IMG/VR virus record: IMGVR_UViG_3300024520_004761
Span: 1 to 39,145 of that record
Source: a virus
Reading direction: 5' to 3' (one strand)
DNA: 39,145 bases
Under the pieces are notes generated by a model, which was not told where the DNA came from, searched no databases, and saw only the letters and a list, made by a program, of their open reading frames with translations. This document shows positions 1-39,145 of the stretch, piece by piece; the first letter of the stretch is position 1; each line of letters starts with the position of its first letter. Made by a program: the position numbers and the translations under genes.

Positions 1-848
1 GAAAACCTTTATCAGAAAAGACTATTGCTGCTAATGTTTTAGAACACGGGACAGGTGGAATTAATATTGATGCGAGTAGAATCGGTCTTGGTAACGATAA
101 GACCAAAGGTGGATGCGCCGGAACTTCCGCAATTCACGGAGGGGGAATAAACAAACGAGCCCCCGTGGATCATACCAAAGGTCGTTTTCCTGCTAATCTT
201 ATTTTATCTCACAAACCAGGCTGCACACAAGTTGGAACCAAAGAAGGAAAAGGTTATACAATCAATAGATTTACCGATGGAGCAAAGCCTTTTGGTAATG
301 GTGCGGGGCATCCTTATAAAGTAGAAGATCAAGGACCAGAAACGATTGCGGTATGGGATTGTGAAGACGATTGCGCTATTAAAACTTTAGATAACCAAAC
401 AGGTGTTTTAACAAGCGGAGAAATGAAGGGAAAGATTAAAGGCAAGGCTGGTAAAGATACATTTGGTTCATATAAAGGCGAAGCAACGGAGCAACCTTAT
501 TATGCCGATAGTGGTGGGGCTTCAAGATTCTTTTATTGCGCCAAAGCTTCAAAAAAAGAGAAAACATTAAATAAAACAATTGAGAATAAGCATCCTACTG
601 TCAAATCTCTTAAATTAATGAAATACTTAATAAATCTTGTAACGCCTCCTGGTGGCGTTGTGCTGGACCCTTTTATGGGCAGTGGTACGACCGGACAAGC
701 GGCATTAGAGGGCAATTTCGGCTTTGTGGGGGTTGAATTAGAGGCTGAGAGTTACGAGATTTGCAAAAAGCGGTGCTCAAGTATAGAAACCCTAATTATT
801 AATAAAAAGATAGAAGAAAAAAACATTGATCAAGCCGGTTCAGTGTGA
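1..848 (+). CDS. Site-specific DNA methyltransferase (N4-cytosine/N6-adenine type), C-terminal part
   Basis: The frame is open from base 3, so this is the C-terminal part of a gene that starts before the window; the GTG at 165 is internal. The stretch KPLSEKTIAANVLEHGTGG followed by INIDASRI is typical of phage DNA methyltransferases. The SAM-binding motif I, DPFMGSGTTGQAAL, lies near the C-terminus (about base 667-708), followed by GVELEAESYEICKKR. A DPPY-type catalytic motif would lie upstream, outside the window. That order (catalytic motif, target-recognition part, then motif I) is that of beta-class amino-methyltransferases. It probably modifies phage DNA, for restriction evasion or epigenetic marking. 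No restriction partner is visible. Family call is firm; the target base is not known. Confidence 0.88.
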   Translation, partial: KPLSEKTIAANVLEHGTGGINIDASRIGLGNDKTKGGCAGTSAIHGGGINKRAPVDHTKGRFPANLILSHKPGCTQVGTKEGKGYTINRFTDGAKPFGNGAGHPYKVEDQGPETIAVWDCEDDCAIKTLDNQTGVLTSGEMKGKIKGKAGKDTFGSYKGEATEQPYYADSGGASRFFYCAKASKKEKTLNKTIENKHPTVKSLKLMKYLINLVTPPGGVVLDPFMGSGTTGQAALEGNFGFVGVELEAESYEICKKRCSSIETLIINKKIEEKNIDQAGSV

Positions 849-854
849 TATTAT
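826..854 (+). promoter_or_regulatory. Sigma70-type promoter before the exonuclease gene
   Basis: TTGATC (826-831), a 17-base spacer and TATTAT (849-854), with TG one base before the -10 (extended -10). The predicted transcript start falls at about 861, which is the first start codon of the next gene, so the mRNA may have almost no leader. The promoter overlaps the end of the methyltransferase gene. Confidence 0.5.
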
Positions 855-860
855 AGTAAT

Positions 861-1436
861 ATGATGAAAAATAAAAAATATTTGGTGATAGATACCGAAA
901 CGGGTGGGCTTGATCCAGAAAAAAATAGTATTTTGAGTATTGCGGGTGTTTTATGGGAACCCGGAAAGACAGTTGAGCCGGTTTTTGACCTATATGTCAA
1001 AGAACACTTTATAAATGTTGAAGAAGCCGCACTAAAAGTCAATAAAATTGATATGAATGAAGTGCATTTGGCTGATGAGCCATATATCGTTGTAAAGAAG
1101 ATCCAGAATGCGTTAAATGAGCGTCTTGGTAAAGACAGGAAAGCAATTCAGCTTGTCGGTCACAATGTTGCTTTCGATATTGCGTTTACAAAGAGACTTT
1201 ATCGTCATGCAGGTCTAGAAAAGGAATATAAAAACGATTTTCGTGATAGAGCGATGGATACTTGCTCTATTTTGGAATTTTTGATGCTTTCGGGCAAAGT
1301 GGAAGGATATAGGGCCTCCGGTGATGTTTTATTCAAAGCAGCGGGTGTTGAAATCGAAGAAAAAGACCGTCACACGGCTTTAGGTGATGCTGTCGCCACA
1401 GCTTATGCTTTAGAGTCATTAATTACGAAATTTTAG
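861..1436 (+). CDS. DEDDh 3'-5' exonuclease (DnaQ/RNase T-like)
   Basis: A single exonuclease domain fills the 191 residues. Exo I is DTET (Asp11, Glu13); Exo II is HNVAFDIAF near residues 101-109; Exo III is HTALGDA near residue 171, with the His and Asp of the DEDDh class. These residues bind two metal ions and hydrolyse DNA or RNA from the 3' end. Stand-alone proteins of this kind in phages trim DNA or tRNA ends or proofread, but the substrate cannot be told from the sequence. There are two possible starts, ATG 861 and ATG 864, with no clear ribosome binding site. It lies 12 bases after the methyltransferase and has its own probable promoter. Confidence 0.88.
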   Translation: MMKNKKYLVIDTETGGLDPEKNSILSIAGVLWEPGKTVEPVFDLYVKEHFINVEEAALKVNKIDMNEVHLADEPYIVVKKIQNALNERLGKDRKAIQLVGHNVAFDIAFTKRLYRHAGLEKEYKNDFRDRAMDTCSILEFLMLSGKVEGYRASGDVLFKAAGVEIEEKDRHTALGDAVATAYALESLITKF

Positions 1437-1445
1437 GAGAAAATT

Positions 1446-1754
1446 ATGTCAAAAGATAAAAAGCAAGCGTGGGGAACCTTAATAAATGAGAAACCAACAC
1501 TACAAGAGATTGCCAACTACTATAAGGGCAAAGGCGGCGGGCCCGAAGGTGAATCGCACGTTATTGATGCAAATGCCGATAAAAAAGAGGGATTTGTGTG
1601 GGTTTATAGCACAAAAGCGGACGCAGCAAAGATCATTGAGCGTTGTGGAGACGCAATTTTAGATTATAGCTTCTTAGATGCACAAGGAGTTCAATTAAAG
1701 ATTGATCGCAAAGCTTTTCGCGGAATACATTGTGCATTTAGAAATGTCAAATAA
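1446..1754 (+). CDS. Small hypothetical protein, 102 aa
   Basis: Not recognised. A soluble, mixed-charge protein with a Gly-rich stretch (KGKGGGPEGE, about residues 28-37), then FVWVYSTKADAAKIIERCG and a basic C-terminus. No membrane segment or signal peptide. The start is supported by AGGAGAAAATT directly before ATG 1446, and the gene follows the exonuclease by 9 bases, so the two are probably co-transcribed. Confidence 0.65.
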   Translation: MSKDKKQAWGTLINEKPTLQEIANYYKGKGGGPEGESHVIDANADKKEGFVWVYSTKADAAKIIERCGDAILDYSFLDAQGVQLKIDRKAFRGIHCAFRNVK

Positions 1755-1760
1755 CATTTT

Positions 1761-1781
1761 CCTCAACTATTTAGGTTGAGG
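1761..1781 (+). promoter_or_regulatory. Hairpin in the leader of the first structural gene
   Basis: A perfect 7-bp stem, CCTCAAC (1761-1767) with GTTGAGG (1775-1781), closes a 7-base loop TATTTAG. No U-run follows, so it is not a classic terminator. It ends 7 bases before the next ATG and contains that gene's purine-rich ribosome binding site, so it could mask translation initiation. The loop includes most of the AACTATTTA motif that recurs before several genes here. Confidence 0.45.
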
Positions 1782-1788
1782 GAAGCAA

Positions 1789-2193
1789 ATGGCAAACGGT
1801 CTTTATACAACATTCTTATCAGCACTGATGAACAAACAACTTGATCTAGACACAGATCAAATCAATGTTGCGCTCCTTGATTCGGGATATACAGTCAATT
1901 TAACGGTTCAAGATCACTATAGCGCATATTGTGCCGCGCATCAAATACAAACAGGCATTTTGTCCAATAACACAATCACATCAGGCGTTTTCAACGCAGA
2001 CAATTATGAATTTCCGAATGTTACACATGGATCAAACGCTAAATACATAGTAGTGTATCACGACACTACGGATCAACTCATCGCTTACTTTGATACCGAT
2101 TCAAATGGTGCGATAGATCTTCCATGTGTTGGAAACGATATTCATACCGAATGGAATGCTAGTGGTATATTTGCCTTTGCTAATTGTCCATAG
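1789..2193 (+). CDS. Putative phage virion structural protein, 134 aa
   Basis: Begins MANGLYTTFLSALMNKQLDLDTDQINVALLD. This resembles a class of phage virion proteins that open with a short helix followed by a DTDxIKVALVD-like strand and a YTVNL segment. No catalytic motif or signal peptide. It is the first of five consecutive Ser/Thr/Asn-rich proteins that look like tail fibre or particle surface components. The assignment to the virion is by resemblance and neighbourhood, not by a diagnostic motif. Ribosome binding site GAGGGA sits in the 3' arm of the leader hairpin. Confidence 0.6.
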   Translation: MANGLYTTFLSALMNKQLDLDTDQINVALLDSGYTVNLTVQDHYSAYCAAHQIQTGILSNNTITSGVFNADNYEFPNVTHGSNAKYIVVYHDTTDQLIAYFDTDSNGAIDLPCVGNDIHTEWNASGIFAFANCP

Positions 2194-2204
2194 GATTTTA
2201 TTTA

Positions 2205-2798
2205 ATGGGAATTAAAGACGGCTATATAATAACAGACTTATCGAGTTCCATTCAACAAAGAACTCTTACGGGTGGTGCGGTAGTCGCGCCTTTCGGGTTT
2301 GGTCATCGAGGTCTTCAAAACTTACGAGGAACCTGCCAGCCCTATTCATCTTTCCCAGGAAGTTCAATGCCCGCCTGGGATCGCGGGGATTGCGGCGTAC
2401 CTGACGATACAGTCAAAATGCTCTTGATAACTCAAGACAGTCCAGTCTATACGCCGGTTACTTACGGAACAGAATGGTATACGGAAATTGTGGATGCAGA
2501 AGTCGTAGGAACGAGTAGCACTCATGTTGGCTCAATTTATCTAACAAGCGGAACTTTAAACGAAATAGGGTTTGAGGCATGTACTACTCAGATTCCACTT
2601 TATACTATAGCAGAAATTAGACGATTTACTGATAATTCCCTACTAACCTCCTTTAATGCTAGTGCCGCCAAATGTAGCTACACTTATAATTCTTTGGTAA
2701 GCGTTACCGATACTGATTGGTATGATATCTATGTTTCGGGCGCATATGGCTCCACCACATCTAGCCTAGAAGGAATTTTTGTGGAATACAAAATCTAA
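2205..2798 (+). CDS. Putative tail-fibre/virion surface protein with a domain shared with the next gene
   Basis: 197 residues from ATG 2205, chosen because AGGA (2192-2195) precedes it at good spacing; an in-frame TTG at 2184 lies inside the previous gene. The N-terminal half is Gly/Pro-rich (TGGAVVAPFGFGHRGLQNL). The C-terminal ~100 residues (EVVGTSSTHVGSIYLTSG ... DWYDIYVSG ... SLEGIFVEYKI) match the whole of the following protein in pattern: an EVxGTxSTxVGS start, an RFT motif in the middle, and DWYxxYxSG plus SLxxGIxV at the end. Probably a beta-sandwich virion module. Exact role unknown. Confidence 0.6.
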   Translation: MGIKDGYIITDLSSSIQQRTLTGGAVVAPFGFGHRGLQNLRGTCQPYSSFPGSSMPAWDRGDCGVPDDTVKMLLITQDSPVYTPVTYGTEWYTEIVDAEVVGTSSTHVGSIYLTSGTLNEIGFEACTTQIPLYTIAEIRRFTDNSLLTSFNASAAKCSYTYNSLVSVTDTDWYDIYVSGAYGSTTSSLEGIFVEYKI

Positions 2799-2807
2799 AA
2801 CTATTTA
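2799..2807 (+). promoter_or_regulatory. Recurrent AACTATTTA motif (copy before gene 2819)
   Basis: AACTATTTA lies directly between the previous stop codon and an AGAGG ribosome binding site. The same 9-mer is found at 1765, 3155, 5798 and 6221, four of them just upstream of a gene start. It is not the T4 late promoter TATAAATA. The function is unassigned. Confidence 0.35.
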
Positions 2808-2818
2808 GAGGTACAATT

Positions 2819-3151
2819 ATGGCAGCATGTTCAATAGACTTAATTACTAATACTGAAGTATCAGGAACCACCTCTACATTGGTCGGATCAGCCAGAATTC
2901 TATCTGGTTCAAATACTAATTTTTCTTTCCGTGCGATGATGGGAACTGCAACTTTCACCACAGCATCCCTAGAGGTAAAAAGATTTACTGGTGGGAGTAG
3001 TGTTACTGCTTTGGAAGCTACCGGAAGCTTACAGGATGTTTCTGGTTCTGCGGTAGCGATCCCGGCTAATGATTGGTATGAATTTTATTTATCCGGCTCG
3101 ACAGCGGGAACTATATCTTTAGTTAAGGGAATTCGCGTGGTATTGAGTTAA
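2819..3151 (+). CDS. Putative virion surface protein, single-domain paralogue of the C-terminus of the preceding gene
   Basis: 110 residues, one domain. Residues from about 12 (TEVSGTTSTLVGSARILSG) through KRFTGG and NDWYEFYLSG to LVKGIRVVLS align in order with the C-terminal domain of the protein at 2205-2798. This points to a local duplication that made one free-standing and one fused copy. The sequence is hydrophobic and Ser/Thr-rich, with no Cys-rich or catalytic motifs, as expected for a beta-structured tail or capsid decoration protein. Start supported by AGAGG before ATG 2819. Confidence 0.6.
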   Translation: MAACSIDLITNTEVSGTTSTLVGSARILSGSNTNFSFRAMMGTATFTTASLEVKRFTGGSSVTALEATGSLQDVSGSAVAIPANDWYEFYLSGSTAGTISLVKGIRVVLS

Positions 3152-3186
3152 TGAAACTATTTACCAGCACAGGAGAAGAATAAAGA

Positions 3187-4170
3187 ATGCCAACACTTGA
3201 AAGAACTTGGACCAACTCACAAAATAATGTTCCGGCAGATCAAACTACTACTGAAAAGCAAGTGGGTAATATTTTGTTGGCTATGAAAAACGCTTTTGTT
3301 TCCGCAGGATGGACAGTTACTCAAAGCAGTAATGGACTAACTACAGCAGCAAGCGATCTCTGGTCTGTATACACCGATGTGGTTTATGGTGCTGGTGCCG
3401 TAGTTCATAGTTGGATTGTTCTAGAAAGCCCTACTGATTATCCATCCACTGGAAATCAAGTATATTTTGCGATTGAATGGAATGCCGCCGCCGATGAAAA
3501 TTGTACCTTTTACACGTCTACGGGAGATTGGACAGGAGGCACAACAAGCACCATCGGCGCAGCCGGTGGAAATAAAAACACCATGACGACAACCGATGGC
3601 TTTGTACCGCCTGGTTTAACCAATGTTAAATATCATTTTTCTTATAACACCACTGGGGATGTGATCTTTTATAACAGCAATGACAGCACCGCCCGCGCCG
3701 GTTGGGGCCTCATTATAAGCAAACTAGCCGATCACGATGCGTCCGATAATTATCCTCTATTTCAATATCTTCGTACAAGTGGAAATTCTTGGTCGCAACC
3801 TAGTCAAACATATAATGCGTTTGGTATTGGTAATATGCAAACCAACGCGAATTCTAAGGGATTTTGGATTGATGGGAATACAACTACCCAAAACAATGCA
3901 TATTCGATGGAAAACAATTTTATGTTTAATGCGACGGGAGGCGACTCCAATGGTAGTGATATTAATGGAAAATTCATCGCAGCTCCAATATGGGTTTGTG
4001 GAAATGAAGCATCCAAGAGGGCAATCCGAGGGAGATTGGTAGATATATACCTGGCAAACTATTCTAACCTCAACACCCTTGGAGGCACTGTCGAGCCCTC
4101 AACGGGCACAATTCAACTTGCATGTATAACTTGCCTTTGGGTACCTGCTGATGTAGTACCGAGCCTATAA
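3187..4170 (+). CDS. Putative virion/tail protein, 327 aa
   Basis: A long Ser/Thr/Asn/Gly-rich protein opening MPTLERTWTNSQNNVPAD, with an amphipathic segment KQVGNILLAMKNAFVSAGW, a layout common in phage particle proteins that carry a short N-terminal helix before beta-rich modules. No enzyme motif, signal peptide or membrane segment is seen. AGGAG (3171-3175) and the AACTATTTA motif precede the start. It may be a fibre or baseplate accessory protein; no family could be named with confidence. Confidence 0.6.
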   Translation: MPTLERTWTNSQNNVPADQTTTEKQVGNILLAMKNAFVSAGWTVTQSSNGLTTAASDLWSVYTDVVYGAGAVVHSWIVLESPTDYPSTGNQVYFAIEWNAAADENCTFYTSTGDWTGGTTSTIGAAGGNKNTMTTTDGFVPPGLTNVKYHFSYNTTGDVIFYNSNDSTARAGWGLIISKLADHDASDNYPLFQYLRTSGNSWSQPSQTYNAFGIGNMQTNANSKGFWIDGNTTTQNNAYSMENNFMFNATGGDSNGSDINGKFIAAPIWVCGNEASKRAIRGRLVDIYLANYSNLNTLGGTVEPSTGTIQLACITCLWVPADVVPSL

Positions 4171-4186
4171 AATATGGTGAATAAAA

Positions 4187-4471
4187 ATGTCCGCAGTTGA
4201 TGTAATCACGATAGATTCAAGCTTTGTAGGAATCGAAGAAGGAGTAAAATGGGTTTATTCGGGACAACCACCATCCGGTGGTGCTGCTGAATTACAATCT
4301 GGTGGTGGCTGCGAGAACACTTATTATCAACGAGTATATGACGACACCAATGAATTCTGGTGTTATTATTCTGGCTTAGTCCTGAATCCCACGCCAGGGA
4401 TAATGGATACAACTCCCAACAATTCAGGAAACATTAGCGGTCATAGTATTATTATGACTATTTGCTCCTAA
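4187..4471 (+). CDS. Small putative virion protein, 94 aa
   Basis: A compact protein with Gly/Ser-rich turns (QPPSGGAAELQSGGG) and four Cys residues, no enzyme motif. It closes the run of structural-like genes, 16 bases after the 327-residue protein, and shares their small-residue-rich composition. Start ATG 4187 has a GGTGA-type ribosome binding site. An 8-bp AT-only inverted repeat follows the gene. Unrecognised; placed in the virion group only by context. Confidence 0.5.
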   Translation: MSAVDVITIDSSFVGIEEGVKWVYSGQPPSGGAAELQSGGGCENTYYQRVYDDTNEFWCYYSGLVLNPTPGIMDTTPNNSGNISGHSIIMTICS

Positions 4472-4516
4472 TTTATTAATCTTAATAAACTAAAAATTCC
4501 TAATAAATGATTATCC

Positions 4517-4545
4517 TTGACCTCAAGGGGATTCTCTGTCATAAT
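4517..4545 (+). promoter_or_regulatory. Sigma70-type promoter before the metallopeptidase-like gene
   Basis: TTGACC (4517-4522), 17-base spacer, CATAAT (4540-4545). It lies in the 99-base gap between the structural block and the next gene and would give a short leader containing AGGAGGGG. This marks the change from structural to small accessory genes. Confidence 0.6.
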
Positions 4546-4570
4546 AGTATTACCCAAATTAGGAGGGGTG

Positions 4571-5032
4571 ATGACTATATTAGACAAGGAACTAGAAAAG
4601 AAACTATTTGAAGCCGGAATGGGCGAGCTTACGTTGTGGCTTATTAAAAAAGGGTGGACACTTGATCTAGATTATCTTAATCAAGACGAAATGTTACCAT
4701 CTAGCAAGCTTATAAACATAAGCACACGCCAAGGAATAGAAAAACAATTTTATTCTTTATTACATGAATGTGGTCACTTGCTTATTCAATCAAACTGGGA
4801 AAACTACGAGAAAGCATATCCAGCCACAGCAAGGATGTATGCTTATGCCACCACTAATAAACAATTAGCGCGTAGCCCCAAATATAAAGTGGATTGCATA
4901 TCGGAAGAACTCGAAGCATGGCGACGAGGAAAGAAACTAGCAGATCGCTTATCATTATATTATAGTGAGGAGAGGTATAATGACTTAACAGCCAAGTGTG
5001 TTTATACCTATATTCAATGGGCAAACAAGTAG
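4571..5032 (+). CDS. HExxH zinc metallopeptidase-like protein, 153 aa
   Basis: The motif LLHECGHLLI (His65, Glu66, His69) is the zinc-binding and catalytic HExxH of gluzincin-type peptidases. A later acidic helix, SEELEAWRRGKKLAD, could supply the third metal ligand, as in small ImmA/IrrE-type and related phage proteins. It is soluble, with no signal peptide. ATG 4571 is chosen because AGGAGGGG lies just upstream; the longer frame from 4517 would start inside the promoter. The target could be a host or phage protein. Activity is inferred from the motif only. Confidence 0.7.
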   Translation: MTILDKELEKKLFEAGMGELTLWLIKKGWTLDLDYLNQDEMLPSSKLINISTRQGIEKQFYSLLHECGHLLIQSNWENYEKAYPATARMYAYATTNKQLARSPKYKVDCISEELEAWRRGKKLADRLSLYYSEERYNDLTAKCVYTYIQWANK

Positions 5033-5250
5033 AAGATGGCGATGCCTTTGGTAGCCGATATTTAGATATTTTTAAGGTTGGTGATTTAGTTTCGTGGGCT
5101 CACCTAGGGAATACCAAAGAATATGGTTATATAATAAAAATTTATAATGAAAAGATGAGGGCAAATCGTTGTTTTGTATTTGCTCGCATTCGTAAAACAG
5201 ATGGTTCAACCGAGAACTTTATGTTATCGGAAATACAAAAAGAATCATAA
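5017..5250 (+). CDS. Small hypothetical phage protein with SH3-like start (77 aa)
   Basis: Overlaps the 3' end of the metallopeptidase-like gene by 16 bases. Residues 15-30 (DIFKVGDLVSWAHLGN) and EYGYIIKIYNEK have the pattern KVGDLVxW...YGxIxxI. That pattern is seen in many small proteins of T4-like environmental phages and suggests a small SH3-like barrel. The ATG at 5017 is preferred over the GTG at 4996. No function can be given. Confidence 0.6.
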   Translation: MGKQVEDGDAFGSRYLDIFKVGDLVSWAHLGNTKEYGYIIKIYNEKMRANRCFVFARIRKTDGSTENFMLSEIQKES

Positions 5251-5265
5251 AAAAAGGGTGGTTGT

Positions 5266-5484
5266 ATGTTTTGGGATATAGTTACAAATGTGGGTAATAG
5301 AAAAAAACCTTGGGAAGACGTTCCAATCGAAGTTTTAATCGAGGAGGAGCGCAAGCGCAAAAAAAGTCTTGAAGATCATCGCGAACGTTTGTATGCTCCT
5401 TTGCCCGAACCACCTTTAAGACCCATCGAGAAAGATGACCTCCCTGAAAATGAAGTGGATGGTTGTATCATCATAAAATTATAG
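5266..5484 (+). CDS. Small charged hypothetical protein, 72 aa
   Basis: Unrecognised. A basic/acidic helical stretch (EVLIEEERKRKKSLEDHRERLY) is followed by a proline-rich segment (APLPEPPLRPIEKDDLPEN). No membrane segment. AAGGGTGG lies before ATG 5266. Its TAG stop overlaps a possible GTG start of the next gene. Confidence 0.5.
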   Translation: MFWDIVTNVGNRKKPWEDVPIEVLIEEERKRKKSLEDHRERLYAPLPEPPLRPIEKDDLPENEVDGCIIIKL

Positions 5485-5501
5485 TGCTAATTTCCAAAAA
5501 A

Positions 5502-5798
5502 ATGCGATTGCCAATTGCGTTGATGCTTCTCACAGTCTTCAACGCCATTGACGCATTTTTTACGCTAAAATACATAAAATTTGGTGCTCTATGCGAAGCC
5601 AACCCCTTAATGGATTCGCTATTGCAAAGCAACCACTACCTTTTCATTTTTTATAAACTCGTTGTTGTAAATTTTTGTGTTTGGGCCCTTTACAAAAACA
5701 ATAAGACCAAAATAATTCCTTTTATCCTGTATTTTCTTACTTTTGTTTATGGATTGTTGATGATGTGGTGGGGATATATGATTTTCCTTCTTTACTGA
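5502..5798 (+). CDS. Small membrane protein, DUF5658-like, 98 aa
   Basis: Three hydrophobic segments (about residues 3-22, 45-62 and 69-95) make this an integral inner-membrane protein. The first carries NAIDAFFTLKYIKFG followed by EANPLM, which matches the NxxDxxxTxxxIxxGxxxExNPLM signature of DUF5658-type proteins. Starts at ATG 5502 or at GTG 5484, which overlaps the upstream stop. Function of the family is unknown. In a phage it may act on the host membrane during infection. Confidence 0.6.
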   Translation: MRLPIALMLLTVFNAIDAFFTLKYIKFGALCEANPLMDSLLQSNHYLFIFYKLVVVNFCVWALYKNNKTKIIPFILYFLTFVYGLLMMWWGYMIFLLY

Positions 5799-5811
5799 AC
5801 TATTTATAGTG

Positions 5812-6702
5812 ATGAAGAATGAATTCGACCGGCTTTCGGCAGTACAACCTTTAATAAAGAGTTTATACGAAGCTTCTAAAGACACATTGGGATTTAATCC
5901 TGATGCCAAAATTGTTATTCTAACAAACGAAGAAAATTCTAACAATCCTCTTGGCAAAACAGCTTATTATGATCCGGCAAGTCATAAAATTGGGTTGTAT
6001 ACACAGGGTAGGCATGTTAAAGATATTATGCGATCATTGTCTCATGAATTGGTTCATCATTCCCAAAATTGTCGCGGAGACTTCAATGAAGGCTTGGCAA
6101 CCGTAGAAGGATACGCGCAAGAAGATGGTCACTTGCGGGAAATGGAACGAGAAGCCTATGAAACAGGCAATTTAATCTTTCGTGACTGGGAAGATAATTA
6201 TAAACGTAATGATAGTTCGAAACTATTTACTGATACTTCAATTATGGGAGAAAAACTAATGGAAGACAAAGAAACAAAACTACGCGAGGTTATTCGTGGA
6301 CTGGTGAAAGAAATGTTAATCACAGTTAAAGAAGATAATGAGGCTTGTTCAGAAGACAACCCCGCACCTTGCGAAAGGGTTGAAGGTGGAGAAGAAGGTG
6401 ATGAAGCGGCTGTCGCCTCTGCGCTGGGCGGCGTCGTAACTTCTAATAAGCCTGATGAAGAAAAAGACGAACCTTTTCAGGGAGTTTCGGAAAGCGAGGA
6501 AAGGGAAGCCAAAACTCCCGGTGGTGGCGATAAAGCTGATGAGCGTGAAGAAGAAGAAGAAGACGATGAGTTTGAAAAAGGCAAAAAAGATAAACAATAT
6601 GAAACTTACTTTCCAAAAACTCACGACATTCGCGAAAAAGCAAGACATAGAACCCATGAAGCTTTGATGAACCGTTGGGGATATTCGAAAAAAAATGATT
6701 AA
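5812..6702 (+). CDS. HExxH metallopeptidase-like protein with charged C-terminal tail, 296 aa
   Basis: The N-terminal domain (1-140) carries SHELVHHSQN (His78, Glu79, His82), a zinc HExxH site. The later GHLREMEREAYETG offers a glutamate third ligand. From residue ~150 the protein changes character: ETKLREVIRGLVKEML, then a very acidic region (REEEEEDDE), then a basic end (HDIREKARHRTHEALMNRW). An in-frame ATG at 6259 has its own GGGAG ribosome binding site and lies 30 bases after an AACTATTTA motif, so a shorter C-terminal product may also be made. GTG 5809 is an alternative start; no ribosome binding site precedes either. The next gene overlaps by 8 bases. Confidence 0.65.
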   Translation: MKNEFDRLSAVQPLIKSLYEASKDTLGFNPDAKIVILTNEENSNNPLGKTAYYDPASHKIGLYTQGRHVKDIMRSLSHELVHHSQNCRGDFNEGLATVEGYAQEDGHLREMEREAYETGNLIFRDWEDNYKRNDSSKLFTDTSIMGEKLMEDKETKLREVIRGLVKEMLITVKEDNEACSEDNPAPCERVEGGEEGDEAAVASALGGVVTSNKPDEEKDEPFQGVSESEEREAKTPGGGDKADEREEEEEDDEFEKGKKDKQYETYFPKTHDIREKARHRTHEALMNRWGYSKKND

Positions 6703-6955
6703 TAATCTCAACAATCGGTGGAAAGAGTTTATACTTAATGAAGGGGTCACGCCGGATATTAGCGTATGGGTTCAGTCTCTTAAAGAAAGCCTGGGAATGA
6801 TTAAACCCAGATCTATGAGAGAGAGTAAGCGCATTGAGCTTATGAAACATCAATTGAACGAAATTAGAAAAGCGTCTAATCGCTTACAGCGAGAAAACCA
6901 AATTCTTCAAGAAGAAAATCAACTACTACAAGAACAGGACACGTCCAAGGAATAG
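6695..6955 (+). CDS. Small coiled-coil protein, possible capsid-core or processed protein, 86 aa
   Basis: The C-terminal half is a clear coiled coil (RKASNRLQRENQILQEENQLLQ is mostly heptads of Leu/Ile with Glu/Gln). The N-terminus, NRWKEFILNEG, resembles the capsid-targeting segment of T4 internal proteins (consensus like YQEFIAE, cleaved after LxE/IxE by the prohead protease). That suggests, but does not prove, packaging into the prohead. It overlaps the previous gene by 8 bases and is followed 2 bases later by the ligase-like gene. Confidence 0.5.
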   Translation: MINNLNNRWKEFILNEGVTPDISVWVQSLKESLGMIKPRSMRESKRIELMKHQLNEIRKASNRLQRENQILQEENQLLQEQDTSKE

Positions 6956-6957
6956 AA

Positions 6958-9588
6958 ATGTCATCGCTATTACTAGAGGGTGGATTATACGGTCATCTCA
7001 ATCACCTATATGATAATCCAGATTTATCCTTTGGTGAAATAAAAAAAATATTTGATACCGCATCAAGCGGAGAACTCAAAGGAACAGAAAAGACCGATGG
7101 TCAAAACCTTTTTATTTCTTATTCCGTAAAAGATGGCAAAGCGAAAGCAGCCCGGAACAAAGGTAATATAAAAACAGGTGGAATGGACGCTATGCAACTT
7201 GCGAGTAAGTTTGCTGATCGGGGTGCGTTAGAAAAAGCCTTTGTTGATTCTTTTGATGCCTTTGAAAAGGTAATAAGCCAGTTATCCCCCGAAGAACAAA
7301 GAGAAATATTTGGAGAAGACGCCAATATTTTTTATAATGCTGAAATTATGGACCCGGCGAATCCAAATGTTATCAACTATGATACTCGATCTTTAGTTAT
7401 TCATCAGAAAGGTCATTCTGAATTTGATCGCGAAACTGGAAATATAAAAGATACTGATGTATCCAACAATGTGGCTGTTTTGCAAAATGCGTTAGAAGGA
7501 GTTCAGCAATCCGAAGCGGCTGAAGACTTTACGGTACAAATGAACGCCATCAAGAACCTACAGAGCCTTGAGAACGATGCAGCCTTAAAGAAAGCAGATC
7601 AGAGAATCAATAAAATAATCTCTAGTGTTGGCCTGTCAGACGGAAGCACTATTGGTGATTTTGTCAATGCACGATTGTCACCTATAATCGCTAATAAGTT
7701 TCCCATGCTCGATGATGCTCGTAAAGATATGTTGATACGAAGAATCGCTGGTGAAAAAGGAATTAAAGTTACTACTATTACCAAAGGACTTGATAAAGAA
7801 GCAAAAGCAGAAATAAATTCCTTTGTGAAAGGTGGAAAGAAAATCATGGGAGAAGTGATTGGTCCACTAGAGAAAACAATTCATGACTTCTCGGTAGAAA
7901 TGTTGAGAGGCTTAGAGAGTGCATTTATTTTGGATAATGATTCCGAAGTAAAGCGTTTGGCTGGTGAAGTTGGAATCGCAATAGATGCAATCAATGGTTC
8001 TAATCGTGATGATGTAATGGATGTGGTTCGTAAGCATTTGGAAAAGATTGGTAAAGCAGAAAACATTAGTACAGCAACCGAAGGATTTGTATTTGATTGG
8101 GATGGGGTGACTTATAAGTTTACAGGAAACTTTGCGCCAGCAAATCAAATATTAGGAATATTCAAATATGGTCGCGGTAAGATTCCCGCCCTACAAAAAG
8201 AAGTTATGCTAGAACAAGAATCTGGAAGGACGATAGGTATTCATCCTGGTGGTTTCAAACCACCACATGCTGGTCATTTTTTGGGAGCGAAACATTTATT
8301 GGACAGTGGAGCAGATGAAGTCATCGTAATAATATCTCCTAAGTCCCGTGAGGGATATTCCACAGATAAAACGAAGACAATAGAGGTAAACGCCGATCAA
8401 TCTTTAAAGTTGTGGCAACTTTATATAAAGGCTAATGGAATTGGTGATAGAATGTCAGTAATGATATCTGATAAAGGTACACCCGTGGCTTCAGTATATG
8501 ACTATCTAGAAACTCTCAACAATGAGGAGACAGTTTTTCTTGGCAAGGGTGAGAAAGACGAAAAAGACACACGCTTTGATCGTGCTCAAAGCTTCGCAGA
8601 CAAAAGAGACTTGGGATTATCTATAGAAATGATAAACACTCCTATGTTTGGTGGTGGAATATCTGGAACTGAAATGCGAGAGATTATCGCTAATAACGAT
8701 TTTAAATCTTTTGCTAAATATATACCCTTAAAGAATCTTAAAGATAAGAAAAAGGCTTGGAGCATTATGACTAAAAAAATTAAAGAACACTATATCGATA
8801 GGAATACTTTTATGAAAGAGACAATTCTAAGAGAAGCAATCCGCAAAATCATCGCCAAAGCAGATAAAAAAGTAAAGGTGGAAGAAGACGTTTTGCGAGG
8901 AGTTATTCAAAAACTTATTCTAGAAAACGAAGCAGACCGAGTGCCACACGCATCCACTGCTATTAATTTTCTGGAAGACTTATTGAAAAGTATCCTTCCT
9001 GGGGTTGAGCAAGATTATAAATCATTGACCACAAAACAAGAACAGCGGGATGCTTTTCGTTCTCAATTAGTTTCTTCTGTCAATACTGCTTTAGAAACCG
9101 CGAACATAAATAGTCAAGCCACTGAAATGAGTACCGATGGAACATCCAGTGAAGAATTTATTGAGATTGATGAAGAAATTGAAATTGATATAACAGATGA
9201 CGATAAATTTATTGATATTGACCCAGGTATCGAGAGCGATGATGAAGAAGAAGACAAGGAAAAACAAGATGAAGAAGCAAACGCAACCGGAGCAAAACTG
9301 GCCGCGCAATCGTTTGACTCCATAGAAAAACAAATCCTAGAATCATACAACACCCTAAGTGATGACGAGGATCAAAAAACTTTCCAAGATTATTTGATTA
9401 CGAATCTAAAACTTTATTTTGATAAGTGGGAAAAAGAACTTGGTGAAGTTATTGAACCGACAACTGATGAATATGAAGAAGAGAAAGTAGAATCTGATGA
9501 GGAAGAAATTGATGCAGAAGCTAGTGAAGAAGAAGATCTTGGAACTGAAGAAGAAGGTGATGAAGAAGAACTTGACTTCGATCTATAA
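6958..9588 (+). CDS. RNA/DNA-ligase-like domain fused to an HxGH nucleotidylyltransferase domain and an acidic tail, 876 aa
   Basis: Residues 1-410 have covalent-nucleotidyltransferase motifs: motif I EKTDGQNL with the AMP-accepting Lys45, the RNKGNIK segment, motif III-like FYNAEIMDP, motif IV EGFVF near residue 374, and motif V-like YKFTGNF. Residues ~425-610 form an NMNAT/cytidylyltransferase-type fold: HPGGFKPPHAGH (phosphate-binding HxGH, ~427-440) and ISGTEMREI (~567). Two LRxxI motifs follow (ILREAIRKIIAK, VLRGVIQKLILENE), and the last 230 residues are extremely acidic. Two adenylylating or nucleotidyl-transfer domains in one chain suggest nucleic-acid or cofactor end chemistry. The N-terminus SLLLEGG has a possible prohead-protease LxE site. 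Proteins with this layout occur, to my recollection, in T4-like marine phages without an assigned role. Confidence 0.7.
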   Translation: MSSLLLEGGLYGHLNHLYDNPDLSFGEIKKIFDTASSGELKGTEKTDGQNLFISYSVKDGKAKAARNKGNIKTGGMDAMQLASKFADRGALEKAFVDSFDAFEKVISQLSPEEQREIFGEDANIFYNAEIMDPANPNVINYDTRSLVIHQKGHSEFDRETGNIKDTDVSNNVAVLQNALEGVQQSEAAEDFTVQMNAIKNLQSLENDAALKKADQRINKIISSVGLSDGSTIGDFVNARLSPIIANKFPMLDDARKDMLIRRIAGEKGIKVTTITKGLDKEAKAEINSFVKGGKKIMGEVIGPLEKTIHDFSVEMLRGLESAFILDNDSEVKRLAGEVGIAIDAINGSNRDDVMDVVRKHLEKIGKAENISTATEGFVFDWDGVTYKFTGNFAPANQILGIFKYGRGKIPALQKEVMLEQESGRTIGIHPGGFKPPHAGHFLGAKHLLDSGADEVIVIISPKSREGYSTDKTKTIEVNADQSLKLWQLYIKANGIGDRMSVMISDKGTPVASVYDYLETLNNEETVFLGKGEKDEKDTRFDRAQSFADKRDLGLSIEMINTPMFGGGISGTEMREIIANNDFKSFAKYIPLKNLKDKKKAWSIMTKKIKEHYIDRNTFMKETILREAIRKIIAKADKKVKVEEDVLRGVIQKLILENEADRVPHASTAINFLEDLLKSILPGVEQDYKSLTTKQEQRDAFRSQLVSSVNTALETANINSQATEMSTDGTSSEEFIEIDEEIEIDITDDDKFIDIDPGIESDDEEEDKEKQDEEANATGAKLAAQSFDSIEKQILESYNTLSDDEDQKTFQDYLITNLKLYFDKWEKELGEVIEPTTDEYEEEKVESDEEEIDAEASEEEDLGTEEEGDEEELDFDL

Positions 9589-9607
9589 TAATAGTATCCT
9601 TAACTTC

Positions 9608-9886
9608 ATGAAGTTCGAAAAAATTGCTACTGAAATTGGTAAACTTGTTGACGAAAAAGATGCTGCTTATGGAAGCTCTTTCCTAAAGTCAGAAAAAATT
9701 TTAAAGATTCTATATCCAAATGGAATTGAGCCAGAACAATATAAAGATATGCTGGCTATTACTCGCATCATTGATAAGCTGTTTAGAATTGCAACTAAAA
9801 AAGATGCGTTTGGAGAAAATCCGTTTAAAGACATCGCGGGTTATGGTATACTGGGTGTAGCTAATGGCGAATCTGAAAAGAAATGA
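9608..9886 (+). CDS. DUF1599/Nmad1-like small protein, 92 aa
   Basis: Start set at ATG 9608, not at the upstream in-frame ATG, because the family begins near FEKIATEIGKLVDEKDAAYG. The segments ILKILYPNGI, TRIIDKLFRIAT and DAFGENPFKDIAGYGILG are the conserved core of DUF1599 proteins, also called nucleotide modification associated domain 1. The family is linked by gene neighbourhood to modified DNA bases in phages. The ribosome binding site is weak. It overlaps the next gene by 23 bases. The methyltransferase at the left edge is the only other DNA-modification gene in view. Confidence 0.72.
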   Translation: MKFEKIATEIGKLVDEKDAAYGSSFLKSEKILKILYPNGIEPEQYKDMLAITRIIDKLFRIATKKDAFGENPFKDIAGYGILGVANGESEKK

Positions 9887-10241
9887 TGGACGGAATAAAG
9901 ACTACTCTATTTCTAATAGATTAAGAAAACAAGGAAAGTCTAGTGAGGAGTTTGAGATTCTATTCAATGCTCTTTCCCTTGAAGAAGTTATTGGTCTAAA
10001 ATTGGAACTGACCGCCAAGTCTTCTTTTAATAAAAAATTATATGGATTACCACTTTGGTATTCTATCCCAAACATTGTAAAAGATGCGGTATTGAAGTAT
10101 GCTTTATCCGCAACACGTTCAAAGCGAGAAGCCGCGAGGTTTCTTGGTCTGAACGAATTATCTATGAAGAAAACTATAAATAGATATAAGATTGACGACT
10201 ATTTTGAACAAACACTTGACAAGGGGGTCAAAGACGTTTAG
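9864..10241 (+). CDS. Phage protein with C-terminal Fis-type helix-turn-helix, 125 aa
   Basis: Residues ~84-110 (ATRSKREAARFLGLNELSMKKTINRYKI) have the A-A-x-x-LG turn pattern of a Fis/NtrC-type DNA-binding helix-turn-helix. The N-terminal part, with NRLRKQGKSSEEFEILF and LSLEEVIGLKLELTAKS, is a signature I associate with a protein shared by many T4-like marine phages. It is probably a phage transcription regulator or DNA-binding protein. The gene overlaps the DUF1599-like gene, and a strong promoter lies across its 3' end. Confidence 0.65.
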   Translation: MANLKRNDGRNKDYSISNRLRKQGKSSEEFEILFNALSLEEVIGLKLELTAKSSFNKKLYGLPLWYSIPNIVKDAVLKYALSATRSKREAARFLGLNELSMKKTINRYKIDDYFEQTLDKGVKDV

Positions 10242-10244
10242 AAT
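10216..10244 (+). promoter_or_regulatory. Strong sigma70-type promoter before the tRNA region
   Basis: TTGACA (10216-10221), 17-base spacer, TAGAAT (10239-10244). The -10 is just after the stop codon of the HTH gene. It would transcribe the small ORF at 10257, tRNA-Gly and the glycosyltransferase, and is typical of host-polymerase early promoters. Confidence 0.75.
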
Positions 10245-10256
10245 AGAAATTAGTTT

Positions 10257-10343
10257 ATGGGCAATAAGATAAAGCAGTTTTCTGATGTGATATTCGAGTG
10301 CTTCAATGGCTCTGTTGAAGCTAACCAAACTAACTTATGTTAG
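10257..10343 (+). CDS. Very small ORF, 28 aa
   Basis: Directly downstream of a consensus promoter. Encodes MGNKIKQFSDVIFECFNGSV followed by EANQTNLC. No ribosome binding site is evident and no family is recognised. It may be a truncated gene remnant or a real small protein whose mRNA starts near 10251. Confidence 0.3.
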   Translation: MGNKIKQFSDVIFECFNGSVEANQTNLC

Positions 10344-10387
10344 TATTGAAACGAGCCTAGCTTTGTTTCTGTCAATAAGTACCAATC

Positions 10388-10407
10388 TTTTTTTTTTTTT
10401 TTTTTTT
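10388..10407 (+). repeat. Uninterrupted T20 homopolymer directly before tRNA-Gly
   Basis: Twenty consecutive T residues end at the base before the tRNA. Upstream, GAAAC (10349-10353) and GTTTC can form a weak stem, but it is about 18 bases from the T-run, so a classic intrinsic terminator is doubtful. The length makes both polymerase slippage and assembly error possible. Confidence 0.7.
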
Positions 10408-10480
10408 GCGAATGTAGCTCAACTGGCAGAGTGTCAGATTTCCAATCTGAAAGTTGCGGGTTCGAACCCCGCCATTCGCT
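10408..10480 (+). tRNA. tRNA-Gly (anticodon UCC)
   Basis: A full 73-base cloverleaf. The acceptor GCGAATG pairs fully with CATTCGC, the D stem is GCTC/GAGT, and the anticodon stem TCAGA/TCTGA holds loop TTTCCAA with anticodon TCC. A 5-base variable loop follows, then T stem GCGGG/CCCGC with loop TTCGAAC. The discriminator is T and no CCA is encoded, so the 3' end depends on CCA-adding enzyme. It reads GGA codons, which are frequent in these AT-rich genes. Confidence 0.95.
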
Positions 10481-10489
10481 TATATGAAT

Positions 10490-11092
10490 ATGAAGCGTCC
10501 TTTAATAAACATACTTACAAGGACACACCGTAAAGAGTATTTTATAAAGTGTGAAGAAAGTGTTTCCTCACAGAGTTATAAAAATTATCGTCATATTTTA
10601 TGTATAGATAATGAGTCATCACTAGGATATATAAATTCCACCGATTACATACAGGTAAAGAGAGAAAAAAAGAAAAATTTTAAACATTTTCCATATAATT
10701 TATATTTTAATGAGATGTATAAAGAAATAGAGAATGGATGGATAATGTTCTTAGATGACGATGATCACTTGCCTACAACTGGTTCCTTAGAAACGCTAGC
10801 GACAAACATAGAAAAAAACAATAACAAAGACACTCTATATATTTGGAAAGTAAAATTCCCTAACCGGGGGAAGGCTATTCCAACACATTCCTTTGGTAAT
10901 AAAATTGTCATGGGAGATATTGCCTCGTGCGGATTTTCTTTTCACTCATCTCACCTCAAAAAAGCTCACTGGGATAATAAGAAGTGTGGCGATTTTCGGG
11001 TGGTTAATCGCTTATACAATTTTATATCAAACACAGTATGGATTGACGATATTCTTGCCTCTCTACAAGATGAACCCCACGGTGGGAAATAA
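10490..11092 (+). CDS. Glycosyltransferase family 2-like protein (GT-A fold), 200 aa
   Basis: Opens KRPLINILTRTHRKEYFIKCEESV, the usual first strand and helix of a GT-A enzyme. The sugar-nucleotide and metal site is FLDDDDHLP (about residue 85). A late WIDDILASL segment may be the acceptor-side acidic motif. No membrane segment. ATG 10484 or 10490 follows the tRNA by only a few bases, with no ribosome binding site, so translation may begin on an mRNA made by tRNA 3' processing. It stands 5 kb before the main glycan block, beside the RNA genes. Confidence 0.7.
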   Translation: MKRPLINILTRTHRKEYFIKCEESVSSQSYKNYRHILCIDNESSLGYINSTDYIQVKREKKKNFKHFPYNLYFNEMYKEIENGWIMFLDDDDHLPTTGSLETLATNIEKNNNKDTLYIWKVKFPNRGKAIPTHSFGNKIVMGDIASCGFSFHSSHLKKAHWDNKKCGDFRVVNRLYNFISNTVWIDDILASLQDEPHGGK

Positions 11093-11220
11093 AAACTTTA
11101 GGACATTATATTATTATGATATACTTATTACTACGGGGGTGAACTGGGTTCGACACGGTGTCGAGATAGATTTGTGCAAGGGTGTATGAGCAAACACTAA
11201 AAGGCTTAAAACAAATAATT

Positions 11221-11256
11221 GCTAACGATAATGTTGCATTAACTTTGGCTGCGTAA
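11221..11256 (+). other. tmRNA tag-peptide reading frame (ANDNVALTLAA)
   Basis: Resume codon GCT at 11221, 13 bases after PK1, then AAC GAT AAT GTT GCA TTA ACT TTG GCT GCG and the stop TAA. The start AND and the end LAA match bacterial trans-translation tags (E. coli ANDENYALAA), whose LAA end is read by ClpXP. The extra Thr-Leu before AA is unusual. Confidence 0.88.
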
Positions 11257-11305
11257 GCATCAAAGCGGGGTTTTTACGGTTTTCCTTGTTACCCAATAAG
11301 CCGTG

Positions 11306-11335
11306 TTGACAACCATCCAATTTCGAGCGTATAAT
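11306..11335 (+). promoter_or_regulatory. Consensus sigma70 promoter inside the tmRNA gene
   Basis: TTGACA (11306-11311), 18-base spacer, TATAAT (11330-11335): both hexamers match consensus. An inverted repeat, ACCATCCA (11312-11319) and TGGATGGT (11343-11350) with an inner TTCG/CGAA, spans the spacer and -10. At the RNA level this is a hairpin of the tmRNA body; at the DNA level it could be an operator. It would drive the embedded gene at 11385. Confidence 0.8.
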
Positions 11336-11384
11336 ACGAATATGGATGGTAAGAAACACACACACACAAAGGAGGACATTTATT

Positions 11385-11594
11385 ATGTCAGAAAATAAAA
11401 ATAAAAATGGTTATGAAATTCGAGAAGGATTGCTTGGGATGGCGCAAGGTATTCTAGGTGATAAATGCAATCGCGACTTTGAGAATGAAATGATCAAACC
11501 CGATGGAGCGCGAAATGCTGTTCCTTCTTATACAACTGAAGAAATAATTGCTGAAGCTGAAAAGCTTTACGCATTTGTTCAGAAGAAAGATTAA
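11385..11594 (+). CDS. Small phage protein embedded in the tmRNA gene, 69 aa
   Basis: ATG 11385 has a near-perfect Shine-Dalgarno, AAAGGAGG (11368-11375), 9 bases upstream and a consensus promoter before it. An (AC)6 run sits in the leader. Residues include NGYEIREGLLGMAQGILGD near the start and TTEEIIAEAEKLYAFVQKKD at the end, with a charged middle (NRDFENEMIKPDGAR). This resembles, from memory, a small protein of unknown role common in T4-like marine phages. Its stop codon is 7 bases before the 3' strand of the tmRNA P2 helix, so the gene fits exactly between the tag region and the 3' half. Soluble, no motif of known function. Confidence 0.75.
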   Translation: MSENKNKNGYEIREGLLGMAQGILGDKCNRDFENEMIKPDGARNAVPSYTTEEIIAEAEKLYAFVQKKD

Positions 11595-11673
11595 GATATA
11601 ACCTTGTATATCGCAAATTTATTTAAGCATTGTGGACTGCGGTTCGATTCCGCACACCTCCAATTCCATTTAA

Positions 11674-11766
11674 ATGGCAGAAGATTTCTTTGAATGGGTC
11701 AAGAAAGAAAAAGGTGCTAAGGGATTTTCGTTGAATAGTGATAGAGCAATGAAGTATAATAAATGA
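11674..11766 (+). CDS. Small ORF, 30 aa, coupled to the next gene
   Basis: MAEDFFEWVKKEKGAKGFSL followed by NSDRAMKYNK. It begins 12 bases after the tmRNA 3' end and its TGA overlaps the ATG of the next gene (ATGA), the coupling seen throughout the window. No ribosome binding site is clear and the family is unknown. The overlap is the main reason to accept it. Confidence 0.4.
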   Translation: MAEDFFEWVKKEKGAKGFSLNSDRAMKYNK

Positions 11767-12065
11767 GCAAAGATACAAAAGGTAACTACCCAGCCCCAAG
11801 TGAGGATAGTTTGTTACGGGATCTAAAAAAAGAGATCATTAAACTCAAATCCCTCAATCGAAGAGCGGCAGAAGAGATTAGAGATCTTGACTATATGATT
11901 ATCAAAAGCATCGAGGATAATAAAGTAATAGAATATCCAGGAGAGGATGCAACATACTTCGCAGGATTCTCATCTATCAATCTTCTAAACCGACTGGACG
12001 GCAAAACCAGTGGCGGATACATTGAGAACTATGAAGACCTTCTTTCAGAAATGAAGGCGATTTAA
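11763..12065 (+). CDS. Hypothetical protein, 100 aa
   Basis: Unrecognised. Residues 15-50 form a charged helix (SLLRDLKKEIIKLKSLNRRAAEEIRDLDYMI) that may be a coiled coil; the rest is mixed. The first 16 residues (MSKDTKGNYPAPSEDS) recur, changed, in the short ORF at 12077, so the start of this gene was duplicated. Translationally coupled to the 30-residue ORF upstream. Confidence 0.5.
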   Translation: MSKDTKGNYPAPSEDSLLRDLKKEIIKLKSLNRRAAEEIRDLDYMIIKSIEDNKVIEYPGEDATYFAGFSSINLLNRLDGKTSGGYIENYEDLLSEMKAI

Positions 12066-12076
12066 GGAGAATGAGA

Positions 12077-12169
12077 ATGAATAAAGATACAAAAGGTAAT
12101 CACTTGGACCCAAGTAGGGGTAAATTTGTGATTCCCGCCACCTCCATTATTTTTTTTTCTTTTTCTTGA
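12077..12169 (+). pseudogene. Truncated duplicate of the start of gene 11763, running through a tRNA-like 3' end
   Basis: ATG 12077 has a good AAGGAG 7 bases upstream. The first 13 codons encode MNKDTKGNHLDPS, paralogous to MSKDTKGNYPAPS of the gene at 11763, and the DNA is clearly similar there. After that the frame runs through the tRNA-like 3' segment (12130-12146) and a T-rich run to a stop at 12169, giving a 30-residue product with an odd TSIIFFSFS tail. It looks like a recombination scar; expression as a peptide is possible. Confidence 0.45.
12130..12146 (+). repeat. tRNA-like 3' end fragment resembling the tmRNA 3' end
   Basis: GATTCCCGCCACCTCCA matches the last 17 bases of the tmRNA (11646-11662, GATTCCGCACACCTCCA) at 14 of 17 positions. 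It has the form of a T-stem 3' strand, acceptor strand CACCTCC and discriminator A. No matching 5' T stem (GCGGG) or acceptor strand lies upstream, so it is not a functional tRNA. A T-rich tract follows. Such 3'-end copies are typical scars of recombination at tRNA or tmRNA genes. Confidence 0.55.
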
Positions 12170-12200
12170 TCTTAGATCCTATTTATGGTAAGGTATTATT

Positions 12201-12410
12201 ATGAACATCGGAGATAAAGTCTTTTTACTATATACGCATCGCAACACAAAGGAAACTTTTTGTGAAGGGCCAGCAGAAATAACATGTTATCAAGTAGACC
12301 CACATAACGATGAGGGTGTGATAATCATAAAAGATTTAAATGGGAAATCTAGACCAATCGATCTAGAAGGTACATCCAGCCATGAAGTGGATATTCACGT
12401 AGTCTATTAA
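12201..12410 (+). CDS. Small hypothetical protein, 69 aa
   Basis: MNIGDKVFLLYTHRNTKET is followed by beta-type strands and a C-terminus HEVDIHVVY. The IGDKVFLLY start suggests a small SH3-like barrel. Start supported by TAAGG before ATG 12201. No family recognised. Its stop codon overlaps that of the reverse-strand protease gene, so the two genes are convergent with no room for a separate terminator. Confidence 0.5.
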   Translation: MNIGDKVFLLYTHRNTKETFCEGPAEITCYQVDPHNDEGVIIIKDLNGKSRPIDLEGTSSHEVDIHVVY

Positions 12411-13267
12411 ATATTTATAATGTCAATGATAAGTTTATATTTATCATAATCTTTCAATAATTTTCTCATAGATTTACGATAGATTAAGTAAATCTCTTTA
12501 TTTGTGGTAGCCATACACAAATTTTCAAACCCTCTATAAGCAGAGTGTAATGCTCCAACAACTTCACCATAACTATTCAGTATTGGGGAGCCCGAAGATC
12601 CACCCTTGGCAGGAATAGAAAAAACATACGAAGTTTTTCGGTTGCTACGAACCTTCTTACTACCCAAATAAAATCCTTCAAATAACGGGATCATTTTAGA
12701 AGACCACAATCCCATAGGGGCGGCTATGTTATAATACTTCTCTCCAATTATTGGCTTAGAATTAGAAATTTTCAATGCTGGACGCGATATCTTGGCTGAA
12801 CCCAGTATACATATATCGGCTTCAAAATCAAAAGCAATTGGAATTGCCGCATATGTTTCACCTTTGTAATCGTTTAGGATATATGAAGCCCTTTCGGTCA
12901 TCTTCCATTCAGGGTTCTTAGGTGAGTAGTCCTGCACAAAATAATTTATTTGATTGCCGTAAAGAATACTGCAAACGTGCGCTGAAGTTCCTACGAGTGT
13001 AATTTCTCTATCGTGTCCAACAATAAAGCCCGAAGCTGATGAGCGCAAATCAATTTCATATTCTTCTAAATTTGCTTCGGCTACCGCAGAGGAGGTTTTT
13101 GTTAGGTAGATGTTTTTATAAATATCAATCTTGATGAAGGAACGTCTTTTATCTCTGAATAAATCTCCTGGCCCAAATAGGGCTGTGCTTGACGCACATG
13201 ATGCACATCCCATAAAAGTAATGAACATCATAAATACTATAACTAATTTTGCAACCGCATTTTTCAA
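12407..13267 (-). CDS. Trypsin-like serine protease lipoprotein, 286 aa
   Basis: The only confident reverse-strand gene. The N-terminus (KNAVAKLVIVFMMFITFMGC) is a lipoprotein-type signal with a lipobox-like FMGC (Cys21), so the mature enzyme should be exported and lipid-anchored. The protease core shows the catalytic triad: TSAHVC (His97), FDFEADICIL (Asp151) and GGSSGSPIL (Ser225), as in trypsin-2/S1C type proteases. The start is TTG at 13267; a shorter ATG (MMFIT) would cut the signal peptide. A ribosome binding site is weak. It looks like a moron: isolated, opposite strand, cargo-like. It may act in the host envelope on host or competing-phage proteins. Confidence 0.75.
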   Translation of the reverse strand: MKNAVAKLVIVFMMFITFMGCASCASSTALFGPGDLFRDKRRSFIKIDIYKNIYLTKTSSAVAEANLEEYEIDLRSSASGFIVGHDREITLVGTSAHVCSILYGNQINYFVQDYSPKNPEWKMTERASYILNDYKGETYAAIPIAFDFEADICILGSAKISRPALKISNSKPIIGEKYYNIAAPMGLWSSKMIPLFEGFYLGSKKVRSNRKTSYVFSIPAKGGSSGSPILNSYGEVVGALHSAYRGFENLCMATTNKEIYLIYRKSMRKLLKDYDKYKLIIDIINI

Positions 13268-13379
13268 GATTATTTTTTTTTCCCTACAAAGTAACTATAA
13301 AGAAAATTCTCAAACGGCTTGGCTATTTATTATTAGGGGCTGGATTGTCAGCACCAAAAACGAATAACGGAAGTAAAAT

Positions 13380-14705
13380 ATGGCAAAAAAGATTTATGTT
13401 CTTGATACGAGCGTATACCTCACAGATTGTAATTCAATTTTTTCTTATGGGAACGGAGATATATATGTTCCGCTAGTAGTATTAGAAGAATTAGATAACA
13501 ACAAAAAAAGACCAAACGGCGTCGGCGCAAATGCTAGAGGAATTATTAGAACCCTAGATGAATTACGAAATAGAGGAAGTTTTCAAAAAGGGATTCGAAT
13601 TCGAAAAGGGCGTGGCTTAGTTTTTACTAAAACACCAGATTTATCTGAATTACCTTCTGGCTATGATCCTAATACGGCTGATCATCAGATTATTGCCGCC
13701 GCACTTACACTTATAAAAGAGTTTCCAAGCCGTAAGGTGATATTAGTATCCAACGATATTAACCTAAGAATTAAGTGTGATGCTATTGGAGTAAATGCAG
13801 AAAACTATAGTAGCGAAAATGTTATAAAGGAAAGTTCTGAATTGTATGGTGGCTTTACAAAGCTACTTGTGGATGATCAAATAATTGACCGTTTCTATAC
13901 AGGTGAAAGCGTTTATCTGTATAATGCGATAGATGACAAAGCAGAATTATATCCCAATCAATATGTAATGCTGGTATCTTCGTCGAATGAAAAGAAAACA
14001 GCAATTACTAGATTCATTGATGAGAATACAGAATTTAAAAAAATTCCTCAACATAAAGAATCAGATGGATGGGGCATAGCACCAAAAAACAAAGAACAAA
14101 ATTGTGCGTTGGATTTACTTTTAGATCCAAATGTTCCTGTGGTTTCTCTTATTGGTAAAGCAGGAAGCGGAAAGACTTTGTGTGCTATTGCAGCGGGATT
14201 GCAACAGATAATGGGAGAATCTTCAGTATATAATAGATTAATTGTTTCTAGACCAGTTCAACCCATGGGAAAAGACATTGGCTATTTACCTGGATCTCTA
14301 GAGGATAAAATGGTGCCATGGCTAGCGCCAATTCAAGATAATTTAAGATTCTTATTTGGTGATGATAATTTAATGCTAGAGTCATATATGGATAAAAGAA
14401 TAATTGAGGTCGAGGCTCTAACTTATATTCGTGGTCGCTCAATTCAAAATGCTTATATTATTATTGATGAGTGCCAGAACTTGACACGGCATGAAATAAA
14501 GACTATACTTACTAGAGTAGGTGAAGGAACTAAAATTGTTTTGACTGGTGACATTGAACAAATAGATAATGTGAATATTGATGAGACTACAAACGGTTTA
14601 ACCTACGTGATTGAAAAATTAAAATATTTTGATATCACAGGACATATCACATTTATTAAAGGTGAAAGAAGCAAGGTCGCAACCTTATGTGCAAAAAATC
14701 TTTAA
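13380..14705 (+). CDS. phoH: PIN domain-PhoH ATPase fusion protein, 441 aa
   Basis: Residues 1-150 are a PIN nuclease domain: VLDTSVYLTD at the start, VLEELDNNKK, TADHQIIAAAL and VSNDINLRIK supply the conserved acidic residues. Residues ~240-441 are a PhoH-type P-loop ATPase: Walker A GKAGSGKT (~258), YLPGSLEDKM, Walker B IIIDECQN (~359) and LTGDIEQID. This is the PhoH2/YlaK arrangement, linked in bacteria to RNA unwinding and cleavage; PhoH genes are common in marine phages. Full length. Its 112-base upstream gap is shared with the divergent protease gene. GGAAG precedes the ATG. Confidence 0.92.
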   Translation: MAKKIYVLDTSVYLTDCNSIFSYGNGDIYVPLVVLEELDNNKKRPNGVGANARGIIRTLDELRNRGSFQKGIRIRKGRGLVFTKTPDLSELPSGYDPNTADHQIIAAALTLIKEFPSRKVILVSNDINLRIKCDAIGVNAENYSSENVIKESSELYGGFTKLLVDDQIIDRFYTGESVYLYNAIDDKAELYPNQYVMLVSSSNEKKTAITRFIDENTEFKKIPQHKESDGWGIAPKNKEQNCALDLLLDPNVPVVSLIGKAGSGKTLCAIAAGLQQIMGESSVYNRLIVSRPVQPMGKDIGYLPGSLEDKMVPWLAPIQDNLRFLFGDDNLMLESYMDKRIIEVEALTYIRGRSIQNAYIIIDECQNLTRHEIKTILTRVGEGTKIVLTGDIEQIDNVNIDETTNGLTYVIEKLKYFDITGHITFIKGERSKVATLCAKNL

Positions 14706-14713
14706 CTTTTAAC

Positions 14714-14742
14714 TTGACAGACTTTGCGAAGCATGATATTAA
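14714..14742 (+). promoter_or_regulatory. Sigma70-type promoter before the third HExxH gene
   Basis: TTGACA (14714-14719), 17-base spacer, TATTAA (14737-14742). The gap from the phoH stop is 59 bases. The resulting leader would be about 15 bases and contains no Shine-Dalgarno. Confidence 0.6.
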
Positions 14743-14764
14743 TTAAGATACATTATTTAAATAT

Positions 14765-15457
14765 ATGAAAGATTATATAAAAAGCAGTTCTTCTCACGCA
14801 TTAAAAAACAGAAATGAATTCTCTCTTTTAAAAGGCCTTGTGCCTGTCGTTGTTGTAAATAAACTTCCAAATGATATTGACTTCAATAACATTATTAAGA
14901 ATTTAGAGAAAAACATTCCTTCACAAATCTTAAATCTTATAGATGGAATCTATATAGGGGATTTTAAAGAATTAGAAGAAAGAAATATTGAAGCCATGTT
15001 TAAAGATGGTGTTATTTATTTATCTTCTTTTAAAAATATAGATTATGCTTCTGAAGAATTGATTGCTAGAAACATCTGTCATGAATTAGCACATGCCTTA
15101 GAAGAAAAGATGGGCTATGAAATTTATGGTGATAAATTAATTCAAAATGAATTTAAAGCCAAAAAAGATAAGCTAATTTCTTTACTAAATCATGAAGGCT
15201 TTTACTTTTCTAGAAATATCTTTTTTGATCCTGATCTCACTGATGAATTAGATGATTTATTATATAATGAGATAGGTTATGACCGTCTTTCATTAATAAT
15301 TCCAAATTTATTTATTTCTCCTTATTCGGTTACATCAATTCGTGAATATTTTGCAAATGGTGTTGAAGAATATTTATTTGGAGATCCTGATTTATTAAAG
15401 AATGTAAATCCTGTACTTTACTCCAAGATTAATAAAATATATAATGAAATTAGTTAA
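14765..15457 (+). CDS. HExxH metallopeptidase-like protein, 230 aa
   Basis: ICHELAHALEEKMGY holds the zinc motif HELAH (His106, Glu107, His110). The C-terminal SIREYFANGVEEYL has the Y..NxxEE pattern in which a glutamate completes the zinc site, as in anthrax-lethal-factor-like (ATLF) peptidases. No signal peptide. The start ATG 14765 follows its own promoter but lacks a ribosome binding site. Third protein of this type in the window. Its target is unknown; a host-directed protease is possible. Confidence 0.65.
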   Translation: MKDYIKSSSSHALKNRNEFSLLKGLVPVVVVNKLPNDIDFNNIIKNLEKNIPSQILNLIDGIYIGDFKELEERNIEAMFKDGVIYLSSFKNIDYASEELIARNICHELAHALEEKMGYEIYGDKLIQNEFKAKKDKLISLLNHEGFYFSRNIFFDPDLTDELDDLLYNEIGYDRLSLIIPNLFISPYSVTSIREYFANGVEEYLFGDPDLLKNVNPVLYSKINKIYNEIS

Positions 15458-15464
15458 ATACTCT

Positions 15465-15493
15465 TTGACTTCTTCTCTTTTACATGATAGAAT
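15465..15493 (+). promoter_or_regulatory. Sigma70-type promoter before the RecB-like nuclease
   Basis: TTGACT (15465-15470), 17-base spacer, TAGAAT (15488-15493). It is just after the stop of the metallopeptidase-like gene and would produce a leader of about 30 bases containing AAGGAG. It may also read into the glycan block, since no terminator follows. Confidence 0.65.
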
Positions 15494-15530
15494 ATTACTA
15501 TAACGTTGGCTTATGCCACAAGGAGTTAAT

Positions 15531-16298
15531 ATGCCTCATGTATCTTTTAGCGCACTCAAAAACTGGGACTTTTGCCCCTTTTATCATAAACTAACTTACA
15601 TAGATAAATTAAAGGGATTCACAGGAAATGTTTATACTGCTTTTGGATCTGCGCTTCATGAAGCCTGTGAAAAATTAGTTTTAGATAACACAGAAGATTA
15701 TGATAAGATTTTCAGTAACTCATTTGATGAAGAACTAGGAAAGTTAGAAGAAATAACAATCAAAGAACAAAAAATGATTGGTGACATGAAAGTGCATGGT
15801 GTTGAACTGGCTGCGCTAGTTCTAAAAGCACTGAAACTAAAGTTTCCACAATATACAGTCATCTCAGCAGAAGAACAAATCTTCGAACCTATTATAGACA
15901 GCCCAGGTAACTATGACTATAAGGGCTTTCTAGATCTTGTTATTAAAACACCTGATGGAAAATATCACATTATAGATTGGAAGTCGTGTTCTTGGGGTTG
16001 GGACATAAGACGAAAGACAGATAAAATGGTTACATACCAGCTCACTTATTATAAGCATTTCTTTTGTAAGAAGCACAATATTGATCCGATTATGGTAGAA
16101 ACATACTTTGGATTATTGAAGCGAACGGCCAAGAAAAACAGGATAGAAATCTTTAGAGTTTCCAGCGGACAAAAAAAAATAAATAATTCGCTTAATGTTT
16201 TAAACAAGGCGGTGTATAATATCCATAATAAGAACCACCCCAAAAATCGTCTTAGTTGTGCGAAGTGTGAATTTCACAGAACGGAGTGGTGCCCTTAA
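15531..16298 (+). CDS. PD-(D/E)XK nuclease, RecB/Cas4-like with probable iron-sulfur cluster, 255 aa
   Basis: The start follows AAGGAGTTAAT; the ATG at 15513 lies before the ribosome binding site. Motifs: FSALKNWDFCPFYHKL at the N-terminus, the GSALHEACEK segment, GFLDLVIK (Asp ~134) and HIIDWKS (D-W-K, ~147), and YQLTYYKHFF, in the order of RecB-family PD-(D/E)XK enzymes. Cys15 and the C-terminal trio Cys243, Cys246 and Cys254 could bind an AddB/Cas4-type [4Fe-4S] cluster. It probably acts as a DNA exonuclease in phage replication or recombination. No CRISPR array or cas gene is nearby. Confidence 0.85.
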   Translation: MPHVSFSALKNWDFCPFYHKLTYIDKLKGFTGNVYTAFGSALHEACEKLVLDNTEDYDKIFSNSFDEELGKLEEITIKEQKMIGDMKVHGVELAALVLKALKLKFPQYTVISAEEQIFEPIIDSPGNYDYKGFLDLVIKTPDGKYHIIDWKSCSWGWDIRRKTDKMVTYQLTYYKHFFCKKHNIDPIMVETYFGLLKRTAKKNRIEIFRVSSGQKKINNSLNVLNKAVYNIHNKNHPKNRLSCAKCEFHRTEWCP

Positions 16299-16306
16299 GG
16301 AGACTA

Positions 16307-17650
16307 ATGGCACAACCGAAACCCGAAAAAAAGATTAAAATTCTAACTATATCCGACCACCCACTTTCACCCTCTGGTGTAGGCACCCAAACAAAATATT
16401 TTATTGTTGAACTCCTCAAGACAGGAAAATTCGAATTTATTAGTCTTGGTGGTGCCATGAAGCACAAAAACTATGAACCTCAGAAGACTGAAGAATTTGG
16501 TGATGACTGGATCATCTATCCCATCGATGGTTATGGAAACGCCGAAACAATTCGTTCAATTCTGCGTTCTACTAAACCGGATATTCTATGGTTCATGACT
16601 GATCCACGTTTTTATGGCTGGCTATGGGAAATAGAAAACGAAATAAGGTCTTTGGTTCCTATGGTTTATTATCATGTGTGGGACAATTATCCTTATCCAA
16701 CTTTTAATAAGATTTGGTATGAATCAACTGATGTGGTTGCTACCATTTCTAAATTAACTTCAGATATTGTAAAAACAGTTGCTCCAAATGTAGAAGAACA
16801 TTATCTTCCTCATGCAACACCAGGAGAGCTATTTAAGCCACTCAGCGACACGAATATCAAGCAATTCAGAAAACAACATTTTGGGATCGAAGATGAGAAT
16901 CATATGTTAGTATTTTGGAATAATAGAAATGCTCGCCGTAAACAAAGTGGTTCATTGATTTATTGGTTTGATGCTTTCCGCAAGAAGCTAATAAAAAAGC
17001 ATCCTGAAGCAAATGCTACATTACTTATGCATACTGCTGCCAATGATCCAAACGGACAAGATCTATATGCTATTATCAATGACCTAGATCTACAAAATAG
17101 AGAGGTCTTGATATCAGGTGAAAAAATTCCTCCTGATGCTTTGGTAAATATATATAATGCGGCGGATTGCACGATAAACATTTCGGATGCCGAAGGCTTC
17201 GGATTGGCTACGTTTGAATCAATGGCTTGTGGTACACCTATCATGACAACAATGACTGGCGGACTTCAAGAGCAAGTTACTTCATTGAAAGACATAACAC
17301 AAAAAAAGATGCTATCGCGAAACAAAAGGAACAAAGGTGTGACTGAATATAAACATGGTATTGGACTTGAGCCAACATCTAAAGCAATTATTGGTTCGCA
17401 GGAAGTTCCCTTTATTTACGAAGATAGAGTTTCAGAAGAAAGAGTTGTTGATGGACTAATGATGATGTATGAGTTCGGCGCTAGTAAACGTAAAGAAATG
17501 GGCGAGTGCGCAAGGCAACATGTTCTTGAGAATTATAATTTTGATAATTTTTCTTCTCAATGGGAAAAGATTATAAACGATACTCACGAAAAGCATGGTT
17601 CTTGGGAAACACGAAAAAATTATAAAACATGGGAGCTAATAGCAGTATGA
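16307..17650 (+). CDS. Glycosyltransferase family 4 (GT-B), 447 aa
   Basis: First gene of the glycan block. The N-terminal domain opens ILTISDHPLSPSGVGTQTKYF, the donor/acceptor entry loop of GT4 enzymes. The C-terminal domain carries EGFGLATFESMACGTPIMTT (about base 17200), the E-x7-E site that binds the nucleotide sugar. Start at ATG 16307, preceded by AAGGAG, 8 bases after the nuclease stop. Soluble or peripheral, with no membrane segment. Sugar specificity unknown. Its stop overlaps the next start (ATGA). Confidence 0.88.
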   Translation: MAQPKPEKKIKILTISDHPLSPSGVGTQTKYFIVELLKTGKFEFISLGGAMKHKNYEPQKTEEFGDDWIIYPIDGYGNAETIRSILRSTKPDILWFMTDPRFYGWLWEIENEIRSLVPMVYYHVWDNYPYPTFNKIWYESTDVVATISKLTSDIVKTVAPNVEEHYLPHATPGELFKPLSDTNIKQFRKQHFGIEDENHMLVFWNNRNARRKQSGSLIYWFDAFRKKLIKKHPEANATLLMHTAANDPNGQDLYAIINDLDLQNREVLISGEKIPPDALVNIYNAADCTINISDAEGFGLATFESMACGTPIMTTMTGGLQEQVTSLKDITQKKMLSRNKRNKGVTEYKHGIGLEPTSKAIIGSQEVPFIYEDRVSEERVVDGLMMMYEFGASKRKEMGECARQHVLENYNFDNFSSQWEKIINDTHEKHGSWETRKNYKTWELIAV

Positions 17651-18915
17651 AAACAATTTTAGTAAGAGGTCCAGCACTAAGTCAAAGCGGATATGGAGAA
17701 CATACACGATTTGTTTTACGTTCGCTCCGATCAAAGCCGGAACTATTTGATGTATATCTCTTGAGCACCAATTGGGGCGCTACTGGATGGCTATGGGAAG
17801 ACAATGAGGAAAGACAATGGATTGATTTTCTGCTACAAAAAACAATTCAATATACTCAAAGTGGTGGTACATTTGATATGTCACTTCAGGTAACAATTCC
17901 TAATGAATGGGAGAAAATAGCTCCTTACAATATTGGCGTTACGGCTGGAATCGAGACTACTAAAATTGCTCCTCAATGGGTAGAAAAATCCTTCCTAATG
18001 GATAAAATCATTGTAGTTTCAGAACATTCAAAATTTGGCTTTGATACTACGGAAATCAAAACACAAGATCCAACCACGGGTCAAGAGTTTATAGCAAAAG
18101 TAAATACACCAGTTGATGTGGTTGGTTATCCTGTAAAAGATACTCAGACAAGCCCTATAAAGCTAGAACTTAAGGATGATTTTAATTTCCTTACAGTTGG
18201 CACCTGGATACCTAGGAAAAATTTAGAAAATACCATCAAATGGTTTGTTGAAGAATTTTATGATCAAGAGGTCGGCCTTGTTGTAAAAACTTCGTTGGCA
18301 AAAAACTCCAAAAGAGATAGGCAAATAACTGAAATTCGTCTTAAGGATTTGTTGGCTGAATATAAAAATCGCAAATGCAGTGTTTATCTTTTGCATGGAG
18401 ACTTAGCCGAAGAAGAAATGAATAGTCTTTATCAGGATGAAAAAGTTAAGGCATTAATTAACATTGGTCACGGTGAAGGTTTTGGACTACCACTATTTGA
18501 AGCCGCATATAATGGATTACCGATTGTTACAGTTGGGTGGGGTGGTCAATGCGACTATCTTTATATGGATGTCAAGGATAAGAAAGGAAAAACAAAAAAG
18601 ACAGCGATGTTCTCACCTGTTTCTTATGATATCAAAATGATTCAACCAGAAGCAAAATGGGAAGGAGTAATTCAAGCAGATTCACAATGGTCTTTTGCAA
18701 AAGAATGGGATTATAAAAAAGTTTTGCGCTCTGTTCGTAAAAGCTATGGTGAACCAAAGTCGAAAGCAAAGAAACTTCAGAAGTATGTAACTAAAGAATT
18801 TTCTGCTCCGGTGATGTATAACAAATTTGTGGAAGCTTGTATTCCTCCTGTTATTTCTACAGAACAAGTGATTGATGAAGCACTATCTATAGCCTCTCAA
18901 ATGTCTTTACAATAG
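17647..18915 (+). CDS. Glycosyltransferase family 4 (GT-B), 422 aa
   Basis: Start at ATG 17647, overlapping the previous stop (ATGA). N-terminus RGPALSQSGYGEHTRFVL resembles the SGxGxHTR entry loop of its upstream neighbour. The nucleotide-sugar site is HGEGFGLPLFEAAYNGLPIV. The two adjacent GT4 genes may be distant paralogues. It may transfer the next sugar of the same chain. No membrane segment. Confidence 0.86.
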   Translation: MKTILVRGPALSQSGYGEHTRFVLRSLRSKPELFDVYLLSTNWGATGWLWEDNEERQWIDFLLQKTIQYTQSGGTFDMSLQVTIPNEWEKIAPYNIGVTAGIETTKIAPQWVEKSFLMDKIIVVSEHSKFGFDTTEIKTQDPTTGQEFIAKVNTPVDVVGYPVKDTQTSPIKLELKDDFNFLTVGTWIPRKNLENTIKWFVEEFYDQEVGLVVKTSLAKNSKRDRQITEIRLKDLLAEYKNRKCSVYLLHGDLAEEEMNSLYQDEKVKALINIGHGEGFGLPLFEAAYNGLPIVTVGWGGQCDYLYMDVKDKKGKTKKTAMFSPVSYDIKMIQPEAKWEGVIQADSQWSFAKEWDYKKVLRSVRKSYGEPKSKAKKLQKYVTKEFSAPVMYNKFVEACIPPVISTEQVIDEALSIASQMSLQ

Positions 18916-18927
18916 AAAGCAAGAAAT

Positions 18928-19596
18928 ATGGATTTAGGAATTATTCAAGTTACATCAAATCTAGAGGATGGCCATCCTAGACACGGGCTTATGCTGGAGC
19001 GTGTTATTCCTAGTTGTATTAAAGCAAGCAATCAAAACTATGTGTTGGTCGCGCCTAGAGAATCTTTGCTTACCCAATTAGTAAATGACTTGGGCGGAAA
19101 AAGTATTATTTATCCAGGCTGGGATGTTGATAAGATGAGAAAGTTTCGATTAGGGATGCAAAATATTACTACTGAATGGGTTGGTATATTTGATGATGAT
19201 ATTATACCAGATGAAAAATGGTACGAAAACATGAGCGAGTTTTTAAAAGATAAAAAACCCGGTCAATATGGATTCCGACTAACAAACGATTTAGGGGAGC
19301 GTCATGAACATGGAGAAGATTGGATGCAGTTTCCTAGTATGTCTCTACAGTTGCCGCATCGACCACTTGATTATAATGTCGAAACAGGTGTAGTCGAAGA
19401 TTCGCCCACAGCATATGTAGCAAACTCAATTGTTCATCGTGATGTTATGGAGCAAATAGAACCTTTTGGTTTGTTTGGAAATGCGCCCGATGTAATGTGG
19501 AGTTTTGCGATTCGCAAATGTGGATTTCCAATTGGATTTAATCCCAAAGCAAGAGCATATCATATTGGGGATAGAGGGGATAATAGGAAAAAGTGA
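18928..19596 (+). CDS. GT-A type glycosyltransferase-like protein, 222 aa
   Basis: A GT-A DxD-type site is seen in WVGIFDDDIIPDEKWY (about residues 88-103). The second half has AYVANSIVHRDVMEQIEPFG and DVMWSFAIRKCGF, the acceptor-side part in family-2-like enzymes. It is short for GT2 (usually 240 or more) but appears whole. Start after GAAAGCAAGAAAT. The stop shares a GTGA with a possible start of the next gene. Confidence 0.65.
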   Translation: MDLGIIQVTSNLEDGHPRHGLMLERVIPSCIKASNQNYVLVAPRESLLTQLVNDLGGKSIIYPGWDVDKMRKFRLGMQNITTEWVGIFDDDIIPDEKWYENMSEFLKDKKPGQYGFRLTNDLGERHEHGEDWMQFPSMSLQLPHRPLDYNVETGVVEDSPTAYVANSIVHRDVMEQIEPFGLFGNAPDVMWSFAIRKCGFPIGFNPKARAYHIGDRGDNRKK

Positions 19597-19622
19597 AAAC
19601 TCACCAACAGCACTTAGGTAAT

Positions 19623-20264
19623 ATGGATTTTCCTTATAAAATAATAATTCCTGCTCGCCGGAATTCTAAAGGTTTTCCATTTAAGAATAGAAAGCTTTTA
19701 TCCAACACATTGGATATCATTCCCGATATTAAAATTAAAGATTTGATAATATCTTCTGATGATAAACAAATTATTAAATTTTGTAAGGATAGAGAGATTG
19801 GTTATCATCTTAGAAGTTCTTCTACTGCTAGTGATGATGCTTCTACTAGGTCTGCTATTTTAGAATGCCTGGTGGATTGTGAAATTCGAGAGGATGAAGT
19901 GATCCTAATGCTTTACTTAACATATCCCACTCGCACTTGGGTCCAGATCGAAAGAGCACTTAAATTTTACCTCGAAACAAATTCCCGTTCTGTCTTGTGC
20001 AAGAAGGAAGTAAACTCGCATCCCTATTTATGTATGTATGAGAAATCAAATGGTAAAGGACAACAAATCATTAGTCACGATTTATATCGACGACAGGATT
20101 ATCCAAAGTGTTTTGAAATTTCACATTTTATTTCCATATATGTGGCAGATGAAGTGGATAAATTAAATAATAATATGTATAATGAAGATACTACTTTTTA
20201 CATGATTGAGGATGTCCTTGATGTGGATTACAAAACAGATTGGGAGAAAATAAGTGAAAACTAA
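19623..20264 (+). CDS. neuA: CMP-sugar (acylneuraminate) cytidylyltransferase-like protein, 213 aa
   Basis: The CTP-binding signature of CMP-sialate synthetases is seen in IIPARRNSKGFPFKN near the N-terminus, followed by IKDLIISSDDKQI and SSSTASDDASTRSAI (family pattern with D.ST). It should activate a nonulosonate-type sugar as CMP-sugar. ATG 19623 places the motif at the usual distance from the N-terminus; GTG 19593 overlapping the upstream stop is an alternative. It sits directly before the NeuB-like synthase, the usual pairing. Exact sugar not known. Confidence 0.75.
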   Translation: MDFPYKIIIPARRNSKGFPFKNRKLLSNTLDIIPDIKIKDLIISSDDKQIIKFCKDREIGYHLRSSSTASDDASTRSAILECLVDCEIREDEVILMLYLTYPTRTWVQIERALKFYLETNSRSVLCKKEVNSHPYLCMYEKSNGKGQQIISHDLYRRQDYPKCFEISHFISIYVADEVDKLNNNMYNEDTTFYMIEDVLDVDYKTDWEKISEN

Positions 20265-21069
20265 AATAATTTCTGAAATAGGGATTAATCATAATGGAGA
20301 TATTGAGGTAGCCAAAAAACTTATTGATGCTTCGGTTGCTGCGGGTTGTGACTATGCTAAGTTTCAAAAACGTACACCAGATATTTGTGTACCCGATCAT
20401 CAAAAAAACAAACCTAGGAAGACACCATGGGGCGAAATGAAATATATCGATTATAAAAAACAAATAGAGTTTGAAAAACAAGAATACGACGAACTTTATA
20501 GCTACATAGAAGATAAGCCTATAGAAATTTTTGCTTCGGTGTGGGACAAGCCCTCGGTGGACTTTATGAAACAATACACAGGAACAACTAAGATTGGATC
20601 AGCCATGATAAACGATCTAGAACTTTGTCGTTATGCCCGAGAGAATAGTGATTTGTTGATAATTTCAACTGGTATGAGTACGGAAGAAGAAATCGAAAAA
20701 TGTGTAAACGCCTGTAATCCTGATGTTATTATGCATACAAATTCATCTTACCCGTCTCCCATCGAGGAGTTAAATTTATATTATATCAAATGGCTAGTGG
20801 ACAAATGGAATGTTGATGTAGGTTATAGTGGTCATGAATTTGGTTTGATCACAACTTTTGCGGCTGTAACATTGGGTGCGTCGTGGGTTGAACGTCATAT
20901 AACTCTTGATCGGACTATGTGGGGAAGTGATCAAGCTTTGTCGGTTGAACCACATGGGTTATATAAATTAGTAAAAGGGATTAGAGATATTGAACGGAGT
21001 CTAGGTACGCCTGGACCAAGGAAATGCTTGGGAAGCGAACTGGAAAAGAAAAAAAGCTTGAGAAAATGA
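20254..21069 (+). CDS. neuB: Sialic-acid-synthase-like protein (NeuB family) lacking the C-terminal SAF domain, 271 aa
   Basis: TIM-barrel motifs are all present: ISEIGINHNGDIEVAKKLID, DYAKFQKR, LLIISTGMSTEEEIEK, HTNSSYPSPIEELNL, VGYSGHEFG and VERHITLDRTMWGSDQALS. NeuB enzymes condense phosphoenolpyruvate with an N-acetyl amino sugar. Usual length is about 340-350 residues with a C-terminal antifreeze-like SAF domain that reaches into the partner's active site. This protein stops in the linker (GPRKCLGSELEKKKSLRK), so that domain is absent. GTG start within the end of the neuA-like gene. A dioxygenase gene follows with an ATGA overlap. Confidence 0.8.
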   Translation: MKTKIISEIGINHNGDIEVAKKLIDASVAAGCDYAKFQKRTPDICVPDHQKNKPRKTPWGEMKYIDYKKQIEFEKQEYDELYSYIEDKPIEIFASVWDKPSVDFMKQYTGTTKIGSAMINDLELCRYARENSDLLIISTGMSTEEEIEKCVNACNPDVIMHTNSSYPSPIEELNLYYIKWLVDKWNVDVGYSGHEFGLITTFAAVTLGASWVERHITLDRTMWGSDQALSVEPHGLYKLVKGIRDIERSLGTPGPRKCLGSELEKKKSLRK

Positions 21070-21728
21070 ATGAAGAACTTAAAGATAATGGTTTTATAAT
21101 CATTAGGGGTGTTTTTAGTTCTGAGGATATAGATCTCATGAGAATGGAGTCTATGAGATATTTTAATTCTGGGGGTGGATTTTCTAATTCCACAGGTAAA
21201 GCAAAACCAGATTGGGTCAAGGAGGATTCTTTACAGCAATTAAGAAAAAAGACAGAGGAAAAGGATTTTTCGAAAATAATTTCTGAATTAATTGATGAGC
21301 CGGTGGAATTTATTTCTCATAATGATTTGCACCTAAACAGATCAGTCGGCTGGCATAAAGATAGATTAAATAACGATGCTAGAATTTTTGAAAAAAATAA
21401 TCCCTGGTCTGTGATAAATGGAGAATCCATGAAGATTTATAAAGTCAATTTATATCTTCAAGATCACTTAAATGATAATGATGCTTTAACCGTTAGTGTT
21501 GGGAGCCACACGAAAGAAAAAAATACTATCGACAATATTCATACAACTCATCCACTAAAAGGAGATATTGTAATTTTTGATCAAAGAATCTTTCATAGGG
21601 GTTTTTATTCTGGTGGATATGATAGGCTCTTGATTTGTATGGGGTATGGCGTTAAAAATGTTTTTTTTGAAGAATTTAAGAAAGGCACCGAATATAGACA
21701 AAACAAACAGAATGGAGTAGGAATCTAA
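21066..21728 (+). CDS. PhyH-like Fe(II)/2-oxoglutarate dioxygenase, 220 aa
   Basis: Phytanoyl-CoA-dioxygenase-type fold: opening NGFIIIRGVFSSEDIDLM, iron site GWHKD (His-x-Asp near residue 97), a later PLKGDIVIFDQRIFHRG with the distal His, and an Arg in YDRLLI that would bind 2-oxoglutarate. Likely hydroxylates a sugar or a related small precursor, given its position between the NeuB-like and pyruvyl-transferase genes. ATG 21066 overlaps the NeuB stop (ATGA). Confidence 0.75.
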   Translation: MNEELKDNGFIIIRGVFSSEDIDLMRMESMRYFNSGGGFSNSTGKAKPDWVKEDSLQQLRKKTEEKDFSKIISELIDEPVEFISHNDLHLNRSVGWHKDRLNNDARIFEKNNPWSVINGESMKIYKVNLYLQDHLNDNDALTVSVGSHTKEKNTIDNIHTTHPLKGDIVIFDQRIFHRGFYSGGYDRLLICMGYGVKNVFFEEFKKGTEYRQNKQNGVGI

Positions 21729-22723
21729 TTAAAAAAGCAATTCATATTTTTGCTGTTCATGGAAAATCCAATTCGGGTGATTATTTCCTTGGCCCGGCGA
21801 CTAAATGGAAATTTGAAGAAGCTATTGGTTGTAAAATGAACTGGTCTAATTTCGATGTTCGAAAAAAAGTAACTCCGTCAGACGTTCAATTTTTAAATTC
21901 GTTTGATTATGTAGTGATAGGCGGGGGTGGTTTATTATTACCTGATACTAATCCGAATATGGTTTCATGTTGGCAGTGGGCAATCTCTAGCGATCTTATT
22001 GAGGCAATAACGGCAAAAATTTATGTTATGAGTATAGGTTATAATTTGTTTCATGGACAAACTTGCTCAATGCCCAACAGACACAATAATCTTAGTGTAC
22101 CTAAACGAAAAAACATCCTCAAAGAAAACCTTGAAACTCTAATAAAAAAAAGTGAGCATTTTTCAATGAGGCATACGGGCGATTGCCAAAAATTAAGAGA
22201 AATAGTGGATAAGGAATGTGGGCAAAATATACAGTTTGAATTGTGTCCTGTGATCTATTATGTAAAAGAAAAGTATCTCCCCTCTTTTAAAAATTCCAAA
22301 ATTTATCATACCTTTGAATTGAAAGATGATAGACCCAACAGGAGATACTATAATAAAACTCAAAAACAATTCTATGATGAATTGCTTGAATATATTAAAG
22401 TATTGATTTCTAAAGGTGAAAAAATCGCGGTAATGTCACATGATGGAAGCAACAGTTTTGCTTCTTATTTAAAAAAGAATAATATTAATTACAAATTATT
22501 AAATAATTCAGTTGCCAATGAACAAAAGATAATGGAGAATTATTCACAAGTCAAAAAATTATATTGCACTGCTGGTCACAGCCAAATGATTGCGTATGCT
22601 TTGGGAGTTGATTTTTATAGTTTGATAACCCATGACAAGTTGGAATATTTCTTAAAAGATATAGGATTTTTCACACCAGATAAATACTATTTTGTGAATA
22701 GCGATAAAGGATTTAGGTTGTAA
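21728..22723 (+). CDS. Polysaccharide pyruvyl transferase family protein, about 331 aa, probable ATT start
   Basis: The frame extends 36 codons upstream of the first ATG (21836), and that extension encodes the family's N-terminal strand and donor loop: KKAIHIFAVHGKSNSGDYFL followed by GPATKWKFEEA. There is no ATG, GTG or TTG in this stretch. ATT at 21728 overlaps the upstream stop (TAATT) and has AGGA (21719-21722) at good spacing, so initiation at ATT is the simplest reading. Further motifs: VVIGGGGLLLPDTNP, YVMSIGYNL and FSMRHTGDCQKL. The family moves pyruvate from PEP to sugar hydroxyls or acts as a related transferase. A frameshift or sequence error is the alternative. Confidence 0.75.
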   Translation: MKKAIHIFAVHGKSNSGDYFLGPATKWKFEEAIGCKMNWSNFDVRKKVTPSDVQFLNSFDYVVIGGGGLLLPDTNPNMVSCWQWAISSDLIEAITAKIYVMSIGYNLFHGQTCSMPNRHNNLSVPKRKNILKENLETLIKKSEHFSMRHTGDCQKLREIVDKECGQNIQFELCPVIYYVKEKYLPSFKNSKIYHTFELKDDRPNRRYYNKTQKQFYDELLEYIKVLISKGEKIAVMSHDGSNSFASYLKKNNINYKLLNNSVANEQKIMENYSQVKKLYCTAGHSQMIAYALGVDFYSLITHDKLEYFLKDIGFFTPDKYYFVNSDKGFRL

Positions 22724-22726
22724 AAA

Positions 22727-23761
22727 ATGATAAAATATATCCAAAACAAAAAAATAAATTATGAGCTTATGCAAGAACTTCTTACTACTTCCACAAATCT
22801 AAATCATTTTACAAATGAAGGCCCTGCAAAATCTGCATTGGAAAATCATTTAAAAAGTATGTTAAAACTGCCGAATCATAAAGCAGTAGTATGTTCTGCA
22901 AGTGGAACCTCGGCACTCCACGCTCTTGTTTTATTTTTTAAAAAGAGGGGCGTTAAAAAATTTACAACACCTTCTTATACTTTTCCTTCTTGTGTTGTGG
23001 GGGGGCTCAAAACAAAAGTCATGGATATCTCTTTAGAAAATTATTGTTTTATTGATCTGGATCGGGCTATTGAAAGTAATGATTGTCTAATAATAACTAA
23101 CTTATTTGGAACCTATCCAAAAAATTTAAATGAAATATTGAACAGGTGTAAAGAAAATGACACCAAGGTTATTTTAGATAACGCATCATCCCCTATGACA
23201 ACTGTAGAGGGGATAAATATTAATTGTTTCGGAGATGCCAGCTTTGGATCACTCCATCACACTAAATATTTGGGATTTGGAGAAGGTGGGTTTCTTGTAA
23301 TAGATGCAGAGCACAAAGAAGAAATAAACCAAATCTTAGGCTTTGGGTTTGACGCAACATCAAAAAAAAGAATTAGTAATGTTGATAGTTCAAATTTTAA
23401 AATTTCTGATGTGAGTAGTGCCGCGATTTTACAACACATCATGGACTATGATTTAGAAGCACACAAAAATAATCAAGACTATTTCATAAGTATTATAAAT
23501 GATATAAATAACGTAAAGATTTTTAACTTCAGCGAAGGGGTTGTGTATGGTAATATGCCTATTATAAATAAAAATCCTATGAGTATAGATTTTTTTATTA
23601 ATAATCATCTTGAAGCTAAAAAATATTACTACCCACTCAAAAGACATAAAAATTCAATGTATCTATATGAAAGAATAATAAACTTGCCCTTACATGCAAA
23701 AATGAGCAGATTTGAAATTGATAAAATAGCAAGAATAGTAAGACTCTCGGTAAATGAATAA
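22727..23761 (+). CDS. DegT/DnrJ/EryC1/StrS-type PLP aminotransferase, 344 aa
   Basis: Sugar aminotransferase family signature: FTNEGPAKSALENHL, the PLP-phosphate site ASGTSALHAL, ILDNASSP (Asp for the PLP nitrogen) and HHTKYLGFGEGGFLV with the Schiff-base Lys180. These enzymes transaminate a keto-sugar nucleotide to an amino sugar. A 4-keto or 3-keto dTDP or UDP sugar made by another enzyme here (for example the RmlB-like one) could be its substrate; this is inference. Somewhat short of the usual 370 residues. Begins 3 bases after the previous stop. Confidence 0.82.
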   Translation: MIKYIQNKKINYELMQELLTTSTNLNHFTNEGPAKSALENHLKSMLKLPNHKAVVCSASGTSALHALVLFFKKRGVKKFTTPSYTFPSCVVGGLKTKVMDISLENYCFIDLDRAIESNDCLIITNLFGTYPKNLNEILNRCKENDTKVILDNASSPMTTVEGININCFGDASFGSLHHTKYLGFGEGGFLVIDAEHKEEINQILGFGFDATSKKRISNVDSSNFKISDVSSAAILQHIMDYDLEAHKNNQDYFISIINDINNVKIFNFSEGVVYGNMPIINKNPMSIDFFINNHLEAKKYYYPLKRHKNSMYLYERIINLPLHAKMSRFEIDKIARIVRLSVNE

Positions 23762-24419
23762 GATAGCTATACATCAACCTTATTTTGCACCACATATAGG
23801 CTACTTTCAACTGATAAATGCTGTTGATCTTTTTGTTTTGTATGATGATGTTAATTTTATAAAAAATGGATGGATAAACCGAAATAAAATAGTAGTAAAT
23901 GGTAATAAAAAAATGTTTACTATACCTTTAAAAAAACAGAGTTCATTTAAAAAAATAAATGAAACAGCGGTAGATTGGGGTAATAAACAAATAACAAAGT
24001 TCTTTAAAACAATACGAGCCAGCTATAGTAATTCCGAATACAGAGATGATGTACTTAAGATTATAGATGACATTTTTTTTGAACAACCCAAATCAATAGC
24101 GGATCTTGCTTATTTTTCTATTGAGCATTTTTGTAAATATTTAGACATACACACTAAAATAAAAACTTCATCGATCATTGATCGAGAAAAAACAGATGAT
24201 AAGGCAAAAAATCTTATCAATATTTGTAACTCACAGAATATGAACCACTACATAAATGCAATCGGCGGCATTGAATTATACGACAAAAAATGTTTTGAAT
24301 CGCACGGAATTAAGTTAAATTTTATCAAAGGAGCTTCAAGTCTTTCTATTATAGATATGTGTATGAATACTTCTAAAGAAGAAATTAAAAATCAACTAAC
24401 TGATTTTATATTAATATGA
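23754..24419 (+). CDS. WbqC-like family protein, 221 aa
   Basis: IAIHQPYFAPHIGYFQLI, LFVLYDDVNFIKNGWINRN and later FTIPLKK are the family signature of WbqC-like proteins. These lie in O-antigen and sugar-nucleotide gene clusters next to aminotransferases, and some are thought to act as acyltransferases or sugar-modifying enzymes. The gene overlaps the aminotransferase by 8 bases and the next gene by 4. The family call is firm and the reaction is not. Confidence 0.8.
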   Translation: MNKIAIHQPYFAPHIGYFQLINAVDLFVLYDDVNFIKNGWINRNKIVVNGNKKMFTIPLKKQSSFKKINETAVDWGNKQITKFFKTIRASYSNSEYRDDVLKIIDDIFFEQPKSIADLAYFSIEHFCKYLDIHTKIKTSSIIDREKTDDKAKNLINICNSQNMNHYINAIGGIELYDKKCFESHGIKLNFIKGASSLSIIDMCMNTSKEEIKNQLTDFILI

Positions 24420-25201
24420 AAAAAGCAAATAATGTTATTTACCATCTTGATATGGCAAATTCACCTAAAGACATAAAAAAAAGAATAAAAGAAGTGTGGG
24501 GTCAGTATATGGCTTATCACATTTTTAATGTGCCGGATTGTGACTACATACAGGTGTACGAAGAACTCGCCGAATCTTTAGGTGAAATAAGATTATGCCA
24601 CCCGGTTAATGATAAGTCTACTAAATTTTCAAAGTCAAGGGACATTAAATACAATCCTGATATATATCATTATTTTGCGTCTAATGCTAGACAGCCTCTA
24701 CATACCGATTATGCATATTATAGATCCGATGAAAGTCCAGACTGGCTGATACTATTTTGTATTAAGCCTTCTGAATACGGTGGTAATACTAATATTTTAT
24801 CTACTAAAAAAATGGTTGCAATCTTAGCCAAATACAATCCAGAATTATTAGAAAAAATAAAGATTGATGTAACTTGGAAATATTATGGCGAAGATGGTGA
24901 TAAACTACACAAAAAATCAATTTATAATGGGGAACACATTAATTGGAATTACTGGCAAATAAAGGAAGAACATAATTCCGAAGAAGTTATGAACATTAGA
25001 GAAGAATTTTTTAGGTTTCTTGAAGACGTTATTGTTGGGGGCTCTATGTATGATTTTTCTAAAACTTGGAAGTCTAAAGACTGTATAATATTTAATGATA
25101 AACTTACCCTGCATGGTCGGGACGCATTTCTCGGAGATCGATGGCTAAAAGATCATGCGTTTTTTGAAAAAATAAAAGAGGTAAAAAACAATGAGTATTG
25201 A
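24416..25201 (+). CDS. TauD/TfdA-like Fe(II)/2-oxoglutarate dioxygenase, 261 aa
   Basis: The iron-binding facial triad is visible: PLHTDYAYY (His96, Asp98) and LTLHGRDAFLG (distal His233), with GDRW offering the Arg for 2-oxoglutarate. Two-oxoglutarate enzymes of this kind hydroxylate or desaturate small substrates; within the operon the substrate is probably a sugar or sugar nucleotide. It is a second, unrelated dioxygenase in the block (the other is PhyH-like). ATGA overlap with the upstream gene. Confidence 0.78.
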   Translation: MKKANNVIYHLDMANSPKDIKKRIKEVWGQYMAYHIFNVPDCDYIQVYEELAESLGEIRLCHPVNDKSTKFSKSRDIKYNPDIYHYFASNARQPLHTDYAYYRSDESPDWLILFCIKPSEYGGNTNILSTKKMVAILAKYNPELLEKIKIDVTWKYYGEDGDKLHKKSIYNGEHINWNYWQIKEEHNSEEVMNIREEFFRFLEDVIVGGSMYDFSKTWKSKDCIIFNDKLTLHGRDAFLGDRWLKDHAFFEKIKEVKNNEY

Positions 25202-25907
25202 TTTAAAATTAAAATATTTAGAGGAGACTCTAGAAATTAGTCTAAAGACATCAAGGGAAATGCTTGGGAGTGATGATCCAAATTTTAAAAGAATTCATCA
25301 CCATAATCACCACATAGTTTTATATGTGAAAGATCATATTATGAAAGAACGGTGTAAGAATTATTTTGAAATAGGCACTCATTTTGGCCATAGTTTATGT
25401 AATATTCTTCAAAGTAAATATGAAAGTAAAATAGTTAGTTGTGATTTATTTCTAAAAGGTTCTACTATAGCTAATGACTGCAAAGTGAAAAATGTAGAAA
25501 CGCTGGCTAACAATAATATTAAAAAATTCAACACCAATGGATACGACTGCAAAATTCTCAGGGGAAACTCATGGTCTGAAGAAATGTTTGGTGGGGTAAA
25601 AAAAGAATTTCCAGAAGGCATAGATTTGCTATTTATCGACGGCGATCATAGAAGAAACGCCGTAATATCAGATTTCGAAAGATATTTTCCATTAGTTAAT
25701 TCTGGTGGGTTTATAATTTTTGATGATTATTTGCCATACATATGGAATAATAAAAAGAGAGATTGTCCCATAGCAATAAATGATTTGGTTAAAAAATATA
25801 ATGATCAACTTGAAATTATTGGTTTATTGGATGATCTGGTCGGCTGCAATAAATTAAAAAATTCTACTGAAACTAAAAACTGCGATTTTATAGTAAGGAA
25901 AAATTGA
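25191..25907 (+). CDS. SAM-dependent methyltransferase (Methyltransf_24-like), 238 aa
   Basis: Class I Rossmann fold: YFEIGTHFGHSLCNIL (motif I), KIVSCDLFLKG (acidic end of strand 2), DLLFIDGDHRRNAVISDFE (motif with the D-G-D-H metal/substrate site) and SGGFIIFDDYLP. The FIDGDH and FDDY pair is typical of the methyltransferase 24 / CmcI-like group acting on small molecules or sugars. Overlaps the dioxygenase gene by 11 bases. An O-methylation role on the glycan is inferred. Confidence 0.78.
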   Translation: MSIDLKLKYLEETLEISLKTSREMLGSDDPNFKRIHHHNHHIVLYVKDHIMKERCKNYFEIGTHFGHSLCNILQSKYESKIVSCDLFLKGSTIANDCKVKNVETLANNNIKKFNTNGYDCKILRGNSWSEEMFGGVKKEFPEGIDLLFIDGDHRRNAVISDFERYFPLVNSGGFIIFDDYLPYIWNNKKRDCPIAINDLVKKYNDQLEIIGLLDDLVGCNKLKNSTETKNCDFIVRKN

Positions 25908-25909
25908 AG

Positions 25910-26554
25910 ATGACTAAACAACGAAATTTTACACAAGCAATTAAGACAGCCAAAGCCGGAGGTTATTATACTAGACTAACATTGGTTTATGATGTTCACT
26001 TGAAGTGGTTGATGGACTACGTGTCAAAACTTGATACTGGAAAAATGATAGAATGTGGGGTGGCTAGAGGTGGATGTATAGCGTTATGTCACTTAGCAAA
26101 CCCTAACATGAAAATACTTGGACTTGATTCTTGGGAACCGATGCCAGATATAACAGAAAAAGATGATGAGAAAAAATGTAAGCCGTGGGTAAACACGCCG
26201 TCCTCCGGTAAGATGGAAGATGTATATAAAACATACCAAAAATTGGGAGCATCGACCCAAAATCTTACATTGATTAAAGGTTGGTTAGAAGAAACTATTC
26301 CACAAAACAAAGAGCTTTTTGAGGAATTAGACATATTGAGAATTGACACAGATTTTTATTCGTCTATAATTTTCACATTAAGAAATTTATACGATAAGGT
26401 GAAATCTGGAGGATTGATAATCCTAGATGATTGGCACTTTAATCCAAAAGGTGTCCGGTGCGCGGTGAATGAATTTTTTGAAGAGCGAGGAATAAATCCC
26501 GAAATGTGTATTCACAAAGACGGAGCAGGGCCTGCTTATTTTTATAAAAATTAG
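25910..26554 (+). CDS. TylF/macrocin O-methyltransferase family protein, 214 aa
   Basis: MIECGVARGGCIALC (SAM loop), ILGLDSWEPMP, LDILRIDTDFYSS (the D-x-D-x-Y metal and substrate motif) and GGLIILDDWHFNPKGVRCAVNEFF are the TylF signature. Family members O-methylate deoxysugars on macrolides and polysaccharides. Start ATG 25910, 2 bases after the upstream stop, after AAGGAAAAATTGA. A TTGACA/TATAAT-like pair inside the gene falls on the conserved IDTDFYSS codons and is probably chance. Confidence 0.85.
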   Translation: MTKQRNFTQAIKTAKAGGYYTRLTLVYDVHLKWLMDYVSKLDTGKMIECGVARGGCIALCHLANPNMKILGLDSWEPMPDITEKDDEKKCKPWVNTPSSGKMEDVYKTYQKLGASTQNLTLIKGWLEETIPQNKELFEELDILRIDTDFYSSIIFTLRNLYDKVKSGGLIILDDWHFNPKGVRCAVNEFFEERGINPEMCIHKDGAGPAYFYKN

Positions 26555-26559
26555 TGACG

Positions 26560-27408
26560 ATGATAAACATAATTATTCCATGTACCCCCAACTATAATGA
26601 CACAAACATTATCAATACTGTGAAAAAAGACATTGATATAGTTTCACAGTTTTTCATCCTTTATAATTCTATTAAACAAAATTGGAAATTTGATTATAAC
26701 ATAAACTTGTTTTACAATAAAAACATACCATTTAATAACAAAGATGAAGAAAGATTATCATGTTTAGACATAAAAATGTTCCCCATAGAATCAGATTATG
26801 AAAAAACACCATATATGATTCGGTGTAATTCTTTAGCTCACAATCTTGATAAAACAGGAACACATAAACTATTATTAGACTGTGACATGATTGCTTTAAA
26901 GGAACCTACCTTTGATTTATCACAGGATTGGCAAGCTATGTATGCTGGTTCTGTGTTCGAAGCAACGTGGTATAATTATATAAACAAACATTTTGGATAC
27001 AATCTGGATTTAGAAAATAAATTTTGTGGACGTTTGTTTGAAAAATACATTGAGTCCGAAGAACATTCAAACTTTTTTCCACATTTTAATGGTGGAGCTT
27101 TTTTAATCCGAGAAAGCCTTTGTAAAAAATTTAAAAAATACGTTATTCCTTCTTACCAGATGTCTCATAACAATAACTTACCCCATCGCGTAAAACATCT
27201 TGGAGTCCAATACGCCGCATCTTTTTCTCTAATGAAGATTTCTGACAATTGGAGCCCCTTTACACCAGGCTTTAATTATTTGTTGAAGTCCTACGAAATA
27301 GAAAAATTTGGGAAAAATAATATAGAACTATTACACTATTGTGGTGCGGGTGGTTATCAGCTCGCTCAAAAATACTTTGGAAATGAGATAAATGATTATT
27401 TACGTTGA
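26560..27408 (+). CDS. GT8-like glycosyltransferase (GT-A), 282 aa
   Basis: Starts INIIIPCTPNYND. The DxD site is LLLDCDMIAL (about residue 110). Further family-8-like parts are HFNGGAFLIRESLC and the C-terminal HYCGAGG, which occupies the place of the HxxG diphosphate loop. AT-rich codon use. The HAD-type gene overlaps its 3' end by 17 bases. No membrane segment. Confidence 0.62.
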   Translation: MINIIIPCTPNYNDTNIINTVKKDIDIVSQFFILYNSIKQNWKFDYNINLFYNKNIPFNNKDEERLSCLDIKMFPIESDYEKTPYMIRCNSLAHNLDKTGTHKLLLDCDMIALKEPTFDLSQDWQAMYAGSVFEATWYNYINKHFGYNLDLENKFCGRLFEKYIESEEHSNFFPHFNGGAFLIRESLCKKFKKYVIPSYQMSHNNNLPHRVKHLGVQYAASFSLMKISDNWSPFTPGFNYLLKSYEIEKFGKNNIELLHYCGAGGYQLAQKYFGNEINDYLR

Positions 27409-27685
27409 TATAGACGAGACAATTTGTAACTCTCCAGAAGACCGAGATTATTCTAAAGCGGTTCCAATAAAAAATAATATTGAAAAAATCAACGAATTGT
27501 ACTATAATGGTGATACTATTGTTTATTGGACTGCGAGAGGTAGCGGAAGTGGTATTGATTGGAGAGAGATTACAGAAAAACAATTGGACCGATGGGGAGC
27601 ACAATACCATGAACTCAAATTAGGTAAGCCAATTTATGATTTGTTTATCGACGATAAGAATGTAAATTCGAAGGATTTTTTTTAA
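27392..27685 (+). CDS. HAD-like phosphatase, short form, 97 aa
   Basis: IYVDIDETICN is the HAD motif I (nucleophile and acid/base Asp), YWTARG is motif II, and FIDDKN is the acidic motif IV. There is no cap domain. Small proteins of this shape occur in capsule and sugar-nucleotide clusters, often with a nucleotidyltransferase, and are presumed to remove a sugar phosphate. A second HAD protein is encoded at 35019. Confidence 0.72.
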   Translation: MIIYVDIDETICNSPEDRDYSKAVPIKNNIEKINELYYNGDTIVYWTARGSGSGIDWREITEKQLDRWGAQYHELKLGKPIYDLFIDDKNVNSKDFF

Positions 27686-28354
27686 ATGCAAAAAAGTATA
27701 ACAGAATTAAAAAATAAACATGCGGGCTGTGACATATGGGTGTTGGCTTCTGGTGCAAGCATGAATTTTATAGATAATTCATTTTTTGAAAATAAAATTA
27801 CAATTGCAATCAATAGAACGGGAAACTATTTTGATTGTACCTATACGGTCACAAAAGATTTTGGTGGACTTGAACTTCTTAAAAAAAGTCCTTATAAGAG
27901 CCAGATTATTATGTCGAAACATTCATGTGGAAATCCTCGTAGTTGTTTGAACAAGCTTGATATGGAACATTATATTTTTGAACATAAAGAGAATCCACAC
28001 ACCCCTACACAAGCTCAATTAGATGATGAAATTTCTAAGAGCCATGATCGATTAATTGTTAGTCACTCCACAACAACCAGTGCGCTTCATTGTGCTGCAT
28101 ATATGGGGGCAAAAAATATTATTATTTGTGGTCACGACGGGGGTTCTATTGATGGTAAACTTACAATTGATGGTTATTATAAAGACATACAACCCCACCA
28201 GGCTAATGAAGCAGGATATCTTAAATGGGTAGGCGGGACGGAGAGTCATTCGATTGTCGTTTGTAAAAAAATAAAAGAAATTTATGGCTGCAACATTCAT
28301 TCTCTCAACCCTTTTATTAATCTTGGTTTATGCGGCCATATTTATTCAAAGTAG
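27686..28354 (+). CDS. DUF115/Maf-like or GT-like protein, 222 aa
   Basis: The first strand-loop CDIWVLASGASMNFID has the GxGxS-like turn of DUF115/MptE-like and Maf glycosyltransferase-like proteins. IAINRTGNYFDCTYTVTKDF and a late IIICGHDGGSIDGK follow the same layout, as does SHSTTTSALHCAAYMGAKN. Maf proteins transfer nonulosonates to flagellin, and the NeuA/NeuB-like genes in this window would be consistent with that, but the identification is by pattern only. Begins right after the HAD gene. Confidence 0.5.
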   Translation: MQKSITELKNKHAGCDIWVLASGASMNFIDNSFFENKITIAINRTGNYFDCTYTVTKDFGGLELLKKSPYKSQIIMSKHSCGNPRSCLNKLDMEHYIFEHKENPHTPTQAQLDDEISKSHDRLIVSHSTTTSALHCAAYMGAKNIIICGHDGGSIDGKLTIDGYYKDIQPHQANEAGYLKWVGGTESHSIVVCKKIKEIYGCNIHSLNPFINLGLCGHIYSK

Positions 28355-28364
28355 GATAATATCA

Positions 28365-28907
28365 ATGATTTATTACAGTGTTCCATTCAATTCAGATAAA
28401 AACATTGGTGTATATTATAATCAATTTATGGAGATATTACCACATGATGATGATTGGGGCGTCTTTTTTGATTCTGATACAATGTTTACCACTTCAGATT
28501 TTGGCTTATTGGTAGAGGGGGCTGTCGAACGCTATAAAGATGCCTCGGCATTTACTTGTTATACAAACCGTGTCGATTGTAGGTGGCAAATTGCTCCTGG
28601 TATCGATAAGAGAACAAATGATATGTCTTATCACCGCGATTTTGGATTAGAAATGAAAAATAAATATGGTTCCGACTGTATCCAAATTGGTACTAATTCA
28701 CAACTGATGAGTGGTATGTTTTTGGCTGTTAAAAAATCAGCTTGGGAAAAATGCGGTGGATTTGTTGAGAAAGGTATGTTAGGGGTAGACAATTGGTTTC
28801 ATCAAAAATTAAACGAAACCGGACAAAAGTTTTATTTGATCAAGGGGTTATATTTATATCACTGGTATAGAAACAATGGTGTCGAAGGAAAGAGTCATCT
28901 TTTATGA
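28365..28907 (+). CDS. Small GT-A type glycosyltransferase, 180 aa
   Basis: ATG 28365 was chosen because TAGGAT lies upstream and the longer frame starts inside the previous gene. WGVFFDSDTMF is the DxD site. QLMSGMFLAVKKSAWEKCGGF and GVDNWFHQKL resemble the C-terminal acceptor part of GT2/GT27-like enzymes. It lacks the first Rossmann strands of longer GT2 enzymes, so it is compact. Its stop overlaps rfbC (ATGA). Confidence 0.62.
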   Translation: MIYYSVPFNSDKNIGVYYNQFMEILPHDDDWGVFFDSDTMFTTSDFGLLVEGAVERYKDASAFTCYTNRVDCRWQIAPGIDKRTNDMSYHRDFGLEMKNKYGSDCIQIGTNSQLMSGMFLAVKKSAWEKCGGFVEKGMLGVDNWFHQKLNETGQKFYLIKGLYLYHWYRNNGVEGKSHLL

Positions 28908-29440
28908 AAAATCACAAACTATTCACAAATAAATCTTATCTCGATAATCGGGGATACTTTTTTGAATCTTTCCCCCGCGCTATCAGTGAAGAACTAGAAG
29001 AAGATTTTTTCCAAGACAATATTTCCTATTCGCGCCAAGGTGTTGTGCGTGGCTTACATTACCAGTGGGACAAACCAATGGGAAAACTTGTGCAAACAAT
29101 ATCAGGAAAGATAATAGATTATATTGTGGACATTCGATACAACTCGCCCTCTTATAGTGAGTGCTGGAAGTTTGAATTATCAGAGGAAAATAAAAACGTC
29201 CTATGGGTTCCTCCTGGCTATGCTCACGGTTTTGAGGCACTTGAAGATTCACACGTAATGTATAAGTGTTCTTCTTATTACAGCAAAGATGGTGAATCAG
29301 CAATCAGCATAAAAGATCCCGACCTTAGAATTAAATTAAAAACTGACGAGAGAAATGTTATACTGAGTGAGAAAGACTTAGGCGCACAGTCATTTAGAAA
29401 ATATTCAAGCGACCCTAAGTTCTTTTATGAGGAAGAATGA
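28904..29440 (+). CDS. rfbC: dTDP-4-dehydrorhamnose 3,5-epimerase (RmlC/RfbC), 178 aa
   Basis: Cupin epimerase signature: NRGYFFESF, FFQDNISYSRQGVVRGLHYQ with the catalytic His52, KLVQTISGKI, and WVPPGYAHGFEAL. It inverts C3 and C5 of dTDP-4-keto-6-deoxyglucose. Length matches the family (about 180). ATGA coupling with genes on both sides; the RmlB and RmlD genes follow directly, giving three of the four dTDP-rhamnose steps. Confidence 0.9.
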   Translation: MKNHKLFTNKSYLDNRGYFFESFPRAISEELEEDFFQDNISYSRQGVVRGLHYQWDKPMGKLVQTISGKIIDYIVDIRYNSPSYSECWKFELSEENKNVLWVPPGYAHGFEALEDSHVMYKCSSYYSKDGESAISIKDPDLRIKLKTDERNVILSEKDLGAQSFRKYSSDPKFFYEEE

Positions 29441-30327
29441 AATTTATTGTAACAGGCGGACGGGGCTTTATTGGCTCGCATTTTGTTGAAGCCGCGTTAG
29501 AACGAAATATCGCCATTATTGATATTGATAAAATGGGCTATGCTTCGCACAAAATTTTACCTTGGGATTCAGACAAAAACTACACCCTAATTCAAGAAGA
29601 TATATCCGAACTAAAACATCTTCCTTCCTGCGACGTAATTATTAATTTTGCGGCTGAAAGCCATGTTGATAACTCAATCCGCGATACAAGCCCTTTTGTT
29701 AAAAGTAATATTTTAGGAGTCCATAATCTTTTAGAACTTGTTCGCGGAAAGCCAGAATATGATCGACCATTATTTTTCCAGATCAGCACAGATGAAGTAT
29801 ACGGTGATCGCTTGGAAGGTTCTTTTACTGAAGAAGATAAACTAACTCCATCAAACCCATATTCAGCGACCAAAGCCGCAGCAGAAATGTTAGTCTTATC
29901 ATATTATAGAACTTTCGGTTTGGAATATATCATAACGAGGAGCGCGAATAACTATGGGCCTCGCCAATACGAAGAAAAATTAATTCCCAAGTGCCTCAAT
30001 TCTCTACAAAGTGGAAAGCAAATTCCAGTTCACGGTGACGGCTCTTATGTTCGCGACTGGACATATGTTAGAGATAATGTGGAAGCAATATTTCATATTA
30101 TTGAGAGTGGCATCAAAAACGAAACATATAATATTGCAGCCGAAAATCCTATGACCAATCTTGAAGTTGTGGATACAATGCTAAAATGGAAAGAGAAAGA
30201 TCGACGGTCGGTTAAGTTTGTGGATAATCGTTGGGGTCAAGATTTGCGCTATTCTGTGAGTTCTAAAAAAATAAGAAAGATTGGGTGGGAACCAAAGCAT
30301 TCTAAAGGGATATATAAGTGGTTTTAA
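29437..30327 (+). CDS. rfbB: dTDP-glucose 4,6-dehydratase (RmlB/RfbB), 296 aa
   Basis: Short-chain dehydrogenase superfamily: NAD loop TGGRGFIGSHF, INFAAESHVDNSI, ISTDEVYGDRL (~117) and YSATK (~142), then ITRSANNYGPRQYEEKLIP and HGDGSYVRDWTYV. This matches dTDP-glucose 4,6-dehydratase, which forms the 4-keto-6-deoxy sugar. It is shorter than the usual 330-360 residues but keeps the C-terminal WGQDLRYSVSSKKIRKIGW. The RmlA step is not encoded in the window. Confidence 0.9.
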   Translation: MKFIVTGGRGFIGSHFVEAALERNIAIIDIDKMGYASHKILPWDSDKNYTLIQEDISELKHLPSCDVIINFAAESHVDNSIRDTSPFVKSNILGVHNLLELVRGKPEYDRPLFFQISTDEVYGDRLEGSFTEEDKLTPSNPYSATKAAAEMLVLSYYRTFGLEYIITRSANNYGPRQYEEKLIPKCLNSLQSGKQIPVHGDGSYVRDWTYVRDNVEAIFHIIESGIKNETYNIAAENPMTNLEVVDTMLKWKEKDRRSVKFVDNRWGQDLRYSVSSKKIRKIGWEPKHSKGIYKWF

Positions 30328-31019
30328 AAAAAATATTCCTTACAGGAGGTTCGGGAACACTGGGCAGCGAGCTAATAAAAATCTCCAAAGCCCATGATGT
30401 AGATTTTATAGCACCAGCCTCTAAATATTGTGACATAACCAATCCTTATCAAATCCACAATCACATCAAGGATTCAGGTTGTGATACCGTGGTTCATTCC
30501 GCTGCAATAACCGATGTAAAAAACACAGAAAACGATCCTTCACTTGCTTGGGATGTGAATGTATTTGGGACCATAAATGTCTTGAAAAGTTGTAAAGATT
30601 TAGGAAAAAAGCTTGTCTTTATATCAACTGATTATGTGTTCGACGGAGAGAAAGGAAACTATACGATCAATGATCCCATTAATCCATTGTCAAAATATGC
30701 AAAGACAAAAGCCGCCGCCGAATTGCTGGTAAGAACTTATGAAAATAGTTTAGTCATTAGGACAAGCTTTTTTGGCTATGAGTTTCCTTATGAAGCTGCG
30801 TTTGTGGATCAATGGAGTTCAAAAGATTATGTGGATATTATTGCGCCGAAAGTCTTAAGAGAGATATTGAGTGATAAAAGAGGTGTGGTGCATGTGGGAA
30901 ATGAACGGCGAAGTATTTATAATATAGCCACCGACAGGAACGAAAGTGTTAAAAAAATAAATAGAAATGATGTTGGCTCTTTTATACCCCGAGACACAAG
31001 TTTGGGAGATAAAAAATGA
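30318..31019 (+). CDS. rfbD: dTDP-4-dehydrorhamnose reductase-like protein (RmlD/RfbD), 233 aa
   Basis: NAD(P) loop LTGGSGTLGSELI, VVHSAAITDVKNTE, ISTDYVFDGEKGNY, NPLSKYAKTK (Tyr-x3-Lys) and RTSFFGYEF match RmlD-type reductases. Typical RmlD is about 290 residues; this one is shorter because the C-terminal substrate part is reduced, so it may make a different 6-deoxysugar. GTG start 30318 overlaps the end of rfbB by 10 bases. The next gene starts with ATGA. Confidence 0.8.
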   Translation: MVLKKIFLTGGSGTLGSELIKISKAHDVDFIAPASKYCDITNPYQIHNHIKDSGCDTVVHSAAITDVKNTENDPSLAWDVNVFGTINVLKSCKDLGKKLVFISTDYVFDGEKGNYTINDPINPLSKYAKTKAAAELLVRTYENSLVIRTSFFGYEFPYEAAFVDQWSSKDYVDIIAPKVLREILSDKRGVVHVGNERRSIYNIATDRNESVKKINRNDVGSFIPRDTSLGDKK

Positions 31020-31783
31020 GTGTTTTTATTAAACAAGAACATCTTTATCAAGATTTTGAAAAGTTTAAAAATCATTACGTTAAATCAAGCTCTAGGGTTT
31101 TAGAAATAGGTCCAAGTATATTTCCGAGAATCAGAGGCAAAAATGTTAAATATGCTGATATTTGCGATCAAGAAACCCTAAAGAAACGCTTTCAAAATAA
31201 ATTCCCCGGAGAGACATTACCAGAAAAACCTTTTGTAGATTATGTGTGCCACGAAGCAAGACTCCCTGAAATTATAGAAAAATTTGATATCGTGTATAGC
31301 GGTCATTGTATAGAACATCAACTCTGTCTCATTCGTCACCTTGAAGATATATATAATATTTTAAACTTTGGTGGGCATTATCTCCTTACCATACCGGATA
31401 AAAGATATTGCTTTGATCACTTTCTGTCAGAATCAACTATCGCTGATGTTTTAGAAGCTTATTACAACCCCATCCAGAAACATAGTTTAAAGTCAGTCAT
31501 CGAACATCGATCAATGGTCACACACAATAACGCACAAAATCATTGGAGTGGAAAACATGGGCGACCGATCTATGAAAACAATTTAGAGAGCGTAAAAAAA
31601 GCGATCAAAGTGTATCAGAGTAAAGATTTGGATGTGCATAAGTGGCAGTTTCACCCCAACCATTTCGAAAAATTATATTCTAATCTTTTTCACTTAGGGT
31701 ATGCTAAATTTGAACTAATTAATGTTTACAATACCATGAAAAATAAATTTGATTTTAATGTTGTTTTGAGGAAAGCAGAATGA
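31016..31783 (+). CDS. SAM-dependent methyltransferase, 255 aa
   Basis: RVLEIGPSIFPRI is the SAM-binding motif I, VKYADICDQ is the strand-2 acidic end, FDIVYSGHCIEHQ is motif IV, and FGGHYLLTIPDKRYCFDHF is motif VI, giving a methyltransferase type 11/23 fold. The HC-I-E-H motif fits sugar or small-molecule methylation. It lies between the deoxysugar genes and the sulfotransferase with ATGA overlaps on both sides. Substrate not known. Confidence 0.75.
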   Translation: MSVFIKQEHLYQDFEKFKNHYVKSSSRVLEIGPSIFPRIRGKNVKYADICDQETLKKRFQNKFPGETLPEKPFVDYVCHEARLPEIIEKFDIVYSGHCIEHQLCLIRHLEDIYNILNFGGHYLLTIPDKRYCFDHFLSESTIADVLEAYYNPIQKHSLKSVIEHRSMVTHNNAQNHWSGKHGRPIYENNLESVKKAIKVYQSKDLDVHKWQFHPNHFEKLYSNLFHLGYAKFELINVYNTMKNKFDFNVVLRKAE

Positions 31784-32469
31784 AGAAAGAGGTGGAAAAT
31801 ATTCTTATATTCGGCTTTTCCCACAGTGGCACCAGTATTCTAAAAAAAATAATGGCAAAGAGCCCTTCAGTAGTTGCATCACCCGGTCTTTCTGAACACA
31901 TGACTCCTGATGAGAAATTAATCACACGAGCCCACAATGAGGGCAAAAACTATACACTCATCAAAGGAACTCAACATACTGCTGCGACGTATCAGACAGG
32001 TTCTTTTTTACCGGATTTTGGTAATCAATATAAAACAGTGTTTATAATGAGAAACCCCCTATATGTATATTCTTCCATAAATCGCAGATTTGGAAGAAGA
32101 AATATTCCACGTTATCACCAATTTTCTATATACGAGCAAGTTGCGAACTGGTTTGTAGAAAGTAAGAATAATAAAATACCAGATTTTTATCACATTAGAT
32201 ATGAAGATATGTTTGATAATAATTATGAAAAATTGATTCAGATTTTTAATGATTTGGGGATTAAATATTCTTACGATATGTTCACTTCGGGGCAACAAAC
32301 AAGTTCATTACCTGCGCCTCCCAGTATTCAACATGATTCTTTACGCACATGGCAAATTAGCCATCCATTTAAAAATATGAATGATCCTTCTAAAATAGAA
32401 CTTACCGATGAACAACTTAATGAAATTAAAAAAAGTAAGATTGTTGAGAAAATGGGATATATTATTTAA
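31780..32469 (+). CDS. Sulfotransferase, PAPS-dependent, 229 aa
   Basis: The 5'-phosphosulfate loop is GFSHSGTSILKKI (residues ~12-24). The 3'-phosphate-binding motif is VFIMRNPLYVYSS (Arg-x-Pro and a Ser, ~88-100). HIRYEDMFDN is the conserved Y-E-D segment of sulfotransferases. It would transfer sulfate from PAPS to a hydroxyl of the glycan. The APS-kinase-like protein at 34309 could make its donor. No membrane segment, so probably cytoplasmic. Confidence 0.82.
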   Translation: MKKEVENILIFGFSHSGTSILKKIMAKSPSVVASPGLSEHMTPDEKLITRAHNEGKNYTLIKGTQHTAATYQTGSFLPDFGNQYKTVFIMRNPLYVYSSINRRFGRRNIPRYHQFSIYEQVANWFVESKNNKIPDFYHIRYEDMFDNNYEKLIQIFNDLGIKYSYDMFTSGQQTSSLPAPPSIQHDSLRTWQISHPFKNMNDPSKIELTDEQLNEIKKSKIVEKMGYII

Positions 32470-32494
32470 CAGCAACGACGTTGGAGCCAATTCG

Positions 32495-33445
32495 ATGATA
32501 AGAAATGTCAATGATTTTAGTGTTCATAGGTTTGATTCCAATCCTATTATTTCTCAACAAGATTTGAAAGAAGCGGGCTTGTCTGGAAGCATCACTCATC
32601 CTTCTTTGATCAAGGTTCCTTCTTGGATCTCCAACCCATTAGGAAAATATTATATTTATTTTGCTGATCATTACGGAAAATTTATTAGATTAGCCTATTC
32701 CGATTCATTACATGGCCCTTGGAGAATTTATAATCGTGGCACTTTGTATTTGAAAAATTCATTTTGTCATCATCATATAGCATCTCCACATATTTATGTG
32801 GATGAAAAAAATAAGCAGTTACGCATGTATTATCATGGATTTCCTCAAAAGTCTCGAATAAATATTCCTGAACCGGAATGGATAAACAAGGCTCTCCCGA
32901 AGGGAATGCAAGACCAAAAAAGTTTTATGGCAACGTCTACGGATGGGATAAATTTTATATCAAGCGGCAAAATCGTGGCACCGTGGTATGTGCGGACCTT
33001 CGCATGGAAAGATGAAGACTATATTATTACAATGCCTGGAATTGTGGCAAAATATAATCCCACGTCTGACGTATATGAGTTTGTGGTTAAATTATTTAAC
33101 AATCGGTTTAGACATTGTGATGTGTTGGTGGTTGATGATTTATTATATGTTTTTTACACAAATGCGGGAGATAATCCTGAACACATTATTTGTAGCAAGG
33201 TTGTGCTTAATTCTGAAGGGAAAGAGTGGAAGATAGTCGAAACATTTTCTTTGGTTTATCCTGAAATGGATTATGAAGGAGGCTTTGAGCCAAGACGACA
33301 ATCAATTCGGGGGGGCATACTCAAAAAAGTCCATGAACTTCGCGATCCCTGTATTTATACTGAAAGTGGTAATGTGTATATGTTATATTGTGGAGGCGGT
33401 GAACATTGTTTAGTTATATCACATCTTAAGGGATTGAGTATATAA
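32495..33445 (+). CDS. Glycosyl-hydrolase-like five-bladed beta-propeller protein, 316 aa
   Basis: Start ATG 32495 with GGAG upstream; the longer frame from 32408 would overlap the sulfotransferase. Repeated blades are suggested by SGSITHPSLIKVP, YYIYFADHYGKFIRLAYSDS, ASPHIYVDEKNKQLRMYYHG, RHCDVLVVDDLLYVFYT and DPCIYTESGNVYMLYCGGGE. The pattern is like GH43/GH130-type propellers with acidic residues at blade ends. No signal peptide is evident, so it may act on a cytoplasmic glycan or belong to a virion. The last codons are duplicated just downstream. Confidence 0.55.
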   Translation: MIRNVNDFSVHRFDSNPIISQQDLKEAGLSGSITHPSLIKVPSWISNPLGKYYIYFADHYGKFIRLAYSDSLHGPWRIYNRGTLYLKNSFCHHHIASPHIYVDEKNKQLRMYYHGFPQKSRINIPEPEWINKALPKGMQDQKSFMATSTDGINFISSGKIVAPWYVRTFAWKDEDYIITMPGIVAKYNPTSDVYEFVVKLFNNRFRHCDVLVVDDLLYVFYTNAGDNPEHIICSKVVLNSEGKEWKIVETFSLVYPEMDYEGGFEPRRQSIRGGILKKVHELRDPCIYTESGNVYMLYCGGGEHCLVISHLKGLSI

Positions 33446-33478
33446 TGCTTTTTAAGGGATTGAGTATATAATGCTTTT
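33426..33478 (+). repeat. Tandem duplication of a 26-bp unit across the gene end
   Basis: Two perfect copies of a 26-base unit (period 26; 53 bases in all) spanning the stop codon of the propeller gene. The unit contains AAGGGATTGAGTATATAATG. The second copy repeats the last five sense codons and the stop after the true stop. It is a recent slip or unequal recombination event. Confidence 0.95.
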
Positions 33479-33496
33479 AGTTTTTGCGGAAGAGTG

Positions 33497-33505
33497 TGCT
33501 ATAAT
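33497..33505 (+). promoter_or_regulatory. Extended -10 promoter candidate before the glycosyltransferase
   Basis: TGCTATAAT: a consensus TATAAT preceded by TGn. No good -35 lies 17 bases upstream. It lies in the 89-base gap after the tandem repeat and would start transcription at about 33512, before the next gene's TAGGAGAG ribosome binding site. It is the only evident promoter inside the glycan block. Confidence 0.5.
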
Positions 33506-33534
33506 GATTGGCAATATTTCTAGGAGAGACAAAA

Positions 33535-34302
33535 ATGAAAGTTAGTGCGATTATGTGTATATGGAATGAAATAAGATTTTTACCACTGAAAATAAAATGG
33601 TGTAAATTAAATGGGATTGAACCCTATATTATTGATAATTTTTCCGATGATGGTAGTTGGGAGTGGCTTCAAGATAACAATATTCCTTCTCACAGGTTTG
33701 ATACCGATGGCGCGTTTCATCTTAGTAAAAATGTGAAAGAAATGACGAAAACTCTGCATAAAATAAAGCCAGATTGGGCAATATACATCGATGCGGACGA
33801 TTTTATATCTTTTGACGAAGGCATTGGGGAAACCATAAAACAAGCTGACAGAAACGGATATAATTGTATTTCGTGCCCACTCATCACCTTTTATAATACT
33901 GGTGAATCTTCTTTTGAGCTATCCGATCCCTTCGATCCTTTTAATAGTTACTTTTATCTTAGAGGAGGCACCACAAAAACTCAAATTATGATTTCGAAAT
34001 ATTGCCGTGATATGAATTTCCGCCCTGAAAGAATAAGAAGGAGCAGAGAAAAATCATTTAAGGTTAACGGCGCTAAGTTTAATTATGGGCCTTCTAAGGG
34101 AAAAGAAAATCGAGTTGCGGTTTTTGAACGGCGGCAAAAAGCATGGGATCAGGGACTACCGAAGGGGCTTGGAATACATTATAAAATTTTTACCCAAAAC
34201 GACTGGGTGTGGAACACGGAAGATTGTGAAGATATAAGAAATTATCCTAAAGTTTATAAATACCTGATAAAGATTCAAGATCAGATGGGTGATTCGGATT
34301 AG
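33535..34302 (+). CDS. Glycosyltransferase family 2-like protein, 255 aa
   Basis: AIMCIWNEIRFLPLKIKWCKLNGI is followed by EPYIIDNFSDDGSWEWL (nucleotide-sugar strand) and IYIDADDFI (DxD site). This is a GT2-type layout common in capsule clusters that act on rhamnan or phosphoglycan-like chains. Start ATG 33535 with TAGGAGAG upstream. Possible acceptor base in the region DWVWNTEDCEDI. No membrane segment. Confidence 0.75.
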   Translation: MKVSAIMCIWNEIRFLPLKIKWCKLNGIEPYIIDNFSDDGSWEWLQDNNIPSHRFDTDGAFHLSKNVKEMTKTLHKIKPDWAIYIDADDFISFDEGIGETIKQADRNGYNCISCPLITFYNTGESSFELSDPFDPFNSYFYLRGGTTKTQIMISKYCRDMNFRPERIRRSREKSFKVNGAKFNYGPSKGKENRVAVFERRQKAWDQGLPKGLGIHYKIFTQNDWVWNTEDCEDIRNYPKVYKYLIKIQDQMGDSD

Positions 34303-34308
34303 AAAAGA

Positions 34309-35019
34309 ATGATTGATTCCAAACAACGAAGCTTATGGAAGGCGATTACTTGGCGTACATTTGCTATAGTCCTGTTAACAACTGTTACATATCTCGCTAC
34401 AGGAAATATAAAATTTACAACTTTAATCACTTTATGTTATCATAGTGTTCAAGTGCTTGTGTTCTTTATACATGAGCGATTATGGAATTTTATTAAGTGG
34501 GGTAAAACAAAAGGTATGTTTATACAAATGACTGGACTTTCAGGTGCCGGTAAAACAACACTGGCTCGTGCGGTGGAAAAAAGACTAGCTGCAAAGGGCT
34601 ATAAGGTTGAAATTATTGATGGTGATGAATATCGAGAAGGATTGTGTAATGACCTAGGCTTCTCAAAAGAAGATCGCAATACTAATATTCGACGATTAGG
34701 GTTTGTTGGGAAAGTTCTTTCTCGGAACAATGTCATCACAATTATGTCAGCTATCAATCCTTATGATAGTGTAAGAAAAGAACTTGAAGACACTTGTGCT
34801 GCTAAAACAGTTTTTATAAAGTGTCCCGTAGAAAAATGTATTGATCGTGATGTTAAAGGATTGTATGCCAAAGCTTTGTCGGGTGAAATCAAAAACTTTA
34901 CAGGCATCTCAGATCCATTCGAAGAACCAACCGATGCGGCATTAGTTGTTGACACTTCTACTGATGACCTTGAAAAAAGTGCTGTAAAATTAGAAGCCTT
35001 TATTACGTCTAATACATAA
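34309..35019 (+). CDS. cysC: DUF2061 membrane domain fused to APS kinase (CysC), 236 aa
   Basis: Residues 1-60 (RSLWKAITWRTFAIVLL ... CYHSVQVLVFFIHERLW) are a DUF2061-type two-helix membrane domain. Residues ~66-236 are APS kinase: Walker A GLSGAGKTT (~77-85), DGDEYREGL, FSKEDRNTNIRR, CPVEKCIDRDVKGLYAKAL and FTGISDPFEEP. The kinase phosphorylates adenylylsulfate to PAPS. The fusion would hold it at the membrane, near the sulfation machinery. CysC-like kinases can also phosphorylate other nucleotides, as in Campylobacter phosphoramidate synthesis. One base overlaps the next gene (TAATG). Confidence 0.88.
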   Translation: MIDSKQRSLWKAITWRTFAIVLLTTVTYLATGNIKFTTLITLCYHSVQVLVFFIHERLWNFIKWGKTKGMFIQMTGLSGAGKTTLARAVEKRLAAKGYKVEIIDGDEYREGLCNDLGFSKEDRNTNIRRLGFVGKVLSRNNVITIMSAINPYDSVRKELEDTCAAKTVFIKCPVEKCIDRDVKGLYAKALSGEIKNFTGISDPFEEPTDAALVVDTSTDDLEKSAVKLEAFITSNT

Positions 35020-35387
35020 TGAAAGAAATTAAAACAGAATTTAAAGAAGCCACAATTGCTATTGATTTTGACGGAGTTATTCATCGATACTCCAAAGGTT
35101 TCCAGGGATTAGATAATGCCTATGATCCGCCAATGCCAGGAGCTATTCCATCTTTACAAAAACTTAAGGGTTATGGCTATCGCTTAATTATTGTATCAAG
35201 CCGACCAGTTGAACCTATTAGGAATTGGCTAGAGAAATATAATTTATCTCATTTCTTTGATGATGTTACAAATATAAAACACCCGGCCAAATATTATATT
35301 GATGATCATGCTATTAGATTTGACAAAACAGATCCGAACGCATGGCACAAAACAATTGAATTCATTGAACAAGGAGAAAACAAATGA
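35019..35387 (+). CDS. HAD-like phosphatase, 122 aa
   Basis: IAIDFDGVIHR is HAD motif I (Asp-x-Asp), IIVSSRPVEPIRNWL contains the motif II Ser and the substrate Arg, and YYIDDHAIRF is the terminal acidic motif. A longer relative of the short HAD at 27392. It lies between the APS-kinase-like and nucleotidylyltransferase genes with overlaps on both sides (TAATG and ATGA), so the three are one translational unit. Probable sugar-phosphate or nucleotide phosphatase. Confidence 0.75.
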   Translation: MKEIKTEFKEATIAIDFDGVIHRYSKGFQGLDNAYDPPMPGAIPSLQKLKGYGYRLIIVSSRPVEPIRNWLEKYNLSHFFDDVTNIKHPAKYYIDDHAIRFDKTDPNAWHKTIEFIEQGENK

Positions 35388-35794
35388 ATAATAAAAGAGC
35401 GATGTTTGTAGGTCGATGGCAACCTTTACACAATGGTCACAAATGGCTTATTGGTCAAAAACTAAATCAAGGAGTGCCAGTTCTTATTTGTGTAAGAGAT
35501 ATTCCTCCTGATGAAAAAAATCCATTCACAACTGAGCAAACTATCGACATGTTAGAGACTGCGTATGTTGATGATGATGTTGTGGTATTATCAATACCAG
35601 ATATTGAATCTGTTAATTATGGCCGTGGAGTTGGATATGGAATTGTTGAGCACGTACCACCTAAAGATATTGGTTTTATTTCAGCCACGCAAATCCGTAA
35701 TCAAATAAATAACGAGGATAACTCGTGGAAAGAAAATGTTGATTCAAAAATTCATCAAAAGGTGGTACAATTTCTTCAGGATGCGAAGTCCTAA
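35384..35794 (+). CDS. NMNAT/cytidylyltransferase-type nucleotidylyltransferase, 136 aa
   Basis: FVGRWQPLHNGHKWLIGQ is the G-x-F/W-x-P-x-HxGH phosphate-binding motif (His16, His19). The later GFISATQIRNQI matches the ISxTxxR loop that binds triphosphate. It adenylylates or cytidylylates a phosphorylated partner. The substrate is not resolved: nicotinamide mononucleotide, a glycerol- or sugar-phosphate, or a phosphoramidate precursor are all possible. It is a second, stand-alone HxGH enzyme, besides the domain fused at 6958. Confidence 0.75.
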   Translation: MNNKRAMFVGRWQPLHNGHKWLIGQKLNQGVPVLICVRDIPPDEKNPFTTEQTIDMLETAYVDDDVVVLSIPDIESVNYGRGVGYGIVEHVPPKDIGFISATQIRNQINNEDNSWKENVDSKIHQKVVQFLQDAKS

Positions 35795-36578
35795 AATTGC
35801 AATAATTATACATGCCCATCACTTGAACGTGTTGGGGGAGATTTTTGATTATGTTCAAAATGTGCCTGGAAATTTTGATCTGTTTTTAAATTTCAGTCAT
35901 ATCTCTCATTCACAAAAAAAAATGATCGATAAGATAAAAAAAGATCTCAAAAAAGCAATACCAGGAGAGTGTTATTTTACAACGTCCAATAATCGGGGTC
36001 AAGATTTAGGAGGGTTTTTTGCTTCGACAGCAGTCGCACGGGAAAAGAAGTTATCTTATGATTTAATTTGTAAAATTCACACTAAGGCTGACTCAGAGGA
36101 GTTATCCTCTTTTAAGACAAGTATAGTTAGTGTTCGTGGACGAACCATACGTTCTCGTAATCTTACAAAAACAGAGTGGAGAATGAAGCTTTTTTCAAGT
36201 TTACTTGGCTCAAAAAGAAAAGTCACCAATATATTGAAGACCTTCCAAACATATCCTTCAGTGGGGATGATATCATGCAAGACGTTTTATGGTCGGCATG
36301 ATTTTAATGAAAACAAGAATATGAGAAATTACCTATTCTTTAAAAAAAAAATGAATCTCCCCGACGTGGTATGTTATCCACATAACAAATATTTTTTAGC
36401 AGGTACTATGTTTTGGATGAAAGGGGATGTTTGGGATTTCTTAATGGAACAGGACATTACTATACATGATTTTGAAGTAGGGGCGAACAATGACGGATTG
36501 AGATCTCACGCCTTTGAGAGAATGTTTGATTCGGTGGTAAAGAGCCTCGGATATACTCCGTGGATGATAGAGCCGTGA
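35781..36578 (+). CDS. RgpF-like (rhamnan synthesis F family) glycosyltransferase, 265 aa
   Basis: IAIIIHAHHLNVLGEIFDY at the start, NRGQDLGGFFAS, LICKIHTKAD, VGMISCKTFYG and KYFLAGTMFWMKGDVWDFL are the RgpF family landmarks (family pattern NxGxDxGxF and AGTMFW). RgpF and its relatives act in rhamnose-glucose polysaccharide synthesis, so it fits the RmlBCD-like genes. It overlaps the previous gene by 14 bases, and its stop shares a base with the next start (TGATG). Confidence 0.8.
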   Translation: MRSPKIAIIIHAHHLNVLGEIFDYVQNVPGNFDLFLNFSHISHSQKKMIDKIKKDLKKAIPGECYFTTSNNRGQDLGGFFASTAVAREKKLSYDLICKIHTKADSEELSSFKTSIVSVRGRTIRSRNLTKTEWRMKLFSSLLGSKRKVTNILKTFQTYPSVGMISCKTFYGRHDFNENKNMRNYLFFKKKMNLPDVVCYPHNKYFLAGTMFWMKGDVWDFLMEQDITIHDFEVGANNDGLRSHAFERMFDSVVKSLGYTPWMIEP

Positions 36579-37330
36579 TGAAAAACAAGACCCTATTAAT
36601 ATTTCCTCTTTATGCCCAAGGGTTCATACCTTTGTCCACTGAATCATATCTTAAAGAAATAAGTCAATATTTCTCTGAGACAATAGTAACCACGAACTAT
36701 CGGGGATATATAGACCTCCCCTATACATTTAGATCATATAAAAATGAGGGATATGATTTCGGGCAATTTTATAAGGTTTTGAAAAGTATTGATCTAAATC
36801 AATATAATAGAATTGCCCTTGTGAACGATAGCAACTCACTTGTTGGAAAATTTGATAAAATATTTAACTGGGGAAATAAATCAAAATTAGATATATGGGG
36901 ATTGACCGATTCGCAACAAAGACATCCACAGGTCAAAGATATACATTCCTATCATGTTCAAAGTCATTTCTTGGTTTTTGAGAAACGCGCACTATCTCTT
37001 TTACCTGCGTTCTTCAATAAGATAGAATTTGAAAAAAAATTTATGAAAGAATCAAATGTGGAATTGAGAAGTAAAATAATTGTAAATTGCGAATATGGTC
37101 TTACATATTTTATGCAACAGTATAATCTCAAAGTTGGCGCTCGTTATTCTATAAAAAACTGGAAACCCATGAAAAATAAATTTCTAAATATGCATGTAAC
37201 ATACTGGGAGGAATTAATCAATGATGGATATCCTTTAATAAAGAACAAACTCCTTCGTGGAGAATGGGATAATATTGGTCAAGACTCCATCCCTAATCCT
37301 AAAAATAAGTGGAAATATATGGTGTTATAA
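36578..37330 (+). CDS. RgpF-related glycosyltransferase-like protein, 250 aa
   Basis: LLIFPLYAQGFIPLSTESYLKEI opens the protein; NEGYDFGQFYKVL carries the N-x-G-x-D-x-G motif that parallels the NRGQDLG motif of its neighbour; IALVNDSN and DIWGLTDSQQRHPQ follow. This is the pattern of rhamnan-synthesis F-type and related lipopolysaccharide glycosyltransferases. Probably paralogous to the gene at 35781. The start at ATG 36578 overlaps the upstream stop (TGATG). Substrate unknown. Confidence 0.68.
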   Translation: MKNKTLLIFPLYAQGFIPLSTESYLKEISQYFSETIVTTNYRGYIDLPYTFRSYKNEGYDFGQFYKVLKSIDLNQYNRIALVNDSNSLVGKFDKIFNWGNKSKLDIWGLTDSQQRHPQVKDIHSYHVQSHFLVFEKRALSLLPAFFNKIEFEKKFMKESNVELRSKIIVNCEYGLTYFMQQYNLKVGARYSIKNWKPMKNKFLNMHVTYWEELINDGYPLIKNKLLRGEWDNIGQDSIPNPKNKWKYMVL

Positions 37331-37332
37331 AA

Positions 37333-38343
37333 ATGAATAATCACACACACGTATACAATTTTAAAAAGAAAATTAATCCATCCAAATTCACCGTAACACA
37401 ATCAGAAGATGACGTGGTAAAAAGCTTCTATTCTAATTCGTATAATCTAAAGACGACTTCTAATGAATATAAGTGCCAATTTATTGAAGCCGAAACTACC
37501 GATTATAAAAAACCACATATACTTCTTTGCATAAAGGACAATGCAGAACTTTTGCAATTTACTTTGAATAATATGAAGCAGAACAAGATTTTTGATTTTG
37601 CAAACGTATTAATAATTGATGATCGTTCAGAGACAGAACACATTAAGGCGATTGCTCTTGAAAGCGACTGTTCATATATGCGGGTAGATAACACCGCAAA
37701 TCAATTTAATTTTTCAATGCTGCACAATCTCGCAACTCACGCCCTGAAAACGAAATCACCAAACCTAAAAGATATTATTTTGTGGAGTTCAGATCTATGG
37801 ACAAATAATCCAGAGATGTTGCCAATACTTTATAAGAAGCACACTGAAAACAAAAATACAATCACAGGAACCAAGCTCCTTTATCCTACCAAAGATTTTT
37901 TATATCACAAGCCCGATAGAGCAGACAAGGTTCAATATGCCGGTTCTATGTTTGGACCAAGACCAAACGAGGTTGGGTTATTTGCCTTACACATGTTTCG
38001 CGGCTATCCCAAGGATGATCCAAAAGTAAATTGCAACAAAGGCGAGTTGTTTATAACGGGTGCCTTCTTGATTATAGATGCAGAATGGTATATAAAAACC
38101 GGGGGCTTTTGCCCATCTCTTAAAGCCTCATATCAGGATGTTGATTTGTGCCTAAGAGCAAACGAACAAGATCGACGTGTGATGTACTACGGCAAAGAAT
38201 TATATTTATACCATTATGAAAATCTCATTCTTAACACAATGAAAGAAGATTTAAAAAAAGATCAGTTAAGTGATAAACTATGGTATAAAGGTTTTTGGGA
38301 ACCAGAAAGAATCAAGAATCTATTATATGTTAATGAAACATAA
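37333..38343 (+). CDS. Glycosyltransferase family 2-like protein, 336 aa
   Basis: The core is LLCIKDNAELLQFTLNNM, VLIIDDRSETEHI, ILWSSDLWTNNPEMLPILY and LFITGAFLIIDAEWYIKTGGF, ending YQDVDLCLRANEQDRRVMY, the acceptor-base motif and C-terminal helix of GT2 enzymes. About 70 residues precede the GT core. ATG 37333, just after the upstream stop; an in-frame upstream codon is inside the previous gene. This is the last gene of the glycan block; AAGGAG starts the next gene. Confidence 0.78.
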   Translation: MNNHTHVYNFKKKINPSKFTVTQSEDDVVKSFYSNSYNLKTTSNEYKCQFIEAETTDYKKPHILLCIKDNAELLQFTLNNMKQNKIFDFANVLIIDDRSETEHIKAIALESDCSYMRVDNTANQFNFSMLHNLATHALKTKSPNLKDIILWSSDLWTNNPEMLPILYKKHTENKNTITGTKLLYPTKDFLYHKPDRADKVQYAGSMFGPRPNEVGLFALHMFRGYPKDDPKVNCNKGELFITGAFLIIDAEWYIKTGGFCPSLKASYQDVDLCLRANEQDRRVMYYGKELYLYHYENLILNTMKEDLKKDQLSDKLWYKGFWEPERIKNLLYVNET

Positions 38344-38352
38344 GGAGAATAC

Positions 38353-38544
38353 ATGACAAACTATAAATTATCTAATCAAGCAATCGGGGCCCTAATGATG
38401 GCTTTGCAAAAAGGCTTAATGGAACAGACGGACATAACAGGTATGTTAAAAGAATTTGTTTTGGTAAGTACAGCCGATGGACTGATTGTAGAGAATCCAC
38501 CCATACTAGAAGTGAAAGAACCAGAACAGGAAACAGTTGCCTAG
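38353..38544 (+). CDS. Small conserved phage protein, 63 aa
   Basis: NYKLSNQAIGALMMALQKGLMEQTDITGMLKEF is a run that I recall from small proteins of T4-like environmental phages (function unknown), followed by a short acidic tail with LIVENPP. AAGGAG precedes ATG 38353. No membrane segment. Overlaps the next gene by 8 bases. Confidence 0.65.
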   Translation: MTNYKLSNQAIGALMMALQKGLMEQTDITGMLKEFVLVSTADGLIVENPPILEVKEPEQETVA

Positions 38545-38803
38545 GTATTCTTATAATTGTAGCGAGTGCGATTCACATTTTGAGATTTTCCACTCCTTGC
38601 ATGAAACTTATACAATTTGTAAAAATTGTGGAGAAGATGGTTATATCGCCCGCATACCAAGCGAGATCTTTATAGCCCAAAAAGATTCTAAAATTCGTGG
38701 AGATTCTAAAGCTGGAAGCGTTGTTGAGAGTGCCATCGCTGAAGCGAAAGAAGAACTGAAGCAGGATCAATCTGACTTGAAAACCAGGAGGTATAAAAAA
38801 TGA
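38537..38803 (+). CDS. FmdB-type zinc-ribbon protein, 88 aa, TTG start
   Basis: The family opening PRYSYNCSECDSHFEIFHSL begins right after the TTG at 38537, so TTG is the start (AGGA lies 6 bases upstream). Two CxxC pairs, CSEC and CKNC, would bind one zinc ion, and IARIPSEIFIA follows as in FmdB-type regulators. The C-terminus is charged. Probably a small regulatory or phage DNA- or protein-binding factor. The next gene starts with ATGA. Confidence 0.78.
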   Translation: MPRYSYNCSECDSHFEIFHSLHETYTICKNCGEDGYIARIPSEIFIAQKDSKIRGDSKAGSVVESAIAEAKEELKQDQSDLKTRRYKK

Positions 38804-39145
38804 GTTATGTGATAATTTCTCTTTCGGTATTTGCGGGAATTTCTGTTCTCATTAATATTTTTATGTTTGGCTATGCTAAAAATACCTTGGTGAAGATCGA
38901 GACGGTTTATAATGCCGCCGAAGCAAGCACTGAAATTTTTAGCTTGATGGATGCGTTCAGAGAACACTTAAATTCTGTTTATGAAATGCCGACCTTTTAT
39001 GGTGATGAAACACTAAAGTCCCTCCTCGACCACACAAACGAGATGATAGAATATCTCAAAGGGTATGAAGAAATTTATTCCTTTACACAGCCAGAACTAG
39101 AGCAACAATTACTTCAGGCATCGGAGGATATGGAAAGTGACGAAG
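38800..39145 (+). CDS. Small membrane-anchored protein, partial (cut by window end)
   Basis: The start is ATG 38800 (ATGA overlap), after AGGAGG. Residues ~3-24 (YVIISLSVFAGISVLINIFMF) are one membrane-spanning helix; the rest is a polar, mostly helical domain on one side (NAAEASTEIFSLMDAFREHL, DETLKSLLDHTNEMIEYL). The frame remains open at the last base. No family assigned, though such single-helix proteins are common in T4-like marine phages. Confidence 0.7.
   Translation, partial: MSYVIISLSVFAGISVLINIFMFGYAKNTLVKIETVYNAAEASTEIFSLMDAFREHLNSVYEMPTFYGDETLKSLLDHTNEMIEYLKGYEEIYSFTQPELEQQLLQASEDMESDE

Follow-up and report, generated by a model that had tools for sequence, protein, structure and literature searches.

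tmRNA is the RNA that rescues stuck ribosomes. In the window, by which we mean the whole stretch of viral DNA analysed here (a virus record of 39,145 bases, which also contains a PhoH-like gene), one match to the Rfam tmRNA model RF00023 was found at 11135-11663, covering model positions 1-374 with 89.6 bits at a gathering score of 47. The two halves of this tmRNA stand in the normal, unpermuted order, and a gene of 69 codons lies between the tag with pseudoknot PK2 and the 3' half. The following features were assigned:

11117-11125, plus strand: extended -10 promoter element of the tmRNA, TGATATACT; a consensus match only, most relatives having TGnTATAAT
11135-11305, plus strand: 5' (coding) part of the tmRNA with acceptor 5' strand, D analogue, P2 5' strand, PK1, tag, P5 and PK2; from the RF00023 match and pair counts
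11155-11181, plus strand: P2 5' strand, forming 7+13+5 pairs with 11602-11633; from pair counts
11182-11207, plus strand: pseudoknot PK1; 7 of 8 pairs are invariant in 18 sequences
11221-11256, plus strand: tag frame ANDNVALTLAA-stop, read from the sequence; the P5 hairpin encloses the stop codon
11268-11305, plus strand: pseudoknot PK2, GGGT/ACCC and TACGGTTT/AAGCCGTG; the second stem has 8 pairs
11306-11353, plus strand: private stretch of about 48 nt with TTGACA (11306-11311), TATAAT (11330-11335) and an inverted repeat, ACCATCCA (11312-11319) and TGGATGGT (11343-11350)
11356-11375, plus strand: ACACAC leader (11356-11368) and Shine-Dalgarno AGGAGG (11370-11375), typical of the protein family
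11385-11594, plus strand: embedded gene, 69 aa, type A; supported by 57 related loci and dN/dS
11602-11633, plus strand: P2 3' strand, beginning 7 nt after the gene; from pair counts
11638-11662, plus strand: T arm (11638-11654), acceptor 3' strand (11655-11661) and discriminator A; CCA is not encoded

The original prediction, made from the letters of the window, had proposed a tmRNA in normal order with a protein gene inside, and both the model match and the recurrence of this layout in 19 further contigs bear it out. Both acceptor strands with the G3.U70 pair, the T arm, the long P2, PK1, the tag ANDNVALTLAA and the ORF were all found in the sequence as it had described them, and the gene is complete and ends 7 nt before the P2 3' strand. 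For the long P2 itself, the proposed scheme of 11 and 5 pairs gave way to the better one of 7+13+5. It had also recommended a scan with the Rfam models and with ARAGORN; the former recognised the tmRNA, the latter missed it, its output being a tRNA-Gly at 10408-10480 only.

The G3.U70 acceptor pair, which confers alanine identity, is GU in all 18 aligned tmRNAs, and an 11-codon tag ending in LAA and followed by a stop was present at 24 of 24 loci read without alignment. The second stem of PK2 has 8 pairs at 22 of 24 loci, 5 in L071 and 6 in L070. PK3 and PK4 are missing between tag and P2, where either the gene is found or, in the five measured of the six empty relatives, a linker of 12-20 nt. 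As PK2 and P5 are present, the ORF occupies the site at which the standard tmRNA layout has PK3 and PK4 (PMC3985003).

Gene-carrying and empty relatives

A search with the protein yielded 57 related loci in viral contigs, at eight of which (L001-L007 and L009) the gene lies inside a tmRNA. A DNA pattern from the P2-PK1 region matched 23 contigs, with the gene present in 16, absent in six and one contig cut before the site. When the divergent type-B protein was used as query, 11 contigs were obtained, and the gene stands between tmRNA parts in all of them; three of these go beyond the 16, namely the complete L089/L106 (79.4 bits) and L108 and L109, both cut at the 5' end. Besides the window, 19 IMG/VR contigs thus carry the gene inside the tmRNA (8 of type A and 11 of type B), 17 of them complete and two cut at the 5' end, and the search for inserts between tag and 3' half in viral contigs, which the prediction had proposed, was therefore productive. 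The contigs are partly dependent on each other: L001/L061 and the window are identical at 10,202 of 10,207 positions, and L066, L069 and L074 have one common ORF sequence.

The 17 complete gene-carrying forms score 79-114 bits with RF00023, and the RNA including the gene measures 463-528 nt. The embedded gene varies in length from 63 to 69 codons, all differences being whole codons, and the spacing from its stop codon to AACCTTG is 5 nt in 17 of 17 cases (window included), as well as in L106, L108 and L109 as read. No second RF00023 match above the cut-off was found in seven gene-carrying and two empty records, the cut L109 giving only a weak one. With RF00023 as the only model, the tmRNA is the sole match above the cut-off in gene-carrying contigs of 111, 72, 57 and 55 kb.

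The same tmRNA occurs without the gene in L059, L062, L067, L068, L070 and L073. Five of these are complete (242-252 nt) and L067 stops within the 3' half; the complete ones reach 98-119 bits, so the expectation that the tmRNA should still match the model without its insert is confirmed by natural examples. L062 and L068 hardly differ from one another (99.3% over 7.6 kb). They can be aligned to the window over 10.1 and 11.0 kb with mean identities of 86.5% and 90.2%, and to the gene-carrying L078 over 9.5 and 7.8 kb with 87.4% and 91.4%; the alignments flank the tmRNA on both sides, and single blocks range from 74% (111 nt) to 98%. Since close relatives with and without the gene align on both sides of the tmRNA, the gene and its leader represent a presence/absence cassette, and the existence of both forms in such close relatives makes cost and benefit of the gene testable. 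The type-A protein was not found in five empty contigs of up to 156 kb, which may be fragments, and occurs once per record in five gene-carrying records, the window included.

Conservation of the RNA structure and of the embedded protein

Pairing was evaluated in an alignment of 18 tmRNAs, 14 with and four without the gene, from which the copies L061, L068, L069 and L074, the cut L067, L081, L108 and L109, and also L089/L106 were omitted. The 60-pair structure drawn on the window gives standard pairs in 95.9% of the cells, compared to 37-49% when it is slid; its derivation from the window gives it an advantage in this comparison. Measured against shuffles, which take no account of relatedness, double-sided changes occur in 9 pairs (4.3 in shuffles) and in 26 cells (8.5 in shuffles), with none of 500 shuffles as high in either case; the number of further pair types (23 versus 20.3, reached by 18 of 500 shuffles) is the weakest of the five measures.

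Compensatory changes affect the pairing across the gene; they were seen in P2, the T stem and the acceptor stem. At the P2 pair 21-509, 10 sequences have UA and 8 have AU, acceptor pair 6 changes from UA to CG in one sequence, and three T-stem pairs change on both sides. Within the main P2 helix, four of 20 pairs change on both sides and 93.2% of the cells are paired, and five further pairs are invariant. The conservation of P2 in relatives, on which the original prediction depended, therefore largely holds, with two pairs often broken (22-508 in 7 and 30-500 in 9 of the 18 sequences). As aligned, P5 is broken in L059 and L073, and the second stem of PK2 is paired in only 87.6% of the cells, partly through gaps. 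MFE folds keep 7 of 7 acceptor pairs in all 14 gene-carrying RNAs and at least 16 P2 pairs in 13 of them; L080 retains 5 of its 24 P2 pairs, and in the window the T stem does not form. The fold of the window RNA has a z-score of -5.54, which is better than 100 of 100 shuffles. An unusual T arm was noticed in three type-B tmRNAs (L060:2770-2797, L106:3235-3260, which equals L089, and L108:355-385), with AGUCGGUG-like letters for the usual UUCGAUU loop and the stem pairs GCGGG/CCCGC or GAGGG/CCCTC.

The embedded gene is under purifying selection: among 11 distinct embedded ORFs from the window and 16 contigs (L106, L108 and L109 left out), dN/dS amounts to 0-0.40 in the 49 computable of 55 pairs, and six are saturated. 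Pfam searches returned no family for the embedded protein, and no PHROG was found for the embedded family at E 0.01 or better. The best E values in PDB profile searches were 0.96 and 0.077, the latter for a designed helical repeat. The AlphaFold model is of moderate quality (pLDDT 75, pTM 0.50) and shows two helices, and Foldseek gave a best E of 3.8. In isolated phages, tblastn found no match for the type-A, type-B and L057 queries at E 1 or for the L103 query at 1e-3, while a PhoH control retrieved 3,625 records. A DNA search with 11050-11750 returned 98 records, and the 20 listed cover at most 7% of the query. An identity as the late-transcription coactivator gp33 was considered, since the gene behind the tmRNA of phage Melnitz is so annotated and matches phrog_254. 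This lead was dropped on two features, the lack of a PHROG for the embedded family at that threshold and the lack of an ACACAC leader before the Melnitz gene.

Transcription and possible fate of the RNA

A 12-of-12 promoter, TTGACA-18-TATAAT, was found at 11306-11335 within the private stretch of the window. This stretch is shared with the near-identical L001/L061 and missing from the remaining 18 contigs, where the gene is therefore probably read from the tmRNA transcript. The view that the embedded gene is autonomous, with its own promoter, is thus not supported. The inverted repeat ACCATCCA/TGGATGGT in the same stretch as this perfect sigma-70 promoter looks operator-like. Before the tmRNA, an extended -10 element (TGn) is located 9-13 nt upstream of G1 in 16 of 17 gene-carrying tmRNAs, L063 being the exception, and a T-rich run (at least 14 T in 22) follows the 3' half in six of 17. 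In L078, a promoter-like site that matches 10 of 12 positions overlaps the start codon with its -10; such promoter scans are weak evidence, since two of three regions had no more promoter-like sites than their shuffles. As for termination, the window and L078 each have a terminator-like call inside the gene, which, if active, would cut a common transcript short, and none in the interval from tag to gene. The distance from the tag stop to the Shine-Dalgarno is 64-113 nt. The simplest reading of these signals is a single transcript, which would run from before G1 to past the acceptor half.

With moderate confidence, we propose that this one transcript would be translated for the protein and that its tmRNA parts would end as a colinear two-piece tmRNA. 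According to this proposal, the phage would make one RNA from just before the tmRNA 5' end through the coding part, the embedded gene and the acceptor part, and the gene would be translated off this common transcript through its own ACACAC/Shine-Dalgarno leader. The messenger stretch would then be cut and decay, leaving two structured parts, which, joined by P2 and the acceptor stem, would form a two-piece tmRNA in normal order, presumably to be charged and to serve in tagging. The occurrence of gene-carrying and empty relatives suggests that one transcript could be both rescue RNA and messenger. Two-piece tmRNAs typically combine an acceptor piece with a coding piece whose only pseudoknots are PK1 and PK2, and E. 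coli tmRNA can do without at least its last three pseudoknots in vitro (both from PMC3985003). As the same parts exist here, a two-piece tmRNA would remain once the messenger has decayed. The tag-to-ATG distance of 115-127 nt in the 16 gene-carrying forms without the promoter stretch would fit this as well, being close to the 114-118 nt at which a tag-like start precedes the ATG in 30 of 80 L103-type loci (see below); the permuted tmRNAs of that branch, too, would have to be cut between PK2 and leader. Furthermore, a ribosome at the stop codon of the gene would overlap P2, which argues for a separation of translation and tmRNA use in time. In the predicted fold of the full-length RNA, the acceptor stem and P2 enclose the gene, so that this structure does not require cutting, and because the coding part of the clade is closer to one-piece than to permuted tmRNAs, a two-piece ancestry is unsupported.

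In a second, tentative explanation, the RNA would stay intact as one molecule of 463-528 nt, with the messenger in place of PK3-PK4, and act as both tmRNA and mRNA. The acceptor stem in 14 of 14 and P2 in 13 of 14 MFE folds, the low z-score of the window RNA and the dispensability of at least the last three pseudoknots in vitro are in line with it. However, judged from its size, a ribosome that terminates only 7 nt upstream of P2 is expected to sit on part of the P2 3' strand, and the long messenger stretch would be a likely target of RNase.

We consider it unlikely that the insertion spoiled the tmRNA and left the halves as relics or as a stable cap or decoy, i.e. as a tRNA-like domain without tagging. 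Such a role has a counterpart in phage DS6A, whose tmRNA comprises only the tRNA-like domain and inhibits tmRNA (PMC11915505 and PMC4131195), and the broken P2 pairs, lost in 7 of 18 sequences at 22-508 and in 9 of 18 at 30-500, would agree with it. But the tag frame with its stop, PK1 and PK2 are kept, P2, T stem and acceptor stem show compensatory changes, and the scores of the 17 complete gene-carrying forms overlap those of the five empty ones. Quite improbable are also two separate transcripts that would pair in trans, the 5' part made from the tmRNA promoter and the gene with the 3' part from an internal one. The perfect promoter of the window would be suitable for this, yet its stretch is missing from 18 of the 19 other contigs, no terminator-like site separates tag and gene in the window or L078, and a transcript from the only promoter-like site there in L078 would begin inside the gene. 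Chance juxtaposition or misassembly can practically be dismissed, since 19 contigs, divergent genes of types A and B, a constant stop-to-P2 spacing and covariation stand against the circumstance that all gene-carrying and empty contigs are IMG/VR virus contigs and that no isolate record matched.

A role of the embedded gene as read-out of ribosome rescue is conceivable, but we regard it as very doubtful. Ribosomes recruited to the tmRNA would complete the tag, terminate and start again 64-113 nt downstream at the strong Shine-Dalgarno, so that the small protein would track stalling (for example, when a host defence cuts mRNA) and act on translation, rescue or the host response.

Origin, wider protein family and known tmRNA forms

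The coding part of the clade matches the compact one-piece tmRNAs L097, L101 and L095 with 112-158 bits, compared to 47-67 bits for three standard tmRNAs and 7-35 bits or no match for permuted ones. Descent from a permuted tmRNA is not supported, because the coding part would then be expected nearest to permuted tmRNAs and is actually nearest to the compact one-piece type. L095, L097 and L101 are phage tmRNAs of 234-237 nt, and the family gene was absent from the stretches examined (only 1.4 kb in the case of L097). A single insertion is not supported either, since the label 'inside tmRNA' needs three changes on a tree of 48 proteins, at least two of them forced by well-supported branches; this tree is based on 71 columns and its bootstrap had not settled. 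Repeated insertion, in-place replacement of the gene and loss may each have occurred.

A search of 934,518 bases for the ACACACA..GGAG leader pattern gave 190 matches. Genes with the family motif account for 189 of them and a distant homologue in L103 for the remaining one, in a set of overlapping loci which were mostly chosen for the gene and in which several matches per gene are possible. The L103 type (88-91 aa) was related to the window type in one profile comparison with a probability of 96.5% and E 7e-10. Its relatives number at least 588, and the analysis covered the best 80. A loose pattern of the tmRNA 5' half was detected up to 700 nt upstream at 38 of these 80 loci and at two of 49 free-standing window-type loci, one of the two (L057) being chance-like. 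Moreover, 30 of the 80 have a tag-like start 114-118 nt upstream of the ATG, other distances being rare; the corresponding distance in the clade is 115-127 nt in the 16 gene-carrying forms without the promoter stretch and 164 nt in the window and L061. The permuted model RF04321 scored above its cut-off in 20 of 20 L103-type loci chosen for such patterns. Among 13 L103-type contigs searched whole, a permuted tmRNA above the cut-off was found in 12, and L138 gave a weaker match; eight of the 13 stand outside the chosen 20, and seven of these eight exceed the cut-off, with the match roughly 0.4-3.3 kb before the gene by coordinates. Hence, the L103-type gene is often found behind a permuted two-piece tmRNA, though often not directly adjacent to it. 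The order of tag, PK2, leader and gene is common to both branches, and only the place of the acceptor half differs.

A standard tmRNA in the fetched stretch was found for only six of 49 free-standing window-type genes; at L048:4554-5204, such a gene starts about 100 nt behind a complete standard tmRNA. With the L127 homologue as query at E 10, seven records of isolated phages were obtained, one of them credible (phage C48C1, E 1e-3), and the C48C1 protein as query matched only its own record. In this phage, which belongs to the Kyanoviridae, the family gene (L196:3965-4213) is annotated as hypothetical, has an ACACAC leader and lies directly behind a tRNA-Tyr gene.

Permuted two-piece tmRNAs (RF04321, RF01850) occur in alpha-, beta- and cyanobacterial lineages and in phages such as Melnitz. 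With these, the locus shares a coding piece with PK1 and PK2 only, the possible two-piece product and a distant branch of the gene family behind such phage tmRNAs, whereas its acceptor half lies downstream of the gene. RF04321 scores 56.8 bits on 11010-11256 and 47-65 bits on many clade members; in the window match, the acceptor-half part contains many non-standard pairs and overlaps an ORF. Upstream of the tmRNA, no acceptor-like T arm other than tRNA T arms was found at 20 loci (up to 900 nt). With the standard one-piece tmRNA (RF00023), the locus has in common the order of parts, the tRNA-like domain, P2, PK1, tag, PK2 and the full-length match, but a translated-looking gene with a leader of its own takes the place of PK3-PK4, resulting in 463-528 nt.

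As far as the accessible text of the survey PMC11915505 goes, 97,179 unique tmRNA sequences fall into three main forms, standard, intron and permuted, and include 79 phage sequences; the authors caution that introns at sites other than the T loop may have been missed. In the intron form described there, a group I intron sits in the T loop and in some cases contains a homing endonuclease gene, so that protein-coding sequence lies inside as well; here, in contrast, the insert is located between PK2 and P2, the T arm is continuous and the protein has no Pfam family. No intron family reached its gathering score in the window. The same text describes one permuted tmRNA whose intervening sequence harbours a tRNA-Ala gene, i.e. 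also a second gene between the parts, but an RNA gene in a permuted tmRNA instead of a protein gene in an unpermuted one. The supposition of the original prediction that no example had been described agrees with our literature searches, in which no tmRNA with a protein gene between its halves was found in full-text literature, mostly without subscription journals. The novelty applies only to this literature and to the accessible parts of PMC11915505, PMC4131195, PMC9004378, PMC3985003 and PMC10117765.

A tmRNA that is colinear and encloses a protein gene would add a fourth gene form to these three and, if true, be a natural case of one RNA as tRNA, tag template and ordinary mRNA. The uncharacterised protein family, found at tmRNAs in more than one phage lineage, may help to explain why phages carry tmRNAs. 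At L142, a small gene for a secreted-looking protein (by eye, around 1740-1930) lies between the permuted tmRNA and the family gene, and the window itself contains, also judged by eye, a long run of glycosyltransferase-, methyltransferase- and NDP-sugar-like ORFs at 16286-38343.
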